From a virus: DNA of 64,000 bases. The notes under the pieces are model-generated. The model made no database searches and was not told where the DNA came from. It worked only from the letters and a program-made list of their open reading frames with translations. The DNA lies in the IMG/VR virus record IMGVR_UViG_3300025695_001209, positions 1 to 64,000 of that record, one strand, 5' to 3'. Within the stretch, counting starts at the first letter, position 1. Each line of letters begins with the position of its first letter. Shown piece by piece: positions 1-64,000 of this stretch. A program made the position numbers and the translations under genes.

Positions 1-3000
1 CGCCTCATATGATATCAACCCAATACTGTCTGAATTATTTAGTAAAACAGATTTAGTTAATTCACAATCATTAGCATCCGTAACAGTAACTGAATAATTC
101 CCCGAACTTAACCCACTAATACTTGAGGTTATTTCACCGTTACTCCACAAGTAACTATACGGTGGAGTACCAGTTAATCCCGTAATAGATATACTACCAT
201 CGTTTATACCACAATAAGAGGTATCAACACTCACTAAATTGTAATCGAGTGTACTAACACCTGAAATAACCACAGTCTGTGTCTGTGCCGTGTTACCCGC
301 ATAGTCAGTTACATTAACGTAATAAGACCCATTAGGTAATCCTACGTTATAGAATGGATTAAGAGTGACCGTGTTCGATAAAAATAAAACATTATCTTTA
401 TAAATTTGAACATCAAATGGTAAGGCGTTTGTACTACCACTTACACTAATATAACCATTATCTTGACCACATGTAGTACCTGAAAAATCATTAATTATTG
501 CGGTAAGACACCCATCAATATTAACATTAATATTAGTCTGATTATTTTGATTACCTAAACTATCGTTTAAAACAAATGTATATGTACCACCACTTAAATC
601 ATCCCAAGTAAATGGGTTTACCGATGTACCACCAGATAATGTACCAGGTATTACGTTGGTTATAGTGTATGGTGGAACCCCACCCGTAGGGAATATTGTA
701 ATAGCTCCTAAATCAGTATCACAGGTACCTGTAGTTGAGAAGGTATAACCTAAATCTGTAGTTTCACAGTGCTGAGTAGTTTTACTACCTAAAGTTATCA
801 CATCGGCACGGTAATAAAATAACGTATTTACCTTAATTGAAATTGGCACTTCAGTGAAACCTTTTTGATATACATCACAACAATCAACATACTCATACGA
901 ACCACTAATAATCGCGTTATAACATTCATTACTAACCGAAGTAGATGGTGTTATTGTTGGAGTAACAGATGTTGTCACACTCGGAGTTAACGTATTTGTT
1001 GGTGTAACGGTAGGGGTGTTTGTTCGTGTAACTGGTGGTGTCTCCGCAGGTGTTGAAGTATTCGTTGGGGTAATCGTCATTGTTTGGGTAACTGTTACCG
1101 TTGGCGTTTGAGTTACATCCGCAGTTTCACTCGGAGTTTGTGTTGGTGTAACAGGTGGTGTCTCCCCAGGTGTACTACTCGGTGTTTGAGTAACCGTTAC
1201 CGTTGGAGTTTGAGTAACACTCGGAGTGTCACTTACCGAAACCGTAGGCGTATTTGTTTGAGTAACACTTGGAGTATCAGAAACAGAAACTGTTGGCGTA
1301 TTTGTTGGTGTGACAGAAGGGGTGTCAGAAATCGTAGGTGTTGGTGTTGAACTACTACCGGGGGTATTAGATACTGATACCGTTGGTGTGTTGGTTTGAG
1401 TAACCGATGGTGTATCAGAAATAGATACCGTTGGAGTATTTGTTTGAGTAACACTTGGAGTATCCGAAACAGATACTGTTGGTGTATTAGTTGGTGTGAC
1501 ACTTGGAGTATCTGAAACGGATACCGTTGGTGTATTAGTTGGTGTAACTGATGGCGTATCGGAAACTGTAGGTGTAGGTGTCGAACTACTACCTGGAGTA
1601 TCAGAAACGGATACCGTTGGTGTATTAGTTGATGTAACTGATGGCGTGTCGGAAACTGATACCGTTGGCGTATTTGTTGGAGTAACACTTGGAGTGTCAG
1701 AAACAGATACTGTTGGAGTATTTGTTGGCGTTACAGAAGGCGTATCTGAAACAGAGACTGTCGGGGTGTTAGATATTGTCGGAGTCACCTCAGGTGTTTG
1801 TGTAGGTGTAGGTGTCTGTGTCGGTGTCGGCAATTCCTCACAAGGGCACGGACCCGTTTCACTCACTATCAGGAAACCACTCGAAGGTACCGGCACACTA
1901 CAAGAACAGACCTCAACCGTCTCATTAGGACCAACACTTAGAGTTATATTTGTGTTTGACGGACCAAAACAATCTACATATGTGACTGTGTGTTTATTAT
2001 CACCATCAGTGTTTTGTACACTATAACCAATACAATCACTACCGTCACACCCCTTAACACACGATTCACCTGTCGGATTATAGTTTATACCAGGAGTAAC
2101 AGTAATTGGCGAATCATCACATAAACACACTATAAGTTCCGTACCTGCGTCGACATCAATTAAAATATCATTACCATTACAATCTTTGTATTCAATAGTA
2201 CCAGACACTTCACTTTGGAATATATATTCTGAACAAGTATAACAACAAGCATCAACTGGTGGTTGCGTAGGTGAAACTGTTACTGTAGGCGTAGGAGTCG
2301 GTGTCGGTGTTGCGGGAGTACAGTCACATTCTGCTTGTGCGCACCCACCAGGAATTAGAGTAATACTCGCTCCAACCACATCAGAAGTTGCAATAGTATT
2401 TGTATCACCAATAATAGTATAACACCCATTTGTGATTACCAAGTCGTTTTGTATATTAAAGGTACCTGAAGTCGGTGACGCCCAATCAGTGGTTAGTACG
2501 CGATAAACCTCATTACTACAACATGCCGATAGATAAATATAATCATTACATGGCGTTTCACCAGTACAAGAATTACACTGTACCTCACCTAATATGGTGT
2601 AGTACCCACTTATTACCCCGTTAACAGTGGCAATAGGTATCTGAGTATATGCACCAACACATTCAGTGATTTTACTATCTGAAATGTCAGTGATAGTAAG
2701 ACCTGTTAACTGTGTGTTATTACCCTTAATACTACCACCTAAGGTAGCACTATCACCTGTAAAGATATATACCTTCTCATCACAGCACGATGATGCACTA
2801 TAATATAAAACATCATTACCCGAAACACTTGTACAGTTCGAACAATCATCATATTCCGTTACAGTTACTTCCGCAGTATCACCAGAATATGGTCTAAAAC
2901 AAATGTTACCAGGTGTAAAACACGCATTATAATTAGTAAGATAAGCACTATCTTGCGATAACGCATTACCATCTATCTTTACGGTACTAACATCAATATT

Positions 3001-3624
3001 ACATTCTGATTCTGATTCAGTCAATGAATATTCATATCCGGTACCATTAGTATTATAGTAAGATATTGCACTTGTGGCACTGAAAGGTATGTCTAAAGAA
3101 CCACAAGGGTTTTTGTCTGAACTACTAAAATCAAATAAAGTAAGGTTACCAGATATCCATGTCCAAAATTCCGTTCCACCAGGCGAGGCAAACATAAACC
3201 CACTAGTATAATGGTTTCCACTACCATCAATTCGGTAAGCGTTTGAATCTTGACTATATGGTTCATCAGCAAAGTACACATCACCATTAAGACCAAGTAG
3301 ATTATTCCTGAAATATAGATTGACTAGTGGGAATGTTTCTATATCCATACCTGTACCAACAGTAATATTACTTAACCCAAGGTATTCATCATTTTTAATC
3401 GTATAGTCAACCGATTGTGTTGGTGTTGTACCATCATACACAATATCCCATGACCTATGTTTAAAATTGAAGAAGTTACTCTCAGTACCACCAGTAGCAT
3501 TCATCAATCTACTGTCATTAGGATAACCAGTTAAACCTGTATCCCACTGAATATAATACGTATCACCCGTATATAATGACCCTGCAGTTACCCTTTGGGT
3601 TATTTCAAAATAATAACTAGCCAT
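1..3624 (-). CDS. Large tail adhesin with Thr/Pro-rich stalk and SprB-like repeats (partial, runs off left edge)
   Basis: An open frame runs without a stop from an ATG at 3624 to base 1, giving at least 1208 residues. The ATG overlaps the stop of the upstream gene by one base (TAATG), so translation is probably coupled. The N-terminal 590 residues are beta-rich with many Cys pairs and repeated small modules. Residues about 597-896 are a Thr/Pro/Ser/Val stalk. Residues about 965-1190 hold three tandem modules; the last contains GTPPYSYLWSNGE followed by GNYSVTVTDANDC, which resembles the SprB repeat of Flavobacterium gliding adhesins. Position at the end of the baseplate operon and this architecture suggest a host-contacting tail fibre or adhesin. 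That role is inferred; the C-terminus lies outside the window. Confidence 0.75.
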   Translation of the reverse strand, partial: MASYYFEITQRVTAGSLYTGDTYYIQWDTGLTGYPNDSRLMNATGGTESNFFNFKHRSWDIVYDGTTPTQSVDYTIKNDEYLGLSNITVGTGMDIETFPLVNLYFRNNLLGLNGDVYFADEPYSQDSNAYRIDGSGNHYTSGFMFASPGGTEFWTWISGNLTLFDFSSSDKNPCGSLDIPFSATSAISYYNTNGTGYEYSLTESESECNIDVSTVKIDGNALSQDSAYLTNYNACFTPGNICFRPYSGDTAEVTVTEYDDCSNCTSVSGNDVLYYSASSCCDEKVYIFTGDSATLGGSIKGNNTQLTGLTITDISDSKITECVGAYTQIPIATVNGVISGYYTILGEVQCNSCTGETPCNDYIYLSACCSNEVYRVLTTDWASPTSGTFNIQNDLVITNGCYTIIGDTNTIATSDVVGASITLIPGGCAQAECDCTPATPTPTPTPTVTVSPTQPPVDACCYTCSEYIFQSEVSGTIEYKDCNGNDILIDVDAGTELIVCLCDDSPITVTPGINYNPTGESCVKGCDGSDCIGYSVQNTDGDNKHTVTYVDCFGPSNTNITLSVGPNETVEVCSCSVPVPSSGFLIVSETGPCPCEELPTPTQTPTPTQTPEVTPTISNTPTVSVSDTPSVTPTNTPTVSVSDTPSVTPTNTPTVSVSDTPSVTSTNTPTVSVSDTPGSSSTPTPTVSDTPSVTPTNTPTVSVSDTPSVTPTNTPTVSVSDTPSVTQTNTPTVSISDTPSVTQTNTPTVSVSNTPGSSSTPTPTISDTPSVTPTNTPTVSVSDTPSVTQTNTPTVSVSDTPSVTQTPTVTVTQTPSSTPGETPPVTPTQTPSETADVTQTPTVTVTQTMTITPTNTSTPAETPPVTRTNTPTVTPTNTLTPSVTTSVTPTITPSTSVSNECYNAIISGSYEYVDCCDVYQKGFTEVPISIKVNTLFYYRADVITLGSKTTQHCETTDLGYTFSTTGTCDTDLGAITIFPTGGVPPYTITNVIPGTLSGGTSVNPFTWDDLSGGTYTFVLNDSLGNQNNQTNINVNIDGCLTAIINDFSGTTCGQDNGYISVSGSTNALPFDVQIYKDNVLFLSNTVTLNPFYNVGLPNGSYYVNVTDYAGNTAQTQTVVISGVSTLDYNLVSVDTSYCGINDGSISITGLTGTPPYSYLWSNGEITSSISGLSSGNYSVTVTDANDCELTKSVLLNNSDSIGLISYEA
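937..1836. repeat. Thr/Pro-coding low-complexity tandem repeat, 48-bp period
   Basis: Within the adhesin gene, bases about 1237-1797 repeat with a 48-bp period encoding a 16-residue unit close to TPTNTPTVSVSDTPSV. It is interrupted twice by a variant containing GSSSTPTPT. The flanks to 937 and 1836 are less regular TPT/TQT sequence. Copies differ mostly at third codon positions, so the protein repeat appears to be under selection. The likely role is an extended rigid stalk, and the copy number may vary by recombination. Confidence 0.85.
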
Positions 3625-6563
3625 TATCCACAGTTAATTGATATGTTTATACCTACGTTCAAGGTGATTGTTTTGTTTGTGAAGTCTGGGTCACAACCTA
3701 TATTAGTGAAAGTGATTGTATTCCCACTTATAGTGTAACTTAAACCATATTGATATAAATACTGGAAATGTGTAATTGCAGCATTTAACCAATCATTATT
3801 TGTTGGTGACGATGCAAATCCATAACCCGTAAAAAATTGTTGTTGTACTAAAATGTTACCATCTAATCTTAAATCAATATACCAATCAGACACAACACTA
3901 TTTAAATCACACTGATTAGTTGTATACCCACTAGACGACACAATAGAATTAACTTGTTGATTTAATATACTTTGGAAGGTGGATGTTGGATATAATTCAC
4001 AATCCACAATTTGTTTAGCACAGTCGTACTTCCATAACGGACCTTCGATTTCACACGGCTCACATTCAATGTCGATTATCTCACAACCCCTTTGTAACTT
4101 ATAGTTATGTTTTTGTCTGTGAAATTCAGAATTTTCCATTTTCTGACCACCTAACCATAATGTAGATGCAGGTACAACTTGTTCTACCAACCTCATCCAA
4201 TAGTCACCAATACCATTGGTGAAATCAATCATCTTTTGATACGTATACTGATTAGATGGTATGTTAACATCCACCCCTGATGTTAAGTATTTCCAATATA
4301 TTGACGATAAGGTCACATACCCACCACTCGATGTTTGTCTATTCCTTACATTAATCATGTTCTTATAGAATGTCTGAGCAAACTCAAAGAATGACTTCTC
4401 TTTTGGTCGTGGATTTATTACCGTCCAATCAATACCACCTGTAGTAGGGTAAGGATAGGTTAATCCTGTAGCGGGTATTGGATATCCCGTGTTCCTACTC
4501 ATGTCCCAAACGTCATATTCTAACCCTTGACCCATATTAAGATATAACTCAATGTTTTTTCGGTTAAGCACTAACCTTTCATCAGTGACGTTATAGTAAG
4601 AATTAAACACCCCATTACTTTTTCTTAAACCAGTACTATCACTCGGCCAAGATTTTAAGTTATCTTTAATAGGTGTTAATGTGAAACCTAAATCCATACT
4701 AGGGAAGTCTCGATATAAATTAAAATATTTCTCCCCGAAGGTATATGTCTCTAATGATGTTTGTATATTGGTATTTTGACCTGTAAAGTTTGAATTTTGA
4801 ATGTCTATCTTCTCATTGGCCCTATGTTTAGGGGTTTCTTCAAACCAACCTGAACCCATCTCAAAGAAATAACTATCACTTTCAGGTACTGACTGTGGAA
4901 AACCTTGGTAATCCATCGGGTAATTTGTCCTATCATCATCAACAAACGTCGTAAATGATTGTGGCGTAAATGCTGTGTATGTAATCCCTTTAACTTTGTA
5001 TGTAGTTTCAGGTGTTAATACAGGTAAAATATTTAACTTTGTACCACCTGTAATTTCACTAAATTGTTGGTCAAATTGTTTAATATTAATTGGCCCATCA
5101 GCAACATAAACCGTCTCATTGAATTCAATTAACGCTTTAGGTGCTCCGACCATTCTCATTAAAAAGTCAATCGCAGTTCTCGTACCTTTTGACTTGTAAA
5201 GGAACCCTGAATTAATGATTATTTTTCTATAGTATTCATAATCCAACTCCTGAGGTGTTTTATCACGAGTTTGACCAGGATAAATTGATTGATTTTTTGT
5301 CCCGAAAACCGTAGTTAAAAAGTCATCTTGACTAATTGGCGAATTATTAGTATCAAAACCTAATGTTTGTGCTAAATTCTTTAATAATACTGAAGGTATA
5401 TCATTTTTAGGATTATAGTTAACATTATTCATATATGTTAACCCATCAATGAATTTTTTAGTCTCATCAAAACTTCTTCCGTAGATTTGAAGTACCTTTT
5501 CCATTTTTTGGTCACCCGTGTCAAAGTCTTTAAACGCACCCGTAACTAAAAATCGACTAATTAGGTTAGTCTTGTATCGGTCCATAACCTCACCAATTTC
5601 ACTTAACCTATTTAGGTAATTTTCGTACCCAACAGTGACAACATCAATATTCCATAGTCCTAAAATTGGCCATGTGATATTTTCAACAGACGTATAATAC
5701 CTACCCTGTTCAGTTTCTCTAGGAACCCTAAACATTGCAGTGTATTTCGGCGTAATCATTCTATTTAACAAGAACTTCTCAACTTCATCAAATGAGTCGT
5801 CAAATATTTGTTCAGTATAAAACTTACTTGGTCTTAAAGTTATGTCCTCTGTTGATGAACTAACACCACTATACGGATTACCCGCAACAACAACTTCAAT
5901 GGTACCAGCAGATAACGATGGTGATGGTGTGAAATCTTGAACTTTATACTCTGTTTCTCCTGTACCAATAAACAAAGAATATTTAAGGAATTGACGAGTT
6001 AAGTTTCTATATGGTGAAACCTCCATTGGTCTCAGTGACATATTTCTGTCAGCCATCGTACTATAATCTATATCAAGTGGATTTTTAATACGTGAGACAT
6101 CAATATTAAACGTTGTCTCATCATCAATGGCATCATACGAAACATTATAAACTGTATTTGCAGTCGTAAAGTCAGTATATATCTTATCAACCTCTAACGC
6201 CGCAGGAAAAAAATTGATTATTTTAGTTATCGATGCAGATAACCTTTTTTGTAGTGAACCATATAATGAGAAGTTCGTTACAACAGAAATATCATAGTTT
6301 GGGAAAACCCCGTAGTTTTTAGCAATAATTCGTCTTGATTCCTCAAAGTTCTCAATATCCATATTCTCCAATGTGAATGGATTTGAAAATACCCCTGTAC
6401 TAAAGGTACGATTTACTTTTTCAACTACAGACGTTGTGAACTCAAAATTACCCTGCGTTAAACCACCACCATCAACTAGTTGAAAACCAACTAAGTCGGG
6501 TGAGAACGATTCACTTCCTGCTGGAGGTGCTGCGGGGTAACGATATTTCCTACTTTTTCCCAT
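3624..6563 (-). CDS. Large baseplate/tail structural protein with P2 gpI-like region
   Basis: This 979-residue protein lies in the baseplate operon and is coupled by one-base overlaps to both neighbours. Residues about 430-480 contain YRKIIINSGFLYKSKGTRTA followed by a MVGAPKALIEFNE-type stretch. This pattern (long helix, KSKGT, helix, GAP) is seen in tail proteins of the P2 gpI/T4 gp7 type that connect baseplate wedge to fibre. A Cys-rich stretch near residues 820-850 (CEIIDIECEPCEIEG, then further Cys) could bind metal or form a disulfide knot. I see no enzymatic motif. A wedge or fibre-attachment role is inferred from the region and the operon position; the exact T4 counterpart is uncertain. 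Confidence 0.6.
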   Translation of the reverse strand: MGKSRKYRYPAAPPAGSESFSPDLVGFQLVDGGGLTQGNFEFTTSVVEKVNRTFSTGVFSNPFTLENMDIENFEESRRIIAKNYGVFPNYDISVVTNFSLYGSLQKRLSASITKIINFFPAALEVDKIYTDFTTANTVYNVSYDAIDDETTFNIDVSRIKNPLDIDYSTMADRNMSLRPMEVSPYRNLTRQFLKYSLFIGTGETEYKVQDFTPSPSLSAGTIEVVVAGNPYSGVSSSTEDITLRPSKFYTEQIFDDSFDEVEKFLLNRMITPKYTAMFRVPRETEQGRYYTSVENITWPILGLWNIDVVTVGYENYLNRLSEIGEVMDRYKTNLISRFLVTGAFKDFDTGDQKMEKVLQIYGRSFDETKKFIDGLTYMNNVNYNPKNDIPSVLLKNLAQTLGFDTNNSPISQDDFLTTVFGTKNQSIYPGQTRDKTPQELDYEYYRKIIINSGFLYKSKGTRTAIDFLMRMVGAPKALIEFNETVYVADGPINIKQFDQQFSEITGGTKLNILPVLTPETTYKVKGITYTAFTPQSFTTFVDDDRTNYPMDYQGFPQSVPESDSYFFEMGSGWFEETPKHRANEKIDIQNSNFTGQNTNIQTSLETYTFGEKYFNLYRDFPSMDLGFTLTPIKDNLKSWPSDSTGLRKSNGVFNSYYNVTDERLVLNRKNIELYLNMGQGLEYDVWDMSRNTGYPIPATGLTYPYPTTGGIDWTVINPRPKEKSFFEFAQTFYKNMINVRNRQTSSGGYVTLSSIYWKYLTSGVDVNIPSNQYTYQKMIDFTNGIGDYWMRLVEQVVPASTLWLGGQKMENSEFHRQKHNYKLQRGCEIIDIECEPCEIEGPLWKYDCAKQIVDCELYPTSTFQSILNQQVNSIVSSSGYTTNQCDLNSVVSDWYIDLRLDGNILVQQQFFTGYGFASSPTNNDWLNAAITHFQYLYQYGLSYTISGNTITFTNIGCDPDFTNKTITLNVGINISINCG

Positions 6564-7468
6564 TAATCAATTACATTATTGAAGTTTTTACTGAAATCGA
6601 TATTATCACCTCTATCCTGACGAACCTCAAATAATAGATTATTAAACTCATCTCGTATCTCAAACAAGTTATATTGTTTGTAGATGTTATCTGATGGGTC
6701 ATAAAGTGTGTAAATACCATCTTCCATACTTTTAGTCTGATTACCGTAAAGTGCAATCGCTAATGTATCGATGTCATGTTCAGCCATTTCAATATCTAAT
6801 GTAATTGGATTAAAATACGTGTTAGTTATTATAATGTCTTGGTCTGGTTGACCAATAAATGGTGTCGCGTTAGGTTTGTTTGACGGAGCACTTGAAGGTG
6901 ATAACGTACAGAATAACAAATCACTACCATTCTCAACATAACGATAACGAATAGTTTTTTGTGAACTATTAGTTAAATTAGTGGTTACTGGCTCACAATA
7001 GAATGATGATGTTACTATTCTATAAAAGTTAGGTATTTTGGTACCATTATCATTAAGATACTCAACTCTAAACCCAACTAACCCTTGTGCAACAAATTTA
7101 TTTCTAAATTTAGCATCAACATTATTCAAATCCACAATAATACCTTTAACATTCGGTAACGCAGATAAAACACCACAATCAGTAATTGTTGTTCTAATCT
7201 CCGCAGGTCGAATATATAACGTGTATATCCCCGTTTGATTAAATTCATTAGAAGGTAATCGTAAATTATACATACCACCTAATATTTCATTTGTATTTCC
7301 ACCCGTATCATTATTGTGGAAATAAGGCGTCAATAAAGAAGCCGCGTCTAATTGTTTAAGTACAAAGTCTTCGGTAACATCTCTACTTGGTGTGTAGTTC
7401 ATGATGATTTCAACGTCTTCTGGAGACATGTCTGCGGGTCTTGTAATTCCGTAAGTTCCTAATGCCAT
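6563..7468 (-). CDS. Structural protein of the baseplate operon, unknown function
   Basis: This 301-residue protein is not recognised as any named family. It starts with an ATG at 7468, three bases after the previous stop, and its stop overlaps the next ATG by one base. The sequence is beta-rich and opens with an ordered N-terminus (GTYGITRPADMSPEDVEI). It has two Cys residues in a central Ser/Thr-rich part and an acidic C-terminus ending NNVID. It has no signal peptide or membrane segment. Its place between a PKD protein and the gpI-like protein suggests a baseplate-wedge or fibre-adapter component. Confidence 0.55.
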   Translation of the reverse strand: MALGTYGITRPADMSPEDVEIIMNYTPSRDVTEDFVLKQLDAASLLTPYFHNNDTGGNTNEILGGMYNLRLPSNEFNQTGIYTLYIRPAEIRTTITDCGVLSALPNVKGIIVDLNNVDAKFRNKFVAQGLVGFRVEYLNDNGTKIPNFYRIVTSSFYCEPVTTNLTNSSQKTIRYRYVENGSDLLFCTLSPSSAPSNKPNATPFIGQPDQDIIITNTYFNPITLDIEMAEHDIDTLAIALYGNQTKSMEDGIYTLYDPSDNIYKQYNLFEIRDEFNNLLFEVRQDRGDNIDFSKNFNNVID

Positions 7469-7471
7469 TTT

Positions 7472-8554
7472 TTAACTTTCATTTATTTTATAGAAACCAT
7501 AACCATATCTAGTTAAGTCTCCAAGGTTATCAACTTCACCCAATCTTTCCAATCCTTCAAAAGCTGAGTTCTTGCCTCTGTCTATAAATACCTCACTCTG
7601 TATTTCTGGCGAAGAAACCATGTCTAATAATACCTCTTGTTTTGTAATTGCACTAACAGAAATATTATTATCGGTAAATCCTGAAGATTTTTGAATGTAT
7701 AATGTGGTACCATCAGGGTAATCGTAATAGGTAACTTCATTAATCGTATAAGCAGTATATTCTGTGTTTATTTCATCAATAACACCCAATAAGTTACCAT
7801 TTTGAAAAATCGGGACATTGGTTGCATACCTTACAGAACCGTAACTACTTAAAGCGGTTAACTGACTATTAGTATATCCTGAAACCAAAAAAGGTACAGA
7901 GACATAATTTGAAGAAACTTGAGAACTAATATTATTTTGAGCGTCACCACTGAAAATAAAATCATAATTTAATGGAGTCCCCGACCAACTACCACCTTGA
8001 GGTGTGAAGGTTATATTACCTGAGTTATTCGATATTGTAACACCTGTCATTGGTATTGTTATCGTTTTTTTAACTTCGGTGGTTCCCCACGGATTAGTTT
8101 GTGTTATAGTGATTTTATAATCACCACTACTGGCATATGTATGTGTTAAAAATGAGGGTGAAGTATTATTAATTGTTTGCGTAGATAAACCATCCCCCCA
8201 ATCGATTACATAGTTGGCTAACTTTAAAAACTTTTTAAATTCTATATCGGACGTATTATACACATTGACCTCATACCCACTCGCAGTATTGGCTGAGTAT
8301 ACAAAGTTGTTAACCACATCTTTTTGTAGTAAAAACCCGTCAAATGGTGTGTAATACCCTAAATCATTAAATGATTGTGTGAACACTATCGGTATCGTTA
8401 AACCAGTCAATAATGAATTACCACTGGTACCACCGCTTAGTATCTCACTCATACGAGAATAAACACCAAAAGTATTACCACTATACGTTTCCTGAATGAC
8501 ATCATCTTTTAACACTTCAGGTGATATCTTTATATATGTTCTGTCAGTCTTCAT
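7472..8554 (-). CDS. Baseplate/tail protein with PKD (immunoglobulin-like) domain
   Basis: This 360-residue protein carries a clear PKD-type fold around residues 115-165: NYVIDWGDG, then THTYASSGDYKITITQ and a closing TTEVKKTITI strand. The DWGDG turn and the HTYxxxGxYxITIT strand are the signature of PKD domains, common in Bacteroidetes surface proteins and phage fibres. The rest is Thr/Ser/Asn-rich beta sequence with no catalytic motif. Its ATG overlaps the previous stop by one base. A structural or carbohydrate-contact role at the baseplate is inferred. Confidence 0.6.
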   Translation of the reverse strand: MKTDRTYIKISPEVLKDDVIQETYSGNTFGVYSRMSEILSGGTSGNSLLTGLTIPIVFTQSFNDLGYYTPFDGFLLQKDVVNNFVYSANTASGYEVNVYNTSDIEFKKFLKLANYVIDWGDGLSTQTINNTSPSFLTHTYASSGDYKITITQTNPWGTTEVKKTITIPMTGVTISNNSGNITFTPQGGSWSGTPLNYDFIFSGDAQNNISSQVSSNYVSVPFLVSGYTNSQLTALSSYGSVRYATNVPIFQNGNLLGVIDEINTEYTAYTINEVTYYDYPDGTTLYIQKSSGFTDNNISVSAITKQEVLLDMVSSPEIQSEVFIDRGKNSAFEGLERLGEVDNLGDLTRYGYGFYKINES

Positions 8555-9384
8555 TATGGATTAACGTATTCGTAAAACTTTACGGGGTTATTTGTAGTAC
8601 CAATTCTTACCCCATTTAAATCGGTTAATTGATATTCATAATTAGTGTAGTCCAGCACTATTTTCGAATAAAACTTTTCCGCTTTATTAAATGTGAATAG
8701 ATTTGGTAATTGAGATTGTGGTTCAATCATCATTCTTGTGAACTCACCAGTCTTACCATTAAAAAACTTAACAGACATATAAAATTCGTCTAAGTTTATG
8801 TAACTCCTATCTTTCAACCAATAAACAAAGAACCCCTCTTTATCACCTAAATAATCTAAATTATAAATCGGTACTCTAACATTAACGTTTTTAGGTACCG
8901 TACTTGAACCTATATTAACACTATTAGTTTGTCCCTGATATGAAGGCAATATTATCGTAAAGTATATTTGTTGACTTTGACTCTCGTTGGTATCATAAAA
9001 ATCTAACTTAAAAAAGCTATTTTTATAAGAATTTGTACTATAATATATTTCTTTGTCTGTGAAACCTGCGTCGTTATAATTACTCACCCAATCAGTTGAC
9101 GTCGCATTATTAATATTCACGTTTTCAGGTAAAAAATAAAATTCATAGTTAGCACTTGATTTACTAATCATCTGAGGTTTCTTAGGGTCAGTACTTACTA
9201 CTCGATAAGACTCATGGTCAAATCTAGTCACCTCAAAGTCCTCAGTAGGGTTGATTACCTGTTCGATAACTTCTTCTTCGTACACCTCAATAGCATCTTC
9301 ACGACCATTAACATCCCAAAATTGTTCTATCGGAATCTGAAGTTCCCTTTCTGTACCGTTATCTGAAAATCTATATTTATTCAC
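8554..9384 (-). CDS. Structural protein of the baseplate operon, unknown (GTG start)
   Basis: This 276-residue protein begins at a GTG codon (9382-9384) that lies inside the 3' end of the preceding gene, an eight-base overlap. No ATG in a comparable position gives a better start. The sequence is rich in Tyr, Asn and Phe, predicted mostly beta, with an acidic N-terminal stretch (IEVYEEEVIEQVINPTEDFE). No family is recognised. Tight overlap on both sides ties it to the neighbouring baseplate genes. Confidence 0.5.
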   Translation of the reverse strand: MNKYRFSDNGTERELQIPIEQFWDVNGREDAIEVYEEEVIEQVINPTEDFEVTRFDHESYRVVSTDPKKPQMISKSSANYEFYFLPENVNINNATSTDWVSNYNDAGFTDKEIYYSTNSYKNSFFKLDFYDTNESQSQQIYFTIILPSYQGQTNSVNIGSSTVPKNVNVRVPIYNLDYLGDKEGFFVYWLKDRSYINLDEFYMSVKFFNGKTGEFTRMMIEPQSQLPNLFTFNKAEKFYSKIVLDYTNYEYQLTDLNGVRIGTTNNPVKFYEYVNP

Positions 9385-11077
9385 AATTATCTATTATTGG
9401 TTGCACTATCATATTCATGGTATTAAACCTTCTTTGTGGTGACATCTGATAAAACTTTATGTCTTTAAATGGGTAATGCGCACCATTTAAAAACGGGTAA
9501 TCAACACCAACATTTTCACTATCTATAAACCCATATGGGTACAAATCTCTCCACCTCCACCTTTCTTCAAAGTTCGAATAAAATGCGTAGTCAGGTATGA
9601 AATCAACATCCTGTGCTCGACCTGTTTCCACATAAGGTGAAAATTCTTTAATTTTAATAGTATTGTGTGGGTGATACACATACCCAATAGGTACCGCACC
9701 ACTTACATTAGTGTTGAAGTAAGTAGGGTTAAAACTATATTTGTGTAATAGTTGTGATACCACATTTTCAGTCATTTCAAAGTCATTCCACTCACAAAAA
9801 TCACCTAATAATTCATCATCAATTTTTAAGTTTGAATTATAGTAAAATGTTTTTCCGTTTACTGTGTAAGTTGATAAAGTAATATTATCTTTATTATCGT
9901 TGTTAGACGGTAACCACCACGTATCCACACTATCTTTAAGACGATTAAAGTCCCATCCAACATTAACTGATGTTGTTGGGTTAGATGGTGACGGAGGATT
10001 AAACCAACCCATATACCCTTTATTTAATACCGTAACAAATAGTTCCGTCAAAGGTCTTTGTTGGTTGTCTTTATATCTTGACACATCAATATCCTTTTCA
10101 AACGTGAAAGATGCGGTTTGTGAACTATTTCTAACCGAAACCCTTTGTACGTTGTTAGGTGTAAGTGCTGAGTACTCTAACTTTGAATTATTATTAAATG
10201 GTATATTTTCAAATCCCATTCTGGCCATATTATAATCCTTAATGTCTGTTAGGATTTTATGTTTCCTGACATAGTATTCGGACGTTGTCTCACCTGAGTT
10301 ATTTTTATTTATCACTCTTTTGAACGTACCCGTTACACCATCGTTAAAAGTGGTACCTGTATATCCTAAATCGTATATGGAAAAAACACTCAACTCACTG
10401 TTATACTCCTCATCACCCAACTCATATACTTGAAAATAATTCTCCCCTCCGTAGTCAAATGATAACTTAGCAAATTCCCCCACACTTAAATTATGATTAC
10501 CACCACAGTAAAAAGTTATTAACTCCTTACCTTTAAGTTTTCTTCGTTTAATTGCGAAAGGTATACCATCACTAACATTAAATAATGTTGTTGCACTTAG
10601 TTTTTCATTATAATAAGTCATGGTTTGAGCCGTCACATTTTCAAATGCATATGAAAGATACATCGTCCAATTATATGTCGTAGCACTTTTAGGTATTAAG
10701 TCTACATGCCCGTCAATACCTTCAGTCCTTAAAAAACTAAACTCGTCGTATTGTGGATATCCTTTCCAAGAATTACTCGTTACTGAATTTAAAGCATCCA
10801 CATAATATAAGTCATCTCTAAATGGCGTATAAGTGGTTTTACCTGTGTAAATATTATCAAAAATATTACTTAACTTACCCGTTATTCTTATGGTGTTAGA
10901 CGATTGTCGTTCTTTATCAAACCTTTCCGCCAAATTTAAAATGACAGTTCGGTCTCCCTCAACCATTTGTCGTTTATCACCCTCTAATGTAATTGGTAAC
11001 CCACTATCTATCGTTGGTGCCCCTTTATACTGCTTTTCGCTAGGAACTATTCTTATTTGATTTGGTTCCCTACTCAT
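9377..11077 (-). CDS. Structural protein of the baseplate operon, unknown
   Basis: This 566-residue protein starts with an ATG that overlaps the TGA of the giant upstream gene by four bases (ATGA). The N-terminus (MSREPNQIRIVPSEKQYKG) is polar and is followed by a long beta-rich region with many aromatic residues. No enzyme motif, signal peptide or membrane helix is visible. It may be a baseplate wedge or fibre protein functionally comparable to T4 gp8-gp10, but sequence alone does not show this. Confidence 0.5.
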   Translation of the reverse strand: MSREPNQIRIVPSEKQYKGAPTIDSGLPITLEGDKRQMVEGDRTVILNLAERFDKERQSSNTIRITGKLSNIFDNIYTGKTTYTPFRDDLYYVDALNSVTSNSWKGYPQYDEFSFLRTEGIDGHVDLIPKSATTYNWTMYLSYAFENVTAQTMTYYNEKLSATTLFNVSDGIPFAIKRRKLKGKELITFYCGGNHNLSVGEFAKLSFDYGGENYFQVYELGDEEYNSELSVFSIYDLGYTGTTFNDGVTGTFKRVINKNNSGETTSEYYVRKHKILTDIKDYNMARMGFENIPFNNNSKLEYSALTPNNVQRVSVRNSSQTASFTFEKDIDVSRYKDNQQRPLTELFVTVLNKGYMGWFNPPSPSNPTTSVNVGWDFNRLKDSVDTWWLPSNNDNKDNITLSTYTVNGKTFYYNSNLKIDDELLGDFCEWNDFEMTENVVSQLLHKYSFNPTYFNTNVSGAVPIGYVYHPHNTIKIKEFSPYVETGRAQDVDFIPDYAFYSNFEERWRWRDLYPYGFIDSENVGVDYPFLNGAHYPFKDIKFYQMSPQRRFNTMNMIVQPIIDNCE

Positions 11078-14000
11078 AATGTCTCTTGATTAAGTACATA
11101 TTTATCAATGTATCTATTCATCGCTGATTTACCTGTCTTAAGCCCAAAATAAAAGAAGTAAGGTGAACCCGTATTGATTTTATCTCTTGCCGATGATGGT
11201 GCATCGTTAGACACCTCTATTTGTGTCCCCACTATTTTTGAATTGTAGATGAAACCTGGTTGTTCGGTAGTCGGACTAAACACATCTGATACGTAGTCTT
11301 CTGTCGATGTTAACCTATCCATACTTTGGTAGTTAAATGACCCTAACCCACCTGTCGTGTCTTTAGTTACCCAGTCGTTCAGTTCTGTACCGAATAAACT
11401 ATAACTATTAGGTTTTAACCCCCACTGATAAAAAGGTACCTCTTGGTCATTAAACCCATAATTATCCGTTAGATGACTTGTAAGTGTATCTTGGAAAGTA
11501 AATCTACCAGGTGTTATCATATCCCTATTAATTGTGTTAGCTTCAAACAAAACACCAATAATTGGTTCACCGTCATTATCCTTAACCCACTTTATATTAT
11601 CATCACTATAATTCGAACCTAAAAATGGTACAACACCATACTCAGAGTTTATACTTATTAATTGTGACACATCCCCATCTAATCTATTATTCTCTCGAGT
11701 AAATAATTGGTTTATCGGTGCAATCGCATTACCAACTCTACTCCAAAAATTTGAATTAGATAAACGACTTATTACAAATAATTGTAATATGTCTGAAGTA
11801 TCGTTGTATGATGTACTTTTAATTGTGTCAACAATATATCCTTGGAACTCAGGATTATAACATATCTCTTTAGTGAAGATATCTCTAGGTCCTAAGTCCA
11901 TAATCGTAGTTGGTGTACCTAAATATTTGTTGTTAGAACCATTATTTGGAAGTAAACCCGGTTGATTGTCTCTACCAATAAAATTACCGTTACTATATGG
12001 TGAAACCCGATAAAAAAATGAATTATTAATTGTCTGATACACCACAGTATCCTTACAATATTTATATGTAGGGTCACTTAAGAATTTAGTCTCATTAACA
12101 TCGTTACCATACACATCATCTTTTTGTACTGCAAACATATATAACGAACCGTTAATCCAATTATTAACAAATGTTAAACTCACAACGTTATTACATAAGG
12201 CAAACATCATTCTGAACCTAGCTAACCATTCTGTAAGTATCCCAAAATCTTTACCCACTCTACCAATTCTTGTCACTAAGTAATAACACCCACCTCTCAA
12301 TTTTTCAGACTTCTTTTGGTCAGTTACATAATAACACTCATCGTCAGACGGGTAGACACCAATAGACTCACCGTTACCTGAATAACAAGACAGTGGTACC
12401 ATACCACTACATGAAAATGAACCAATCACTTGTGATGCTACCGCACCTGCATCTTCCCCAAAGTCTTCAGACGAACCAAAATTAACCTCACCAGGTTGTG
12501 TTGAAAATGACATGTCAATCTCACCTTCGTCACTTATAATATAAGTCGCGAAAAATCTATTCTGATGTAAAACAAATCTAAAATCGTGTTGGTCAGAAGT
12601 TGGTAAACTGTCGGACCTCATAACTAAAAATTCATTATCACTCATATTAACACTACTTGTCGGGTTACTGTCGTAATATGTTGGTGAATAATATCTATAA
12701 CCCGAAATAGATGGTGTACCATCTGAATACATAGCACCCACACCTTCAACTATCTCAGTATTTCTATACGCCCAATTATTAACACTAGGTGAAATAGGGG
12801 TAAAATCACTCCACGACCCAACACTAGATACTCTAGCAACATCATTAACATTATCAACTACAGAACCTAATAAGGATACGTTTGGAGACCCACCATACCA
12901 ATTTTCTTTAGTATCCCCATTATAAGAACTATAATCTAAATGATTTTGTGTCGTATAACCACTGTAATTACTATTTGTAGGTGTGAACGTAAATGACTTA
13001 TAATATAGTCTTAACCCTGAAAAATCTGATGAATTATTTGTAGTGATTTCATTATGCTTCACTATTGAGTAGTCTGAAGAGTTTGAATATGGTTGAATAG
13101 GTACATTTAACTTATACTGACCCCTTACTTTATACCCTGAGGTACCCATAGCCTTACCATATAACCTACTTAAATCATATTCAACATCCTGTCTTGGTGT
13201 GTTAGGGTCTACCCCTCTCACTAAAAAGACCACATAAGTATCTTCCCAATCACTATTTAGTTGTATGTTTGGTGTTTGTTGTACATAACCCGTACCAGGG
13301 TACGTGCTTGGTGCGTTAGGAACAAGATAATTACCATTAACTCTTTGCCACCCAAATAGGTACCTCCCTGCTAAAGTATTATTACCAATATTAGAATTGT
13401 ATGGTTGATTAACGTGATTACCCCCTTCCAAAGCATTATAATCGGAAAGTGTTTGCCCTGTAATAATCTGATAATATTCAATATCTGATGCAAAATTGTA
13501 GTCAAGTGTCTGAGTACCACCAGTAATTGTATAAGTCGTAGTGTTTTGAGTTAGAGTACTTTCATTCATATACTCTATAGTCACATTCGCATTACCACTA
13601 GTATCAAACGTTGTCGTCCCTGTTGTTGTTCCTGACACATTAGGGTCAAGACTATCATCAGGGTTTTGAAAAGTTATTACACTACCGGGTGTAAAGTTTA
13701 AATATGAGGTAGAATCCATAACCATCATAATAACATTATCCGTGTGGTCTTTAGTACTATTAAACGGTATATCTTTATTAACTTTTACTTTAATTTTATT
13801 ATACCCACCTTGTTCATGGTACTTTGCCTTAGCATTAAATAAATTGAATTTCTCAGAAAGAGGTAACTCATCACTTCCGAATGTATTACCATTACCGACA
13901 TTCCATGAAACATCTGACCAAGGCGTCTTTTGATATATTTGAGAAGTGGTTACACCATCATATCCTGCCATTGTCATTTGATAACCTAACTGATATAAAC

Positions 14001-16233
14001 TGTCCCAATCATTTGGTACCGTCCCACCTGTCACCGATAGTAAATCATAGAAGTCTGTTGATGTAGTATCGACTAGTTTTGAGTAATTAACATTTAATGT
14101 TGTACCTACAGTCCCAACCAAATCATCATCTTCAGGTTCATTTTCCGGGTCTACCGATTCACATGAACATGCACGACACGCCGGATAAGAAAGATTAGGT
14201 AGTGGTATTGACTTTAACGGACATTCTTTTGCCAAGTACGCATCCTTAAGACTAACTTTTTCAATTTTATTATTTTTCTTCTTGAATAGGTTTATCGCAG
14301 TTATTACCAGATTCATAATAGGTACGATAATCGTTAAAAGGGCATTAATAATAAATCGTAATACAGGCCACAATAAACAGAAAGAATGTGCCACTAATAT
14401 TAATGCGTATAGAGGTATTGTGAAAAGAAGAAGGAATAGACTCACAACTAAATATAGTAGGTCAAAATTCTTAACCCCATCGTTCGTTGGAAACTTATTG
14501 TTAGTACTCTCACAATCTCTGTTTAATATTTCTTTAATCCCTAAAAATCTTCCACGATTATAACCTTTTCTATACTCATCAATCATCTGAGATGGAGTAT
14601 ATACTTTGTTATAATTCATCAAATAGAATGAGTCTTCACAGTTAATAGCAGCATCTTTATCCGCATATTCACCCCAATTTAGTGAGAAGGCGTAACTTTT
14701 TTGAAACTGAGAATATTTGTAATCATATAACTCATAATTAACGGTAACAGGTATGAAAACACCTGAGTTATTTTTTTTAGTAACTCGTATCTCTAAAGTA
14801 CCTCCTGTTGGAAAATCAATTAATTTCTCAGTTCTTAACTGACCATTAACATATATTTCTATTTTCTCAGCATCTGTATTCTCAAATACCTTAACACTTA
14901 AATTACTGGTAAGTCCAATAAATTGTGATTGTACCTCATTAGAGTTATTAAAGTTCACAGGGAATGGACCCGCACTATTGGATAATGTACTTGGGTCGGT
15001 ACCAGGATTAGAAACACTACCATCCCACCCATACTCACGAATTTGAGGGACCACAAAATTTGGTCTAATTACATTCCCCTTTATCGGTATAAACCTTTGA
15101 CCGTCAAACGGACTCGTGTTTTCTTCCGATTGGTATTTAACCTTAAACCTATATTTTCCCTTTGTTGGTATACCAACATCTGGGTCATTTGATAAAACAC
15201 TTTCTCCGAACTCATTTGTGACAACATAATCTAAGTTCATAGGGACATCAGTTACGAATGTTCCTTGGTCATCAATTACTTTCCCACCATTAGGTAACTG
15301 ATGTTGTTCTAATACTGGGTCACCATTTTCATCCAAATCAATGGTTTGTCTTATCGCCATTATTTCACCAGGACCCGTAACTAAACCACATAAATCCCCT
15401 TGCTCTGTTCTTGGCTTACAATTTGGTTTTAATGGTCTATTATCATTATCGCTAAATATTGAACCCATAAACACCGAAGTCGGTCGAATCTCAATACCCA
15501 TTTCCCTTAAATCAAAGTCAGTCCTTGTAATACCAATATTACATAAATCCTCTTGTCCCCAAAAAGATGCAACATCAATATCCTTCACTTGATTTACAAT
15601 CTGAGGTAACTCATCAATATTATTAGATGATTTAAAATTAGAACCATCAAATTGTTCAGCAACCCCCATATTCATCCTTATCAAGTCTTGAGGTCTCAAA
15701 GAGAAACATCCCATGTTTGATAAGTCTAAATCCATTACGATTTTTTGATTACCCAATGGTACACCTGTAATCATGAAATCACCCGACTCATTAGTTTTAA
15801 CCGTATACCTATAATACTTTTCGTATATCTCTAAAACCTCATTTCGAGTCATTACATCCGACCTGGACGGAAAGGTACCTGTTGGCGTGTGTCCACCATA
15901 TTGCTTTTCATACGGTAGTAAGTTATATCGATACCCATCCTCATTTTTATCTGTAACCGACTTATATGGGTATAATGTGGATATTACGGGGTCTTGTAGG
16001 TCCATATCATCGATAGGTACAAATATAGAGACGGTGGCATTAGGTAATCCGAACCCACTATTTGCAACCACTCTACCAACAACAACACCATAGTCAGCAC
16101 AGAATCTTGAATACACATCTTCTTGTCTTAACTTTAAAGAAAGAATCTCTAAAAAGTCAAAGTCTTGCTCAACCGTAACATTAATGTTTTGGTCAGCACC
16201 TAATTTGGTTCTTATTCTGTATGATTTAGACAT
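11074..16233 (-). CDS. Giant baseplate-operon protein with Cna-B-like domain and membrane helices
   Basis: This 1719-residue protein directly follows gp6. Residues about 45-165 look like a carboxypeptidase-regulatory/Cna-B-like beta domain (VVVGRVVANSGFGLPNATVS, later ESGDFMITGVPLGNQKI). Residues about 592-650 form two to three strongly hydrophobic helices beginning FDLLYLVVSLFLLLFTIPLY, followed by a Lys-rich KKKNNK. A Cys cluster (CRACSC) lies near residue 690. The remaining 1000 residues are beta-rich, Ser/Thr/Asn/Gly-rich and lack known motifs. Membrane-type helices are unexpected in a cytoplasmically assembled baseplate protein. They could be buried in the virion and released to the host membrane at infection; that role is speculative. 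Confidence 0.6.
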   Translation of the reverse strand: MSKSYRIRTKLGADQNINVTVEQDFDFLEILSLKLRQEDVYSRFCADYGVVVGRVVANSGFGLPNATVSIFVPIDDMDLQDPVISTLYPYKSVTDKNEDGYRYNLLPYEKQYGGHTPTGTFPSRSDVMTRNEVLEIYEKYYRYTVKTNESGDFMITGVPLGNQKIVMDLDLSNMGCFSLRPQDLIRMNMGVAEQFDGSNFKSSNNIDELPQIVNQVKDIDVASFWGQEDLCNIGITRTDFDLREMGIEIRPTSVFMGSIFSDNDNRPLKPNCKPRTEQGDLCGLVTGPGEIMAIRQTIDLDENGDPVLEQHQLPNGGKVIDDQGTFVTDVPMNLDYVVTNEFGESVLSNDPDVGIPTKGKYRFKVKYQSEENTSPFDGQRFIPIKGNVIRPNFVVPQIREYGWDGSVSNPGTDPSTLSNSAGPFPVNFNNSNEVQSQFIGLTSNLSVKVFENTDAEKIEIYVNGQLRTEKLIDFPTGGTLEIRVTKKNNSGVFIPVTVNYELYDYKYSQFQKSYAFSLNWGEYADKDAAINCEDSFYLMNYNKVYTPSQMIDEYRKGYNRGRFLGIKEILNRDCESTNNKFPTNDGVKNFDLLYLVVSLFLLLFTIPLYALILVAHSFCLLWPVLRFIINALLTIIVPIMNLVITAINLFKKKNNKIEKVSLKDAYLAKECPLKSIPLPNLSYPACRACSCESVDPENEPEDDDLVGTVGTTLNVNYSKLVDTTSTDFYDLLSVTGGTVPNDWDSLYQLGYQMTMAGYDGVTTSQIYQKTPWSDVSWNVGNGNTFGSDELPLSEKFNLFNAKAKYHEQGGYNKIKVKVNKDIPFNSTKDHTDNVIMMVMDSTSYLNFTPGSVITFQNPDDSLDPNVSGTTTGTTTFDTSGNANVTIEYMNESTLTQNTTTYTITGGTQTLDYNFASDIEYYQIITGQTLSDYNALEGGNHVNQPYNSNIGNNTLAGRYLFGWQRVNGNYLVPNAPSTYPGTGYVQQTPNIQLNSDWEDTYVVFLVRGVDPNTPRQDVEYDLSRLYGKAMGTSGYKVRGQYKLNVPIQPYSNSSDYSIVKHNEITTNNSSDFSGLRLYYKSFTFTPTNSNYSGYTTQNHLDYSSYNGDTKENWYGGSPNVSLLGSVVDNVNDVARVSSVGSWSDFTPISPSVNNWAYRNTEIVEGVGAMYSDGTPSISGYRYYSPTYYDSNPTSSVNMSDNEFLVMRSDSLPTSDQHDFRFVLHQNRFFATYIISDEGEIDMSFSTQPGEVNFGSSEDFGEDAGAVASQVIGSFSCSGMVPLSCYSGNGESIGVYPSDDECYYVTDQKKSEKLRGGCYYLVTRIGRVGKDFGILTEWLARFRMMFALCNNVVSLTFVNNWINGSLYMFAVQKDDVYGNDVNETKFLSDPTYKYCKDTVVYQTINNSFFYRVSPYSNGNFIGRDNQPGLLPNNGSNNKYLGTPTTIMDLGPRDIFTKEICYNPEFQGYIVDTIKSTSYNDTSDILQLFVISRLSNSNFWSRVGNAIAPINQLFTRENNRLDGDVSQLISINSEYGVVPFLGSNYSDDNIKWVKDNDGEPIIGVLFEANTINRDMITPGRFTFQDTLTSHLTDNYGFNDQEVPFYQWGLKPNSYSLFGTELNDWVTKDTTGGLGSFNYQSMDRLTSTEDYVSDVFSPTTEQPGFIYNSKIVGTQIEVSNDAPSSARDKINTGSPYFFYFGLKTGKSAMNRYIDKYVLNQETL

Positions 16234-16246
16234 ATAATAGTTTTAA

Positions 16247-16254
16247 GATAAATA
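16247..16254 (-). promoter_or_regulatory. Putative late promoter element, TATTTATC variant, for the 1719-aa gene
   Basis: On the minus strand the 8-mer reads TATTTATC and ends 13 bases before the ATG at 16233. It is a one-base variant of the TATTTATA element found before many transcription-unit starts here. Confidence 0.45.
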
Positions 16255-16309
16255 CTTATCTATCCGTTTTACAATAATAAACCTATAAGTAAGTTTTGTA
16301 AAATGTATA

Positions 16310-18148
16310 TTACTTGTAGTCTACGGTTTTAAGGTTTTTAACCCTAACCTTAATATCTTTTTCAGGGAACCTTACTTGATATATTTGAGATGGTTCCGCA
16401 AAAATGGTCTCATCAACTAATTGTATTTCTCTTGTAAAAGAATCAGAATATCTTTGAGATGTCTCAGCCGATGAGTATTGACCTCCGACCTTATTAATCG
16501 CTTTTAAATCTGTGATTGATATCACACCTGCAACATCCTGTATGTTTCTTTTCATTTCCGAAATAAATACATTTTCACCCATAGTTCTATTTGTCGGTGC
16601 CATGTATTTAGTCACTTCATCAATTATTTTAGTAATAACGTTACCCTGATTCTGACCTGAATCGATAACTACGGATATGTCATATTCTAAATCGATAACC
16701 TGACCAACATTAACAGATATATAATCATTTATCATTCTATATTTTGATAGATAATTGGCAATGTTCTGTTTTAAGGTGTTTGATACCGTCTGAGTTAGAC
16801 TTCCATTAGCATCGTATGATAAGATATTAATATTAATTTTATTATCTTTCTCAGTAATTGCAGTCTTAGCAGGTGCACCGTATTTTCCTGGCATCTTCCT
16901 GATTAAGGCGTTATAGTCATTAATCGTTACCGCTCTGTTTTGTGACGCATAATTAAATGTCACCATATTTCTAACCTCTTCAATAGAAGGTTGGTTAGCA
17001 CCTCCAATAGCTGCAGTGACATTATTGACCGTTAATGAATTGGTTACCGTTTGATTAATGTTATTAGATGGACCACTAACAAAAAAGTTAACAGTACCTA
17101 CTTGATTTATTGCGTTTACACCAATATTTGATTGTGTACCTCCACCAATTCTATATTTAACAAATAATGTAGTGTTTGCAGCTACCGTTCTACCCAATCC
17201 AATATTATTCTGATATTCCTGAATCCTTAATGAAACCCCATTTCTTGCGAACTCAGCCAGTTGGTCATCAGGTGTTGATGTACCTCCACCAAATTGAACC
17301 TTAAGGAAACCTTGAGGTGTGTATTCAGTTATGAACCTTGTCTCAGTATCAATATACTTACCGACTTTTAAACCTGGTACGTCAGATGGTTTTGTCGTAT
17401 CTTCAACAAAAATTGTCGATTCGGCTAATGAGTCTACCTCATACCACTTATCCTGTGCATTTACAAATTCAGAGTATGTTGGTGTAGATTGAAATGATGT
17501 CCCATCTTTTTGTATGATACCTACAACCTCTAAAACATTTTGTTCAGGTAAGAAAAATTCAAAGAATGGTTTAACGTCATTAGGGTTAATCGTTTTTTTG
17601 AATATTTTTGTTAACCCGTTTACCACGACCTCTCTCTTAGTAATTGTATAGTTTACAAGAACATTATTAGAATCAAAATTTGGGATTTTAGTTCTATTAG
17701 GAAAACCTTCATTATTGTATTGAGATGCGAAATCAATGTCATAAACATTTTCGAATACTTGACCTCCACCAATAACTTGTGAACCAGGTCTTAATGTCCC
17801 TAAATATCTTGTATCTTCTTGGTCTCCCGACGCAGGTACCGTTATTGAAAAATCAACAATAGATACTGATGGTCGGTTACCAGGTATCTTCAACCCGTAT
17901 GTTCTGGCAATATTAAAAATAGATGAACGTTGTTGAGCATATTGTAAAACCGTTTCCTGAATACTTCTATCAATATGATAATTTAAGTTATCACCAATTG
18001 CCGCGTTTAGGTCCATCAATACTGAGTAGACCGCAGCATCATTGAAGTTATCTATTAATTCAGGGTAATACTGTTTAGTGTAGTTTACTAAGTCCTGTCT
18101 TAGACCTTCGAAATCTCTTTCCGTATATGAAATCTTTTTACTTGCCAT
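16310..18148 (-). CDS. 6: Baseplate wedge protein, T4 gp6-like (baseplate J family)
   Basis: This 612-residue protein resembles T4 gp6, the baseplate wedge subunit that forms the inner baseplate ring. The N-terminus (YTERDFEGLRQDLVNYTKQY, then a helix with DAAVYSVLMDLNAAIGDNLN) is the characteristic gp6/baseplate-J opening. The C-terminal part contains the DYNALIRKMPGKYGAPAK and INDYISVNVGQVIDLEYDIS segments typical of gp6 and J proteins. Length is close to T4 gp6 (660). It follows gp25 by six bases, the same pairing as in many T4-like phages. It acts in wedge assembly around the hub. Confidence 0.88.
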   Translation of the reverse strand: MASKKISYTERDFEGLRQDLVNYTKQYYPELIDNFNDAAVYSVLMDLNAAIGDNLNYHIDRSIQETVLQYAQQRSSIFNIARTYGLKIPGNRPSVSIVDFSITVPASGDQEDTRYLGTLRPGSQVIGGGQVFENVYDIDFASQYNNEGFPNRTKIPNFDSNNVLVNYTITKREVVVNGLTKIFKKTINPNDVKPFFEFFLPEQNVLEVVGIIQKDGTSFQSTPTYSEFVNAQDKWYEVDSLAESTIFVEDTTKPSDVPGLKVGKYIDTETRFITEYTPQGFLKVQFGGGTSTPDDQLAEFARNGVSLRIQEYQNNIGLGRTVAANTTLFVKYRIGGGTQSNIGVNAINQVGTVNFFVSGPSNNINQTVTNSLTVNNVTAAIGGANQPSIEEVRNMVTFNYASQNRAVTINDYNALIRKMPGKYGAPAKTAITEKDNKININILSYDANGSLTQTVSNTLKQNIANYLSKYRMINDYISVNVGQVIDLEYDISVVIDSGQNQGNVITKIIDEVTKYMAPTNRTMGENVFISEMKRNIQDVAGVISITDLKAINKVGGQYSSAETSQRYSDSFTREIQLVDETIFAEPSQIYQVRFPEKDIKVRVKNLKTVDYK

Positions 18149-18154
18149 CTATTA

Positions 18155-18619
18155 TTAAATATTGATTATTATAAAATCTTTAGATTGAAAGGTACTATCA
18201 GTGATGGTATAATCTATCCTTAGTTTTGCCGTATATTCTTCGACACCTCTACCAGGTAATCTATAAATTCCCCCAACACCTAAATTATCCATATTTAGTT
18301 CCCCTTGAGATTCTAAGTCATCTAAGTAAGGTGTTATTGTTATTTCGTTAATTGTTAAGTTTGGTATATATTTTTCAACCGAATTTATAATGTCTGTTCT
18401 AATACCCTCAAATGTGGTTCCATCCATAGGTTCAAAAATAAACTCATAAATACGTGTACCAAAATCAGGTAAATAATACCGACTACCTTTTCTTGTTAGT
18501 ATAAGGTGTAGTAGGTCAGTTCTTATTTCTTCATCAGTCGTTTGAGAAAGAGAAAGATACTTTCCATCCTTACTATCTTGAAAGGGGAAATTAATACCAT
18601 ATGTTTTACCGTTTGCCAT
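18155..18619 (-). CDS. 25: Baseplate wedge protein, T4 gp25-like
   Basis: This 154-residue protein has the gp25/lysozyme-like W fold pattern: INFPFQDSKDGKYLSLSQTT, then EIRTDLLHLILTRKGSRYYL, PDFGTRIYEFIFEP and a following IRTDIINSVEKY helix. The family's conserved TrxGxRxxxPxFGxxxxxxxFEP block is clear. T4 gp25 is 132 residues. It joins the gp6/gp7/gp53 wedge core and is likely to help trigger sheath contraction. It is the first gene of the leftward baseplate operon. A TATTTATA element lies only four bases upstream of its ATG, so a transcript starting there could be nearly leaderless. Confidence 0.92.
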   Translation of the reverse strand: MANGKTYGINFPFQDSKDGKYLSLSQTTDEEIRTDLLHLILTRKGSRYYLPDFGTRIYEFIFEPMDGTTFEGIRTDIINSVEKYIPNLTINEITITPYLDDLESQGELNMDNLGVGGIYRLPGRGVEEYTAKLRIDYTITDSTFQSKDFIIINI

Positions 18620-18623
18620 TGTC

Positions 18624-18631
18624 TATAAATA
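18624..18631 (-). promoter_or_regulatory. Putative late promoter element TATTTATA for gp25
   Basis: The minus-strand 8-mer TATTTATA lies between the nrdA terminator and the gp25 ATG (18619). This is the expected place for the promoter of the leftward baseplate operon. The four-base spacing to the ATG is shorter than the usual 12-16. Confidence 0.5.
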
Positions 18632-18650
18632 TCTTAACAATTTAAATTAT

Positions 18651-18678
18651 AAAAAAAAGAGGACCTAAGTCCTCTTTT
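18651..18678 (-). terminator. Intrinsic terminator after nrdA
   Basis: A perfect 10-bp stem (AAAAGAGGAC with its complement, loop of four) lies 28 bases after the nrdA stop on the minus strand and is followed by eight T residues. The A tract on the other side makes it potentially bidirectional. It separates the replication block from the baseplate operon. Confidence 0.88.
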
Positions 18679-18705
18679 ATTTAATTTGAATGTAATTTTT
18701 ACCCC

Positions 18706-20412
18706 TTAACCTTCACATGCAACACACTGTAAATCATTCAGACCTAACTTCTTTCTTGCGAAAGCTTGTGCCGAATTCATTGAGTGTTGGTAATACAATG
18801 TCTTAACTCCCAATTGCCATGCTTCAATAAGAAGTTTGTTAACATCCTTTGTAGCCATATCAGGTGATATCATTAAGTTTAGTGACTGTGATTGGTCAAT
18901 ATACGTTTGACGTACTGCTGCTTGGTTAACAATAGATGATTGGTTAATTTCCGCAAATGTTCTAAAAACATCTTTTTGGTCATCACTCAAAAATTCTAAG
19001 TGTTGTACCGAACCATCTGCCTGTTTAATACTATTCCACACATCCTTAGTGTCTTTACCCATAGTAATTAATAAGTCTTTAAGTACAGGATTTTTGATGG
19101 TTACCTTCATTTTAGCAACATCTTTCACGTAACAGTTAGACCAAATAGGTTCAATTGATTGAGAAACCTGCCCAAGAATAAAAGCTGATGATGTTGTTGG
19201 TGCAACTGCGTTAAGTGTAACATTTCTTCGACCATAACCTTTTAGATATTCAGGTTCACCGAACATTTCCGCCAACTTTTCTGACGCCTTGTATGACTTT
19301 TCTTTTATATGTTTAAAAACTTCAACATTAAGTCTCGCAGTTTCTCTCGTATCAAAAGCTAATCCTTTAGACTGAAGTAATGAGTGCCATCCTAATACAC
19401 CTAATCCTAGTGCTCTTTGTCTTTTAGAGAAGTTATATGCTTTCTCTAAGTAGAAAAACGCTCTTCTACCCTCAATAGTTCCATTGTCTCTTAAGTCTTC
19501 AATCTTAGTTAATAACTCAGTCACAACAACGTCCAAAAACATCGTCATCACCTCAACTGCATCAGTATCTTTCCATTCGTCATAGTGAAGAACATTCATT
19601 GATGATAATACACACACAAACGACTCTTCTTCTGAGTTATGAAGTGCAATTTCAGAACATAAGTTTGAGTTGTTAATCTTCGCTCCTTTATCTTTATACA
19701 CATCAACGGTATTATTGTTTGTAGTATCATGGAACATGATATATGGGTAACCAATCTCACCTCTTCTTTGAATAACTTTAGCCCATACCTCTCTTTTCTT
19801 GTCGTCACCAGCAATCATTTCATTCATGAAATCATCTGTAACCGTAACTGCGTGTGTTAAATTTTGTATAGTAGAACCCTCAGTACCAATTTCTAAATAC
19901 TCCATAATGTCGGGATGTTCAACAGGTAAGTATGGTGAGAAACGACCTCTTCGTGTCGACCCTTGTGATATGTTATCTACAACACTCTCAAAAAGATTCA
20001 TAAAGTGTACTGCTCCAGGTGCTTGTCCGTTGTCTGTGATTTCAGCACCACGTCCTCTAATATTACCAAAGTAACCTGAAGTACCTCCACCCATTTTAGA
20101 CATCTCACCAACTTCTGCCTGTGTGAATAGTATTGATTCTATGTTATCACCAATGTTAGACCCGAAACAACTAACTGGTAGTCCTCTCTTTTTACCGAAG
20201 TTTGCCCATACAGGTGACGATAAAGAATACCAACCTTTACCCATGTAGTTGTAAAATTTTTCAGCAAATCCTTCTACACCTAATAGTTTTTCAGCGTGTT
20301 CCGCAATAGTTTTAATTCTTTCTATCGGTTCCTCACCCTCACTTAAGTATCCTCTACGTAAGAAGGTTATAGACTCTTCATTAATCCATTCAAATGGTTT
20401 TCTTTCTTTCAT
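18706..20412 (-). CDS. nrdA: Ribonucleotide reductase class I large subunit NrdA, without ATP-cone
   Basis: This 568-residue protein reduces ribonucleotides to deoxyribonucleotides with NrdB. Active-site residues are visible: C82 in PVSCFGSN, N250-C252-E254 in SNLCSEI, C267 in FVCVLSSMNV, the radical-transfer Tyr pair Y540-Y541 in TLYYQHS, and the C-terminal redox pair C563/C566 in QCVACEG. It is about 190 residues shorter than E. coli NrdA because it starts directly at the catalytic domain and has no N-terminal ATP-cone. The cone is on NrdB instead. It lies 24 bases downstream of nrdB and ends before a strong terminator. Confidence 0.95.
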   Translation of the reverse strand: MKERKPFEWINEESITFLRRGYLSEGEEPIERIKTIAEHAEKLLGVEGFAEKFYNYMGKGWYSLSSPVWANFGKKRGLPVSCFGSNIGDNIESILFTQAEVGEMSKMGGGTSGYFGNIRGRGAEITDNGQAPGAVHFMNLFESVVDNISQGSTRRGRFSPYLPVEHPDIMEYLEIGTEGSTIQNLTHAVTVTDDFMNEMIAGDDKKREVWAKVIQRRGEIGYPYIMFHDTTNNNTVDVYKDKGAKINNSNLCSEIALHNSEEESFVCVLSSMNVLHYDEWKDTDAVEVMTMFLDVVVTELLTKIEDLRDNGTIEGRRAFFYLEKAYNFSKRQRALGLGVLGWHSLLQSKGLAFDTRETARLNVEVFKHIKEKSYKASEKLAEMFGEPEYLKGYGRRNVTLNAVAPTTSSAFILGQVSQSIEPIWSNCYVKDVAKMKVTIKNPVLKDLLITMGKDTKDVWNSIKQADGSVQHLEFLSDDQKDVFRTFAEINQSSIVNQAAVRQTYIDQSQSLNLMISPDMATKDVNKLLIEAWQLGVKTLYYQHSMNSAQAFARKKLGLNDLQCVACEG

Positions 20413-20436
20413 TATATTTTTTGTTTTTTCGTTTTT

Positions 20437-21699
20437 TTAAAATAAATCGTTAGATGTAATCGATTTAGATTTCTTACTATAATTAATACTTCTCTTATTG
20501 AAGAAGTCAGTATGCTTTGTTGTCAGTATTTCGTCATCAAACCACTCTGTCGTTTCTAATAGTGTCTCATTAATATCAAATATACTATCTACTCCGATAG
20601 AGTTCAATGAAACATTAAATCTATGTTTGATGAATTCCATTGTTTCGTTTTTAGTTAAAAACTCTAAATCTCCTTCTTCAAATATCCACTCAACAATCTC
20701 ACGTTCCGCTTCATACGCTTCCATAGTTGCAACAACTAAGTCTTCTTTTAGTTCGTCTGTCCACCAACTAGGGTTTTCACTCTTAATTAGATTAACTAAA
20801 TCAAATCCAAAACCAGCGTGTATATTCTCTTCTTTTGATGTTGCTTCAACTGCGTTACTAATACCTTTTAACATATTCTTATGTTTGTTGAAAGACATAA
20901 TCACTAAGAATTGTGAGAATAACGATACATTCTCCACAAACATAGAAAATAAAACAACCGATTCAAAATATTCTTTGTTTTCCACAGCCTTTGAGTTAGT
21001 GATTGCCTTCTCCAAGTATTTGATTCTTTTACGAATTGCTGGTACCTCCATCAATGTCTCAAATTCGTTATTTAAACCCAATAACTGTACTAAGTGTGAA
21101 TAAGCGTCAGCATGTCTCACTTCTGATTCTGCAAAAGTTGCACCAACATTACCAATCTCTGGTTTTGGCATTCTTTTGTAGATATCACCCCAAAACGATT
21201 TAACCGCCACTTCAATTTGTGAAATTGCTAACATCGCTCTTTTTACTGAGGTCTTTTCTTTTTTATCAAGTTTAACTTTGAAATCCTGAATATCTGAAGT
21301 GAAATTAAACTCAGTATGTACCCAGTAAGAGTGTCTAATTGCATCCACATAGTCATTTAAATCTGGGTACTCATACGGTTTTAAATTCGTTCTTTTGTTA
21401 AAGATGTTTGGACTATTATCCTTACGGTAAATAATATATTCTTTAGCAACATTATTAAGTCCGTTATCCATAAGTTTGTTCTCCACCATATCGTGTATTT
21501 CATCAACATGAGGGACTCTATCTTTCTCACCTCTGAAAATTCCTTTTCTGGTGATTCTAGCAATTTTATCCGCCATGTCATCATCGATATTACCAACACT
21601 TTTCATCGCTTTTAATACCGCATATTTTATCTTTTCCGATTGAAAAATTACTTTATCACCGTTTCTTTTAATTACATAATTAGTTTCTTTACCATTCAT
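20437..21699 (-). CDS. nrdB: Ribonucleotide reductase class I radical subunit NrdB with N-terminal ATP-cone
   Basis: This 420-residue protein combines an ATP-cone (residues about 7-95, opening YVIKRNGDKVIFQSEKIKYA) with a ferritin-like NrdB domain. Probable metal ligands are E163, E193, H196, E256, E291 and H294. Glu occupies the position of E. coli Asp84. Y200 aligns with E. coli Tyr122 (AESEVRHADAYSHL). The cone would give dATP/ATP control through the radical subunit, as described for NrdB of Leeuwenhoekiella. Related Flavobacterium enzymes use a dimanganese centre, so the cofactor may be Mn2 rather than Fe2-Tyr; the sequence does not decide this. A TATTTATA element lies 29 bases upstream. 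Confidence 0.95.
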   Translation of the reverse strand: MNGKETNYVIKRNGDKVIFQSEKIKYAVLKAMKSVGNIDDDMADKIARITRKGIFRGEKDRVPHVDEIHDMVENKLMDNGLNNVAKEYIIYRKDNSPNIFNKRTNLKPYEYPDLNDYVDAIRHSYWVHTEFNFTSDIQDFKVKLDKKEKTSVKRAMLAISQIEVAVKSFWGDIYKRMPKPEIGNVGATFAESEVRHADAYSHLVQLLGLNNEFETLMEVPAIRKRIKYLEKAITNSKAVENKEYFESVVLFSMFVENVSLFSQFLVIMSFNKHKNMLKGISNAVEATSKEENIHAGFGFDLVNLIKSENPSWWTDELKEDLVVATMEAYEAEREIVEWIFEEGDLEFLTKNETMEFIKHRFNVSLNSIGVDSIFDINETLLETTEWFDDEILTTKHTDFFNKRSINYSKKSKSITSNDLF

Positions 21700-21728
21700 A
21701 GTAGTAATACATTTATTTGTTTATTTAT

Positions 21729-21736
21729 TATAAATA
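21729..21736 (-). promoter_or_regulatory. Putative promoter element TATTTATA for nrdB-nrdA
   Basis: The minus-strand TATTTATA sits just after the helicase stop and 29 bases before the nrdB ATG, followed by an A-rich leader. It suggests nrdBA is transcribed separately from the upstream helicase. Confidence 0.45.
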
Positions 21737-21739
21737 TGA

Positions 21740-23116
21740 TTAAATACCCTCACGTTGCTTACGCTTCTCCATGAGGTCTTTTATTCTATCCCTTTGCTTC
21801 TCTTCTCTTTGTTCTTCCAGACCTAAGAACGTCATACTTTGTTCAGTATCAATAACTAACATTTCATTATCATACTTACAGTTTTCAAAGACCACCCCAT
21901 CTTTTCCGATACGTGACTTTGTAATTGCAATCGTACCTAAATTCATCTCTTTTTGTTGTAGAGACTTAGCAACTGAAATGATTACGTGACCAACTTGAGC
22001 TTTCTTAATCGACCCACCCATTTGGTCAGTGGTTACAACCTCGGAAGAAATTGATGAACGGTTACCTTGTGTTGCGGTCCATCCTACAATGTCTAATTCG
22101 TGACACATCGCCTCAAATCCTCTCATAACTGAACCTTCACTCTTCCACTCATCACCTAAATTTTTATCAGGCGATATACAATCGATGTAATCAACAACAA
22201 TCATATCGATTTTGTTTCCTTCCGCAATCATCTTCCTAACCTGATTCTTTATTTGACTCATAGTCATGGTATCTGATGGTAGTTTCTTCAACGTTAAAGA
22301 GTTAGTTGTATTCTCCTTAATCTCCTTAACTTTCTCCATTACTTCATCTCTATGACCCGATAAGTTATCAGGTGCAATTCCTGTCCATAATGTGAAGTGT
22401 TTACGCTGAATAATCTTCGGGTTGTCCTCAAAGAAAACCTGTAATACATTGTAACCTAAGTTAAATGCATTATTAGCTATTTTTGTGAGGAATGTAGTTT
22501 TACCTACACCTGTTGGTGCTAAGATAACACCTATCTCCCCTTTCGCTAAACCACCCTTCATAAGGTTATCTATACCTGCAACTCCCATAGGTATCGGATG
22601 ACGATAATCATCATCTAAAACCACATCTAAGTTAGCAAATACATCCGCAGTTCCAGCATCGACTTCACCGACTTGTAGTGCTTCTCTCACCATTTCCTCT
22701 AAGTGGTCGTAAGACTCAAAATCACCTTTATCTATGATTTTTTGAGCCTTTGACATTACCTTCTGTAACTCTTGTTGTTTACAGAACTTAAGTGACTTTT
22801 CCTGTACAAAAGTCGACCCTTCAATTGGTGACTCTTTTACGTCATTTATCATGTCAAACACCATTTTCTGAGCCATAGGCGAGGAAATCTCACTTTTAGT
22901 TAATTGCTCAAGTGTTGCAAACGTAGGAGTGTGTTCATACTTTACGTAGTACTCCTTAATCATTTGCATAATGATTTTAAAGTATTGATTATCAAAGTAC
23001 TTCGGGTCAATTACATCAACAATGGAATTGGCAAAGTCTTTGTCAACTACTATGTTGTTTATAAGCTGTATTTGGAATGAGTTACCAAGGTAACCGAAGT
23101 TTTTTTCTTTTGACAT
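21740..23116 (-). CDS. 41: Replicative DNA helicase, DnaB/T4 gp41-like
   Basis: This 458-residue protein is a hexameric DnaB-family helicase that unwinds the fork with primase. Residues 1-160 are the helical N-terminal domain. Residues about 175-430 form the RecA-like motor with Walker A APTGVGKTT (200-208), a FFEDNP motif near 229 and Walker B MIVVDYID (D309). The TATQGNR sequence and KAQVGHVI and ITKSRIGKDG stretches match DnaB motifs H3/H4. The C-terminal 25 residues are a charged EKQRDR tail. Length is similar to T4 gp41 (475). A TATTTATA element lies 26 bases upstream of its ATG. Confidence 0.93.
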   Translation of the reverse strand: MSKEKNFGYLGNSFQIQLINNIVVDKDFANSIVDVIDPKYFDNQYFKIIMQMIKEYYVKYEHTPTFATLEQLTKSEISSPMAQKMVFDMINDVKESPIEGSTFVQEKSLKFCKQQELQKVMSKAQKIIDKGDFESYDHLEEMVREALQVGEVDAGTADVFANLDVVLDDDYRHPIPMGVAGIDNLMKGGLAKGEIGVILAPTGVGKTTFLTKIANNAFNLGYNVLQVFFEDNPKIIQRKHFTLWTGIAPDNLSGHRDEVMEKVKEIKENTTNSLTLKKLPSDTMTMSQIKNQVRKMIAEGNKIDMIVVDYIDCISPDKNLGDEWKSEGSVMRGFEAMCHELDIVGWTATQGNRSSISSEVVTTDQMGGSIKKAQVGHVIISVAKSLQQKEMNLGTIAITKSRIGKDGVVFENCKYDNEMLVIDTEQSMTFLGLEEQREEKQRDRIKDLMEKRKQREGI

Positions 23117-23142
23117 ATCAATTAATTTTCTTTAGGGTAAAA

Positions 23143-23150
23143 TATAAATA
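23143..23150 (-). promoter_or_regulatory. Putative promoter element TATTTATA for helicase
   Basis: The minus-strand TATTTATA lies in the 37-base gap between the 150-residue gene and the helicase ATG, 26 bases upstream of the latter. Confidence 0.4.
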
Positions 23151-23153
23151 TAC

Positions 23154-23606
23154 TTAAACTAACTTATAGTTCATGTACTCGTAGGTTAAATCTTCAGACG
23201 AGAAAATCTCAGTTAACTCCCGAAGTACACTTTTTAGTTGCGGACGTATGTCTACAGTGTATCTTATTTTAGGTGGGTATAATTTTCCGTCAAAAACTCT
23301 ATGACAAATTGTCTCATCTCCGAGTCTAATTTTTACGTGGAAGTTCTCTTCACCATCGGTATTCGAGGTATCTAAGATAGATGAGTCCACCGCAATTTGG
23401 TAGTAGTGGTCTAACATATACATGTTAGTTCTATCTTTTAAGATTTCAGTTAAATCGCTAGTAAAATCATTAACGAATTCTAAGACATCAATACTCTTTC
23501 TTGCCTTCGGATTGTACCCCCTCACGTTGAAGTATCTTTGAACAACTATGTTCTCATTCAACATTAAAAGGAATTCCATTTTTGTTACGTCGTTTTTTTC
23601 TTTCAT
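23154..23606 (-). CDS. Conserved-looking hypothetical protein between RNase H and helicase
   Basis: This 150-residue protein is not assigned to a named family. It begins with a predicted helical block (TKMEFLLMLNENIVVQRYFN, then VRGYNPKARKSID) and ends with RPQLKSVLRELTEIFSSEDL and a Tyr-rich tail. It is soluble with no signal or membrane segment. It starts eight bases after the RNase H stop and sits between two fork enzymes, where T4 places small replication accessory genes. A role as a helicase loader or late-transcription accessory protein is possible by position only. Confidence 0.6.
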   Translation of the reverse strand: MKEKNDVTKMEFLLMLNENIVVQRYFNVRGYNPKARKSIDVLEFVNDFTSDLTEILKDRTNMYMLDHYYQIAVDSSILDTSNTDGEENFHVKIRLGDETICHRVFDGKLYPPKIRYTVDIRPQLKSVLRELTEIFSSEDLTYEYMNYKLV

Positions 23607-23613
23607 TTTTTTT

Positions 23614-24621
23614 TTAAATTTTGTTTTTGTAACGTTTTTTTTCTTTTCTAGTTAGTTTCATAAAAGGTGTTATAAAATCTACCCAACCATCGTCTTGTTT
23701 AGGTAGGTACTTGAAGATTCCATCTTTCATCATCATTCTCATTAGATTCTGATATCCTCTCCCTTCGGGGTCTAACTCTTCAGTATAGTAGAGTTCAACC
23801 ATTTCCATGCCCTCATCACTTATCATTGGGTTTGACAAATCTACGATTTTTTTGTTAATATCAAAGAATTCTTCACCTAAAACCCCTCTTTTAGTTTTTC
23901 CTTCAATGATACTTTGTATAATCTTTCTTTTGTCACCTTCAGATTGTAGCTCTTTAGCACGTTGTATAATATCGTCAACAGATGTGTAATTGTCCAATAT
24001 CTCAGGGAAAATCTTTGCAAAAGTTTTCTCACCTAATAAATAAATACCATCAATATTGTCAGACTTGTCACCTGATAAAATTTTAAATGTAGTTATATTA
24101 TAATGAGGTAATGAAATATCTTTCAATGGGATATTATCACCCTTCTTATAAAGGTTTCTATGATTAGGTGAGTAAACCTCCACATTATCTGAGATGAGCT
24201 GTGTAAGGTCCTTATCTGCTGAAAATATAGTTTTGTATTCGTCTTTAGAGACATTACAATAATGTGCAATAGCATCATCCGCTTCACACCCATCAATAGA
24301 TACCTGTCGGATAAACATCTCCTCCAAATACTTCTTAACTCTCGACAACTGCCATTCAAAAGAAATTTGTTGTTGTTCGTTAAGAGTTCTCTTTCTATTT
24401 CTTTTGTATTGTTCTAGTAGGACTCTTCTCGATACTGAGTTATCATCTGCATCCCAAAACACTATTATTTTATCATAATTGTGTTCAACTAAGAATTTTT
24501 TCAAAGTACTCACAAAATGGAAAATACCACCAATATGGTTACCCTCATGGTAGAATTCTCTCACTCCGTGAAAACCAATTTTAAATAAATTATTTCCGTC
24601 TACTAATAGTGTTTTTGTCAA
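23614..24621 (-). CDS. rnh: 5'-3' exonuclease / RNase H, T4 Rnh-like (TTG start)
   Basis: This 335-residue protein belongs to the FEN/5'-3' exonuclease family that removes RNA primers and flaps from Okazaki fragments. Acidic metal-binding motifs are visible: LLVDGNNLF (D8), VFWDADD, DGCEADDAIAHY, FSADKDLTQL and SGDKSDNI, then a helix-hairpin-helix-like GEKTFAKIFPE. T4 RNase H is 305 residues. The start is a TTG at 24619-24621. The family conserves the LLxDGNNL opening immediately after it, and an AAAGG ribosome-binding site lies just upstream. It follows UvsX by 18 bases. Confidence 0.9.
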   Translation of the reverse strand: MTKTLLVDGNNLFKIGFHGVREFYHEGNHIGGIFHFVSTLKKFLVEHNYDKIIVFWDADDNSVSRRVLLEQYKRNRKRTLNEQQQISFEWQLSRVKKYLEEMFIRQVSIDGCEADDAIAHYCNVSKDEYKTIFSADKDLTQLISDNVEVYSPNHRNLYKKGDNIPLKDISLPHYNITTFKILSGDKSDNIDGIYLLGEKTFAKIFPEILDNYTSVDDIIQRAKELQSEGDKRKIIQSIIEGKTKRGVLGEEFFDINKKIVDLSNPMISDEGMEMVELYYTEELDPEGRGYQNLMRMMMKDGIFKYLPKQDDGWVDFITPFMKLTRKEKKRYKNKI

Positions 24622-24639
24622 CTTACCTTTAATTATAGG

Positions 24640-25641
24640 TTAGACATCTCTGACTTCTTCCAATTTGTAATCTCCGTCAGTTCCGATTACTTCTTTCCAA
24701 TACTCCGCCTGTTCTGACTTATATTGTTCAATTGATTTCTTTTCTTCGGTAGACTCTTTACCCGCCAAGAAACCGTGTGGTGTTACTATGATTTTACCAT
24801 CCTCATAACCTAAACCATTAATGTGGTTTTTCATTACAGACACTTTCGTTCTAACCGCAAATTTAACTTTTCTTTTGTCTTTAACTGCGGCTATTTTGTT
24901 AGTACCCGCATTCTTTTGATTACCAAATAAAAATACTAATGATGAGTTCAACCATATTGCTTCACCACCTTTAGCTTTAATCTTAGGTTGACCAAAAGGA
25001 TTATCAGGTAACTCAACCCACGGTTGGTTAACAATTAATAATGTGTTTTCATATTTCGAATCTGACTTTCTTGAACCTGATATTCTCTGATTAATACCCA
25101 TACCTATCTTATCCGCCAATGTAGCCGCGTTGTGTTGTTTACCTCCTTTACCGTCAAAAGTCATTTTACACGGTACTGAACCAACAGAATCCCATAAGAA
25201 TAGTAAGTCGTATTCCAACTCACCTTTTTCTTGGGCATCTAATAACTCATTGATATAATCAGTAATTTGTTCAATATATGAAAAGTTATTGTTAAATAGG
25301 AAAAACCCATCCCACTCTAACTCACCTGTTTCTTCGTCAACCACTTCATCACATTCGAAACCCATCGTTCTTGCATGTTCAAATGACCACTTCTGTTCGG
25401 TGATAATAAAAACAGGGAGGATACTTTTCTTTTGTGCATCAACCGCAGATTTAACCAACGCAGTTGTTTTACCCGTATCTGAGTGACCTAAAAACATATT
25501 TAAGTGACCCATTGCAGGACCAGGTACCCCGACCGCATCCAAAAACGCACTTCCTAAATCAAAAAACCTCTGTGGTTTGTATTTTGCTGAAGTTGAATAC
25601 TTTTTTTTCAGTGAACTGAAATCTTTTTTCTTTATTGCCAT
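24640..25641 (-). CDS. uvsX: RecA-like recombinase, T4 UvsX-like
   Basis: This 333-residue protein is a RecA/UvsX strand-exchange ATPase. Walker A is GHSDTGKTT (52-60) and Walker B is LLFLWDSVGS (about residue 150). A QPWVELPDNPFGQPKIKAKG-type loop and GGEAIWLNSS follow, as in RecA L2 and the UvsX equivalent. It would coat ssDNA with gp32 and drive recombination-dependent replication and repair. The gene lies 60 bases after gp32 with a strong hairpin between them, and no promoter motif is visible in that gap. It is therefore likely expressed by readthrough from gp32. Confidence 0.9.
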   Translation of the reverse strand: MAIKKKDFSSLKKKYSTSAKYKPQRFFDLGSAFLDAVGVPGPAMGHLNMFLGHSDTGKTTALVKSAVDAQKKSILPVFIITEQKWSFEHARTMGFECDEVVDEETGELEWDGFFLFNNNFSYIEQITDYINELLDAQEKGELEYDLLFLWDSVGSVPCKMTFDGKGGKQHNAATLADKIGMGINQRISGSRKSDSKYENTLLIVNQPWVELPDNPFGQPKIKAKGGEAIWLNSSLVFLFGNQKNAGTNKIAAVKDKRKVKFAVRTKVSVMKNHINGLGYEDGKIIVTPHGFLAGKESTEEKKSIEQYKSEQAEYWKEVIGTDGDYKLEEVRDV

Positions 25642-25657
25642 ATTTTTTTAATTAAAA

Positions 25658-25687
25658 GATGGTAACGACATTCGTGTCGTTACCATC
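25658..25687 (-). terminator. Strong hairpin between gp32 and uvsX (attenuating terminator)
   Basis: A perfect 13-bp stem with a four-base loop (TTCG on the plus strand, CGAA on the minus) is followed on the minus strand by TTTT. It lies 14 bases after the gp32 stop and 17 bases before the uvsX ATG. It probably ends most gp32 transcripts and lets a fraction continue into uvsX. Confidence 0.8.
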
Positions 25688-25701
25688 ATATTTGTGCTCC
25701 C

Positions 25702-26565
25702 TTAAAATGGTAAGTCCTCGTCCACATCCATTTTAGATTGTGGGTCCTCAACTTTACCTGTATTAGTATCAGTCGACATACTTCCACCAAATGATGTTTG
25801 TTCTTGAGTGTCGTTACCATATACGTATTTCTTTAACTCTGTGTCCCAAACAGGTGTTTCACCTCTTGAGATAGCTTCTAAGTATTCGACAGGTTTTTGT
25901 GCGTAAACATCTTGCCATGTCAACTCATCTTCAACCCACTCAGTCATTTGAGCCTTATCGGTATGTATCGGTGTTGGGTCATCATACATAATAGTTTTAA
26001 CTACCGTATATTCGATACCTGAAGGAGTTTTAGACTTAGATAAGTCCACGATTAAGTCACGACCTTCGTTTGCGTCTGTTACATCACCTTTTTGTTTCCA
26101 AATTGGAATGATTTTATCAAGGATACCTTCTTGTTTGTAGTTATCTTTGAATCTCCAAAATTTAGGTCCGTGGTCTTCATTGTCTCGGTCAATAACTTTA
26201 ACGATGTAAAACTTACGAGGACGATAAGTACGGGCCAATTCTTTATCTGAATCTTTACCTGTTGACATCAACTCTTCGTACACCTCAGTAAGTGGTGAAC
26301 GCTCACCATCATTCTTTCCTGGGTCGAATAGTTTTGTCCATTTACCGTCAATCTGTACTTCGTGGTACCACACTTCTTTAAATGGTGACGAACCATCTGG
26401 TGTCGGTAAAATACGAATGACTTTTTGTCCCGATTTAGTACCCTTAGGTAGATACGTTGTGAAGTACCTTTTTAATCTGTCTTCTTGAGAGATTTTGTTT
26501 CCACCACCCGTGTTGTTGGTGTTTTTTTCATACTGTGCTAACACAGCGTCTAATGCATTTGCCAT
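25702..26565 (-). CDS. 32: Single-stranded DNA-binding protein, T4 gp32-like
   Basis: This 287-residue protein has the layout of gp32: a short basic/polar N-terminus, a central OB-type core with aromatic segments (KVIRILPTPDGSSPFKEVWY, PKFWRFKDNYKQEG), and a disordered acidic C-terminus. The very end (DVDEDLPF) resembles the acidic PF tip by which SSB proteins recruit replication partners. T4 gp32 is 301 residues. It coats ssDNA at the fork and works with UvsX and the helicase encoded next to it. The gene is preceded by a host-type promoter and followed by a strong hairpin. Confidence 0.85.
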   Translation of the reverse strand: MANALDAVLAQYEKNTNNTGGGNKISQEDRLKRYFTTYLPKGTKSGQKVIRILPTPDGSSPFKEVWYHEVQIDGKWTKLFDPGKNDGERSPLTEVYEELMSTGKDSDKELARTYRPRKFYIVKVIDRDNEDHGPKFWRFKDNYKQEGILDKIIPIWKQKGDVTDANEGRDLIVDLSKSKTPSGIEYTVVKTIMYDDPTPIHTDKAQMTEWVEDELTWQDVYAQKPVEYLEAISRGETPVWDTELKKYVYGNDTQEQTSFGGSMSTDTNTGKVEDPQSKMDVDEDLPF

Positions 26566-26610
26566 AATTTTTCTTTTTTCTCTTGTTATTTATTATCTTA
26601 AACTCTTATA

Positions 26611-26641
26611 CAAATATAGTGTTTACATCTATAAAGTCAAA
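26611..26641 (-). promoter_or_regulatory. Bacteroidetes-type host promoter for gp32
   Basis: On the minus strand TTTG (26641-26638) and TATATTTG (26618-26611) are separated by 19 bases. This matches the Bacteroidetes primary-sigma consensus TTTG-N19/20-TAnnTTTG. Transcription would start near 26604, about 40 bases before the gp32 ATG. It differs from the TATTTATA element used elsewhere, consistent with early or middle expression by unmodified host polymerase. Confidence 0.65.
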
Positions 26642-26652
26642 CCATCATAAAG

Positions 26653-26684
26653 AAAAAAAACCACTCGGGTTGAGTGGTTTTTTT
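26653..26684 (-). terminator. Bidirectional intrinsic terminator after the 205-aa gene
   Basis: CCACTC and GAGTGG form a stem with a five-base loop, extended by runs of eight A and seven T on either side. It lies 34 bases after the stop at 26718 and upstream of the gp32 promoter, so it isolates the replication block from the structural operon to its right. Confidence 0.85.
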
Positions 26685-26717
26685 ATAAAAAATCTTAGTA
26701 TGTTGGTTAAATTTTAG

Positions 26718-27335
26718 TTACTTACCTAAATCAGCTCCGAATGATTTACGAATGTCTGAGTCGGAATAGTTTTCGACCTCATCCGAAGTTAATATATATT
26801 CATTCTTACCCGTCTTTTCCATTTCTTCTGACTTATCATCAAAGAAATCTGTTAACTTTTGATTATATGGGTAACTATCTAAACTTCTTAATTGTAATTT
26901 TTCTTCAGGTGATTTTTCACGATACTTCTCAACCTTAGCTTCGATATCATTAATCTTTGATAGAATTTGGTCCATTTGTGATAACTTACCCTCTAAGTCT
27001 GATAACTTAGTGAACATTGTATCCATATATTCATCTTGTTTATCAGATATCTCAGTTTGTTTATTTACTAAATCTGTAATTTCTAACTCTTCGGTACCAC
27101 CTTCTATATCCATAGATTCAGATTCACCTTCGTCATTGACTTTCTCAACATCAGGGTCAGATTCCACATCAACAGGTTCAGGTATCTCTTCAGCTCCTGA
27201 ATCCATATCTAAGTCACCACCTAAATCACCACCTAAATCATCAGCGGCATCAACCGGCTCCTCTTGTTCACTTAAGTACCCATTAATGGTATTGTGTCTC
27301 TTAAGTTCTTCTAATATTCTTTTATCTATCGACAT
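26718..27335 (-). CDS. Acidic coiled-coil protein, possible internal virion protein
   Basis: This 205-residue protein has no recognised family. Residues 24-82 are very acidic and low in complexity (repeated GGDL and many Asp/Glu). Residues about 83-140 are a predicted coiled coil (KLSDLEGKLSQMDQILSKI). The C-terminus is polar. The N-terminus (MSIDKRILEELKRHNTINGY, then LSE) is a short helix followed by a Leu-x-Glu site, a layout like the capsid-targeting peptides of T4 internal proteins. It lies 14 bases after a 74-residue gene and ends before a strong terminator. A structural or packaged role is inferred. Confidence 0.55.
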   Translation of the reverse strand: MSIDKRILEELKRHNTINGYLSEQEEPVDAADDLGGDLGGDLDMDSGAEEIPEPVDVESDPDVEKVNDEGESESMDIEGGTEELEITDLVNKQTEISDKQDEYMDTMFTKLSDLEGKLSQMDQILSKINDIEAKVEKYREKSPEEKLQLRSLDSYPYNQKLTDFFDDKSEEMEKTGKNEYILTSDEVENYSDSDIRKSFGADLGK

Positions 27336-27349
27336 AATCTTTTTTTATT

Positions 27350-27574
27350 TTACCCGTTAAGTAGTGTTTTCACACCGTGTGGGGTCTCAACTTTTAAGGT
27401 ACGGTTAACTTGTCTTGAGTTATCAACCCTCTCAATTAACCCATCTCTCATACTAACAGTATAACAGTCACCTGTATCTAAGTCACAAACCTCCTTGTAA
27501 CCATTTCCGGCATCTTTCTCAGTAATTCTCGTATCTTTTGACAAATACTGGTCTAATAATGTTTTTACATTCAT
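27350..27574 (-). CDS. Small hypothetical protein, 74 aa
   Basis: This 74-residue protein starts at an ATG 15 bases downstream of a TATTTATA element. The N-terminus (MNVKTLLDQYLSKDTRITEK) is helical and amphipathic; the rest looks like a small beta fold with two Cys residues in EVCDLDTGDCYTVS. No family is recognised. It is probably cotranscribed with the 205-residue gene 14 bases downstream. Confidence 0.5.
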   Translation of the reverse strand: MNVKTLLDQYLSKDTRITEKDAGNGYKEVCDLDTGDCYTVSMRDGLIERVDNSRQVNRTLKVETPHGVKTLLNG

Positions 27575-27589
27575 AATATTACTTTTATA

Positions 27590-27597
27590 TATAAATA
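27590..27597 (-). promoter_or_regulatory. Putative late promoter element TATTTATA for the 74-aa gene
   Basis: The minus-strand TATTTATA ends exactly 15 bases before the ATG at 27574, in the 43-base gap after the 2157-residue gene. The following sequence is A-rich (TATAAAAGTAATATT). Confidence 0.55.
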
Positions 27598-27617
27598 TAA
27601 CAAAAACTCAATTTATC

Positions 27618-30600
27618 CTATTGTGTTGATGCATACCATTTAATTGCTTTATCGAATATCGGTGTAACCTCCTCATATCTTTGTTTAATATCCTTTTCGT
27701 TTTGATTTGTAGGGTTAGTTATTATTCTATTAAATTCAGTATCTGAACTTATTTGTGAGTAATAATACTTGATGTATATCTTAGCATATAACTCTTCATT
27801 TTTATTAACATATTGAGCCGAACCAATTTGTGACATATCATTGTAAACTGACGGAGTATTAAACGATGCCTTGATTCCGTCCATACTTTTCTTCCAATCA
27901 CTAAATGACGCAATTGGTATATTTTTTCCGTTACTACTAACACATACTTGCCCTTCTAAATCACTAATATTTAATCCCCTTATCTTTTTATTTGTTGTTA
28001 AATTACCTAAATTACCATTTTTAAAGTTCACTGTACCACTGTTAAATCCGTTTTCAATCCATGGTATTACCCCAATTAACCTTCTAACATCATTATCATT
28101 CTGATTTAGTGATAACGTTTTAACATAATTACCAATATTACCATATGATAATGTTTCATCTCTTAATGGTACGTAAGATAGACCAGCATAATCAGTATAT
28201 GGTGTACAGAATGATGAGTCCACTTCGTTAAGAGCCACAGTACTACCTGCACTGCTAACATTGTTACCTGTATTTTGTGTGGTCTCAGTTGTCGTATTGT
28301 TAGTTTTAGGTTTCTTATAACTCGAATTAATTCTTTTTAACATGTCAATATTAACACTCATTGTTAAATCAGTAACACTAGGGAAAGAATATTTAGAAAT
28401 TCTAACACCACTAAACGTCGTCATAAAATTACCAGGACTAATACTATGTGATACATCTGTAATCCAATATGGACCTGTGAACATAGGAACATACCTTAGG
28501 TTAAAATACATCGTAGGTTGAATCATCATATTACCCATTGAAGTAATTTGGCAGTTGTAACTTCTGTTCTTATAAATGTTATATAAAGAGGTTGACTGTT
28601 GAGAGGTTTTAGAACCTTTACTCTGATTCGCCATATCTGTCAAAATACGGAACGATTCAGATGTATCCTTATATTGTGACTGGTCTAAACTTACAGATTT
28701 AAATATACCCTGGTTTCTCACACCAAAGTCAACATTAAACCCAACAACCTTATTTGATGAAGCGTAATCCGTTTTATTCGTTTGATTTTCTCTAAGAACT
28801 TGTGCTTTGTAAATGTCAAAACTGTCATCACCAAACCTATAATCGGTATTTTCGGGTTGTTTCAAATGTTCCGATACCTTATCAGTATATAGACACAAGA
28901 AACGTGGTCGACTTTTATTATGGTCGACCTCTAAGAATGTACCAAACACATCAGACGCTGAACTTTCAAAACCTTCTTCCGGCTTAGCGTCTTTAGCGGG
29001 TTCATTAACACCATAAAAATTCGTATATGACGGTAATGCCATAAATAACATATTATTACCCTTAATCAAATGACCTATTAAAGTGTAAATTGAGTTGGAA
29101 GCAGACTTATCATTAATGAAACCCATTAAACTCGATATGTCCACAATTAGTTTATCACCAATATCTCTATTTGCCTTATCTAAAAATAAAAAATCCTCAA
29201 ATAATGTCCTGTTTTGAAAATCACCACCAGCAATCCATTTATCATTTAATACTTTGAAAAACTCATATAACTCCAATTTAGCCACATCACCGTTCATTGA
29301 TGATTTTAAGTTTTCACTTTCCTCAGTAATCTTAGGTAAATCCTTATTTAATTTAGTGAATAAATTATTTTGGACCTTTCTCTGTGAATTATCCATTAAT
29401 GTTAGATATTCATTAAATAGTGACATGAACTGAGTATCAGTCATAGTTGAGTCTTGATACTTTTGAGTTGAATATATTTGAATTATAGGTGCTAACGTTC
29501 TCACATTATTTGCAGTAAATTCAATATTCATCTCCACGAAGAAATCGGTAATAGTCGAACCACTATCACTGTAACTCATACCGTCAGCATCGTACTCGCC
29601 AACAGACAACCTTAATGCCGTCCAAGCGTCAGGATATTGTGATTCACTAATTGCCACCGTAGTTGTATTACCCATCTCGGGTAATGAATCATTAACATAG
29701 TTTCCAAATTCTATTTTTTGATTCTGTGTTTGATATTGCGGGTCATCGGTAAATGAATACCAAGAGCGTCTGTTGAAATTTGATGGGTTACCTTGTTTAA
29801 AGATGTAAGTTTTATTTAATAAAACCTTAACTGAGTCTCTTAGACCTGTCATTTGTTTTTCGGCAATTAATACACCGTCTAAATCACCCTGACCTGTTAA
29901 GTTGGGTCTTTCAACAAAAAAGATATCTCTTAACGAATTAATTAAATTTGGTTTTTCTTCAACTTTACCTTTAATATCTACATTGTCCACATCTCGATTA
30001 GGGTCTTTACAAAAATTCAAAAACTCCTCTTCAAAACTATCCATTATTGATTCATTAAACACCGCTAGAATTTCCTCAATGGTTGAGTATTCAGAAACGG
30101 ACTCTAAATTAAAAGCCGTCTGATTATTACTGGTTATATCGATAGTCTTTATGTATTGTCTATATGTGGGTTTTTTTAGTAAAGAAGCATCGAAATACCC
30201 ATAATGTGAACCACCCCATATAGTTTTAATCGACCCATCATAAAGAGATTGTCTAATTGGTTCACCACTAATTTTACCTAACTTATCTATCACTTCAAAT
30301 TGATATTGATTAAAATTACCACCTCCAGCAGAAGGGTAACATAAGACTTTTGGTGTGTTAGTTACATCATATGTTTTAGGCTTATCGTAAAAGGCATAGT
30401 ACGAACTAATATTATATGTTGTGTTTCCTGACGACACATTAATTATTGAATCACTGTTTGTTGCGATTTTTAATCCATTACCATCAAAATTAGTTTTACC
30501 TTGATTATAATTAGTAAAATCTTGTTGTGTCGTACCGGTAATAAACTCATCATAACCAAATAGATAATTTACACTATTAACAATTTTTGGGTAAAACCCA

Positions 30601-33600
30601 ACATTACTAAGGTCTAAGTATGACGGTGTAGACGACACGGAAGGTAATAAGAAGTTCGTATTTAAAACGTAATCTAAGGTAGTAGTGTCCCCATATTTAG
30701 GTATTTTATAAACCGTAGATGGATTTGGTACACCCGATAACGGACCATATAAGTCATCCTCATCAACACTAGTCCACACATCGTCTAATATATCAATACC
30801 ATCGTTAATAAACTTCTTATATCTATGCCAAACAGAACCGTATTTAACAACCCATGCATAGGGCATTTTGTGTAACGCACCAAACTTATTATATATTGCG
30901 AAGTTATAATCATCATCAGGTTTTGAATCCCCATGATTGATTTTCTCCTTTAGTGTTTGTAGTGGTAACGAATTTAAATACATATACCCCATCGATACAT
31001 AAGGATTATCAATATTGTTTTTCTTATTCTCAACAGAGTTCGTTATTGAGTTTATAAAGTATGGTGTATTAAGTAATGATGTTGTCTGATACCTCGATGT
31101 AAATCCACTGTAATCATTACCGTAATCAATTTTACCTTCAGTGGCGTAGTAATCATTATTAGTTATTGTGTTATCAAATTTTGTCTTTATAGAAGTATAA
31201 CTAGGTATGTTAATGGTATCATCTGTATTATTAACCCATGAGCGTACTAAACTTGGTGTGTCTGAAAAGTCATTGAATAAATTGTTTTCATTAAATGAAG
31301 TGATGGTCATTTTACTATCAGAAAAGAACATCGAATGTGTCGTCGAGTTTGCTTGGTCCGCGTTAGGTATAGCATTACCCTTTGACACATTATTTCTTAA
31401 CCACGTTAAATCAGTTAATGGATACACATCTGTGAAACTCAAAGCATCTGTTTCTGATGATGACTTTAAGAACTCCCTCATTTTATTTTTACCATCATCT
31501 GAAACGTCAATCACGGGTGAATCGTCTTCATACTCAAACAAACTATATAACCCATAGAGTCTCTCATCATAAGCCCTTATATATGGGGTAACGAAAACAT
31601 CCGCTAAATATGTGTTCCATAATTCACCGGTACCGTTGTTAGAAATATGAGAAAGAACACTTTCAAAATTTGAAGAACTGAGACCTAATCTTTTAAGTTT
31701 CATTTTTAAATATGGGTCACTCTCAATAGCGTTCTTAATGGTGATAGTTTCAAAATCGGCAGTAACTTGATAAAGATTCTGTGACGACTCTTTTTTACGA
31801 TATATCTTAGTGTAGTTTGAAGATAATAGGGTTCTTTCCCATAATTCATATAAGAAATTTACCTCACTCAAATTAGTGTAAGGTATGTTATTAAACGGAA
31901 ACTCGGTAGGGTTTACAGGTATTGTTTTAATCTCCTTTTTTTGATTGGTGTAGTTGGCACTTTTTTGTTCTTCTCTTTTTTGAAGCTTACCCTTTATAAA
32001 CTCTTCAATAAACTTAACCTCAGGCCACTTATCAAATAGATACGCCTTAGTTTTAAACTCTATCTTAGGGTCACCAATATATTTTACAACGTATTTTTCG
32101 TTACCATCTTCATCTATTTCAGACTCAAAATACTGAGGCCAAGGATAAATTGTCTTATCATTGTCAGTTGTAGACAATACAGTATCTTTAGAGTCAACTC
32201 CATTGGATGTTTGCTCATTGACAATTACATCTTGTCTAATAGGGTCATCTTTTACATTCCATGCATCTCTGTGTACCTCATCCATCAGTCGATAAAATGC
32301 ATCAACATTTGCCATTAACATACCCATTACATTCCTAATTGTCGGTCTAAAACCTAATCCACCATCAGGACTTTCAACTTTTTGAGCCAACGCAGTTGAT
32401 AACTCTTTTTGTATCGTTTCCGATTTATCGGTAAAAATTCTCTCAATCTTATCAATCTTACTTAAGAACGAACCTGATAAAGTTTCTTTCTTATTAGTTA
32501 CCTGACCAAAACCATAAAACTGAGAACTTAATTCCTCATCAACCGTTAAGTCCTTATTTAAATATTTGTTTTGTAATTCAAAGTATGAGGTAGTTTCAAT
32601 ATTAAATGCTGCCAACTCACTTTCTGTCGGTGTTGCGTTTTTTTGTCTTTGAAAAGTTTTTTCGATATCAACGTTTTCGTAAACCAAATCAAATTTTAAA
32701 TCATTACTTGATATAGTAACTGGTATGTCTGAAGATTGTTTTTTACCCAAAATTGTGTATTCCCCATCTTCTCCAAACGTGGCATTTGTTAATAATTTTT
32801 CATTAAATTCGTTAATCTTAGCAACTAATTGTGCTTCAGCATCTTTTTGCTGTTGTAAACCGTTAGCACCTTTTTTAAGACCATAAAATACATTACCCTT
32901 TTTATCTATAAATGTCTTAGTAGTATCCAAATATTCAAATGGCCACCTTTTCGAACGGAATACGGTTATATATTCACGATAACTTCTTATTGTTTTCCTA
33001 TATAAATCAATATCATTTAATACTGATAAATCTTCTTTACTAAATTGTTGTCTAATAAAATCCTCCAACCCATTTAACCTAGACCCCAATTCTGATAAAT
33101 TTAATCTAGGAATCGATTCGTCAATTAACCCTTTAGAAATATATGTTGAGTACACATCACTAATGACTTTACTCCCACGAGTCACAACGATTGGTTTTGT
33201 AGAGACCTCACTATTACCCGCAGCGTTTTGTGCTATTTGTGCCAAATCTTGGGTACCTAACACTTTATTTAATGATGTCAAATCTCCGTTATAATCTGAA
33301 GGGTCCTCGTTACTATCAACCAATAAATTAGTCTCATACATATGTGGTAAGGCAAATAACGCACCAATCGATAAATCTGATAATATTGCAGCGGTACGTC
33401 CTATAAAAGAAACAGAAACCTTGTAGTTACCATCTGTTGGGTCAAATCGTGCATTAAAGCTTTTCATCATCAACTCATAACGTACTGCTTTACCATAAAA
33501 CCCTTTTACGGTTAAAAAGAATAATGGATATGGCATTTGTAAAAATGCCGAATATGGTGAGTTTTCACCTAATTCAAACAACGTCCTTCCCTGTACATCA

Positions 33601-34091
33601 ATCATCTCAATATCCACTTGAGGTATATACGACGCATTGTTTTTAATGTTAATACTTGTAATACCTAAAAGTTGAGTATCTTGTGAATTGTTAACTACCG
33701 AACCCTCTTCAGTAATCCTTGTTTGATTGATACCATTACCATTTAATGAGTTCTGACCAGTTAATTGGTCTGTATATGAGGTATCTAAATACTTTTTACC
33801 CTGTGGTTTTAAAAAGTTTACCTTACCATCTTCATTACCCCCAAAGTTCGCAATTTTTAAATTTTTACCCATTTGGTCAGTATTCTCACCTAAAGCTAGC
33901 TTGGTTCTTGGTATCATTTTAGCCTCCAAATTCGCATACATTACTAAGTTCTCATGCTGAACTAATCTTTCAATTTGTTTACCGTCCGAGTCAAGGACCT
34001 TATTAGGGTCAACTAAGACAATATTATCAAATTGGTCAAAGGCTATTTTTTCACCCCCGTAAAAACTTCTGAAATTCTTATTAACGGCCAT
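27618..34091 (-). CDS. Giant baseplate hub-like protein (2157 aa)
   Basis: This is the longest protein in the window. Residues about 1850-1885 (MIQPTMYFNLRYVPMFTGPY, WITDVSHSIS, then MTTFSGVRIS) match the closing block of hub proteins of the gp27/gpD/VgrG type. Residues about 2018-2075 (KNGNLGNLTTNK, then ASFSDWKKSMDGIKASF) weakly resemble the NNPGN-type phage virion domain thought to act on cell wall. Residues 130-230 also look like a virion beta domain (YIPQVDIEMIDVQGR, SPYSAFLQMPYPLFFLTVKG). The gene overlaps the gp53-like gene by 11 bases. The likely role is the central hub or spike carrier; most of its length is unexplained. Confidence 0.6.
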   Translation of the reverse strand: MAVNKNFRSFYGGEKIAFDQFDNIVLVDPNKVLDSDGKQIERLVQHENLVMYANLEAKMIPRTKLALGENTDQMGKNLKIANFGGNEDGKVNFLKPQGKKYLDTSYTDQLTGQNSLNGNGINQTRITEEGSVVNNSQDTQLLGITSINIKNNASYIPQVDIEMIDVQGRTLFELGENSPYSAFLQMPYPLFFLTVKGFYGKAVRYELMMKSFNARFDPTDGNYKVSVSFIGRTAAILSDLSIGALFALPHMYETNLLVDSNEDPSDYNGDLTSLNKVLGTQDLAQIAQNAAGNSEVSTKPIVVTRGSKVISDVYSTYISKGLIDESIPRLNLSELGSRLNGLEDFIRQQFSKEDLSVLNDIDLYRKTIRSYREYITVFRSKRWPFEYLDTTKTFIDKKGNVFYGLKKGANGLQQQKDAEAQLVAKINEFNEKLLTNATFGEDGEYTILGKKQSSDIPVTISSNDLKFDLVYENVDIEKTFQRQKNATPTESELAAFNIETTSYFELQNKYLNKDLTVDEELSSQFYGFGQVTNKKETLSGSFLSKIDKIERIFTDKSETIQKELSTALAQKVESPDGGLGFRPTIRNVMGMLMANVDAFYRLMDEVHRDAWNVKDDPIRQDVIVNEQTSNGVDSKDTVLSTTDNDKTIYPWPQYFESEIDEDGNEKYVVKYIGDPKIEFKTKAYLFDKWPEVKFIEEFIKGKLQKREEQKSANYTNQKKEIKTIPVNPTEFPFNNIPYTNLSEVNFLYELWERTLLSSNYTKIYRKKESSQNLYQVTADFETITIKNAIESDPYLKMKLKRLGLSSSNFESVLSHISNNGTGELWNTYLADVFVTPYIRAYDERLYGLYSLFEYEDDSPVIDVSDDGKNKMREFLKSSSETDALSFTDVYPLTDLTWLRNNVSKGNAIPNADQANSTTHSMFFSDSKMTITSFNENNLFNDFSDTPSLVRSWVNNTDDTINIPSYTSIKTKFDNTITNNDYYATEGKIDYGNDYSGFTSRYQTTSLLNTPYFINSITNSVENKKNNIDNPYVSMGYMYLNSLPLQTLKEKINHGDSKPDDDYNFAIYNKFGALHKMPYAWVVKYGSVWHRYKKFINDGIDILDDVWTSVDEDDLYGPLSGVPNPSTVYKIPKYGDTTTLDYVLNTNFLLPSVSSTPSYLDLSNVGFYPKIVNSVNYLFGYDEFITGTTQQDFTNYNQGKTNFDGNGLKIATNSDSIINVSSGNTTYNISSYYAFYDKPKTYDVTNTPKVLCYPSAGGGNFNQYQFEVIDKLGKISGEPIRQSLYDGSIKTIWGGSHYGYFDASLLKKPTYRQYIKTIDITSNNQTAFNLESVSEYSTIEEILAVFNESIMDSFEEEFLNFCKDPNRDVDNVDIKGKVEEKPNLINSLRDIFFVERPNLTGQGDLDGVLIAEKQMTGLRDSVKVLLNKTYIFKQGNPSNFNRRSWYSFTDDPQYQTQNQKIEFGNYVNDSLPEMGNTTTVAISESQYPDAWTALRLSVGEYDADGMSYSDSGSTITDFFVEMNIEFTANNVRTLAPIIQIYSTQKYQDSTMTDTQFMSLFNEYLTLMDNSQRKVQNNLFTKLNKDLPKITEESENLKSSMNGDVAKLELYEFFKVLNDKWIAGGDFQNRTLFEDFLFLDKANRDIGDKLIVDISSLMGFINDKSASNSIYTLIGHLIKGNNMLFMALPSYTNFYGVNEPAKDAKPEEGFESSASDVFGTFLEVDHNKSRPRFLCLYTDKVSEHLKQPENTDYRFGDDSFDIYKAQVLRENQTNKTDYASSNKVVGFNVDFGVRNQGIFKSVSLDQSQYKDTSESFRILTDMANQSKGSKTSQQSTSLYNIYKNRSYNCQITSMGNMMIQPTMYFNLRYVPMFTGPYWITDVSHSISPGNFMTTFSGVRISKYSFPSVTDLTMSVNIDMLKRINSSYKKPKTNNTTTETTQNTGNNVSSAGSTVALNEVDSSFCTPYTDYAGLSYVPLRDETLSYGNIGNYVKTLSLNQNDNDVRRLIGVIPWIENGFNSGTVNFKNGNLGNLTTNKKIRGLNISDLEGQVCVSSNGKNIPIASFSDWKKSMDGIKASFNTPSVYNDMSQIGSAQYVNKNEELYAKIYIKYYYSQISSDTEFNRIITNPTNQNEKDIKQRYEEVTPIFDKAIKWYASTQ

Positions 34092-34398
34092 AGTAATAGA
34101 AGTGTGTGTCTAAAGTGTTTTTATAATCTTGTAATGATTGTACCAATGGAAATGGAATTATCAATACGGACCCATCTGGAATATCTTTTTCTAAACTACC
34201 GTGCTGTGGGTTGGCCATTTGTATTAACCACCCAAAGTAAGGTGTCTGATAAAACTCAAAACTAATTTTATCTAATCTACTCACATCTGCTTTATAAACA
34301 TACCTCTTATCTGTAGTTTTTGAAGGCAAAACTATATTTGGTACAACAGTTTGTTGTCCATTCAATAAAAACTTCTGATATCTATCGTAATACCTCAT
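34081..34398 (-). CDS. 53: Baseplate wedge protein, T4 gp53-like
   Basis: This 105-residue protein fits the gp53/LysM-like pattern: DVSRLDKISFEFYQTPYFGW, LIQMANP, then a DGSVLIIPFP closing strand. This corresponds to the family signature of RxDxIxxxxYxxPxxxWxIxxANP followed by GxxLxIP. T4 gp53 is 196 residues, so this is a short form. It is coupled by a one-base TAATG overlap to the upstream gene and overlaps the downstream giant gene by 11 bases. It would complete the wedge and contact gp6/gp25. Confidence 0.75.
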   Translation of the reverse strand: MRYYDRYQKFLLNGQQTVVPNIVLPSKTTDKRYVYKADVSRLDKISFEFYQTPYFGWLIQMANPQHGSLEKDIPDGSVLIIPFPLVQSLQDYKNTLDTHFYYYGR

Positions 34399-37300
34399 TA
34401 TTGTAGTTTTACTTTATTATTCCATTTAGTTAGGTCACCTTCGTTATTACCCGAATATAGTTTTTGTATTTTTTCGGTATCAGTATTAGGTGGTGTTGGG
34501 TTATTAGTAAATGTAAATTCCCTTACTTTATCTTTTGTGTAAGGTATATCTCTAAATTCACTTGTTGAGTCAACCTTATCATTATACGATTCAAATAGTT
34601 TATTAATTTCAGTCCGTGCCTTTTCAAAGTCTTTTAACCCATTATTAACGTTATTAGTTATATTAGTTATCCATTCTTTTGGATTTTTAAAATTATTTTC
34701 TTTAACTAACTTTGTTAACTCTTCAATTAAGGTAACACTATTATCTAAAATATACCTATAGAATGTTAAGTAATATCTTTTAAGTGGTTCATCAGTAAAA
34801 TCAGAAACCATTATCGTCATACTTAAATCTTTTTGGTACACATTATTTGAATTTTCAGGTGCTAATATTTCAAAACTATTACCATTAACAGTATAAACTT
34901 TTTCCCCATTAATAGAGTATAGTTTGTTTAACTTATCACTAATAATTTTTAAGTCTCCTCGTAGTTCATCCAACGTGTCAGTATAGTTTGTCGATGGATA
35001 CACTTGTGTTGTCGCAGTTAAATCATAAATTACTGTTTTATCTGATTGTATAAACCCATCAATTTCTTCATTGACAACATTCATCTTATCTATTATCCTG
35101 GTTAACTCTAACTCATAAGTTGTTAATGTTTGTAAATCAACAACCATTTCTGACTCAAAATTACTTTGTAATCTATTAATAATTTCCTTTAGTTTTCTAT
35201 CGTATTTTTTTACGTCTTTATTTTTAAAACTATTACTATTACTAAAAGTTTTATTTAGACCCGCAAACTGTAAAGGGTGTACATCATTATCGACATCATC
35301 AATAGCTTTACTAAACTGATATTGTATTTTATCAACTAACTTTTCTGATTTACCGAAAATCTTAGTGTTATTACCAATTATATCACCCTCAACATATTTC
35401 ATGTCTTTAGTAAATAACCTCAGTCCAATCTCCCCGTAACTCTCAGCAACACACTGTAATGTTGGACCTACAGAGTCCCTATATGTCTCATACTTAACTA
35501 TTAAATCATTCATTATAGATTTATAGTTAATAACACCAGTAATCGATGTCCCTGAGTTTGATAACACTTGACTTGTTATTTCACCAATAGTTGACCCCCC
35601 ATCTTTAGCATCCACACCACTAACATCATTTATACTAAATGGTACTTCTGGTAATATCGATAATAACGAAGGTAGAGTTTCAGCGTCTTCTGGTACGACA
35701 GACCTCTCATCATACATCTCAGTATTTGCATAATAATTGAATGATAGAGCGTTTTGTAATCTATCAATAGGACCTTTTAATCCGTGTCCACCGATAAAAT
35801 AAAAAGATAACGTAACATCCGCAATCATCGGTTGTACACCAATACCTTCAGGATTAAGGTCTAACACTAATGGGTCGTACCTAACACTCATTTGATTAAT
35901 AGCTATTTTTGTGTGAAAGAAGTCACCTACCCTTAATACACATATTGGTGGTGAACCGAATGACGTGTTTAACGCATTATTTTCCAAAGGTTGACCATCA
36001 GGCCCAATTGTTGGTATTGTGTCACCAGGTCTCATACATTGTTGTAAGAATGTAAGTCTGGTGTTTAACCCTTCTGGTGTCATTGAATGGAATGTTGGGT
36101 TAAAGTATTTAATCTTTTCTTTAATACCTTCATATAAGAAAGAGGTATCTTCTGACATTGCCTCAAAATAATCACACTCTGAAAGTAATTTTCTCAATAC
36201 TTTTTTAGTGATTCCTTCACGTATCGATATCTCATCAGTCGTTCTAGGAGCTCCTTTACCTTTTTCAATTACAGGTACTTTATCAACCACAGTATCAACT
36301 TTAACAATGTCCTCGTCCGTTGGTTCTTTTTCTTCAATCGGAGGTGCAGTCAATTCAATTGACTTAATCGTAGTTCTACGACATGCCATAGCATCTATTG
36401 AATAAATTTTAGCAACTTCATCTGTGATTTCTTTAGAGCAATCAACACCGTCAATTGTTGTTTCTTCACCTGTGAAATCTCTTTGGATACCAATTAAACC
36501 ATTTTCATTAAGTTTTTTTATTCTCGAGTCATTCAATATTTGTTGTTCAACTGAATCGACCCTTCTTTTAGATAAATTAACATTATAACTTTTATCATTT
36601 GGTGACGACGCAGAACCGGTTAATTTTATCTGAACTCTATATTTGTTAGTTGCAACTTCAACTAACTTATCAATTAACGAATCGAGTTGTGTTTTTCCCG
36701 CTTTAATATTATTATCAAAGAAGGTTTGAACCTGTTGTTTTTGACCTATTGAGTCAGATTGTGTCAAGTACTCACTTTCAAGTGCAAGATAATTGTTATA
36801 AGTGGTATTATATGGTACTGATGATGTAACACCTCGTGACCTTGAGTCTGGCTTATCGTTATGGAAATACAACTTAGTACCCTCAAACTGTGATAAGTCA
36901 GGTTTCTGAGGTGTTTCTGTCGTAACATTATCGGGTTCGGGGTTTTGTCTTGGTACCTCAACAAAGGACTCTCTAAATACATCAGGATTGTTTGTTTTAC
37001 TGACAACTTCATATATGTCATTAAAACTTAATTGACCATATTTTCTTGCCAGTTCGTAAATATCCATTGTCTTACAACCAGCAAAGAAACTATCAACAAT
37101 TTTAGTAACCTGTGAGTCGGGAGTGACATTAGCTAACTCTTTATCTACTAAAGTGTTTAAAACTGAAGGGTGGTCCACTAAGATTTTAAACGATATTGAA
37201 CCTTGTCTTTGAGTATTAGAATACGTATATATTGGTTCAGGTCGACCTAAAAAGTCATTAGATGTCCAACTGGCACTAACACTTTCATCAACACTTAAAT

Positions 37301-39008
37301 TATACGGTGGAAACCACATTACTCTACCCCCATTTGGTCCTTTCTCACACTCAGCTAAATCTTGAGTCATATTGGACGTTCTCCAAGCTAAATTCTCAAT
37401 AGACAACATATATTTAGTGATATTCTCACCATCTTTAGTACCAAAGTTCGTTGGTACTCCCCCTGATTTTTGTGGGGCAATATTTAAATTATATGTATTA
37501 TCCAAGACAGAGTTCGTAAATTTACGTATATTACCATCTCTTTTTTGTAGGTCTGCCATTGTATAGTATGGTGTGTCTTTTGTAAAGACACGACAATATT
37601 CCTCACCAACAAAAGCACCGTTTTCATTAACGTATCTTTTAACTCTCGAACCTTTCGTTATTTCACGTGTCCCATCGAAAAATACTTTTGAAACTTGATT
37701 AATCGCAGTACCAACATGACTTAATCTGGCTTGACCTTGTAATCCATCGGCCGAATCAACTAACCTTTGAGTGTCGTCTAAAATTGAACCCTCAGTTAAA
37801 TTAAAACCGTTTGATGACGATGAATTAAATTGAGAACTAATAGGTTGAAATCCTGGGTCACTACCTTTTATATCTCCACCTCCACCTACTTTTTTTCCAG
37901 CTGCTTTACTACTATCAGGTGACACCCATGTGAACCCTCCTTGTATGTCAGGATTATCACTTGGTTCAACAGTATTAAGACCAAACTTAAACTGATTACC
38001 CTCGTATAATGTTGCTAACTCACCATAACCTCTAACTGCCGTCTGTACTCTATTACCGTCCATATCAACAGGTAACTCGTTAGGTGGTGCAATAATATCA
38101 TTAGGGTCTTGAGTTCGTTTACCAACATAGTAGTTACCATTAGGGGCCAGTAAGTTAAGGTCCGAAATAAAATTACCCTTATAATCAGGTCTAAATCTAT
38201 TATACTCTAAAGACTTAAACATTGTGGATGTTTGACCTCGTCCTGTATTATTAAGGAATATATCGGAACCATTCTTTTTTTCAGGTAATAATTTACCTCC
38301 ACCAAATAAATTAGATACGGCATTTACAGCTAAATTAGTGTAAACCTTTTTACCTTCGAAATAATCACCAGGTATCCAAGAAAACGGAACATAAACACCC
38401 GTTATTCTACTTATGAAATCTAAACCTTTACCAACGATATTTGTAGGTGAAGATATTGTCCAATCAGGCTCGATTAGTTCTTGTCGACCAGTTAGTATAT
38501 CTGCAGCAATAAAAGGGTCTTTTAATGCATTAAGAAAGTTTGCTCGACCCAACGTCTCTTGTCTTATTTCTTCATCGACACGATACTGAAATTCATCCTT
38601 CAATGATTTAGCACCAATTTGAATCATTGCAGAATCTTGAGTCAATGAACCATTAGTACCTTCTGGGTCATCATTTAATAGAATACTTGCACTCGTATAA
38701 CTTGAAGAGACAAACTTATAATACGTTTCCCTTGTTGAAACTAATTTTTGGACGTCCTGAACAGTATACCTGTCATCGTAACCCCCTTCAGGACCATATT
38801 GGTTTTGTAGAAATAATTTAACTTCCTCAACATCCCCAATATTCTCAACCTCATCACTGTCAGTGACAGTGTAGTTTGAAAGTATTAACTCAGACTGACC
38901 TGGATTTGTAGAAGGTGAAAAACCATCACTATTAAAAGGTGGTAGGTTTTTGACCAACAGTTTTTTTCTGAAGTCTTCTGTGGAATTAAATGATAATGGA
39001 CTTGGCAT
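34398..39008 (-). CDS. Giant baseplate protein with OmpA-like domain (1536 aa)
   Basis: This 1536-residue protein lies directly after the tape measure gene, where T4 has the gp48/gp54 tube-baseplate proteins. Two regions look like gp48-type virion domains: RPEPIYTYSNTQRQGSISFK near residue 590 and a second near 1030-1090 with NQMSVRYDPLVLDLNPEGIG. Residues about 755-825 resemble an OmpA C-terminal peptidoglycan-binding fold (KYRVQIKLTGSAS, then NVNLSKRRVDSVEQQIL). The C-terminal 300 residues are largely helical and charged. The OmpA-like module suggests contact with peptidoglycan during injection. That role is inferred. Confidence 0.6.
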   Translation of the reverse strand: MPSPLSFNSTEDFRKKLLVKNLPPFNSDGFSPSTNPGQSELILSNYTVTDSDEVENIGDVEEVKLFLQNQYGPEGGYDDRYTVQDVQKLVSTRETYYKFVSSSYTSASILLNDDPEGTNGSLTQDSAMIQIGAKSLKDEFQYRVDEEIRQETLGRANFLNALKDPFIAADILTGRQELIEPDWTISSPTNIVGKGLDFISRITGVYVPFSWIPGDYFEGKKVYTNLAVNAVSNLFGGGKLLPEKKNGSDIFLNNTGRGQTSTMFKSLEYNRFRPDYKGNFISDLNLLAPNGNYYVGKRTQDPNDIIAPPNELPVDMDGNRVQTAVRGYGELATLYEGNQFKFGLNTVEPSDNPDIQGGFTWVSPDSSKAAGKKVGGGGDIKGSDPGFQPISSQFNSSSSNGFNLTEGSILDDTQRLVDSADGLQGQARLSHVGTAINQVSKVFFDGTREITKGSRVKRYVNENGAFVGEEYCRVFTKDTPYYTMADLQKRDGNIRKFTNSVLDNTYNLNIAPQKSGGVPTNFGTKDGENITKYMLSIENLAWRTSNMTQDLAECEKGPNGGRVMWFPPYNLSVDESVSASWTSNDFLGRPEPIYTYSNTQRQGSISFKILVDHPSVLNTLVDKELANVTPDSQVTKIVDSFFAGCKTMDIYELARKYGQLSFNDIYEVVSKTNNPDVFRESFVEVPRQNPEPDNVTTETPQKPDLSQFEGTKLYFHNDKPDSRSRGVTSSVPYNTTYNNYLALESEYLTQSDSIGQKQQVQTFFDNNIKAGKTQLDSLIDKLVEVATNKYRVQIKLTGSASSPNDKSYNVNLSKRRVDSVEQQILNDSRIKKLNENGLIGIQRDFTGEETTIDGVDCSKEITDEVAKIYSIDAMACRRTTIKSIELTAPPIEEKEPTDEDIVKVDTVVDKVPVIEKGKGAPRTTDEISIREGITKKVLRKLLSECDYFEAMSEDTSFLYEGIKEKIKYFNPTFHSMTPEGLNTRLTFLQQCMRPGDTIPTIGPDGQPLENNALNTSFGSPPICVLRVGDFFHTKIAINQMSVRYDPLVLDLNPEGIGVQPMIADVTLSFYFIGGHGLKGPIDRLQNALSFNYYANTEMYDERSVVPEDAETLPSLLSILPEVPFSINDVSGVDAKDGGSTIGEITSQVLSNSGTSITGVINYKSIMNDLIVKYETYRDSVGPTLQCVAESYGEIGLRLFTKDMKYVEGDIIGNNTKIFGKSEKLVDKIQYQFSKAIDDVDNDVHPLQFAGLNKTFSNSNSFKNKDVKKYDRKLKEIINRLQSNFESEMVVDLQTLTTYELELTRIIDKMNVVNEEIDGFIQSDKTVIYDLTATTQVYPSTNYTDTLDELRGDLKIISDKLNKLYSINGEKVYTVNGNSFEILAPENSNNVYQKDLSMTIMVSDFTDEPLKRYYLTFYRYILDNSVTLIEELTKLVKENNFKNPKEWITNITNNVNNGLKDFEKARTEINKLFESYNDKVDSTSEFRDIPYTKDKVREFTFTNNPTPPNTDTEKIQKLYSGNNEGDLTKWNNKVKLQ

Positions 39009-39024
39009 CTATTTTAGTTTACTA

Positions 39025-39032
39025 TATAAATA
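39025..39032 (-). promoter_or_regulatory. Putative late promoter element TATTTATA for the 1536-aa gene
   Basis: The minus-strand TATTTATA ends 16 bases before the ATG at 39008, in the 45-base gap after the tape measure gene. It would drive the 1536-aa, gp53-like and hub-like genes. Confidence 0.55.
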
Positions 39033-39053
39033 GACGAATTACTTATTTTATGA

Positions 39054-40868
39054 TTAATAAGTACTCCCTTGTCTAGCGATTTCTTGTTGTATCATATTAG
39101 TTAAGTTCCTTAACGCAGTAGGGTCAGTTTGTAAAGATTGAATAGACATACCATTACCTTGTAATTGTATCGTCCCTGTGTGATTCACATTTAAGTCTTC
39201 ATGTTGTTGTATTGCTGTCTCAACTTTCATTGGGGTAGTAGTCGTGATTTCAGATATATTAACAGGTTGTAGACTCAATGGTGAAACACTACTACTTTGT
39301 ACTGATTGTGGTTGAAATGACGATGATTGTGGTTGAAATGAAGCTGATTGTGGTTGGGATGAAGCTGATTGTGTACTTCCCGATTGTCTATTAAATAAAC
39401 CACCACCTATATTGTTAGTATTGAAAGATGGAAGACCAAGTAAACTACCTGAAGTCAAATTTGCAAATTTATTAAACGCATCTGCCATTAATTTACCTAA
39501 ATCCGTAACTCCACCTTGTGCGTACGTATCAAATGCCGTTGCAAATGCTTCTCCTGCAGAAACAAACACCCTATTACTTTCGTCAAACACTTTTTGAACA
39601 TTTTCAGGAGTAACTACTTTAGCAAGTGATTTACTCATCATTTCAGCGGTTGTTTTTAATCTTCCAGTAACTTCATCAAATTGACTTGACGACGCGATTG
39701 ATGCAGTTACTGCCCTTGCAGGTTGGGAAAGTGTTTTTTCAATATCTTCTAAAACCGTCAGTTGCTCTTTGGCAATATCTTTTGCACTCAACTGGTTTTT
39801 TTGAAAATTGTCTTTTAACGACGCAATCTCATTAGTGGTTAAATCAGTAGCCGACTTTAATTCATCTTGACCAGGTATTTTGAATTTTAATTCCCCACCC
39901 TCAAATTGACCAACATTAGATAAGAACTCTTTAGTATCATCATCATAGTTACTACTAAAATCTAATTGAGATAAGGCTTCTTGTTTTTGTGCAGATTTAA
40001 TAGCGGTAGTAGATAATTCTTCATAAGACATATTAAGAGCCTTTGCCTGTGCCCTTAATCTCCTCATTTCAGTCGCGGAAAGACTAAAACTACCCGTGGT
40101 TTCATTAAACGAAACTGTGGACGCAGCTGCTTTAACAATCGATTCTTGAAGACCATCGATATCATTTTGAGCCATATTCATCAATTGGAAGGGGTCCGCC
40201 AATGCACCAACAGCACCTCCTAACATTTGAAATTCCGAAGCTAAATTAATTGCCTCACTAGGGTCCAATAAATTACCCGCCAATGCTGTGACATCAGCCA
40301 TATTTATTCTCAGAGCTTGTGAACGAGCAACCATATTAGTAAATCCTTCCACACCATTTTTAAAGTTGTAGGAATTCATTAGTTTAATGTTTGCACCCAC
40401 AGTCTTTAAGAACTGTCCCGTATTTAACCCTAACTGAGATGCTCGTTTACGAGATAATTCTATTTGTTCAGCAGCTTGTGTTGGCCCAACACCTATTGAA
40501 TCAAATCCCTCGACTAAGGAACCCATTTCTTCGGCAGTTAAATTAGCCGCCCTTTGTATAGCAACAAGACTCTCTAATTGTTGGTTAGTTAAATATACGT
40601 TTTTTTGTAGTGAAGTGGCAATTGAACTATACACAGAACCAACCTCACTTGCTGAGACCCCTAAGTCTGCCATATTAGCAGCCGCTTGTCCAATTTCTAT
40701 TCTGATTTCAGCGGCAGACCTAGCTCCCTGACCAAACACATCTGAGGAAACTGACTTAGCTACTTTATCGAACTCTAAAATTGCAGATTGTAGTTGTGTA
40801 TACGCTTGAGTTGCGTTTTGAAACGCCCCACTTAAATCCGTAGCACCACCTGTGTCTTGTAAAAACAT
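39054..40868 (-). CDS. Tail tape measure protein
   Basis: This 604-residue protein is largely helical, Ala/Gln/Ser-rich and free of Cys. The N-terminus carries the tape-measure-like blocks QSAILEFDKVAKSVSSD and LTAEEMGSLVEGFDSIGVG, and residues 190-270 contain SEFQMLGGAVGALADPFQLM. The C-terminal 130 residues are low-complexity Ser/Gln/Pro (a seven-residue repeat near 500-525) and then a polar beta tail. The gene follows the tail-assembly chaperone pair, the canonical tape-measure position. Length is close to T4 gp29 (590), so a T4-sized tail is expected. A TATTTATA element lies 15 bases upstream. Confidence 0.8.
   Translation of the reverse strand: MFLQDTGGATDLSGAFQNATQAYTQLQSAILEFDKVAKSVSSDVFGQGARSAAEIRIEIGQAAANMADLGVSASEVGSVYSSIATSLQKNVYLTNQQLESLVAIQRAANLTAEEMGSLVEGFDSIGVGPTQAAEQIELSRKRASQLGLNTGQFLKTVGANIKLMNSYNFKNGVEGFTNMVARSQALRINMADVTALAGNLLDPSEAINLASEFQMLGGAVGALADPFQLMNMAQNDIDGLQESIVKAAASTVSFNETTGSFSLSATEMRRLRAQAKALNMSYEELSTTAIKSAQKQEALSQLDFSSNYDDDTKEFLSNVGQFEGGELKFKIPGQDELKSATDLTTNEIASLKDNFQKNQLSAKDIAKEQLTVLEDIEKTLSQPARAVTASIASSSQFDEVTGRLKTTAEMMSKSLAKVVTPENVQKVFDESNRVFVSAGEAFATAFDTYAQGGVTDLGKLMADAFNKFANLTSGSLLGLPSFNTNNIGGGLFNRQSGSTQSASSQPQSASFQPQSSSFQPQSVQSSSVSPLSLQPVNISEITTTTPMKVETAIQQHEDLNVNHTGTIQLQGNGMSIQSLQTDPTALRNLTNMIQQEIARQGSTY
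39304..39373. repeat. 21-bp tandem repeat in tape measure gene
   Basis: Three full copies and one partial copy of a 21-bp unit (GATTGTGGTTGAAATGANGNT on the plus strand) encode the heptapeptide repeat SxSFQPQ near residues 500-525 of the tape measure protein. It forms a flexible linker before the C-terminal part. Confidence 0.8.
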
Positions 40869-40883
40869 TTAAATTACTTTTAT

Positions 40884-40891
40884 TATAAATA
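40884..40891 (-). promoter_or_regulatory. Putative late promoter element TATTTATA for the tape measure gene
   Basis: The minus-strand TATTTATA ends 15 bases before the tape-measure ATG (40868). It lies just six bases after the stop of the frameshifted chaperone ORF. Confidence 0.55.
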
Positions 40892-40896
40892 CCTTA

Positions 40897-41082
40897 TCAA
40901 GACTTTTGTCTACGCTTTTCGTTTAAGTTTTCCATATCTGTAACAAATTTATTTATGAAATATTTTCTTTCAAAGGTAGGCATTTTGAGCACATCTGAGT
41001 ATGAGAAACCTAATTCCTTAACGGAATAGTAAATCTCATCGAGCATAGCTTGCCTATAATCAGAAGAAAGGACGAAAAAACT
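40897..41082 (-). CDS. Tail-assembly chaperone, frameshift extension ORF (gpT-like)
   Basis: This frame has 61 sense codons from just after the G7 run to the stop at 40897-40899. It includes an internal ATG at 41046 that alone would give 49 residues. The sequence (QAMLDEIYYSVKELGFSYSD, then VLKMPTFERKYFINK) looks like the C-terminal part of T4-like tail chaperones of the gp26/gp51 kind (FxYxDVxxMPxxxRxYFI). It has no start with a good ribosome site of its own. The most likely expression is by a +1 or -2 ribosomal shift at the G7 run in the upstream ORF, giving a fusion of 303 or 304 residues. Confidence 0.65.
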   Translation of the reverse strand, partial: SFFVLSSDYRQAMLDEIYYSVKELGFSYSDVLKMPTFERKYFINKFVTDMENLNEKRRQKS

Positions 41083-41809
41083 CCCCCCCGAAGGTTATAC
41101 GTGTAGTAACCTTTTCTCCTGACGGGGCAGTGAAAACACGAGTCAAGTCTAATCTTGGTTCCGCACCTTCCATTGTTTTTTTAATATGTTTAGAGTCCGC
41201 TATTGGTAAATTAACAATATTAGATGATATTTCAGCCATATCTTTTGAACCATCAAATTCAACAATCACTCTCTCAAGACGTTTGGTGACGACAGGCGCA
41301 ACCACACCCTCAGGATATGAGTCCATCATTTTTTGAAGATTTTGTATGTCTTTTTGATTTAACAATCTACATTTAACCATCTTTTTACTAACGGGTAACA
41401 TAATTTCAAAAAGACCTTCTGAATTAGGCTCAATAGTCACAGGATTAACAGAGATTGAATCTAAAGTAATAGTAGTTTCAAAATCTTTTAGTGTCTTTGG
41501 GTCCTTCATGTTAAAGGTATAATTACTACCAAATGAAGTGTTTCTTAAAAATATAAGGATTGCCTCTACATCACACTCCAATAACTCCATTGGGTCAAAA
41601 TTAGGTTCATATATTTTATTCCGCAAAAGAGTCATAATAACATTATCAGTTTGTCTTTGACCTAACAGTGTGTTTTCATCTTGTGCAGTTAAATAACCAA
41701 CTTTAATGGATGATTTACCATTCGAATAGAATTTACCTTTTGAAGGTAGTTCAACTACGTCATGTGGTAAATTAAAATCTTGTTGTCCGTATTGTGCTGA
41801 TGTATCCAT
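41060..41809 (-). CDS. Tail-assembly chaperone, zero-frame product (gp26/gpG-like)
   Basis: This 249-residue protein opens with HDVVELPSKGKFYSNGKSSI, typical of T4-like tail/baseplate assembly proteins, and continues with IKVGYLTAQDENTLL. It lies between the tail tube and tape measure genes, the classic place for tail-assembly chaperones with a programmed frameshift. Seven consecutive G residues followed by AGTTTTTT occur at codons 241-244, eight codons before the TGA. A second ORF in the shifted frame begins at the same point. It would bind the tape measure protein during tail assembly. The zero-frame C-terminus (GGEFFRPFF) is short and unlikely to be a domain. Confidence 0.75.
   Translation of the reverse strand: MDTSAQYGQQDFNLPHDVVELPSKGKFYSNGKSSIKVGYLTAQDENTLLGQRQTDNVIMTLLRNKIYEPNFDPMELLECDVEAILIFLRNTSFGSNYTFNMKDPKTLKDFETTITLDSISVNPVTIEPNSEGLFEIMLPVSKKMVKCRLLNQKDIQNLQKMMDSYPEGVVAPVVTKRLERVIVEFDGSKDMAEISSNIVNLPIADSKHIKKTMEGAEPRLDLTRVFTAPSGEKVTTRITFGGEFFRPFF
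41076..41089 (-). promoter_or_regulatory. Probable ribosomal frameshift site in tail chaperone genes
   Basis: On the minus strand the zero frame reads TTC GGG GGG GAG TTT TTT. After the second GGG codon, a tRNA could re-pair either +1 or -2 within the seven G residues; both lead into the frame of the 61-codon extension. The following T6 run offers a second, weaker slip site. Phage Mu uses a -2 shift at a G-rich site in the equivalent gene pair, which is the closest precedent I know. Confidence 0.6.
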
Positions 41810-41824
41810 ATTTTTTATATTAAA

Positions 41825-41854
41825 AAAACCATAGAAGATATACTCCTATGGTTT
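41825..41854 (-). terminator. Intrinsic terminator after tail tube gene
   Basis: AAACCATAG and CTATGGTTT form a 9-bp stem with an 11-base loop, followed on the minus strand by a run of T. It lies about 40 bases after the tube stop and upstream of the chaperone gene, so it would keep tube mRNA abundant relative to downstream genes. Confidence 0.8.
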
Positions 41855-41892
41855 AATTATAGTTGAACTGATTTTTTCGTAAATAGTATTTC

Positions 41893-42381
41893 TTAATAAA
41901 CTAAAACACATCTATCTGGACGTAATGTCGCAGTTATAGTCGCAACACCATCATCAGAATAACCAAGTGAATCAAAATTCACATCAGTTAAGAATGTCCC
42001 TTGTAATATCCACTTTTCAACCGCCACACCTGTTGGGTCTAACATCTCTAAGTTAATATTTTTCTTATATCCCGCAGCATATCCCATACGACCAGTTACT
42101 GATTCAGCATGTAGACGAACCCACTCCATCAACGCTTGAGACGCAGAAGGACCAATAGGGTCACGGAATGTTACGTTTAATGTACTCCAAGTAAATCTAC
42201 CTGCAACATATGTCGAAGTATTCAAAAATGGTACTTCAACCGGATTAATCGATACTTGAGGACGTGAAGTTGACTCTACGTACCAAGAGTTGATACCTAA
42301 CGATGAATCGAAAGTCATTATGAACCTATTTTTTCTTTTTGGTTCGTAAGGTACCGGCATTTTCATTAATAAATCAGCCAT
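41893..42381 (-). CDS. 19: Tail tube protein, T4 gp19-like
   Basis: This 162-residue protein has the gp19 layout: KRKNRFIMTFDSSLGINSWY, then VESTSRPQVS, a WSTLNVTFRDPIGPSASQAL segment and a closing VNFDSLGYSDDGVATITATL strand. T4 gp19 is 163 residues. It polymerises around the tape measure to form the inner tube surrounded by the sheath. The gene has a 36-base spacing from a TATTTATA element and is followed by its own terminator, as expected for a high-copy structural protein. Confidence 0.92.
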   Translation of the reverse strand: MADLLMKMPVPYEPKRKNRFIMTFDSSLGINSWYVESTSRPQVSINPVEVPFLNTSTYVAGRFTWSTLNVTFRDPIGPSASQALMEWVRLHAESVTGRMGYAAGYKKNINLEMLDPTGVAVEKWILQGTFLTDVNFDSLGYSDDGVATITATLRPDRCVLVY

Positions 42382-42551
42382 TGTATTTTAATTTTAATTA
42401 TTTTTTAGTTTATTACTTATAAATAGTTGGGGTAGGTAAAATTTTTCTATTTACTTTTAATCTTATTTTCAGATAATATAAAAACTAACTAGTAAAATAT
42501 ATTATATCTTTTTAATTGATTTTAAAATATAAAAATAAATACTAGTATATA
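42382..42551. other. AT-rich 170-base gap before the tail tube gene
   Basis: No ORF is visible. On the minus strand TATTTATA (42425-42418) lies 36 bases before the tube ATG, and a TATTTATT variant (42542-42535) lies just after the HAD gene stop. Two near-direct copies of ACTAGTA followed by an ATATTATA-type tract occur at about 42489-42508 and 42541-42557. The stretch probably holds the tube promoter and a long A/T leader. Confidence 0.45.
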
Positions 42552-43403
42552 TTATACTTCTTTTTTCTCTCCTCCTTTAGTTAAATAAGTTTTAACTGGT
42601 TTATCATCTTTATATTCTTTATCCAGAAAATCTTTTATTGAATCAATATTTCCGGGGTCATCGTCTGAAAACCCAATCATAGGTACAAAGTTGTTTTTTA
42701 TGTCATTTTTAAAGAAAGCTCTTTGATTTAACTTTGAGGACATTTCTTTAACGTATGAAATGAAGTCTCTTAAAGCCTTAATCTTTCCTTCTTCAGGATT
42801 AGCTGCACTACCTTCTCCATATGTCACTGGATGAAACTTCAGTAAGTTTAGGTACATTTCAATCATATCATCATCAGTCATATCATCTTCACCCGTAAAG
42901 TCACGGTATTTTTTAAGATTACTAATTAATGTATCTTTACTAATACCCTTATGGTTAGTCATAATCATGTTATAGACCGCATCTCTTAAAACTGAAGGTG
43001 TATGTCCACGAGCAGTTATTATAGAGAATATTGACCCTCCGTTCACCGCTTCCACAAAATCACTCCATGAAGGTCCTTCATCCGCAACCATTGCATCTAC
43101 AATAAATTGTGAATCTCCCTTTACAGTAAAGTTTCTATATGGGTCTTCAGCATAACCTACAATATTATCACCATTATACATGAATGGTTCCTTACCTAAA
43201 ACCCCACGATACTCTGCGAAGTCTTCAGTTGACATACCCACCTCTTTACCATCGTCGGTTAAAACCATTATTTGAGTTGGCATGTTCAAAATGTTATCGT
43301 CCCAATCAAAAGCGTAATACTTTAAGTCGGGATTACCAACATCGTCAAAACCTTCTTTCAGCTCTTTTTCTTCGATGTACTCTCTTAAAATTTTACGAAC
43401 CAT
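42552..43403 (-). CDS. HAD-superfamily phosphatase-like enzyme in the tail operon
   Basis: This 283-residue protein shows HAD motifs in order: motif I YAFDWDDNI (D33, D35), motif II SIITARGHTP near residue 130, and motif IV IGFSDDDPGNID near residue 247, with Lys residues between that could serve as motif III. The substrate cannot be read from sequence; nucleotides, polynucleotide ends and phosphoproteins are all possible. The N-terminal 20 residues (RKILREYIEEKELKEG) are a separate helix with an Ile-x-Glu site, like a capsid-targeting peptide. It is coupled by TAATG to a 47-residue ORF and lies between the sheath and tube genes, an unusual place for an enzyme. Confidence 0.75.
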   Translation of the reverse strand: MVRKILREYIEEKELKEGFDDVGNPDLKYYAFDWDDNILNMPTQIMVLTDDGKEVGMSTEDFAEYRGVLGKEPFMYNGDNIVGYAEDPYRNFTVKGDSQFIVDAMVADEGPSWSDFVEAVNGGSIFSIITARGHTPSVLRDAVYNMIMTNHKGISKDTLISNLKKYRDFTGEDDMTDDDMIEMYLNLLKFHPVTYGEGSAANPEEGKIKALRDFISYVKEMSSKLNQRAFFKNDIKNNFVPMIGFSDDDPGNIDSIKDFLDKEYKDDKPVKTYLTKGGEKKEV

Positions 43404-43546
43404 TACTTTTTAGTGTTAATTTTCTCGATTAATCTCTCTAATTGTGTTTCTGAAATTACAATATTTTGTGGTTTTTCAGAAAAAGTCTTAACTCCATTAC
43501 CCTTAATATTAAGGTGTTCCGATAATATAGATTTTTTAAATTTCAT
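43403..43546 (-). CDS. Small ORF (47 aa) coupled to the HAD gene
   Basis: A 47-residue ORF (starts MKFKKSILSEHLNIKGNGVK, ends INTKK) runs from an ATG at 43546 and its TAA overlaps the ATG of the HAD gene by one base. Its basic, helical composition and coupling support it as real. Its opening MKFKKS is shared with the superoxide dismutase fusion at 50477. No family is recognised. It may act in translation coupling or as a small virion-associated peptide. Confidence 0.5.
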   Translation of the reverse strand: MKFKKSILSEHLNIKGNGVKTFSEKPQNIVISETQLERLIEKINTKK

Positions 43547-43577
43547 TTTTTTTTGTTTAAACGTTTAATTATGGCTA

Positions 43578-43602
43578 ATGGGGACCACCATGTAGTCCCC
43601 AT
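43578..43602 (-). other. Stem-loop after the sheath gene
   Basis: ATGGGGAC and GTCCCCAT form an 8-bp GC-rich stem with a nine-base loop, 21 bases after the sheath stop. It lacks a T run, so it is not a classical intrinsic terminator. It may stabilise the sheath mRNA 3' end or structure the leader of the 47-aa ORF. Confidence 0.5.
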
Positions 43603-43607
43603 GTTAA

Positions 43608-43615
43608 TATAAATA
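43608..43615 (-). promoter_or_regulatory. Putative promoter element TATTTATA upstream of the 47-aa ORF
   Basis: The minus-strand TATTTATA lies five bases after the region of the sheath stop and 61 bases before the 47-aa ORF ATG. The stem-loop at 43578-43602 would fall in the resulting leader. Confidence 0.35.
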
Positions 43616-43622
43616 TGTCGAA

Positions 43623-46600
43623 TTAGATATCTTCGAACGATGCTCCTGTTGGAGTTATCAAGAATTCAATATCAATGAATTCAAGTGCTCTCGTTGGTTT
43701 TAAATAAATCTTACCTGTTAACGTGTTATTATCCAAATCTTCAGGTGTGTTTTCAACAACAACACGGAAGTCAATAAGACCTCTATCTCTTCTAATTGAG
43801 TCTAATATCGGATTAACAGCGTCTAAGAAATCTTGTCTTACTTGGTCATCATTTTGTTCAAATAACAATCTAACAGCTACTGCCGAAATTAATTTACGTG
43901 CTTGTAGTAACAATCTTCTTACATTTATTCTATCAAGTGCTGACTCTCTAAGTTGTAGAGTTTTATTACCCCAAATTACAGTACCAACATCAGAGAAGGT
44001 TGCAATTGGGTTTAGTCTACCTTGATATAGTGTATCTCTATCTTCCTGCGTTAACTTCTTACGTGCCTTAACAGCGTTAACCAAACCTCTTGTGTAACCA
44101 GCAGTTGCGAACCAAGGGAAAGCCACGTTATCTGTTAATGCTAAGTTTTTAACAACTTCAGATGTTGGTGGAATGTAAACTTGTGTATTATTCACACCAT
44201 CTCTTGTTAAAATCCATGGGTAATAAGTTGCAGTGTAGTTAGAATCAATATCTGACTCCTCTAAATTATCAACTGACTCATCAGGGTAGATAAAGTCCGT
44301 ATCAAATGAAGATGTGTTAGGAACATACATGTTGTAATCAGGTGTAGTACAGATGTAGATTGAATCTGCTCTGTCTGTTTCAATCATATCAACCGCATCC
44401 TCAACTAAGTTTGAGTGATTAACATAATCAATACCTGGTGTTACAAATATGTTGATGTTTACTGCTTCAGGGTTTTCAAATGTTTTCTGACCCATTAAGT
44501 AAGCGTAGTAATCACTATTCGCCCAATCAGTAGTGTCTTCTCCAACTGCAATTTGTTTGAATTGTCCCCATCCTGTTGCGGTTGGGAATGATACTGAAGG
44601 TGCTGAACCAGCTAAATATCCTGTACCACCCAATCTAAATGTGTCTTGATTAGAACGGAATTGTCTATAAATGTCCCATCCATCAAAACCACCTTTAGCC
44701 AATAAAGTAAATTTACGAGAATTTAATTTATAGTAAGGGTTACTTTGTAACGTAGGGTCAGTAGTGAAACTAGCTGAACCAACATCAAACGCTGAAGTTC
44801 CTGAAGAAACATACTGTCCTGAAATTGTAACAACTGTTGCTCCTGAATCCATATGGAAACCTTTAGTTAAGTAAGCCCAATCAGTACTTTCAGTTGCGGT
44901 TGAAAGGTTTGATGGGTTTTGTTTACCACCGTATTTAAAGAAGTCAGAATCAATACCAACGGTATTTGATATACCCAAGTATGTTTTTCTAACTTTATCA
45001 CCTGAACTTCTTGTTGAATTGTCTAATCCTGTTGTTGTCCCAAATGGTGGGTTATAAATAACTTCACCTGGTGTATTGTATTTTGTTTTATATTCTACGA
45101 ATGGACTTCTTGCTCCTGAGTATTCTCTCATTACGTAACCTTCAAACCCACATGGTAGTGCGTCTACAGGTGCGTCTTCGTCCATATCTAACATTATGTA
45201 TCTTGATTTAAGTTCAAACTCACCGTTAGATGTACCAATTTTCTTAGCCACATAACCATTTTCACCTGGACTCATAGTACAGTTAGTAAACTTCTCAATA
45301 ATAACAGGATTAGCATCCGTATCAAAGTAGTCACGAACAATAACATCAAAAGTATTATTTGAGAATGACATATTCGCCAATGAAACTTTTACTAAGTTGT
45401 TTGCTGCATTACCATCGGATATTAAGACAAATCTAAATAACCTATCTACTTTTGTACCTCTTAATTCTGAAACTAAGAATGGAGTTGACGGTGTTTGATA
45501 TTGTTCTAAATACCAACCGATTGATGTGTTGCCACCGTTGTCGTTTCTTGCTGATGGTAAAGAAACCAAGTCACAGTTAAGACCTCTTATTTTACCTAAC
45601 CTATAACCTTGTGTTAATAGTGAGTAATAAGACTCCTCAACAAATAATGGGAATTCACTACTTGTTTTACCGAAGTTAGTTGAACCAAATACTTTAGTTA
45701 AATAATTTGTATCAGATAAGTTAAATGATGTTTTGAATGAGAATGTCCCACCGTTATTTGTAATACCTGAAATCGCAAATGGAGAATACGGATTCTTTTG
45801 AACATCAGCGTAAGCCCCTGAACAATCCATAACTACTTGTGTTAAGCCACTAATATTATAAACTGGTCCACCATCTGAATTACTATTATTACCTCTTGAA
45901 CGTAGAGTTGCCACAACAACATCGTTATATTCGGTAAACGCCGAAGCCGAGTATGTTAATACTGAACCACTAACCGTCCCTGAAAAACTTCCTGATACAC
46001 CTGTACCTGTTAATGATGTAATTGCCGAGTTAAATGACATACCACTATAGTTATCATTTGAACCTGGTTCAAATGCTCCATAGTACCATGGGTCCATTAA
46101 AGAATCATCATAATCTGCAATTGAATCATATAAACCATCAACACCTAAACTATTAGTTATTGCCGTGTATCCTTGACCCGTAAATGAGTTATATACCGCA
46201 TCTGTCACAACACCCCACTGTGAACCTGTCGTCGCACTTAGTGAATTGTCTAATAATGCATTATGTATAAATGTTTGCATCTGAGTCAACATTGTTGTTG
46301 AGTCTCCATTATATAATGTAATCGTGTCATTAATATAATCAGATATAGGTGACGGGAACGCTCCAAGACTAACTGATGTTGTCGAACCTGTTGAACCTGT
46401 GAAATCCACAGACCACGTTGTTACAGTTGGTGTTGATAAAGTTGATGGGTCTAAGTTTGCTTGTGTCGTAATTGACCAAGAAGGACCTGCGTCGTAACCT
46501 GATAAACCTAATACTCTCGTTACGAATAGTTGATTAGATTGTTGTAAATATGCTTTAGCGATGTAAGCCGCTTCATATTTTGGGATTTGTGTGTTAACAA

Positions 46601-46799
46601 ATTTGGTTGGGTTTGTCCCTCCGAAGTAAGATTGGAACTCGTCAAAGCCTGAGATAAAAATTGGTTCAAATGCTGGACCTGTTAAAGTCTCACCAACTAA
46701 ACCTAAAGTCGTTACCCCAACACTTTGTGCCACGAAACTCAAATCTCTTTCTGATGTGTAAACACCTGGAGAAACGAATACTTTGTTTGATACTGCCAT
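43623..46799 (-). CDS. 18: Tail sheath protein, T4 gp18-like
   Basis: This 1058-residue protein is the contractile sheath subunit. The N-terminus (FVSPGVYTSERDLSFVAQSV, then GLVGETLTGPAFEPIFISGF and EFQSYFGG) is the standard sheath opening. The C-terminal 200 residues contain PWFATAGYTRGLVNAV, an LTQEDRDTLYQGRLNPIATF segment and ALDRINVRRLLLQARKLISA, matching the conserved sheath core that builds the inter-subunit mesh. It is much longer than T4 gp18 (659) owing to a large beta-rich insertion between about residues 110 and 600, probably exposed on the tail surface. A TATTTATT variant element lies 31 bases upstream. Confidence 0.95.
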   Translation of the reverse strand: MAVSNKVFVSPGVYTSERDLSFVAQSVGVTTLGLVGETLTGPAFEPIFISGFDEFQSYFGGTNPTKFVNTQIPKYEAAYIAKAYLQQSNQLFVTRVLGLSGYDAGPSWSITTQANLDPSTLSTPTVTTWSVDFTGSTGSTTSVSLGAFPSPISDYINDTITLYNGDSTTMLTQMQTFIHNALLDNSLSATTGSQWGVVTDAVYNSFTGQGYTAITNSLGVDGLYDSIADYDDSLMDPWYYGAFEPGSNDNYSGMSFNSAITSLTGTGVSGSFSGTVSGSVLTYSASAFTEYNDVVVATLRSRGNNSNSDGGPVYNISGLTQVVMDCSGAYADVQKNPYSPFAISGITNNGGTFSFKTSFNLSDTNYLTKVFGSTNFGKTSSEFPLFVEESYYSLLTQGYRLGKIRGLNCDLVSLPSARNDNGGNTSIGWYLEQYQTPSTPFLVSELRGTKVDRLFRFVLISDGNAANNLVKVSLANMSFSNNTFDVIVRDYFDTDANPVIIEKFTNCTMSPGENGYVAKKIGTSNGEFELKSRYIMLDMDEDAPVDALPCGFEGYVMREYSGARSPFVEYKTKYNTPGEVIYNPPFGTTTGLDNSTRSSGDKVRKTYLGISNTVGIDSDFFKYGGKQNPSNLSTATESTDWAYLTKGFHMDSGATVVTISGQYVSSGTSAFDVGSASFTTDPTLQSNPYYKLNSRKFTLLAKGGFDGWDIYRQFRSNQDTFRLGGTGYLAGSAPSVSFPTATGWGQFKQIAVGEDTTDWANSDYYAYLMGQKTFENPEAVNINIFVTPGIDYVNHSNLVEDAVDMIETDRADSIYICTTPDYNMYVPNTSSFDTDFIYPDESVDNLEESDIDSNYTATYYPWILTRDGVNNTQVYIPPTSEVVKNLALTDNVAFPWFATAGYTRGLVNAVKARKKLTQEDRDTLYQGRLNPIATFSDVGTVIWGNKTLQLRESALDRINVRRLLLQARKLISAVAVRLLFEQNDDQVRQDFLDAVNPILDSIRRDRGLIDFRVVVENTPEDLDNNTLTGKIYLKPTRALEFIDIEFLITPTGASFEDI

Positions 46800-46830
46800 G
46801 TTTTTTAATTTCTTTTAGAATTTATTTTAT

Positions 46831-46838
46831 AATAAATA
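46831..46838 (-). promoter_or_regulatory. Possible promoter element TATTTATT for the sheath gene
   Basis: The minus-strand TATTTATT, a one-base variant of the common element, ends 31 bases before the sheath ATG and is followed by an A-rich leader. Confidence 0.35.
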
Positions 46839-46875
46839 TTTAGAAAAAACGCAAAAAACATTCACTGAGGTAGCA

Positions 46876-46883
46876 TATTTATA
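46876..46883 (+). promoter_or_regulatory. Putative promoter element TATTTATA for the RHH gene
   Basis: The plus-strand TATTTATA lies 41 bases before the ATG of the small RHH gene and is followed at once by a hairpin with a T run, an arrangement like a promoter with a built-in attenuator. Confidence 0.4.
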
Positions 46884-46887
46884 AAAT

Positions 46888-46913
46888 AGGCAGTATTTAT
46901 TCTGCCTTTTTTC
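46888..46913. terminator. Hairpin with T run between sheath and RHH genes
   Basis: AGGCAG (46888-46893) pairs with CTGCCT (46902-46907), extended by A/T pairs, and is followed by a T run on the plus strand. On the minus strand the following sequence is also T-rich (ATTTTAT), so it may end transcripts of the gp14-gp15 operon. On the plus strand it precedes the RHH ORF and could attenuate it. Confidence 0.6.
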
Positions 46914-46924
46914 TACCTTTATTT

Positions 46925-47074
46925 ATGAAAGAAATTAAAAATATTAAAATATCGACAGAAGTTCACTCAACATTAAAAACGTATTGTGAAGATAATGGTT
47001 TAAAAATGTATAAGTTTTTAGAGAAAATGATTATGGAAAAATGTTCGAAACCTAAAGATATTTACGGTGAGTAA
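46925..47074 (+). CDS. Small ribbon-helix-helix DNA-binding protein (49 aa)
   Basis: A 49-residue plus-strand ORF has the RHH pattern: a short strand (NIKIST), helix 1 (EVHSTLKTYCEDNG) and helix 2 (LKMYKFLEKMIMEK), like Arc/MetJ/CopG dimers. Such proteins bind operator DNA as dimers and often repress their own promoter. It is the only plus-strand gene between two minus-strand tail genes, and its stop abuts the gp15 stop with no spacer. A TATTTATA element and hairpin precede it. Target and role are unknown; a phage regulator is likely. Confidence 0.7.
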   Translation: MKEIKNIKISTEVHSTLKTYCEDNGLKMYKFLEKMIMEKCSKPKDIYGE

Positions 47075-48112
47075 TTAAATCAGTTTTGCCGTTGTGAATA
47101 TCTGAGATTCACCAATAGATTTTTTAACGACAACAAACTTAACCAAATCATTAGTATTTACCTGAATTTTTGTTATGTTATCACCAACATAGTCATTATT
47201 AATGTACACTGAGAAACTATCCACATTGAAAGTTTCATTTAAATGTAGGTCGGCACTATACCTAAATGTTTCACTTAATTCTGTATTACCACTAACAAAA
47301 AGTAAATCAACAGGGAACTCATTTGGGTTTTCAGGTTGAGGATTAACCTTCACTGACTTATTAAGTTGAGGTATTTCAAACATTGTCAATGCTCTCGACA
47401 CACCTGGACTTACCTCAAACTCATCTTCATCCATTAAAAACCCTAACATAGTAAACTCGTAGTTTTGTATGTAGTATTTTCTTTTATCAATGTCCATAAC
47501 TGATTCATCTGAAATGTTATTTAAAACAATAGGAATGTAATGTCCTTTAATAATTGTGTATGCTTGTCGAGAAGAAAATTTCTGTAAAACATTTTTGTTA
47601 AACTCATTTAACCCTCTCATTCGATTAACAAATATTTTAACATTATATGTTATATCGACAGGTATTGGCTGAGGTATCTTATAAACATCTACACCTTTTC
47701 TTTGTCCGTCCCATGTCGGAACCTTGGCATAATAAAATTGTTTTCTATTAGGTATTGTGTATTGTAAAGATGGGTTAGTACCATAAGGGACTTCAGGTTG
47801 TCTAACAGTAGTAATAAATGGGGGTTTAACGTTTTTATCTAAATCTTGGAAATTCCAAGTTTCTGTAAATTGAGACCAATTCTGTGTTGTGATAATAATA
47901 TCTACAGTAGGAACGGTGTTACCGTCCATAAAAGTTTTTAAATCTTCTTTTACGAAATCTAACATTCCTCGGTCCAAATCAGCATGACCAATACCTTTAG
48001 GTAGGTATGTTCCGTCCTTTTGAATATCATCTAAAAGTTGAATCCTCCTATCTAACCCTGTTTTTTTAGGAATTAAATCAATCGTTTTTTTTATCTTTTT
48101 TGGTAATGCCAT
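47075..48112 (-). CDS. 15: Tail completion / sheath terminator protein, T4 gp15-like
   Basis: This 345-residue protein has the gp15 layout: a beta core with IPQPIPVDITYNVKIFVNRM, then GLNEFNKNVLQKFSSR, HYIPIVLNNISDES and KYYIQNYEFTMLGFLMDE. This corresponds to the T4 gp15 order of SPxxxxYxLxIxTRYxDDxxQIxEQI, IPIxxxxxxxD and RRRIxWxLTFxVNGWM. T4 gp15 is 272 residues. It caps the tail tube and sheath and joins the neck. The gene follows gp14 by a one-base overlap. The opening KKIKKTIDLIPKK is basic. The C-terminal 80 residues are an extra beta domain. Confidence 0.65.
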   Translation of the reverse strand: MALPKKIKKTIDLIPKKTGLDRRIQLLDDIQKDGTYLPKGIGHADLDRGMLDFVKEDLKTFMDGNTVPTVDIIITTQNWSQFTETWNFQDLDKNVKPPFITTVRQPEVPYGTNPSLQYTIPNRKQFYYAKVPTWDGQRKGVDVYKIPQPIPVDITYNVKIFVNRMRGLNEFNKNVLQKFSSRQAYTIIKGHYIPIVLNNISDESVMDIDKRKYYIQNYEFTMLGFLMDEDEFEVSPGVSRALTMFEIPQLNKSVKVNPQPENPNEFPVDLLFVSGNTELSETFRYSADLHLNETFNVDSFSVYINNDYVGDNITKIQVNTNDLVKFVVVKKSIGESQIFTTAKLI

Positions 48113-48627
48113 TATATTCCGTTGAATTCATCATTTGACACCGGCGACGCCACAATACTCCTGTAATATGGTTTATAACCACCATATGTATGCCTGTTAT
48201 CTGAGGTGATACGACCGTCATCAGCAACGGAGTAGTATCTAACTCTATCTTCTTTTTCATAATAACCAATATAATCACCAAACTCGATATCGACACCCAT
48301 CTCATCTAAGTATGATTGGTATATACCGATTTTTAAGTTTCCTGGTTCTACTTGTCCGATTTTTGAGTTACCCATAAACGCGTTTGTCGGTGCTTCAATC
48401 TGAACATAACCTTTAAGTTCTATAGGTGCTCGATACTGAACCCCTTCGGAAACTACCTCACCATAAACATCGTCTTTCTTAGTTCGTTGTCTATCTACAC
48501 GATATAACACAAACGTGAAATTCATATCACCATGTAACCATTCTTGGCCCATGGAGATATCTAAATCAAAATCTTCTTCAGCGAAGAATTTACTTAATCT
48601 CGTTATTGGTACTTTTCTTTGACTCAT
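48112..48627 (-). CDS. 14: Neck protein, probably T4 gp14-like
   Basis: The ATG at 48627 (MSQRKVPITRLSKFFAEEDF) gives 171 residues and lies 15 bases after a TATTTATA element. A longer frame upstream to 48756 exists but would run antisense into the SNF2 gene and past the promoter motif, so the shorter start is preferred. The order in the operon (before a gp15-like gene) and the segments ELKGYVQIEAPTN and GVDIEFGDYIGYYEKEDRVR, which match the gp14 neck pattern of a beta domain with an IxxGDxVxxxE-like loop, suggest gp14. Similarity is modest, so this is a tentative name for a head-tail connector. Confidence 0.5.
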   Translation of the reverse strand: MSQRKVPITRLSKFFAEEDFDLDISMGQEWLHGDMNFTFVLYRVDRQRTKKDDVYGEVVSEGVQYRAPIELKGYVQIEAPTNAFMGNSKIGQVEPGNLKIGIYQSYLDEMGVDIEFGDYIGYYEKEDRVRYYSVADDGRITSDNRHTYGGYKPYYRSIVASPVSNDEFNGI

Positions 48628-48642
48628 CAATTGATAAATATC

Positions 48643-48650
48643 TATAAATA
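48643..48650 (-). promoter_or_regulatory. Putative late promoter element TATTTATA for gp14-gp15
   Basis: The minus-strand TATTTATA ends 15 bases before the gp14 ATG (48627). A TATTTATC copy lies at 48640-48633 between it and the gene. The divergent SNF2 gene begins at 48677, so this 49-base gap would serve both directions; the plus-strand counterpart (TATTTACA at 48666-48673) is weaker. Confidence 0.55.
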
Positions 48651-48676
48651 GATTATATTTAAATGTATTTACATGT

Positions 48677-50431
48677 ATGAAAGAAAATAATTTGGTTTCA
48701 AACGTCCCTGAAATAAGGGCCACCCGTATTTTAGAAGAGTACGAGGGGTATAACAATTATATACTTTTGTTAAAGAAAAAAATGCAAATTAAAAAACATT
48801 TTAAAATAACAAGGGCACAATCAGACTATGTAATCGACTTTCACGAGTTACAACCAAAAATCGCAAGAAAATGGGTTGAGTTAGATGAGTACTTCGGAAA
48901 TAAAATGAAAGAGGAAAAATTACTTCCCAAAAGACCCACTCAAATTTATGTTGAAAAAATATTAGTCGAAAAAGATAAATCGTTCCACATATATGGGAAA
49001 CTTTTTGAATCTGAAGACCTACATGATTTTTGGTTACCAAAAGCAGCAGTTATACAAAATAAAGAAAGGAAAGTCGAAATAGACTACACCAAATACTCAC
49101 ATAGACCACCTTTAGAACATCAAAAGCTGGCTGTTGAAAAATTAGTCGGTAACGATAAATATATTTTGGCGGATGATATGGGTCTTGGTAAAACAACCGC
49201 AACCGTAATGGCTGCGTTGGAAACAGGTGCAAAAAAGATATTAATTATATGTCCAGCATCATTAAAAATCAATTGGCAACGAGAGATTGAAAATTATACA
49301 GATAAGTCAATATCAATAGTTGAGGGTAAGAAATGGGAACCTGCTGACTTTATGATTATAAATTTCGATATACTAAAAAACTTCCATAACCTTAAAAAGG
49401 TAAAGGAATCGATAATACTGAACTACGGTTTTGATGTCGTGATAGTTGATGAGGCACATTATATACAAAACAAACAAGCCCAAAGAACAAAAATAGCCAA
49501 CGATATTTGTAATAAGGTCGGTAAAGTATGGTTACTAACAGGTACACCAATGACATCAAGACCAATTAACTACTTTAACTTATTAGATTTAGTTGACTCA
49601 CCTGTGGCATATAATTGGATGGCCTACGCGATTCGTTATTGTGAGGGGTATCAATTTAATGTAGGAAATAGAAAAGTTTGGAATGTTAACGGTTCTTCTA
49701 ATTTGATAGAATTAAGAGATAGAACAAAACCACACGTACTTAGACGATTAAAAGAAGATATATTGGACTTACCTGATAAAATATTAACACCCGTTTATTT
49801 ACGACTAAAATCAAAACAATATGAAGCACTTATGGGTGAGTACTTTGATTGGTATGAAAATTCAGAGGAATCTTCCTCATTAACCGTGCAGTTCTCAAAA
49901 CTAATGAAAGTCAGACAAATCATAGCAGAAGAAAAGGTTAGAGACACCATCGAGATTGCACAAAACATCATAGAACAAGGAAAAAAAGTTATTATTTTTA
50001 CAAACTTTACAGATACATTAAATCAAATAAAATCTCATTTTGGTAAAGACGCTGTGACATTAGACGGTAAAATGTCTAAACCCGCACGACAACACTCAGT
50101 TGATGAATTTCAAACAAACGATAAGGTTAAGGTTTTCGTTGGAAATCTGAAAGCTGCTGGTGTCGGGATTACATTGACATCTGCCGAAGCAGTAATAATG
50201 AATGATTTATCATTTGTACCCTCAGACCATTCACAGGCTGAGGACAGAGCTTATAGATACGGTCAAAAGTCTAACGTATCTGTCTTTTATCCGATATTTG
50301 AAAACTCTATCGAGGGTGCAATATACGACATATTATCAAAAAAGAAAAACGTTTTTGAAACTGTTATGGGGGATAATGAAGATAAGGGGAGTATTGTTGA
50401 AGAAATATTAAATACTATCACAAGAAGATAG
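48677..50431 (+). CDS. SNF2-family DNA translocase/helicase
   Basis: This 584-residue protein is an SF2 SNF2-type ATPase. After an N-terminal region of about 145 residues, it shows Walker A DDMGLGKTT (166-174), motif II VDEAH (257-261), motif III LLTGTP, motif IV-V TLDGKM and AAGVGITLTSA, and motif VI QAEDRAYRYGQ. The short form resembles SMARCAL1/annealing-helicase proteins and the functional slot of T4 UvsW. Likely roles are fork remodelling, branch migration or R-loop control. It is the first plus-strand gene of the module and diverges from gp14. Confidence 0.9.
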   Translation: MKENNLVSNVPEIRATRILEEYEGYNNYILLLKKKMQIKKHFKITRAQSDYVIDFHELQPKIARKWVELDEYFGNKMKEEKLLPKRPTQIYVEKILVEKDKSFHIYGKLFESEDLHDFWLPKAAVIQNKERKVEIDYTKYSHRPPLEHQKLAVEKLVGNDKYILADDMGLGKTTATVMAALETGAKKILIICPASLKINWQREIENYTDKSISIVEGKKWEPADFMIINFDILKNFHNLKKVKESIILNYGFDVVIVDEAHYIQNKQAQRTKIANDICNKVGKVWLLTGTPMTSRPINYFNLLDLVDSPVAYNWMAYAIRYCEGYQFNVGNRKVWNVNGSSNLIELRDRTKPHVLRRLKEDILDLPDKILTPVYLRLKSKQYEALMGEYFDWYENSEESSSLTVQFSKLMKVRQIIAEEKVRDTIEIAQNIIEQGKKVIIFTNFTDTLNQIKSHFGKDAVTLDGKMSKPARQHSVDEFQTNDKVKVFVGNLKAAGVGITLTSAEAVIMNDLSFVPSDHSQAEDRAYRYGQKSNVSVFYPIFENSIEGAIYDILSKKKNVFETVMGDNEDKGSIVEEILNTITRR

Positions 50432-50452
50432 TACATTTTTCTCATATGGTGT

Positions 50453-50460
50453 TATTTATA
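50453..50460 (+). promoter_or_regulatory. Putative promoter element TATTTATA for the SOD-fusion gene
   Basis: The plus-strand TATTTATA ends 16 bases before the ATG at 50477, in the 45-base gap after the SNF2 gene. Confidence 0.55.
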
Positions 50461-50476
50461 TAAAAAACACATAATT

Positions 50477-52012
50477 ATGAAGTTTAAAAAAAGCCAAGAA
50501 CGAATTCAAGATATTGAAAAAACAATTAATGAATCAGAAAACAATCAAAAAATAAATGAAAATGTTAAAGGAGTAAAAAGAATAACGGCAATTAAGTTAC
50601 CTTATTCATACTCATCTTTAAGTCGTTTCATCGATAAAGAAACGATGAATGTTCATTACAATCAACACTATAAAGGGTATCTTAAAAAACTCAACAAGGC
50701 GTTAGAGTCGGTTAAGGACGAAGACTTAGAATTGGAACAGATTGTAAAGGGAATATCTCGTTACAATCAAACCATCAAAAATAACGCTGGTGGGGCATAT
50801 AACCACGAGTTATTTTGGCAAATGATGTCACCAAAACCACAACAACCAAATGGTCCAGTACTTGACAAAATTAAGCGTAAATTCAAAACTTTCGCCAATT
50901 TCAAAAAAGAATTTAAGAACAAATCATTATCTAAGTTTGGTTCAGGTTGGGTATGGTTGGTTCTAACAAAGAGTGGTGATGTTAAAATTATTACGACAAC
51001 CAATCAAGATAACCCGTTAATGAATACTGTAAAATTCGGTGGAATACCTTTATTAGGGTTAGACCTTTGGGAACACGCATATTATCTAAAATATAAAAAT
51101 AGAAGAAATGAATATGTTGATAATTTCTTTAAGGTGATTAATTGGTCGTTCGTAAACAAACAATTCGACACACATCAAAAAGGTAAGCTTAACGAGTCGA
51201 AAGTTGTGAAAGCACTTATTAGTGAAGGACTCTCTAAAGGATGTTCACCACAACAAGTGAATACATATCGAATGGTTTTCAATAGAAACCCACAAGTCAA
51301 AAAGAAGTTTATGTATGCAATTATGGATATACTAAAAGAAGTTTATTCAGAATTTCATTACGAAAAAAATCAATACGCAGATGGTCAAATGTCAGGGATT
51401 TATGATTTCGAACAACCAGGTCGTTCAGTCATAAATAAGTTGAACACAAACTACTCGGCCTTCTGTATTTTAGTGAATGACCTCAACGCAGTGTTAAAAC
51501 ATTATGGGCAGGACCCATTAAACTTTGTGGGTGTTAGTGACAAACAACAACTACGTGAAGTGCAAAGAATGATTAAATTGATGGTTCAGTTTAGATATAG
51601 GATTTTTAATCAAGAATCAGGGACATTCCAAAGTATCATGGCATCTTTAGATAAGACCAATAAGTTTGGTGATGAAAGAGAAATAAAGGCCGTCATTAAT
51701 ATGAAAAATATTTTTAATACTAAAAAAGTATTTAAAGTTGGTGAATTAGGTGGTAAAGATGATATGATTGGTGGTATCGATGCGACTGTTGAAATAGACG
51801 GACAAACAAAAACCATACAGGTTAAACCATTTAATAATACCGAAGAAAATGAAGATAGGACTACGGTATTTGGTACGGGTAATGTTAAACCATATAAAAC
51901 CGATTACATGTGTTTTCATAGTGATACAAAAGGAACTTTAGTGTTTAAAAATGACGACACTAAAATTGTTAATGGTAGGTATACTTTCCCTTCTGATAGT
52001 TTAGTGAATTAA
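50477..52012 (+). CDS. Mn/Fe superoxide dismutase fused to an Mrr-like nuclease domain
   Basis: This 511-residue protein has an N-terminal tail (1-38), a complete superoxide dismutase domain (39-230) and a C-terminal domain (about 240-511). The SOD opens ITAIKLPYSYSSLSRFI and keeps all four metal ligands: H60, H110, D196 and H200 in LGLDLWEHAYYLKYKNRR. NNAGGAYNHELFW and NQDNPLM favour the Mn type. In the C-terminal part, GGIDATVEIDGQTKTIQVK (D435, Q448-V-K450) matches the D-QxK catalytic layout of Mrr-type PD-(D/E)XK nucleases. Leu-Asn-Glu sites lie in the tail and at the domain junction (238-240). I know no such fusion. SOD assignment is firm; nuclease is likely; purpose is unknown. Confidence 0.88.
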   Translation: MKFKKSQERIQDIEKTINESENNQKINENVKGVKRITAIKLPYSYSSLSRFIDKETMNVHYNQHYKGYLKKLNKALESVKDEDLELEQIVKGISRYNQTIKNNAGGAYNHELFWQMMSPKPQQPNGPVLDKIKRKFKTFANFKKEFKNKSLSKFGSGWVWLVLTKSGDVKIITTTNQDNPLMNTVKFGGIPLLGLDLWEHAYYLKYKNRRNEYVDNFFKVINWSFVNKQFDTHQKGKLNESKVVKALISEGLSKGCSPQQVNTYRMVFNRNPQVKKKFMYAIMDILKEVYSEFHYEKNQYADGQMSGIYDFEQPGRSVINKLNTNYSAFCILVNDLNAVLKHYGQDPLNFVGVSDKQQLREVQRMIKLMVQFRYRIFNQESGTFQSIMASLDKTNKFGDEREIKAVINMKNIFNTKKVFKVGELGGKDDMIGGIDATVEIDGQTKTIQVKPFNNTEENEDRTTVFGTGNVKPYKTDYMCFHSDTKGTLVFKNDDTKIVNGRYTFPSDSLVN

Positions 52013-52033
52013 AAATAAACGCATAAAACCAGA

Positions 52034-52041
52034 TATTTATA
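52034..52041 (+). promoter_or_regulatory. Putative promoter element TATTTATA for gp13
   Basis: The plus-strand TATTTATA ends 14 bases before the ATG at 52056, in the 43-base gap after the SOD-fusion gene. Confidence 0.55.
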
Positions 52042-52055
52042 TATAAAACGTCAAT

Positions 52056-53168
52056 ATGTCAATTATTTTAGAACCACAAAGAACCAAATTATACACGAGA
52101 ATTCGTCACTTACTTGGTGCACCGATTAGGGGTATTGAGTTAGAAGATGAAATGATGGACTCATTATTAGAATTATCTATCGAGGATTATTCTCAATACG
52201 TTAATGATTGGTTAATTGAATCTCAATGGACATCTTTATATGGTCTTAATCAAGATACACAATCAGTTGCTAAGGCACTTATAACCCGTTCTTTAGACTG
52301 GGAAACTCAATACACATACGCATATTCTAAGATTGTGGGATTACAATCGGGTGGAGACTCTGAACTTAAAAAAGATTATTTTGACCTGAAAGCTAATCAA
52401 CAAATATACGAAATACCTGCAGGTAGAGAAATCAATGAACTTCTTTGGTTTACACGTGCTGAGCTTGACGCAGCTTTTTTCGACCCATTTATGGGTGGAT
52501 TTGGTGGATTTGGTGGTATCGGTTTAGGTGGTGGTGCTGGTTTCTCACAAATGGGTGGACAGGGTAATTATTTTGTATCACCAGGTTTTGACATCTTACT
52601 TAGAATGCAAGATATTAACATTAAAAGAAGGATAATTGGTGGTGAACTTACTTACAGAATAACCGCACTTCCTGAAGGTAAAAAAGCAATACACCTATAT
52701 AACGTACCAGGTGGTAAGTTTGATTTTGGTAATATGGCAAACAACAACTACAGAGTATGGTATTGGTATTATGAAACCGAAGATAGAGAGAGTTGTTTAG
52801 ATAAGCACCCTGATATCGTTCGTTTACCGTCTGATGTGAATTTAGAAAACTTAAGATGGGGTGAACTTAATTCACCTGCACAAACATGGGTTCGTAGATG
52901 GTTCACCGCATATGTTAAAGAGACCTTAGGTCGAGTTCGTGGTAAATTTAGTGGTAATTTAAAAACACCAGATTCTGAGTTACAGTTAGAATATGACTCA
53001 TTATTAAGTGAATCTAAAGATGAAAAATCAAAATTAGAGGAAGAGTTAAAAATGAGATTAGAAAGACTTCGTCCTGATAAAATGATGGAAGTTAAGGCTA
53101 ATCAAGCAGAAAGTCTAAACAAATCTTTACAATATAGAGCACTTCCACGTCAGATTTATGTGATTTAA
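52056..53168 (+). CDS. 13: Neck protein, T4 gp13-like
   Basis: This 370-residue protein has the gp13 pattern. It begins with a helical region (RTKLYTRIRHLLGAPIRGIE, then ELEDEMMDSLLELSIEDYSQ). A Gly-rich loop of about 40 residues (FGGFGGIGLGGGAG) follows. Its C-terminal helical block contains VKETLGRVRGKFSG, a PDSELQLEYDSLLSESKDEK segment and LERLRPDKMMEVKANQAESL, which matches gp13 closely. T4 gp13 is 309 residues. It forms the neck between portal and tail. It is in a plus-strand unit, opposite to gp14/gp15, so the neck genes are split between strands. Confidence 0.85.
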   Translation: MSIILEPQRTKLYTRIRHLLGAPIRGIELEDEMMDSLLELSIEDYSQYVNDWLIESQWTSLYGLNQDTQSVAKALITRSLDWETQYTYAYSKIVGLQSGGDSELKKDYFDLKANQQIYEIPAGREINELLWFTRAELDAAFFDPFMGGFGGFGGIGLGGGAGFSQMGGQGNYFVSPGFDILLRMQDINIKRRIIGGELTYRITALPEGKKAIHLYNVPGGKFDFGNMANNNYRVWYWYYETEDRESCLDKHPDIVRLPSDVNLENLRWGELNSPAQTWVRRWFTAYVKETLGRVRGKFSGNLKTPDSELQLEYDSLLSESKDEKSKLEEELKMRLERLRPDKMMEVKANQAESLNKSLQYRALPRQIYVI

Positions 53169-53169
53169 A

Positions 53170-53502
53170 ATGGGAATATTTAAAAGTTATCCCGTCACTA
53201 AAATTGTTGGTGGTTTAGAAGTTAAAACCTCAGATTCAATTATATTAACTGATGAGTCTTACACTACTAATGGTGAGTCAGCAATTGTAGTTAAAAAAGT
53301 TGATAAATGTGTCATCACATTAGATGAAAAAACAACAGACCACATTACGATTAAATCAATGACTAATGTTACTATCAAAAGTGAATCGCTTATTGATGAT
53401 GAGTATAATCAAATTGAAACCGAAAGAGGTGCATCTGTCGAACTTAAATTTATTGGTAGAACATGGTACGTTATGTCGTCCGATGGTTTAAAAAACTCTT
53501 AA
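53170..53502 (+). CDS. Small beta-rich protein following gp13
   Basis: This 110-residue protein starts one base after the gp13 stop. It is predicted all-beta with repeated Thr/Lys/Ile strands (SESAIVVKKVDKCVITLD type, ending ELKFIGRTWYVMSSDG). Short proteins of this kind are often virion decoration or fibre-tip domains, and a neck-linked role fits its position, but no family is recognised. Its last four bases overlap the convergent DNA polymerase gene. Confidence 0.55.
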   Translation: MGIFKSYPVTKIVGGLEVKTSDSIILTDESYTTNGESAIVVKKVDKCVITLDEKTTDHITIKSMTNVTIKSESLIDDEYNQIETERGASVELKFIGRTWYVMSSDGLKNS

Positions 53503-56342
53503 CCAAATAATGATTTTTGGTTAGTTTCTATTTTTTTTCTAACTATTTTTTTCTTTTCTGCAATGTAAGGTTTTTCCTCGTCTCTAACATTATCCACTTC
53601 AAGACCTAACATAATGTCACCATTTTTCTTTACATAGTCAGTATCTACCTTGTCGATTGTACCGTCAACATACATGTAATATGGGTCAATACCTACCTTT
53701 TTCCAAAACTCGACTTCGGTATCGGATAAAGTTAATACCTCCTCTAACATATCTTGGTCACCTTCTCTACGAGGGAAACCACGAACTAACTCAGATTGTG
53801 TCTTAGTGAAAACTGGTTGGTCAGCGGGGTCCTCAATTAAAATATCAGGACGGATTTCGGGTGAAAATACAACTAATAAGGGTTCAATTCTTTTATTAAA
53901 CGCCGCTAAATAACGAGGTACATTATACTCACCTAACATGTCAGGACTCTCAGTTAAGTATTCCTCGTTTATGTGGTAACAATTTAACACCACCTCATCT
54001 TTTTTCTTTTGAACATCACCGTGTGATTTTCTCTCACCATTATTCACATAGTAGATAGTGTCACCCAACCCAATAGGTAAATTATGTTTTATTGCCAATT
54101 CCATATGTGCTTGACGAGACATAAATGAACCCGATTTAGTTCTTTTAGTTATATGTTTTTTATAATCTTCGATACTTTGTTTAACACGGGCTTTGTTGGC
54201 AATTTTCGCTATTGGTATTTTTTTGTTAAAAATAATATCTACATACTCGTAGTAATAGTCTAAGAATTCATGACCTTTTCCATCTAATAACATACGAAGA
54301 CTTTTATCTAAGAAATCTGCAACATATGTGGGTAATTTTTTAGATTTAATAGTATTACCCGTTAGTTTTACTTTTCCTTTATCTGTTAATAGTGCGTAGT
54401 TCTTACGTGCAACATTTATAGTTGCCGGCCATTGTCCATCTGTGTCTAACCCCATTTCATTCCTCATGAAGATATCGTTATATTCCGCAACATCTGCCTC
54501 TGAACCATAATACGTTTTACCTTTTTCAACTAATCCATTTAACCCAAGACCCACATAACTATGTTGGTCCTTACCTTCAGGTACTGAAAAGTTAACACCA
54601 TCCGTATCCATAACTAATGGTTTGTAATCTCTTTCCATAAACCACATAATCATTTGTCTTAAGTATTGTCGACCAGTACATGTTATTTGTTCACCCATAT
54701 CCATATCTCCCCATGGGAATACGTGAGGTGCTGACAATGAACCAAAGAAGGCGTTAATAAAAATCTTAATTGGTAATTGTTTACGATTATACTGTGAGGA
54801 AAGTTTAGGGTCTGTCTTTGAATAGTCAGCAGCCAATTTCTTATATTTAATACGTGTATCACGGAAATACTTCAACATACTCTTCATTGCCCCTGTTACA
54901 TCACATTTAGGGAAGACATCATGAACTAACTGAATAGAAGGGTATAGTGAAGAGTAATCAAGTTTCAATACGTCTGTTGAGTACCCAACAGCCAATAATC
55001 TCGATAACCCACCTGTAAATGGTCGTTTCTCACCTTTCTTAGGGATTGCTAAACCATGCTTATACGACCATGACGCCATAATCATCTTCCATAAAGTTGC
55101 GGTACCCATAGTTGAAAGTCTCTCATACGTTGTTGGTACTAACTTAGCCAAAAGAAAGTTAGCTTGATTAAATTCCTCATCAACAACCATGGTCTCCCAT
55201 ATATCATCATAAAGATACCTTTCCACAATGTACTTACCGTTTACCTTTTCATAATGTCCAGGAAATCTCTCCATAAGATTTTCAGTTCCCTTTGAACCAA
55301 CCTCTTTAAACCCACCTGTTTTTGGGTTGAAGTAATAGTCTTTATTGTCAAAATAAGTTTTACCAATCTTATCACCCTGAACATAAACACGATTTTCCTT
55401 TTCTGCACCAATAAATTGTGTGATATACTTCAGTCCCCAACTTTTGATATCGGAATTAATCGCTTGTGCCCTACGTACTGCATGTGCAATATCGACAACA
55501 TTATATCCCCACATCTGCATCTGAACAAAATCCTCCATTTCATTTGCAAGTTTAAGGATACTATCTTTTTGTCTAAACTTCACTTCAGGGTTTAGGGTCC
55601 TGATTATCTTTTTAGGGTCTAACCCTAATATCTCAGCCCTACGGATTAAAAATGGAAAATCAAAAAATGCTGAGTTATATCCACCAATCAACGTTGGTTT
55701 TAACTGGTTAACTATTTTAAAGAACTCGATAATAAGTTGTCTCTCTTCTTCATCGTTGTTTGCTGCAATAACCTTTTCAAAACCTTTATTGTCTTTCATA
55801 CCAATAAGGAAGATACTACTTTCTTCGGGTGATAAACCAGTCGTTTCAATATCGAATACGAATCTATGTACTTCGTCATACTCGTCAAAACCTTTAAACA
55901 GTCTCTTTCCCTTTTGACATAGATATTGTTCAACAGGTGACATTATCATTATATGTTCTGAATTACCTCTTTCCCATGGGTCTAACCCACCTCCCTTAAA
56001 AAAGTTAACTAGGTTTGAGTAAGACTTTGTAGTCTTAACCATATACTTTAAACCTTGTTCCATTCTCTCATCACCATGGGTATCTAATTTCTCAATTAGT
56101 ATTCCGTGTGTTGACATTGCTTGTTTTTGGGCAGCTTTAGACCCACCGTAAAACTTTTTACCGTGAAGGTCACCAACCCATGCAAATGGAATAAATGTGT
56201 CTTGTTTGATTTGTTTGCCCTGAATTGGGTCTTGAATTACCTTAAATACTTTTCCTGAACGATAGTCGTATTCTAACGCTACAATATACTTTTCAGGGTC
56301 CTCTCCTAATAGGAATTGTTCAATTACTTCTTGTGATACCAT
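53499..56342 (-). CDS. 43: Family-B DNA polymerase, T4 gp43-like
   Basis: This 947-residue replicative polymerase carries proofreading and polymerase domains. Exo I is FDIETTGL (D164, E166) and Exo II GYNSAFFDFP (D228). Polymerase motif A is LKLDYSSLYPSI (D462), motif B is KQLPIKIFINAFFGSL (521-536) and motif C is VMDTDGVNF (D579, D581). Motif C reads DTDG instead of the usual DTDS. The C-terminus ends NQKSLFG, a QxSLF-type sliding-clamp binding tail like that of T4 gp43. Length is near T4 gp43 (898). It converges with the gp13 unit and lies apart from the other replication genes. Confidence 0.96.
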   Translation of the reverse strand: MVSQEVIEQFLLGEDPEKYIVALEYDYRSGKVFKVIQDPIQGKQIKQDTFIPFAWVGDLHGKKFYGGSKAAQKQAMSTHGILIEKLDTHGDERMEQGLKYMVKTTKSYSNLVNFFKGGGLDPWERGNSEHIMIMSPVEQYLCQKGKRLFKGFDEYDEVHRFVFDIETTGLSPEESSIFLIGMKDNKGFEKVIAANNDEEERQLIIEFFKIVNQLKPTLIGGYNSAFFDFPFLIRRAEILGLDPKKIIRTLNPEVKFRQKDSILKLANEMEDFVQMQMWGYNVVDIAHAVRRAQAINSDIKSWGLKYITQFIGAEKENRVYVQGDKIGKTYFDNKDYYFNPKTGGFKEVGSKGTENLMERFPGHYEKVNGKYIVERYLYDDIWETMVVDEEFNQANFLLAKLVPTTYERLSTMGTATLWKMIMASWSYKHGLAIPKKGEKRPFTGGLSRLLAVGYSTDVLKLDYSSLYPSIQLVHDVFPKCDVTGAMKSMLKYFRDTRIKYKKLAADYSKTDPKLSSQYNRKQLPIKIFINAFFGSLSAPHVFPWGDMDMGEQITCTGRQYLRQMIMWFMERDYKPLVMDTDGVNFSVPEGKDQHSYVGLGLNGLVEKGKTYYGSEADVAEYNDIFMRNEMGLDTDGQWPATINVARKNYALLTDKGKVKLTGNTIKSKKLPTYVADFLDKSLRMLLDGKGHEFLDYYYEYVDIIFNKKIPIAKIANKARVKQSIEDYKKHITKRTKSGSFMSRQAHMELAIKHNLPIGLGDTIYYVNNGERKSHGDVQKKKDEVVLNCYHINEEYLTESPDMLGEYNVPRYLAAFNKRIEPLLVVFSPEIRPDILIEDPADQPVFTKTQSELVRGFPRREGDQDMLEEVLTLSDTEVEFWKKVGIDPYYMYVDGTIDKVDTDYVKKNGDIMLGLEVDNVRDEEKPYIAEKKKIVRKKIETNQKSLFG

Positions 56343-56440
56343 AATATTTTTTGTTCGTTTGAGACATTATACTCACATCGTGTTGATGTGATTACTCTTA
56401 ACATTTAATTACAGTAAAGGTAATAATTAATATTGGATTA

Positions 56441-56794
56441 TCAAATGATATTGATATAAAGGTTTTCTCTTATTGGTGCAATTAGTTCGCCCATTGAGTT
56501 AATGATTGAAAACTCACCGAGATAACGACCTTTTCGTTTTGTGTCCCTTAATGACCACTTATAATAAATGTAGTAAGTCATTGGAGCGTCGGGATTGTCT
56601 TGTGTTTTTTCAGTGATGAAAGCATTATTCATTACGATTTTAGGAACACCTGTTGACTCTTCCTTCATTGAAAAACGAATGGTTGCATTGTCTAAATCTG
56701 CATCGAATACCTTCCATGAGTCTGTTCGACCATCACGTACCACCTCCATTTTTAAGATTGGGAGTTCACTATTCTGTTTTATAAAAAATTCCAT
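56441..56794 (-). CDS. BppU-like N-terminal-domain protein, copy 1
   Basis: This 117-residue protein begins MEFFIKQNSELPILKMEVVR and ends with a RKGRYLGEFSIINSMGELIA-type strand pair. This matches the immunoglobulin-like N-terminal domain of phage upper-baseplate proteins (BppU family: KGDTLPxLxVxL, VTFxM, GxYxGEFxV). It is a paralogue of the next gene upstream (56824-57201), with the same order of strands. A role as a small baseplate or fibre adapter is inferred. A TATTTATA element lies six bases upstream of its ATG. Confidence 0.6.
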   Translation of the reverse strand: MEFFIKQNSELPILKMEVVRDGRTDSWKVFDADLDNATIRFSMKEESTGVPKIVMNNAFITEKTQDNPDAPMTYYIYYKWSLRDTKRKGRYLGEFSIINSMGELIAPIRENLYINII

Positions 56795-56800
56795 ATATGA

Positions 56801-56808
56801 TATAAATA
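56801..56808 (-). promoter_or_regulatory. Putative promoter element TATTTATA for the 117-aa gene
   Basis: The minus-strand TATTTATA lies in the 29-base gap between the two BppU-like genes, six bases before the ATG at 56794. It may also drive the DNA polymerase gene, which has no element of its own. Confidence 0.4.
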
Positions 56809-56823
56809 CCCTTAAAAACTTAT

Positions 56824-57201
56824 TTATTTGTTTCTACGACAACACATTTCAGTATCGGCAAAAGAATCCGAAACTGTGATATTAAGGTTACTTTCAATAG
56901 GTACCTCATATGTTCCACGTTCGTTTGTTATAGTGAAGAACCCACGGTATCTACCACTTTTATTCGTATTTTTTTTTGAAAACTGATAAGACAGAGCATA
57001 TCCACTACCGTCATCCATTAATTTTATAGTTGCCGGTGAGTTGGCTATTTTCATCACATTATTCTTAATGTCCACCATTGAAAATGTTATTGTAGATGCA
57101 GAGATGTTTTTGTCGAGCTGGTTATAACCGTTTCTTGATTCATTTAAAACCTCAACTTGTAATTTAGGTAGAGTACTATTTTTCTTTATGTAAAATTCCA
57201 C
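56824..57201 (-). CDS. BppU-like N-terminal-domain protein, copy 2 (GTG start)
   Basis: This 125-residue protein starts at GTG (57199-57201); its next residues EFYIKKNSTLPKLQVEVL align with the opening of the 117-residue paralogue, which supports this start. It has the same beta layout (STITFSMVDI, then KSGRYRGFFTITNERGTYEV). It ends with an extra Cys-containing tail (EMCCRRNK). It lies 15 bases after the LamG-like protein gene. It is probably a baseplate/fibre adapter that arose by tandem duplication. Confidence 0.6.
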   Translation of the reverse strand: MEFYIKKNSTLPKLQVEVLNESRNGYNQLDKNISASTITFSMVDIKNNVMKIANSPATIKLMDDGSGYALSYQFSKKNTNKSGRYRGFFTITNERGTYEVPIESNLNITVSDSFADTEMCCRRNK

Positions 57202-57216
57202 AATTATTTAATTTTT

Positions 57217-59211
57217 TTAAACGTTAAATCCAAAACCACAATCTGTTTCGACCACATCGAATCCAAATGCACATCCTTCGTCGACAACATTAAACCCAAA
57301 ATTACACGAGACATCATTCATTACAAAATCAAAATTACAAGTCTCTAAATCGATGTTAAAGTCAAAGAAACAATTTGCTAGAATTTCTAAACAATTTGGA
57401 CACCAAAAATCAAATAAATCATAAGTGTCTCTTTCAATTCTAAAATTATGTTGTACTTGAGGTGAACTTAAGGGTTCAATATAAAATCTCATTTTTGAAA
57501 TACCACCCATAAATGTACCACCAAAATTGGGTTCCATTTCAATATTAGTGACAAGTATCGGTTCATATGTCGTCCCTGAAATCATTTCATTCGGCATACA
57601 CTCCGGGTCCTGTATATAAGGACCATCTAAAGTATTACAGGATGTTGGTATTAAACTTTCTCTTAATCCTTGTGTCCCACCACCCCATGAAATGGTGTAT
57701 GGTACCCCAATCTGTTTTTCTTTTTCAGTATTTAATTCGTGAGGGATAATCTCCTCAAAGTCTTCGATTACCATAAACAAGTAACCGTTGACGTATAGTT
57801 TTAAGGACCCGCGTCTATCGTCTACTTGGTCTAACCAATTTTGTGACCACTGTATGTTACCGACTTTTGTGTCGTTGGCACCACTAGGTCCGATTAATTT
57901 AACGGTATTTCCGGCTGTAGATGCTGTGTACGACTGAGTTCGTATATCATTTAACCCCCCATCGTTTAGTAAGTCACAGTTTTCTAAGTATTTATATCGT
58001 TCAAACACTGCAGACAGCATAACCCATCTTTCTTCAGTTTTTTCTGACTCATTAATAGGGAACCCACATACGTCATAAATTCCAGCAGTAGAACATATTT
58101 CATTTATACAATATCCTGATGAATATGTGGTACCCGTATTTTCGCAAGTACCTGTGGTTACACAGCTACCGGTATATTTAATATACTTAACACATATTTT
58201 AGGATTTTTTGGGTCACCACTTAACTGTAGTGATATGGCGTTAGATAAGACATCAAGTGCGGGGTCTGACTCTTTATTTGGGTATATTGTTATATTACCA
58301 CACGTTTTAAAACAATCCACTAATGAACTAGTGACCCTTTGATATAATTCAACAGACGCACTACGTACAATCTCGTCAGAATTACAAATAAAAAGACCTT
58401 TATATATAACAGGAATACCTGTTGCTTTATGATAGAATTTATTCTCAGAACGACTTCCAAGAAAAAAGAACGTTCCGGCATTATCAGGATACACATCGTT
58501 AAGATATTCTTGGTTGTCCATTAACTCAAACTCATCGAATTGACGTGGTTTTAATATCGTCTCCATAGACCACCCTTTATTTACCCTTTCAGGTAAAATT
58601 TCATAGTCATACCCATGTAGTTTATAAAAACCCTGAAAAAAACCTCCGTATAATTCTTGGTAGTAACCAACAGAGTCATCTACTTTATCAACAATGTTAT
58701 ATACGGTTTCCTTATCTTTACCCTGAAATCTCGTGTTAGGTAAATTGTTAAATGTACCAACAGGGTGTAACTTCATTCTCCTATCGTGGTATAGTGGGTC
58801 ATAAGTTTTAGATGGAAAAACACCCATAGAGTAATATAAGGTATCACCTGTTATCTTATTAAATAATCCAACATCAATCATGGTTAGACCTGCATCACAA
58901 GTACCGTTAAATTCTGTGTAACAACTAAGGTCATCATTATTTGGGTTATAATAATTTAAAGAAGTAAAAGTGTTTGCGGTATTTGAGACACCCCAATAAA
59001 GATTTGGTTTAGATGTCGTCCCTAGTTGAGTTAAATCTATATTGACTGGTAATCGATTACCGTCATCAGCGGCGATTACTTTATCTGAGAAAACAACCTC
59101 ACTATCATAATTCTCTTCATCGGAAGATAAAGTTATGTCAAAATACTCGCTGGAATCCAACTTAACCTTAAATCTTTTGAAGTTATAACCATTAATGCTC
59201 TGACCTGCCAT
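57217..59211 (-). CDS. Tail spike/fibre protein with LamG-like domain and Cys-Phe C-terminal repeats
   Basis: This 664-residue protein is likely a virion tail protein. Residues about 220-520 resemble a concanavalin A/LamG-type lectin fold (KGWSMETILKPRQFDEFELM, TFFFLGSRSE, and later RGSLKLYVNGYLFMVIEDFE). Many Cys residues lie between 300 and 390. The C-terminal 52 residues are five imperfect 11-residue repeats of the form C-x-F-x-F. The likely role is glycan binding at the cell surface or fibre attachment. It is first in a leftward unit with the two BppU-like genes, and a TATTTATC element lies 12 bases upstream. Confidence 0.65.
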   Translation of the reverse strand: MAGQSINGYNFKRFKVKLDSSEYFDITLSSDEENYDSEVVFSDKVIAADDGNRLPVNIDLTQLGTTSKPNLYWGVSNTANTFTSLNYYNPNNDDLSCYTEFNGTCDAGLTMIDVGLFNKITGDTLYYSMGVFPSKTYDPLYHDRRMKLHPVGTFNNLPNTRFQGKDKETVYNIVDKVDDSVGYYQELYGGFFQGFYKLHGYDYEILPERVNKGWSMETILKPRQFDEFELMDNQEYLNDVYPDNAGTFFFLGSRSENKFYHKATGIPVIYKGLFICNSDEIVRSASVELYQRVTSSLVDCFKTCGNITIYPNKESDPALDVLSNAISLQLSGDPKNPKICVKYIKYTGSCVTTGTCENTGTTYSSGYCINEICSTAGIYDVCGFPINESEKTEERWVMLSAVFERYKYLENCDLLNDGGLNDIRTQSYTASTAGNTVKLIGPSGANDTKVGNIQWSQNWLDQVDDRRGSLKLYVNGYLFMVIEDFEEIIPHELNTEKEKQIGVPYTISWGGGTQGLRESLIPTSCNTLDGPYIQDPECMPNEMISGTTYEPILVTNIEMEPNFGGTFMGGISKMRFYIEPLSSPQVQHNFRIERDTYDLFDFWCPNCLEILANCFFDFNIDLETCNFDFVMNDVSCNFGFNVVDEGCAFGFDVVETDCGFGFNV
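57220..57375. repeat. Cys-Phe 11-residue tandem repeats (33-bp period) at the protein C-terminus
   Basis: Residues 613-664 of the LamG-like protein repeat as CNFDFVMNDVS, CNFGFNVVDEG, CAFGFDVVETD, CGFGFNV, preceded by a related NCFFDFNIDLET. The DNA keeps the 33-bp period but varies at synonymous sites. The pattern suggests stacked beta strands with an aligned Cys column. Confidence 0.85.
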
Positions 59212-59223
59212 TCTCTTTTTTAT

Positions 59224-59231
59224 GATAAATA
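59224..59231 (-). promoter_or_regulatory. Putative late promoter element, TATTTATC variant, for the LamG-like gene
   Basis: The minus-strand TATTTATC ends 12 bases before the ATG at 59211. With the plus-strand element at 59244 it forms a divergent promoter pair in a 47-base gap. Confidence 0.45.
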
Positions 59232-59243
59232 CTTTCTTTGTTG

Positions 59244-59251
59244 TATTTATA
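59244..59251 (+). promoter_or_regulatory. Putative late promoter element TATTTATA for the 235-aa gene
   Basis: The plus-strand TATTTATA ends seven bases before the ATG at 59259 and 13 bases before a second in-frame ATG at 59265. The usual 12-16 spacing would favour the second ATG. Confidence 0.5.
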
Positions 59252-59258
59252 GTAAAAA

Positions 59259-59966
59259 ATGAGTATGATTAAGTCCGATATCTTTAGAAAAAAAAGTGCA
59301 GCTGAAGAGAAAGCACTTAAAATGGGATGTAAAGGTACCCACAAACACGATGGTGGGTTCATGCCTTGTAATTCACATTCCGAATGGGAAAAAATAAGTT
59401 CAGTAAGTGAAAAAGAAGAAATTGACGAGTTAGTTGATTATGACGGGACTATGAATAACTCAAAAATCCCGATATTAGACCCTAATGTTACCCCAAAGAA
59501 AACCACAGACCAAACAGTTGCTGCTTCACGTACAAAACAAGACCCATATGCTTTAGGGTTTAGAAGGTATATTGGTGAAGAGGATATGTCTTCGGCATTT
59601 GGATGGGAAGAAACTGAAGATATGGGTTTCGATGAGACTATAGAATATTTAGAGAAACAATTAGGTGTAGACAATGCTGAGGAAAGGGCCGAGGAAATGG
59701 GTAAGGACGATAAGTTAGAAAAGAAAAAAACACCAGGTTCTTTCACAAGAATGAGACTTCAAGAAAAGGAAAAAATGTTCACGAAAGAACAAGTAATGAA
59801 AATGAAAGAAGATTTACTTGTCGATAAAAACTCAGATAACGGAGTACAATCCACAAATAAGGAGATTTCTAAAATCATACTTAGAAATATTAAAGCACTT
59901 AAGAAATTATCCAAAAAAGAAGGTATCAGTACTCAACAACTTATAACTCTATTAAAAAATGAATAA
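59259..59966 (+). CDS. Hypothetical protein with Cys/His cluster, first of a plus-strand cluster
   Basis: This 235-residue protein has a conspicuous cluster near residues 20-45 (MGCKGTHKHDGGFMPCNSHS) with two Cys and three His that could bind zinc. The rest is charged and helical, acidic in the middle (EEDMSSAFGWEETEDMG) and Lys-rich at the end. No family is recognised with certainty. The last eight bases overlap the next gene. Its place before four small genes suggests a virion or head-core set, but that is inference. The true start may be the ATG at 59265. Confidence 0.55.
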   Translation: MSMIKSDIFRKKSAAEEKALKMGCKGTHKHDGGFMPCNSHSEWEKISSVSEKEEIDELVDYDGTMNNSKIPILDPNVTPKKTTDQTVAASRTKQDPYALGFRRYIGEEDMSSAFGWEETEDMGFDETIEYLEKQLGVDNAEERAEEMGKDDKLEKKKTPGSFTRMRLQEKEKMFTKEQVMKMKEDLLVDKNSDNGVQSTNKEISKIILRNIKALKKLSKKEGISTQQLITLLKNE

Positions 59967-60414
59967 AAATCTTTACGATAGAAAAGCAAAACTACCAAAA
60001 TCACTAATAAAACATTTAGAAGAATGTGGTACGTCAGTTGATGCAGATTCAAATACTGAGGGTTTTAATCGTAATAAAGAACTCAGAGAAACAGGAGTAG
60101 CATCTTACCAACAAATAAAAAGAATTAAAAATTGGTTCGACTCTTTTGGTGGTAACAAAGAAGACGCTCCGTTTATATTAAATGGTGGTGACAGAATGCA
60201 AAAATGGTGTGGTCACGTTTTAGACCATTGGAGGTCAGTAGAACAAGGAGGTAAAAAAAGAAAAGCCGATGGAGGGATGGAAAACCAATTCATTGATAAC
60301 CATGAAAAAAATGGTTTAGTAGTAAACCCACATGATAAACATGAAAAGGGTATTAATAAGTTCGATACGACAATAAAAGAGAGTATCATTAAAAGATTTA
60401 AAAGATTAACATAA
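59959..60414 (+). CDS. Hypothetical protein, 151 aa
   Basis: This 151-residue protein overlaps the gene before it by eight bases. It is basic and helical, with a segment SYQQIKRIKNWFDSFGGNKE followed by a GGDRMQKWCGHVLDHWR helix, and a His/Asp-rich tail (NPHDKHEKGINKFD). No family is recognised and no enzyme site is evident. Confidence 0.5.
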   Translation: MNKNLYDRKAKLPKSLIKHLEECGTSVDADSNTEGFNRNKELRETGVASYQQIKRIKNWFDSFGGNKEDAPFILNGGDRMQKWCGHVLDHWRSVEQGGKKRKADGGMENQFIDNHEKNGLVVNPHDKHEKGINKFDTTIKESIIKRFKRLT

Positions 60415-60415
60415 A

Positions 60416-60712
60416 ATGGCAGAACAAAACGACAGATTAGATTTTTCACAACCAAAGAATAGTTTGAGTGAAATCGCAGAAAGAGAAAGAGCAAAACTTT
60501 TCCCACGTAATGACTATTCACCTCTTTCAGACAAGTATTCGGCGGAACATCCTGATGCTTTAGCTGACGGAGACGATGAAGGTAGAGGTACAGGAGTATT
60601 TTTAGATATACATAATTTAGGTGGTGGTACAAGTACCGACATCAATGAAAGAAATGACGATATCAAAATTAATAAGTACAACTATAAAAACGGTTATAAA
60701 GTAGAGGACTAA
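60416..60712 (+). CDS. Hypothetical protein, 98 aa
   Basis: This 98-residue protein starts one base after the previous stop. It is hydrophilic and likely disordered, with an Arg/Glu helix (SEIAERERAKLFPRNDYS), an acidic Gly-rich middle and a Lys/Tyr/Asn-rich end. Its TAA overlaps the next ATG by one base. No function can be assigned. Confidence 0.45.
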   Translation: MAEQNDRLDFSQPKNSLSEIAERERAKLFPRNDYSPLSDKYSAEHPDALADGDDEGRGTGVFLDIHNLGGGTSTDINERNDDIKINKYNYKNGYKVED

Positions 60713-61107
60713 TGAAACTACAGGAAACCCTAAGGTCGGTTCTTTTAGAGGTGGCGTCAATGGATGACGTACAAAGAGCGATAAAACAAAAACAAGTGGT
60801 CACCATATTCTATGATGGTGACGAACCTGGTGGTCGTGGTTTTAGAACTATTGAACCTGTTTGTTTTGGGTTTTCAAAAGCGGGTAATAGAGTCTTACGA
60901 GGTTGGGACATGGAAGGTGCGTCTCACACCGCATTAAAAGGTGAACAACCCTTACCAGGGTGGAGATTATTTAGGTTAGATAAGATAACGACATTTAAAC
61001 CTACCTTAGATAACTTTACATCTCCCAGACCCGGCTATAACTTTAATGGGGACAAGAGTATGTCAAGAGTAATAATCAACGCACAATTTAATAACGAAAA
61101 TGAATAA
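60712..61107 (+). CDS. WYL-like domain protein
   Basis: This 131-residue protein has a core that resembles a WYL-type SH3-like fold: RTIEPVCFGFSKAGNRVLRG, then WRLFRLDKITTFKP. WYL domains bind small ligands or nucleic acid in bacterial regulators and also occur alone in phages. The N-terminal helix (MKLQETLRSVLLEVASMDDV) contains a Leu-Leu-Glu site like a capsid-targeting peptide. There is no HTH domain, so a regulatory role is only one option. It overlaps both neighbours. Confidence 0.55.
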   Translation: MKLQETLRSVLLEVASMDDVQRAIKQKQVVTIFYDGDEPGGRGFRTIEPVCFGFSKAGNRVLRGWDMEGASHTALKGEQPLPGWRLFRLDKITTFKPTLDNFTSPRPGYNFNGDKSMSRVIINAQFNNENE

Positions 61108-61696
61108 CGATTTAATGCAAAAATTAGCCATGTCTAAAAAGATTATGGATGCCACGGAAAATATTAAACCAGGACAACAAGGTTTATCTCAGTTACCTAT
61201 GTCTGAAAATATAGATGCAAAATATAACATACCACAGGATATGTTACAACAAGCACCACAACAACCAACATCTTCACCTCAAATGTCACAACAACCTGTG
61301 ACCGAAGATAAAATTCAAAATTCTAATTTACCTGATGAAATTAAGAAATTAATGATGGAACACCCAATACAACAACCAAATTTCGGTGGTGGTGGTGCTA
61401 CATTATCTGACGATGTTATTGAAGGTGCACAAAGACTAATGGGTAGAAATAACCCACAACCTATAAATGAGACACCTAAGACTAACCCGTCAAAAACAAT
61501 GACAGGTAATAATGGAGAACTTAAACAAATGATTAGAGACGTTGTTAGAGACACTGTTAGGGATGTTGTCAGAGAAGAGTTACAAAGTTCAGGGATGTTA
61601 ACTGAAGGAGGTTCAAAGACAAATGAAACACTACAACTTAGAGTGGGAAAGCACGTTTTTGAGGGTAAAGTAACAAAAATCAAAAAGGTAAAATAA
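61100..61696 (+). CDS. Gln/Pro-rich hypothetical protein with coiled coil
   Basis: This 198-residue protein has a helical N-terminus, a Gln/Pro/Met-rich disordered middle (residues about 45-95, with QQAPQQPTSSPQMSQQ), and a charged helix with a repeated RDVVRDTVRDVVREE heptad near residue 155. The last 25 residues (LQLRVGKHVFEGKVTKIKKV) look like a short basic beta unit. No family is recognised. Such proteins are often scaffold or virion components. It overlaps the WYL-like gene by eight bases. Confidence 0.5.
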   Translation: MNNDLMQKLAMSKKIMDATENIKPGQQGLSQLPMSENIDAKYNIPQDMLQQAPQQPTSSPQMSQQPVTEDKIQNSNLPDEIKKLMMEHPIQQPNFGGGGATLSDDVIEGAQRLMGRNNPQPINETPKTNPSKTMTGNNGELKQMIRDVVRDTVRDVVREELQSSGMLTEGGSKTNETLQLRVGKHVFEGKVTKIKKVK

Positions 61697-61751
61697 CCAA
61701 CCCCTTTTCTTATTCTTTTTTTTGTGTTATACTTTTATCAAAAGTGAAAGT

Positions 61752-62966
61752 ATGTCAAAAATTAAAGTATTAGTATTACCTTCTGACCGTACAGGTGTAG
61801 GTAAATTTCGTTCAGTAGAACCCCATATATTCTTACAACAATCAAACCCTGAAGATTTTCATGTGGACATTGATTATGAGCCAAGGATTAACGATTTAAA
61901 CTATTGGAAACAATATGATATGGTATGTTTCCATAGGTCAATTGGTCGTGACCCTAGACAATCCGTAGAGATTGTTAAGATGTTAAATAAATTAGGTGTT
62001 GTAACGGTCATGGATTTAGATGACTATTGGTTACCAACAAAGGACCACCCAGCACATAATATAGTTCTTAAAAATGAAATACATCTTAGAATTATTGACA
62101 ACTTAAAAGTTGCTCAATATGTTACCACAACGACTTCTTTATTCGCAACAGAGATTAAAAAATATAATAAAAATGTTTTTATTCTACCAAACGCGATTAA
62201 CCCAAAAGAACCTCAATTTAATGCTGAAACCAAACCATCTGATAAAGTTAGATTTGGTTGGTTAGGTGGTTCATCACACTTAGAAGATTTAAAGTTACTA
62301 AATGGTAGTTTTTCAAGATTGAAAGATTTAAAAGACCAATATAGTGTACATCTTTGTGGTTTCGATACGAGAGGTACTGTAACTGAAATTAATCCTAAGA
62401 CTAATGAACAAAAACAACGTCCAATAAAACCACATGAAACGGTATGGGCAGAGTATGAAAAGATTTTCACTAACAACTATAACTTAGTAACACCTGAACA
62501 TAAGGAATTCTTATTAAAGTATAGTCAGGAACCTTTTACGTTAGATGAAGAACCTTTCTACAATAGAGTATGGACCGAACCTGTCACATCATATGCTAAA
62601 AACTACGCAAATTTCGATGTGTCTTTAGCACCACTTAAAAATCACATATTTAATAGGGCCAAATCACAATTAAAAGTTATCGAGGCAGGTTTTTATAAAA
62701 AAGCCATTATCGCTTCAGATATCGGACCCTATGGAATTGATTTGACACATTCACTTAAAAATGGTAACTTTACTGACGGTAATGCTTTATTAGTGAAAGA
62801 AAGTAGAAACCATAGTGATTGGTCTAAATTCATGAAAAAATTAATTACTAACCCATCATGGGTTGAGGATTTAGGTGAGAGACTTTATGAGACGGTCTCT
62901 AAGACTTATGACTTAAATATTGTAACAGCAACAAGAGCAGAAATTTATAAAGAAATAACACGATGA
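61752..62966 (+). CDS. Glycosyltransferase (GT-B, group 1-like)
   Basis: Starting at the ATG at 61752 (MSKIKVLVLPSDRTGVGKFR), the protein has 404 residues and a two-Rossmann GT-B layout. The N-terminal half carries DMVCFHRSIG and VTVMDLDDYWLPT. The C-terminal half has a KVRFGWLGGSSH turn, a VSLAPLKNHIFN segment and KSQLKVIEAGFYKKAIIASD, the sugar-nucleotide-binding motif with a conserved Glu. A longer reading from a TTG at 61722 is less likely because AAAGTGAAAG just before 61752 looks like the ribosome site. The acceptor could be modified phage DNA, a virion protein or host glycan; it is unknown. Confidence 0.8.
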   Translation: MSKIKVLVLPSDRTGVGKFRSVEPHIFLQQSNPEDFHVDIDYEPRINDLNYWKQYDMVCFHRSIGRDPRQSVEIVKMLNKLGVVTVMDLDDYWLPTKDHPAHNIVLKNEIHLRIIDNLKVAQYVTTTTSLFATEIKKYNKNVFILPNAINPKEPQFNAETKPSDKVRFGWLGGSSHLEDLKLLNGSFSRLKDLKDQYSVHLCGFDTRGTVTEINPKTNEQKQRPIKPHETVWAEYEKIFTNNYNLVTPEHKEFLLKYSQEPFTLDEEPFYNRVWTEPVTSYAKNYANFDVSLAPLKNHIFNRAKSQLKVIEAGFYKKAIIASDIGPYGIDLTHSLKNGNFTDGNALLVKESRNHSDWSKFMKKLITNPSWVEDLGERLYETVSKTYDLNIVTATRAEIYKEITR

Positions 62967-63664
62967 TTAACGTACCGAAGACAAAACTATTATTTTTCGA
63001 CATTGAAACTGTCGGGATTGAGGAAGATTTTAAAACCCTAAAAAAGAATAGACCCGAACTTGCAAAATTGTTTGAGTCATATAAAGGATGGATTATAAAG
63101 AGATTTCCTGAAGAGGAAGATAGTACTATTGATGAAATGTTTTATAATAAATCGGCACTGATACCTGAGTTTGCCAAAATAATAGTTGCGTCTTTTGCGT
63201 TTCACACACCTAATGGTGATGTTCACACACAAACATTCTCATCAGATGAGGAGGTTGAGGTCTTAAACGACATTAAAGGACTACTAAATAAAGTTAGTAA
63301 AATGGACTTTTATCTATGTGGTCATAATATTAAGAACTTTGACATCCCTATGATTGGAAAGAGAATGTTAATTAACGGTATTAAACCACCATCCCTTTTA
63401 CCACAATACGACACCAAACCGTGGGAAATAAAGGCAGTTGACACTATGGAGTTATGGAAATTTGGAAATAACTATTCTATGGCATCTTTAGAACTTATGT
63501 GTGTATCGATGGGTGTGTCATCCCCAAAAGAAGGTGAGGTTACTGGTAACATTGTCCACAAAACATATTGGGAGACAGGTGGTTTAGACCCCATTGCCAA
63601 ATATTGTGATGAGGATGTGGATGTCCTTGCAAAATTAATAGATAAAATATATAACTTAGTATAA
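62963..63664 (+). CDS. DnaQ-like 3'-5' exonuclease
   Basis: This 233-residue protein carries a DEDDy exonuclease core of the DNA-polymerase-B exonuclease-like type: Exo I LFFDIETVG (D13, E15), Exo II LCGHNIKNFDIPM and Exo III KYCDEDVDVL. It has no polymerase domain, so it may act as a stand-alone nuclease on DNA or RNA ends. It overlaps the glycosyltransferase stop by four bases (ATGA), and its TAA overlaps the next ATG. Confidence 0.88.
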   Translation: MINVPKTKLLFFDIETVGIEEDFKTLKKNRPELAKLFESYKGWIIKRFPEEEDSTIDEMFYNKSALIPEFAKIIVASFAFHTPNGDVHTQTFSSDEEVEVLNDIKGLLNKVSKMDFYLCGHNIKNFDIPMIGKRMLINGIKPPSLLPQYDTKPWEIKAVDTMELWKFGNNYSMASLELMCVSMGVSSPKEGEVTGNIVHKTYWETGGLDPIAKYCDEDVDVLAKLIDKIYNLV

Positions 63665-64000
63665 TGGGAAGAATGAAAGATATGACAGAAGGTCTTAGAA
63701 TGTTAAAAGACCTAAAAAAAGGATTAGGGGGTATGGATACGAACAACCCTCAAAAAATGCTAGACTCAATGGGTTTAGATATGGATGAACTAAATAGAAC
63801 ATTTATTGAAGCTTCATCACCAAAAACCACATTAAGATACTCATATAAGTCAGTAAATACTGAACCGTCATACGCATACCCCACTGACTCAGGTTTTGAC
63901 CTCAGAGCCAACAAAAAGGTCACACTTGAACCACTAGAAAGATTTTTAGTACCCACAGGTCTATTTTTAGATATCCCTGATGGTTACGAAGTTCAAGTCA
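63664..64000 (+). CDS. dut: dUTPase with N-terminal extension (partial, runs off right edge)
   Basis: An open frame from the ATG at 63664 (TAATG overlap with the exonuclease stop) runs past the end of the window, 112 codons seen. From about residue 60 it matches a dUTPase: AYPTDSGFDLRA (motif I, catalytic metal-binding region) and FLVPTGLFLDIPDGYEVQV (the start of motif II). The first 55 residues (MKDMTEGLRMLKDLKKG and onward) are an extra helical extension not usual for dUTPases. The enzyme hydrolyses dUTP to dUMP and so keeps uracil out of DNA and supplies dTMP synthesis. Confidence 0.88.
   Translation, partial: MGRMKDMTEGLRMLKDLKKGLGGMDTNNPQKMLDSMGLDMDELNRTFIEASSPKTTLRYSYKSVNTEPSYAYPTDSGFDLRANKKVTLEPLERFLVPTGLFLDIPDGYEVQV

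Follow-up and report, generated by a model that had tools for sequence, protein, structure and literature searches.

A superoxide dismutase in frame with a PD-(D/E)XK-type module in uncultured T4-like phages, flanked by prohead-protease-type motifs

Two enzyme domains in one phage reading frame

A reading frame in which a superoxide dismutase (SOD) continues into a nuclease-like domain raises the question of whether the two halves belong together and what a T4-like phage would use them for. We analyzed a stretch of 64,000 nucleotides (hereafter the window; positions 1 to 64,000 of IMG/VR record IMGVR_UViG_3300025695_001209), in which the gene occupies positions 50477–52012 of the plus strand. 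The ORF starts with ATG, ends with TAA and comprises 511 codons with zero internal stops (511 aa, 59 kDa, pI 9.5), which confirms that a single uninterrupted ORF joins both domains.

The SOD domain spans residues 39–231 (50591–51169, +), as indicated by Pfam, PDB and the predicted fold. Sod_Fe_N matched residues 39–118 (E = 7e-21) and Sod_Fe_C residues 125–228 (E = 1e-38), both well over the cut-off, and the top PDB sequence match was the C. difficile SOD (E = 9e-56, residues 40–226). The best Foldseek matches of the predicted SOD half were MnSODs; note that this fold was taken from a 15-sequence model that was weak overall (pLDDT 73) and of which the SOD half alone was used. The ligands H60, H110, D196 and H200, together with G106 and Q177, were invariant in 79/79 distinct fusion relatives, as were the second-shell residues H64, Y68, W158, W198, E199 and Y203. 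Mn-type markers were also present, namely GG at 105–106 preceding H110, and Q177 within NQDNPLM. The two Pfam domains, the four metal ligands and the Mn-type residues place the domain in the Fe/Mn SOD family, and the sequence-only reading was correct in calling it a complete Mn-type SOD with these four ligands. Further, the domain is under strong purifying selection (median dN/dS 0.042), and it is likely that it has superoxide dismutase activity.

The phage domain resembles the bacterial MnSODs of C. difficile (3tjt) and Sphingobacterium sp. T2 (6gsc) in the whole fold, the ligands and the second-shell residues, at 39–43% identity. Unlike these enzymes, the fusion SODs form a single clade of their own (98), apart from the fetched bacterial SODs and from other phage SODs, and they carry an attached nuclease-type module and protease-type motifs at their flanks.

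The C-terminal module (residues 251–511; 51227–52009, +) had no significant sequence match in Pfam or PDB, and its sole sequence-level match was phrog_5018, of function unknown (E = 7e-4). In an AlphaFold2 model built from 51 sequences (pLDDT 88, pTM 0.80), a helical part is followed by a PD-(D/E)XK-type core. When this model was searched with Foldseek, ranks 1–12 were all occupied by the PD-(D/E)XK superfamily (probability up to 0.99, TM up to ~0.5). The E-values of these matches were modest, ranging from 5e-3 to ~0.5, and membership of the superfamily is therefore supported, short of proven. The nearest solved folds were I-Ssp6803I (probability 0.99), NhoI and archaeal Hjc resolvases, the likeness to Hjc being weak (E 0.1–1); viral fold matches included phage proteins annotated as Holliday-junction resolvases.

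GGID and IQVK lie where they had been reported (residues 432–435 and 447–450). The putative active site, composed of E402, D435 of GGID and Q448-x-K450 of IQVK (51680–51826, +), was invariant in 104/104 family members, so that both the predicted alpha-beta core and the motif residues of the superfamily are present. The module is also under strong purifying selection (median dN/dS 0.061). An Mrr-like domain had been proposed; the PD-(D/E)XK-type core stood up in the model, but "Mrr-like" was too specific, as Mrr_cat gave no match at E ≤ 1 with the whole protein and Mrr and restriction-endonuclease Pfam models gave none at E ≤ 0.1 across 52 C-terminal modules. The module shares the predicted core fold with E...D...QxK with I-Ssp6803I, NhoI and archaeal Hjc, and differs from them in its additional N-terminal helical part and in having no significant sequence match. 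The module would be a DNA-cutting nuclease of the PD-(D/E)XK type. It would represent a new family of this type, with 359 relatives from one scan. Thus, the presence in a T4-like phage of a complete MnSOD in frame with a PD-(D/E)XK-type domain is supported.

Recurrence of the fusion and history of the locus

A scan of IMG/VR showed that the SOD-nuclease fusion is present in many contigs. The search with a C-terminal profile gave 359 relatives, of which the best 80 were examined, and a further set was seeded from a member without SOD. Among the matches listed, complete genes comprised at least 79 distinct fusions and at least 24 distinct SOD-less forms. In addition, a 735-kb phage carried the C-terminal module as a stand-alone protein (L024), of which no relatives were found on search.

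The gene order in the compared loci was helicase, fusion gene, head-tail adaptor, small gene and then DNA polymerase, with two neck-region genes together on the opposite strand. In the window, the 5′ neighbour matched the PHROG DNA helicase (48677–50431, +; E = 1.5e-109) and the 3′ neighbour the PHROG head-tail adaptor Ad2 (neck gene; 52056–53168, +; E = 1e-10). The helicase adjoined the family gene in 108/109 loci and the head-tail adaptor in 101/109, and SOD-less genes were found at the same position as the fusions. Because the fusion recurs across many metagenomes with conserved synteny, an assembly join was ruled out, and the search for the same domain pair elsewhere, which had been suggested as a check, returned the 79 distinct fusion relatives of the matches listed at this same locus.

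The fusion was absent from isolates among 50,697 phage records. A search for a cellular carrier gave 21 genome matches, none close to the phage SOD; these were SODs of Sphingobacterium, Clostridioides and similar bacteria at 38–50%. The phages may perhaps infect Bacteroidota. In open-access papers, we found no SOD-nuclease fusion described for a phage. However, UniProt entry A0A6J5L953 (501 aa, uncultured Caudovirales phage), which is labelled only "superoxide dismutase", matches the C-terminal module over its full length (E = 1.6e-26, 37% identity) and is therefore evidently the same fusion, already deposited under a name that reflects neither the second module nor the motifs. The fold of the module also occurs inside a far longer chain, A0A8D9CCA0 of an uncultured marine phage (1113 aa), which would fit a module that pairs with different partners.

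A promoter-like motif, TATTTATATA (50453–50462, +), lies just 5′ of the fusion start. TATTTAT was found within 80 nt upstream of 94/108 distinct family genes, where 0.028 are expected per gene. TATTTATA was found upstream of the neck gene in 79/86 cases, of the helicase in 3/74 and of the DNA polymerase in 0/8, and genome-wide it preceded ORFs in sense orientation 47 times in genome G001 vs 2.9 by chance. In this phage group it stands in sense upstream of many genes, in the window at 50453, 52034, 27588, 39023 and other positions. Read on the opposite strand, TATTTATA gives the T4 late box TATAAATA, which is rarer at that place here. We considered TATTTAT as a late promoter, a reading that was weakened by the capsid gene, which lacks the motif carried by the fusion gene and the neck gene; we therefore call it a phage promoter-like motif, not a late promoter. 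Elsewhere in the window, near its left end, positions 1208–1827 hold a degenerate tandem-repeat array with a 48-bp unit and larger periods of 138–234, possibly encoding a repetitive protein.

In a tree of the C-terminal module, the presence of the SOD required three changes, the distant SOD-less outgroup included. This was a quick tree rooted on a very long branch, and the direction of change is read from it with that reservation; apparently, a single gain of the SOD was followed by about two losses. A deletion scar, INEMKKIEIEKL-KSIISEG, persists in one SOD-less type (L143/L144). The sequence of this type reads ...PSINEMKKIEIEKLKSIISEGKSERCS, in which the first SOD residues are fused to the third motif (described below) and the nuclease module, the SOD having been cleanly deleted. 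On account of the losses and this scar, it is the nuclease module that stays constant in the family, with the SOD as optional cargo, a point that the sequence-only reading had missed.

This history also bears on the suggestion that the SOD serves as a purely structural module. Fe/Mn SODs are dimers in which E199, H200 and Y203 bridge the two subunits, and the conservation of these residues would suit a SOD that dimerises or folds the nuclease without a catalytic purpose. However, Y68, Q177, H64 and the ligands are invariant too, at a dN/dS of 0.04 for the domain, and the nuclease survives without SOD in two lineages, so its folding needs no SOD. We consider this explanation very improbable; the invariance of the catalytic residues, the purifying selection and the clean loss in two lineages all speak against a purely structural role.

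Protease-type motifs at the domain borders

The N-terminal leader (residues 1–28; 50477–50560, +) is weakly conserved in the alignment and, judged by eye, has no hydrophobic core typical of a secretion signal; we propose that it is a capsid-targeting propeptide. It ends with motif 1, I26-N27-E28 ([I/L]-x-E; 50552–50560, +), a proposed prohead-protease site before the SOD. Two motifs of the form [I/L/V]-x-E follow the SOD, namely motif 2, L238-N239-E240 (51188–51196, +), a proposed cleavage site 3′ of the SOD, and motif 3, I248-S249-E250 (51218–51226, +), a proposed site ahead of the nuclease module. With a slash after the Glu, the three read INE28/N, LNE240/S and ISE250/G. Relatives keep [I/L/V]-x-E at these borders, while the neighbouring residues drift.

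Among 18 clusters of relatives (<75% identity), [IL]-x-E was present in the leader in 18/18, against 8.4 expected when each sequence is shuffled, and two [ILV]-x-E were present in the linker in 18/18, against 2.1 expected after shuffling. The leader of one of these clusters (L071) was scored as start-truncated, and in-frame upstream reading also gives ILLE/M. Taken by itself, the leader site exceeds chance only about twofold. Selection on the leader is relaxed, with a median dN/dS of 0.36 vs 0.04–0.06 for the domains. Most SOD-less members retain the leader, [ILV]xE and the nuclease, and many have LVLSE/S as the counterpart of motif 3. Against processing, [IL]-x-E is a short motif that also occurs inside the folded domains (e.g., L197-W198-E199), and several members without SOD have a displaced leader motif or none (L134: LVLIQT).

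In T4, the protease gp21 cuts head proteins after L/I-X-E (PMC9026906, PMC9958956), and the capsid protein gp23 loses a 65-residue N-terminal propeptide (PMC9958956). Short N-terminal propeptides with the motif direct internal proteins into the T4 prohead, and foreign enzymes given such a leader are packaged in the T4 head and delivered (PMC9026906). Peptidase_S77, the gp21-family protease, was above the cut-off in 10/10 large relatives, a set outside which the window's 72.8-kb fragment record falls. The same 10/10 encode a Gp23-type major capsid protein, which reads LINE60/A in all ten, near the T4 gp23 cut position. The family thus has two features of T4-type internal head proteins: a leader ending in L/I-x-E, albeit a short motif, and, in the large relatives, a genome-encoded gp21-type protease. 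The sequence-only reading had missed these conserved motifs of prohead-protease type, which flank the domains and lie in the linker that joins them; they suggest that SOD and nuclease come apart within the capsid.

Variable leaders ending in [IL]xE, ahead of a conserved body, also occur in further proteins of these genomes. In the window, two more proteins with short variable leaders of this kind are encoded at 42552–43403 (−) and 60712–61107 (+). These (KELKE/GFDD and SVLLE/VASMDD) are conserved in the relatives G001, G003 and G009, and neither protein had a Pfam match; on the strength of these leaders, both are candidates for capsid targeting. A stand-alone SOD on another phage contig (L021:5941-6564) has a GTG start and the N-terminus SKFNNIYNLVLE/GSD, which looks like a capsid-targeting leader; the S77 protease was not detectable on this contig, a fragment. 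In L067 and L068, the leader is out of frame with the SOD, owing to a frameshift or a sequencing error, and EILKE/M is in frame with it.

A Met follows site 1 directly in many members (LLTE/MKKIGIE), and an internal start could explain that stretch. The leader would then be an unused 5′ extension and translation would give a cytoplasmic SOD-nuclease, as the weak conservation of the leader and its frame in L067/L068 would allow. However, the clade of the window lacks that Met (INE/N) and retains the leader, the −3 and Glu positions are held while the remaining leader drifts, and the leader is present in SOD-less forms too. We regard an internal start as improbable.

A more serious alternative, although still an unlikely one, is that the protein acts uncleaved as a bifunctional enzyme in the infected cell. 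The SOD would lower superoxide close to a nuclease whose substrate is phage DNA and which might, like T4 gp49, resolve Holliday junctions or act in packaging, and the [IL]xE motifs would be mere helical linker sequence. The fold neighbours include archaeal Hjc and annotated phage Holliday-junction resolvases, and the gene adjoins the helicase and the neck gene. Further, six large relatives had no RuvC, no RusA and no endonuclease VII over the cut-off, which keeps a resolvase role alive; as proof of such a role, this absence was set aside as merely suggestive. However, the fold likeness to Hjc is weak, and an uncleaved enzyme leaves unexplained why three [ILV]xE motifs are conserved exactly at the domain borders and why the leader is kept in most SOD-less forms.

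A proposed packaged polyprotein

We give an even chance to the reading that the product is an internal head protein targeted to the capsid, where cleavage in the prohead would yield an SOD and a nuclease that are both packaged and injected. The polyprotein, consisting of leader, SOD, short linker and nuclease-type module, would be an internal (ejection) head protein whose leader directs it to the prohead core. The gp21-type prohead protease would cleave after E28, E240 and E250, releasing an SOD of residues 29–240 (24.9 kDa, pI 9.8, computed) and a nuclease of residues 251–511 (29.9 kDa, pI 8.8, computed). Both fragments would be packaged with the genome and then enter the host; their basic charge fits DNA-packed proteins. 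The position of the gene beside neck genes was also counted in favour of a head protein. The SOD would scavenge superoxide early in infection, shielding phage DNA and metabolism, while the nuclease module would keep an older, constant job, cutting host DNA, competitor DNA or branched DNA at packaging. The fuller proposal, in which the protease splits the polyprotein in the capsid and the antioxidant enzyme and the nuclease are co-injected as a pre-emptive defence against an oxidative burst, is more tentative and falls somewhat short of an even chance. We infer the packaging, cleavage, injection, metal loading and biological purpose of the protein from its sequence and relatives; we found no virion proteomics for fusion-carrying phages. 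To our knowledge, no bacteriophage with a superoxide dismutase in its particle has been described.

The T4 internal head proteins cut by gp21 (IPI–III, Alt) are alike in their leader ending in [IL]-x-E, their basic cargo and, as seen in the relatives, the S77 protease. In contrast to these, the cargo of the fusion, which would be packaged in the same way, is an antioxidant enzyme with a nuclease-type module, with two extra sites between the domains. The Cu/Zn SOD of chlorovirus PBCV-1 is likewise virus-encoded, a late product that is packaged in virions (PMC7019647). It differs in its unrelated fold and metal, its eukaryotic host and its stand-alone form, and packaging of the phage fusion is by comparison presumptive. 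PA5oct/Callisto-type Pseudomonas phages and Vibrio phage 2.275.O have stand-alone SODs of the same Fe/Mn family. These are unfused, ~27–30% identical and on different branches from the fusion clade, and they lie among chaperone/protease or translation-type genes, whereas the fusion lies beside neck genes. A further precedent is that the plaquing of a T4-like Campylobacter phage was reduced on host katA, ahpC and sodB mutants (PMC8540345).

The locus offers an example of a proposed ejection-protein gene that gains and loses an enzyme domain at proposed protease sites. If the packaged polyprotein is true, the T4-like phages of this large uncultured group carry protection from superoxide into the host with them, which would imply that superoxide is a genuine danger as infection begins, or that the host uses it as a weapon at that stage.

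Follow-up and report, generated by a model that had tools for sequence, protein, structure and literature searches.

In bacteriophage T4, proteins packaged inside the capsid carry a short helical targeting peptide, and the prohead protease gp21 cuts after an Ile/Leu-x-Glu site, a kind of short string that is also frequent by chance. The first 10 residues of T4 IPIII are enough for packaging, after which gp21, cutting after L/I-x-E, removes the leader (PMC9026906). The system described here resembles T4 IPI, IPII, IPIII and Alt in its short leaders ending in L/I-x-E, in the S77 protease of most related contigs and in the use, in relatives, of one leader on unrelated proteins (PMC9026906, PMC12373910). 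The mechanism is known from T4; what is new is the scale (an excess of about 30 proteins per genome), the several tag classes, the modularity, the enzyme cargo, with a superoxide dismutase (SOD) and a HAD-like protein, and a tag inside a fusion. Many head proteins of the giant Salmonella phage SPN3US and of phiKZ are likewise cut after Glu by an S77-related protease, but their propeptides are mostly longer than 100 residues and follow another motif, whereas the leaders described here have 10-40 residues and a T4-like motif (PMC5694885). The chlorovirus PBCV-1 packages a Cu/Zn SOD in its virion, although both the enzyme family and the virus are unrelated to ours and no such tag is described there (PMC7019647). 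Our literature search turned up no description of tags like these in T4-like phages of Bacteroidetes or of environmental origin. For most proteins of environmental T4-like phages no role is known, and a readable tag would show which of them enter the head and probably reach the host as infection begins. Sequence alone would then point to candidate effectors of anti-defence and metabolism, the odd leaders on phage SOD, HAD, KTSC and nuclease-like proteins would be accounted for, and packaging signals would be available ready-made.

The window analysed here is a 64-kb stretch of a 72.8-kb phage record of IMG/VR (IMGVR_UViG_3300025695_001209), in which T4-like tail genes are present, as seen from a tail sheath match. 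A sequence-only reading of the window had proposed that a SOD fusion and several smaller proteins form a set of packaged enzymes cut by a gp21-type protease. We compared these proteins with relatives taken from IMG/VR: about 20 for the SOD fusion, 80 for a WYL-like protein, 80 for the major capsid protein of a close relative and, for the HAD-like protein, 80 fetched among at least 600 pattern matches. ORF statistics were computed on first-ATG calls.

The SOD fusion and its leader

The SOD-nuclease fusion gene (50477-52012, plus strand; 511 aa) is defined by its ORF, its Fe/Mn SOD Pfam domains and its whole-protein relatives. The SOD domain, residues 39-228 (50591-51160, plus strand), is identified by Pfam, by sequence match to PDB entries and by fold match. 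H60, H110, D196 and H200 are invariant in an alignment of the close family and correspond to the residues that bind the metal in E. coli MnSOD. With both PF00081 and PF02777 matched and His, His, Asp and His at the ligand positions, the fusion has the features by which a Fe/Mn SOD is recognised. Because PDB SODs can be aligned to it only from residue 36-41 onward, the leader is an addition to the SOD fold. This leader, residues 1-28 (MKFKKSQERIQDIEKTINESENNQKINE; 50477-50560, plus strand), ends in INE28/N (a slash marks the predicted cut); AlphaFold2 predicts a helix at residues 5-19, with pLDDT below 50 across residues 1-49.

Two N-terminal sites had been suggested in this protein, KTINE and KINE, and only the latter proved to be kept: at the position of KINE28/N the relatives have IVTE, IIQE, TIHE, ILTE/M, FINE/M, FLNE/M or LVLE/G, all preserving [LIV]xE, while KTINE19 is replaced by KITES, QISGS or QISDS. 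In several family members the cut would fall right before a Met, possibly the old start of the SOD. When the leaders were shuffled, [LIV]xE was expected in 15.7 and found in 19/19 (z 2.0), which is not convincing taken alone.

A candidate internal tag and the C-terminal domain

A second tag-like stretch, residues 235-250 (KGKLNESKVVKALISE; 51179-51226, plus strand), lies at the junction between the two domains and has two sites conserved in the family, LNE240/S and ISE250/G. The first had been placed by the sequence-only reading as KLNE240-S exactly at this boundary; it is real and conserved (KINE and KLDE in relatives), and its residues 235-240 have pLDDT below 50 in the AlphaFold2 model. The second, LISE250/G, had been missed. 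All listed members of the fusion family except the divergent L069 have an [LI]-x-E shortly after the SOD and then an [LI]-x-E-[GA] within about 10 residues. The junction stretch KLNESKVVKALISE/G resembles a class of N-terminal tags found on other proteins, LTESDLVRIINRVINE/G, and relatives have SODs, of 230 and 236 aa, that are tagged and stand alone. A conserved, double-site second tag at this place implies that the SOD and the PD-(D/E)XK-like domain should separate. The release of the two enzymes by cleavage, as earlier proposed, thus gains support from the two conserved junction sites and from the stand-alone tagged SODs of relatives; on the junction sites, the resemblance between tags and these stand-alone forms, the fusion looks like two tagged cargos that were joined with both sites kept. 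In the divergent fusion (L069:191-1717, minus strand) another linker, SRILTE/Q, precedes the C-terminal region and still ends in [IL]xE.

AlphaFold2 modelled the entire fusion with low confidence (pTM 0.40), and for this reason the placement of the domains in that model was not used. A separate model of the C-terminal domain, residues 251-511 (51227-52009, plus strand), reached pLDDT 80.7 and suggests a PD-(D/E)XK-like core at about residues 393-511. Structurally it comes closest to Hjc resolvases and restriction enzymes, with Z at most 8.2, and the best Foldseek match is I-Ssp6803I, with E at best 2e-3. An E, a D and a QxK are invariant in this domain among relatives, and by sequence it matched nothing meaningful in Pfam, NCBIfam or PDB. 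The domain is likely a PD-(D/E)XK-like nuclease. We found no stand-alone homologue of it, all matches being on contigs that carry SOD fusions.

Leaders on other proteins of the window

Alignment of N-termini across relatives, one of the checks that the sequence-only reading had named for its hypothesis, gave conserved sites in five families: those of the SOD, the HAD-like, the WYL-like, the 205-aa and the 47-aa proteins. The HAD-like protein (42552-43403, minus strand; 283 aa) is defined by its ORF, its relatives and the HAD motifs DWDD, TARG and SDDD read off its sequence; it has no meaningful match in Pfam, PHROG, NCBIfam or PDB. Its gene lies between those of the tail tube and the tail sheath, and the family is scarce in bacterial genomes, with 2 distant matches. 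The string REYIEE, previously taken as its site, is not conserved; the conserved one is KELKE17/G, at the end of a leader of residues 1-17 (43353-43403, minus strand; LKE17/G). E17 and G18 are invariant in 18/18 aligned sequences, and in all 62 of 62 distinct leaders P3 is Leu, Ile or Val and P1 is Glu, with a P2 entropy of 2.7 bits. These leaders vary nearly throughout except for the [LIV]-x-E-G just before the domain, where KELKE/G of our phage corresponds to KQLNE/G, RRIHE/G, ILVKE/G and SLSE/G in relatives, and [LIV]xE was found in 44/44 against 25.4 expected after shuffling. Distant HAD-like homologues occur in uncultured phage genomes of 635-735 kb, where short leaders end in FLE or FLNE.

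The WYL-like protein (60712-61107, plus strand), for which the WYL match in Pfam is weak and under the cut-off, has a leader of residues 1-13 (60712-60750) ending in LLE13/V. The site VLLE13, already noticed from the sequence, is conserved as [LIV]-[IL]-x-E, and MKLxxxLKxL[IL]xE is present in 48/48 distinct leaders; [LIV]xE was found in 30/30 against 13.6 expected after shuffling. Upstream of this gene, a 235-aa protein (59259-59966, plus strand) matches Pfam DUF3721, and the cluster is common in related contigs.

Two further proteins on the minus strand also kept the sites that had been assigned to them. The 205-aa acidic protein (26718-27335) has a leader of residues 1-23 (27267-27335) ending in LSE23/Q; GYLSE23/Q becomes YLIE/Q, YIVE/Q and YLME/Q in the three other genomes with a homologue, hence Y[LI]xE/Q in 4/4. 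The 47-aa ORF (43403-43546) has a leader of residues 1-10 (43517-43546) ending in LSE10/H, and the listed homologues of its ILSE10 have Leu or Ile at P3, Glu at P1 and S, A, T, M, N or R at P2; the site is present in 46/46 homologues, retrieved by a regular expression that itself demanded an E nearby. This ORF perhaps encodes not cargo but a small protein of the prohead core. Its C-terminal half is a conserved helix that resembles the tags of other proteins (ISETQLERLIEKI). A further 74-aa ORF (27350-27574; TRITE/K) was considered as tagged and rejected, as P3 is not conserved and TRTTE occurs in 1 of 4 genomes.

The prohead protease and the capsid protein

We did not find the S77 protease on the 72.8-kb record. 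It is present (PF03420) in a relative of 297 kb, which has a SOD fusion 88% identical to ours, and in 14/15 long related contigs, as well as in the phages immuto, PA5oct and Vibrio phage 2.275.O. The gp21 homologue expected for this phage group is found in most related contigs, but not on this fragment. In relatives, the S77 protease carries an ILIE or ILVE string near its own N-terminus, and the capsid protein has NQASHLINE/AA in 43/43 sequences, at the position of the T4 gp23 cut.

Excess of sites across genomes and shared tags

Three relatives (G001, G017 and G030; 903 ORFs) were used for a genome-wide motif test in which the null was obtained by shuffling each N-terminus. Within residues 5-36, [LI]xE[AGSQ] occurs in 148/903 proteins against 61.6 after shuffling (z 11.8), an excess of about 29-30 proteins per genome that is a rough figure and presumes first-ATG starts. 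The control motifs [LI]xD and [LI]xK were flat in the same residues of the 903 proteins, internal windows had no comparable excess (48 against 37.9 expected), and crAss001, where S77 was not found, gave 9 against 7.3 expected. A stricter scan of family alignments for conserved P3 and P1 columns with a variable P2 showed no clear enrichment (N-terminal 3/1636 against interior 12/10810 columns); its N-terminal picks were tag families only, namely HAD, WYL and one more.

A 27-residue tag with the pattern KxxIxLTESDLxxIIxRVLxE, which is distinct from the SOD leader itself, is found on 12 proteins of relatives whose bodies have no BLAST similarity to one another. Of the matches to its strict pattern in 3006 proteins, 28 fall within the first 50 residues and a single one lies in the interior. 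Conversely, one homologous cargo was found with differing tags. The tail sheath, tube, baseplate and neck families that we examined have no such leader. In addition to its SOD fusion, the close relative G001 encodes another enzyme of oxidative stress, which resembles glutathione peroxidase (Pfam GSHPx; L107:13158-13664).

Proposed function of the leaders and alternative explanations

Based on these results, we infer packaging and cleavage, and consider it quite probable that the leaders are T4-like capsid-targeting propeptides cut by the S77 protease. Each leader would extend its protein at the N-terminus by a short, mostly helical stretch, bring it into the prohead core and end in an [LI]-x-E after whose Glu the S77 protease of the phage cuts during head maturation. 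The mature protein would stay in the head, from where it could exit with the DNA. Such tags would be modules attachable to differing cargo, and in the SOD fusion one polypeptide would carry both enzymes in and then be split into the SOD and the PD-(D/E)XK-like nuclease. As to purpose, the SOD could act against superoxide early in infection, and host DNA or defences could be the targets of the nuclease and of other cargo. Several sequence tests, partly independent of one another, support the gp21-type cleavage, and the proposal of a packaged, gp21-cut enzyme set stands in its outline, with the conserved P3 and P1 beside a free P2, the S77 protease of most related contigs, the LINE/A of the capsid protein, the modular tags and the genome-wide excess in its favour, although two of the sites on which it was built were wrong.

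Short motifs invite the suspicion that chance [IL]xE strings in amphipathic N-terminal helices were collected, all the more as KTINE and REYIEE are not conserved and the column scan was not clearly enriched. We regard this as very improbable, because the sites are near-invariant over tens of divergent leaders, the excess has a z of 11.8 with flat controls and one tag is common to unrelated proteins. It is also improbable, if somewhat less so, that the leaders are helices docking onto a scaffold, a baseplate or another assembly partner, or signals for folding or turnover, with [LI]xE as a binding face. The predicted helicity of the leaders, the conserved positions that several tag classes hold beyond the cut site, and the place of the HAD-like gene between the tail tube and tail sheath genes would agree with docking. 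Nevertheless, a free P2 next to a fixed P3 and P1 in unrelated families is more in keeping with a protease site than with the face of a helix, and the motif is the known gp21 motif (PMC9026906) in a group where most related contigs have the protease.

The alternative with the most weight, to which we would give about one chance in four, accepts the cleavage and makes the tagged proteins head-core or scaffold-like factors, cut and lost or kept as passive filling, instead of injected enzymes. T4 core proteins with such sites are indeed cut to fragments that mostly leave the head (PMC9026906). However, the conserved metal-ligand positions of the SOD and the nuclease-like character of the other domain suggest catalysts, and in T4 the internal proteins that bear such leaders enter the host by injection and block its restriction (PMC12373910). 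Returning to propeptides on packaged enzymes, we hold injection of the tagged proteins into the host, which is argued from T4, to be less certain than packaging and cleavage. Tags that end at a head-protease site suggest that this phage group packs a large set of enzymes in its heads. A wider hypothesis, for and against which we see an even balance, would be that a large, poorly cultured group of T4-like phages uses exchangeable tags to load each virion with tens of different proteins, injects them, and places tags within fusions so that the head protease frees several injected enzymes from a single polypeptide.

Similar leaders in cultured phages

The SOD homologue gp223 of Pseudomonas phage PA5oct is comparable to our fusion in being a Fe/Mn SOD with a leader, MNDSIKKYISIAE/A, in a phage that has S77, and it bears the annotation 'ESI-MS/MS' from its depositors; it differs in being stand-alone (182 aa), distantly related and provided with another leader. 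The same annotation is given to the KTSC protein of PA5oct, with the leader MKILEMAE/S, and the KTSC family is also tagged in G001 (IINE/I). By analogy with T4, and from these PA5oct annotations, the tagged proteins are probably present in the virion. With one form of the motif, sites occur in 15/93 MS-marked proteins of PA5oct against 23/305 of the rest (p=0.02), a modest contrast; the strict form gives 9/93 against 12/305 (p=0.06), and control motifs showed no excess among the MS-marked proteins. Vibrio phage 2.275.O has S77, yet its SOD shows no clear leader, and this counts against the reading of the leaders as tags. A SOD in a phage contig lacking S77 has no leader, which speaks for that reading.

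Several proteins encoded in 50 kb of Flavobacterium phage immuto, a stretch that includes the head genes, begin with tag-like leaders, and one tag is common to two of them. The neighbours gp077 and gp076 (L125:7631-8931) have a double tag in common, NFNLRSFLTENKLTKNAQLLKE and NFDLKKFLVENKLTTNSKILKE.
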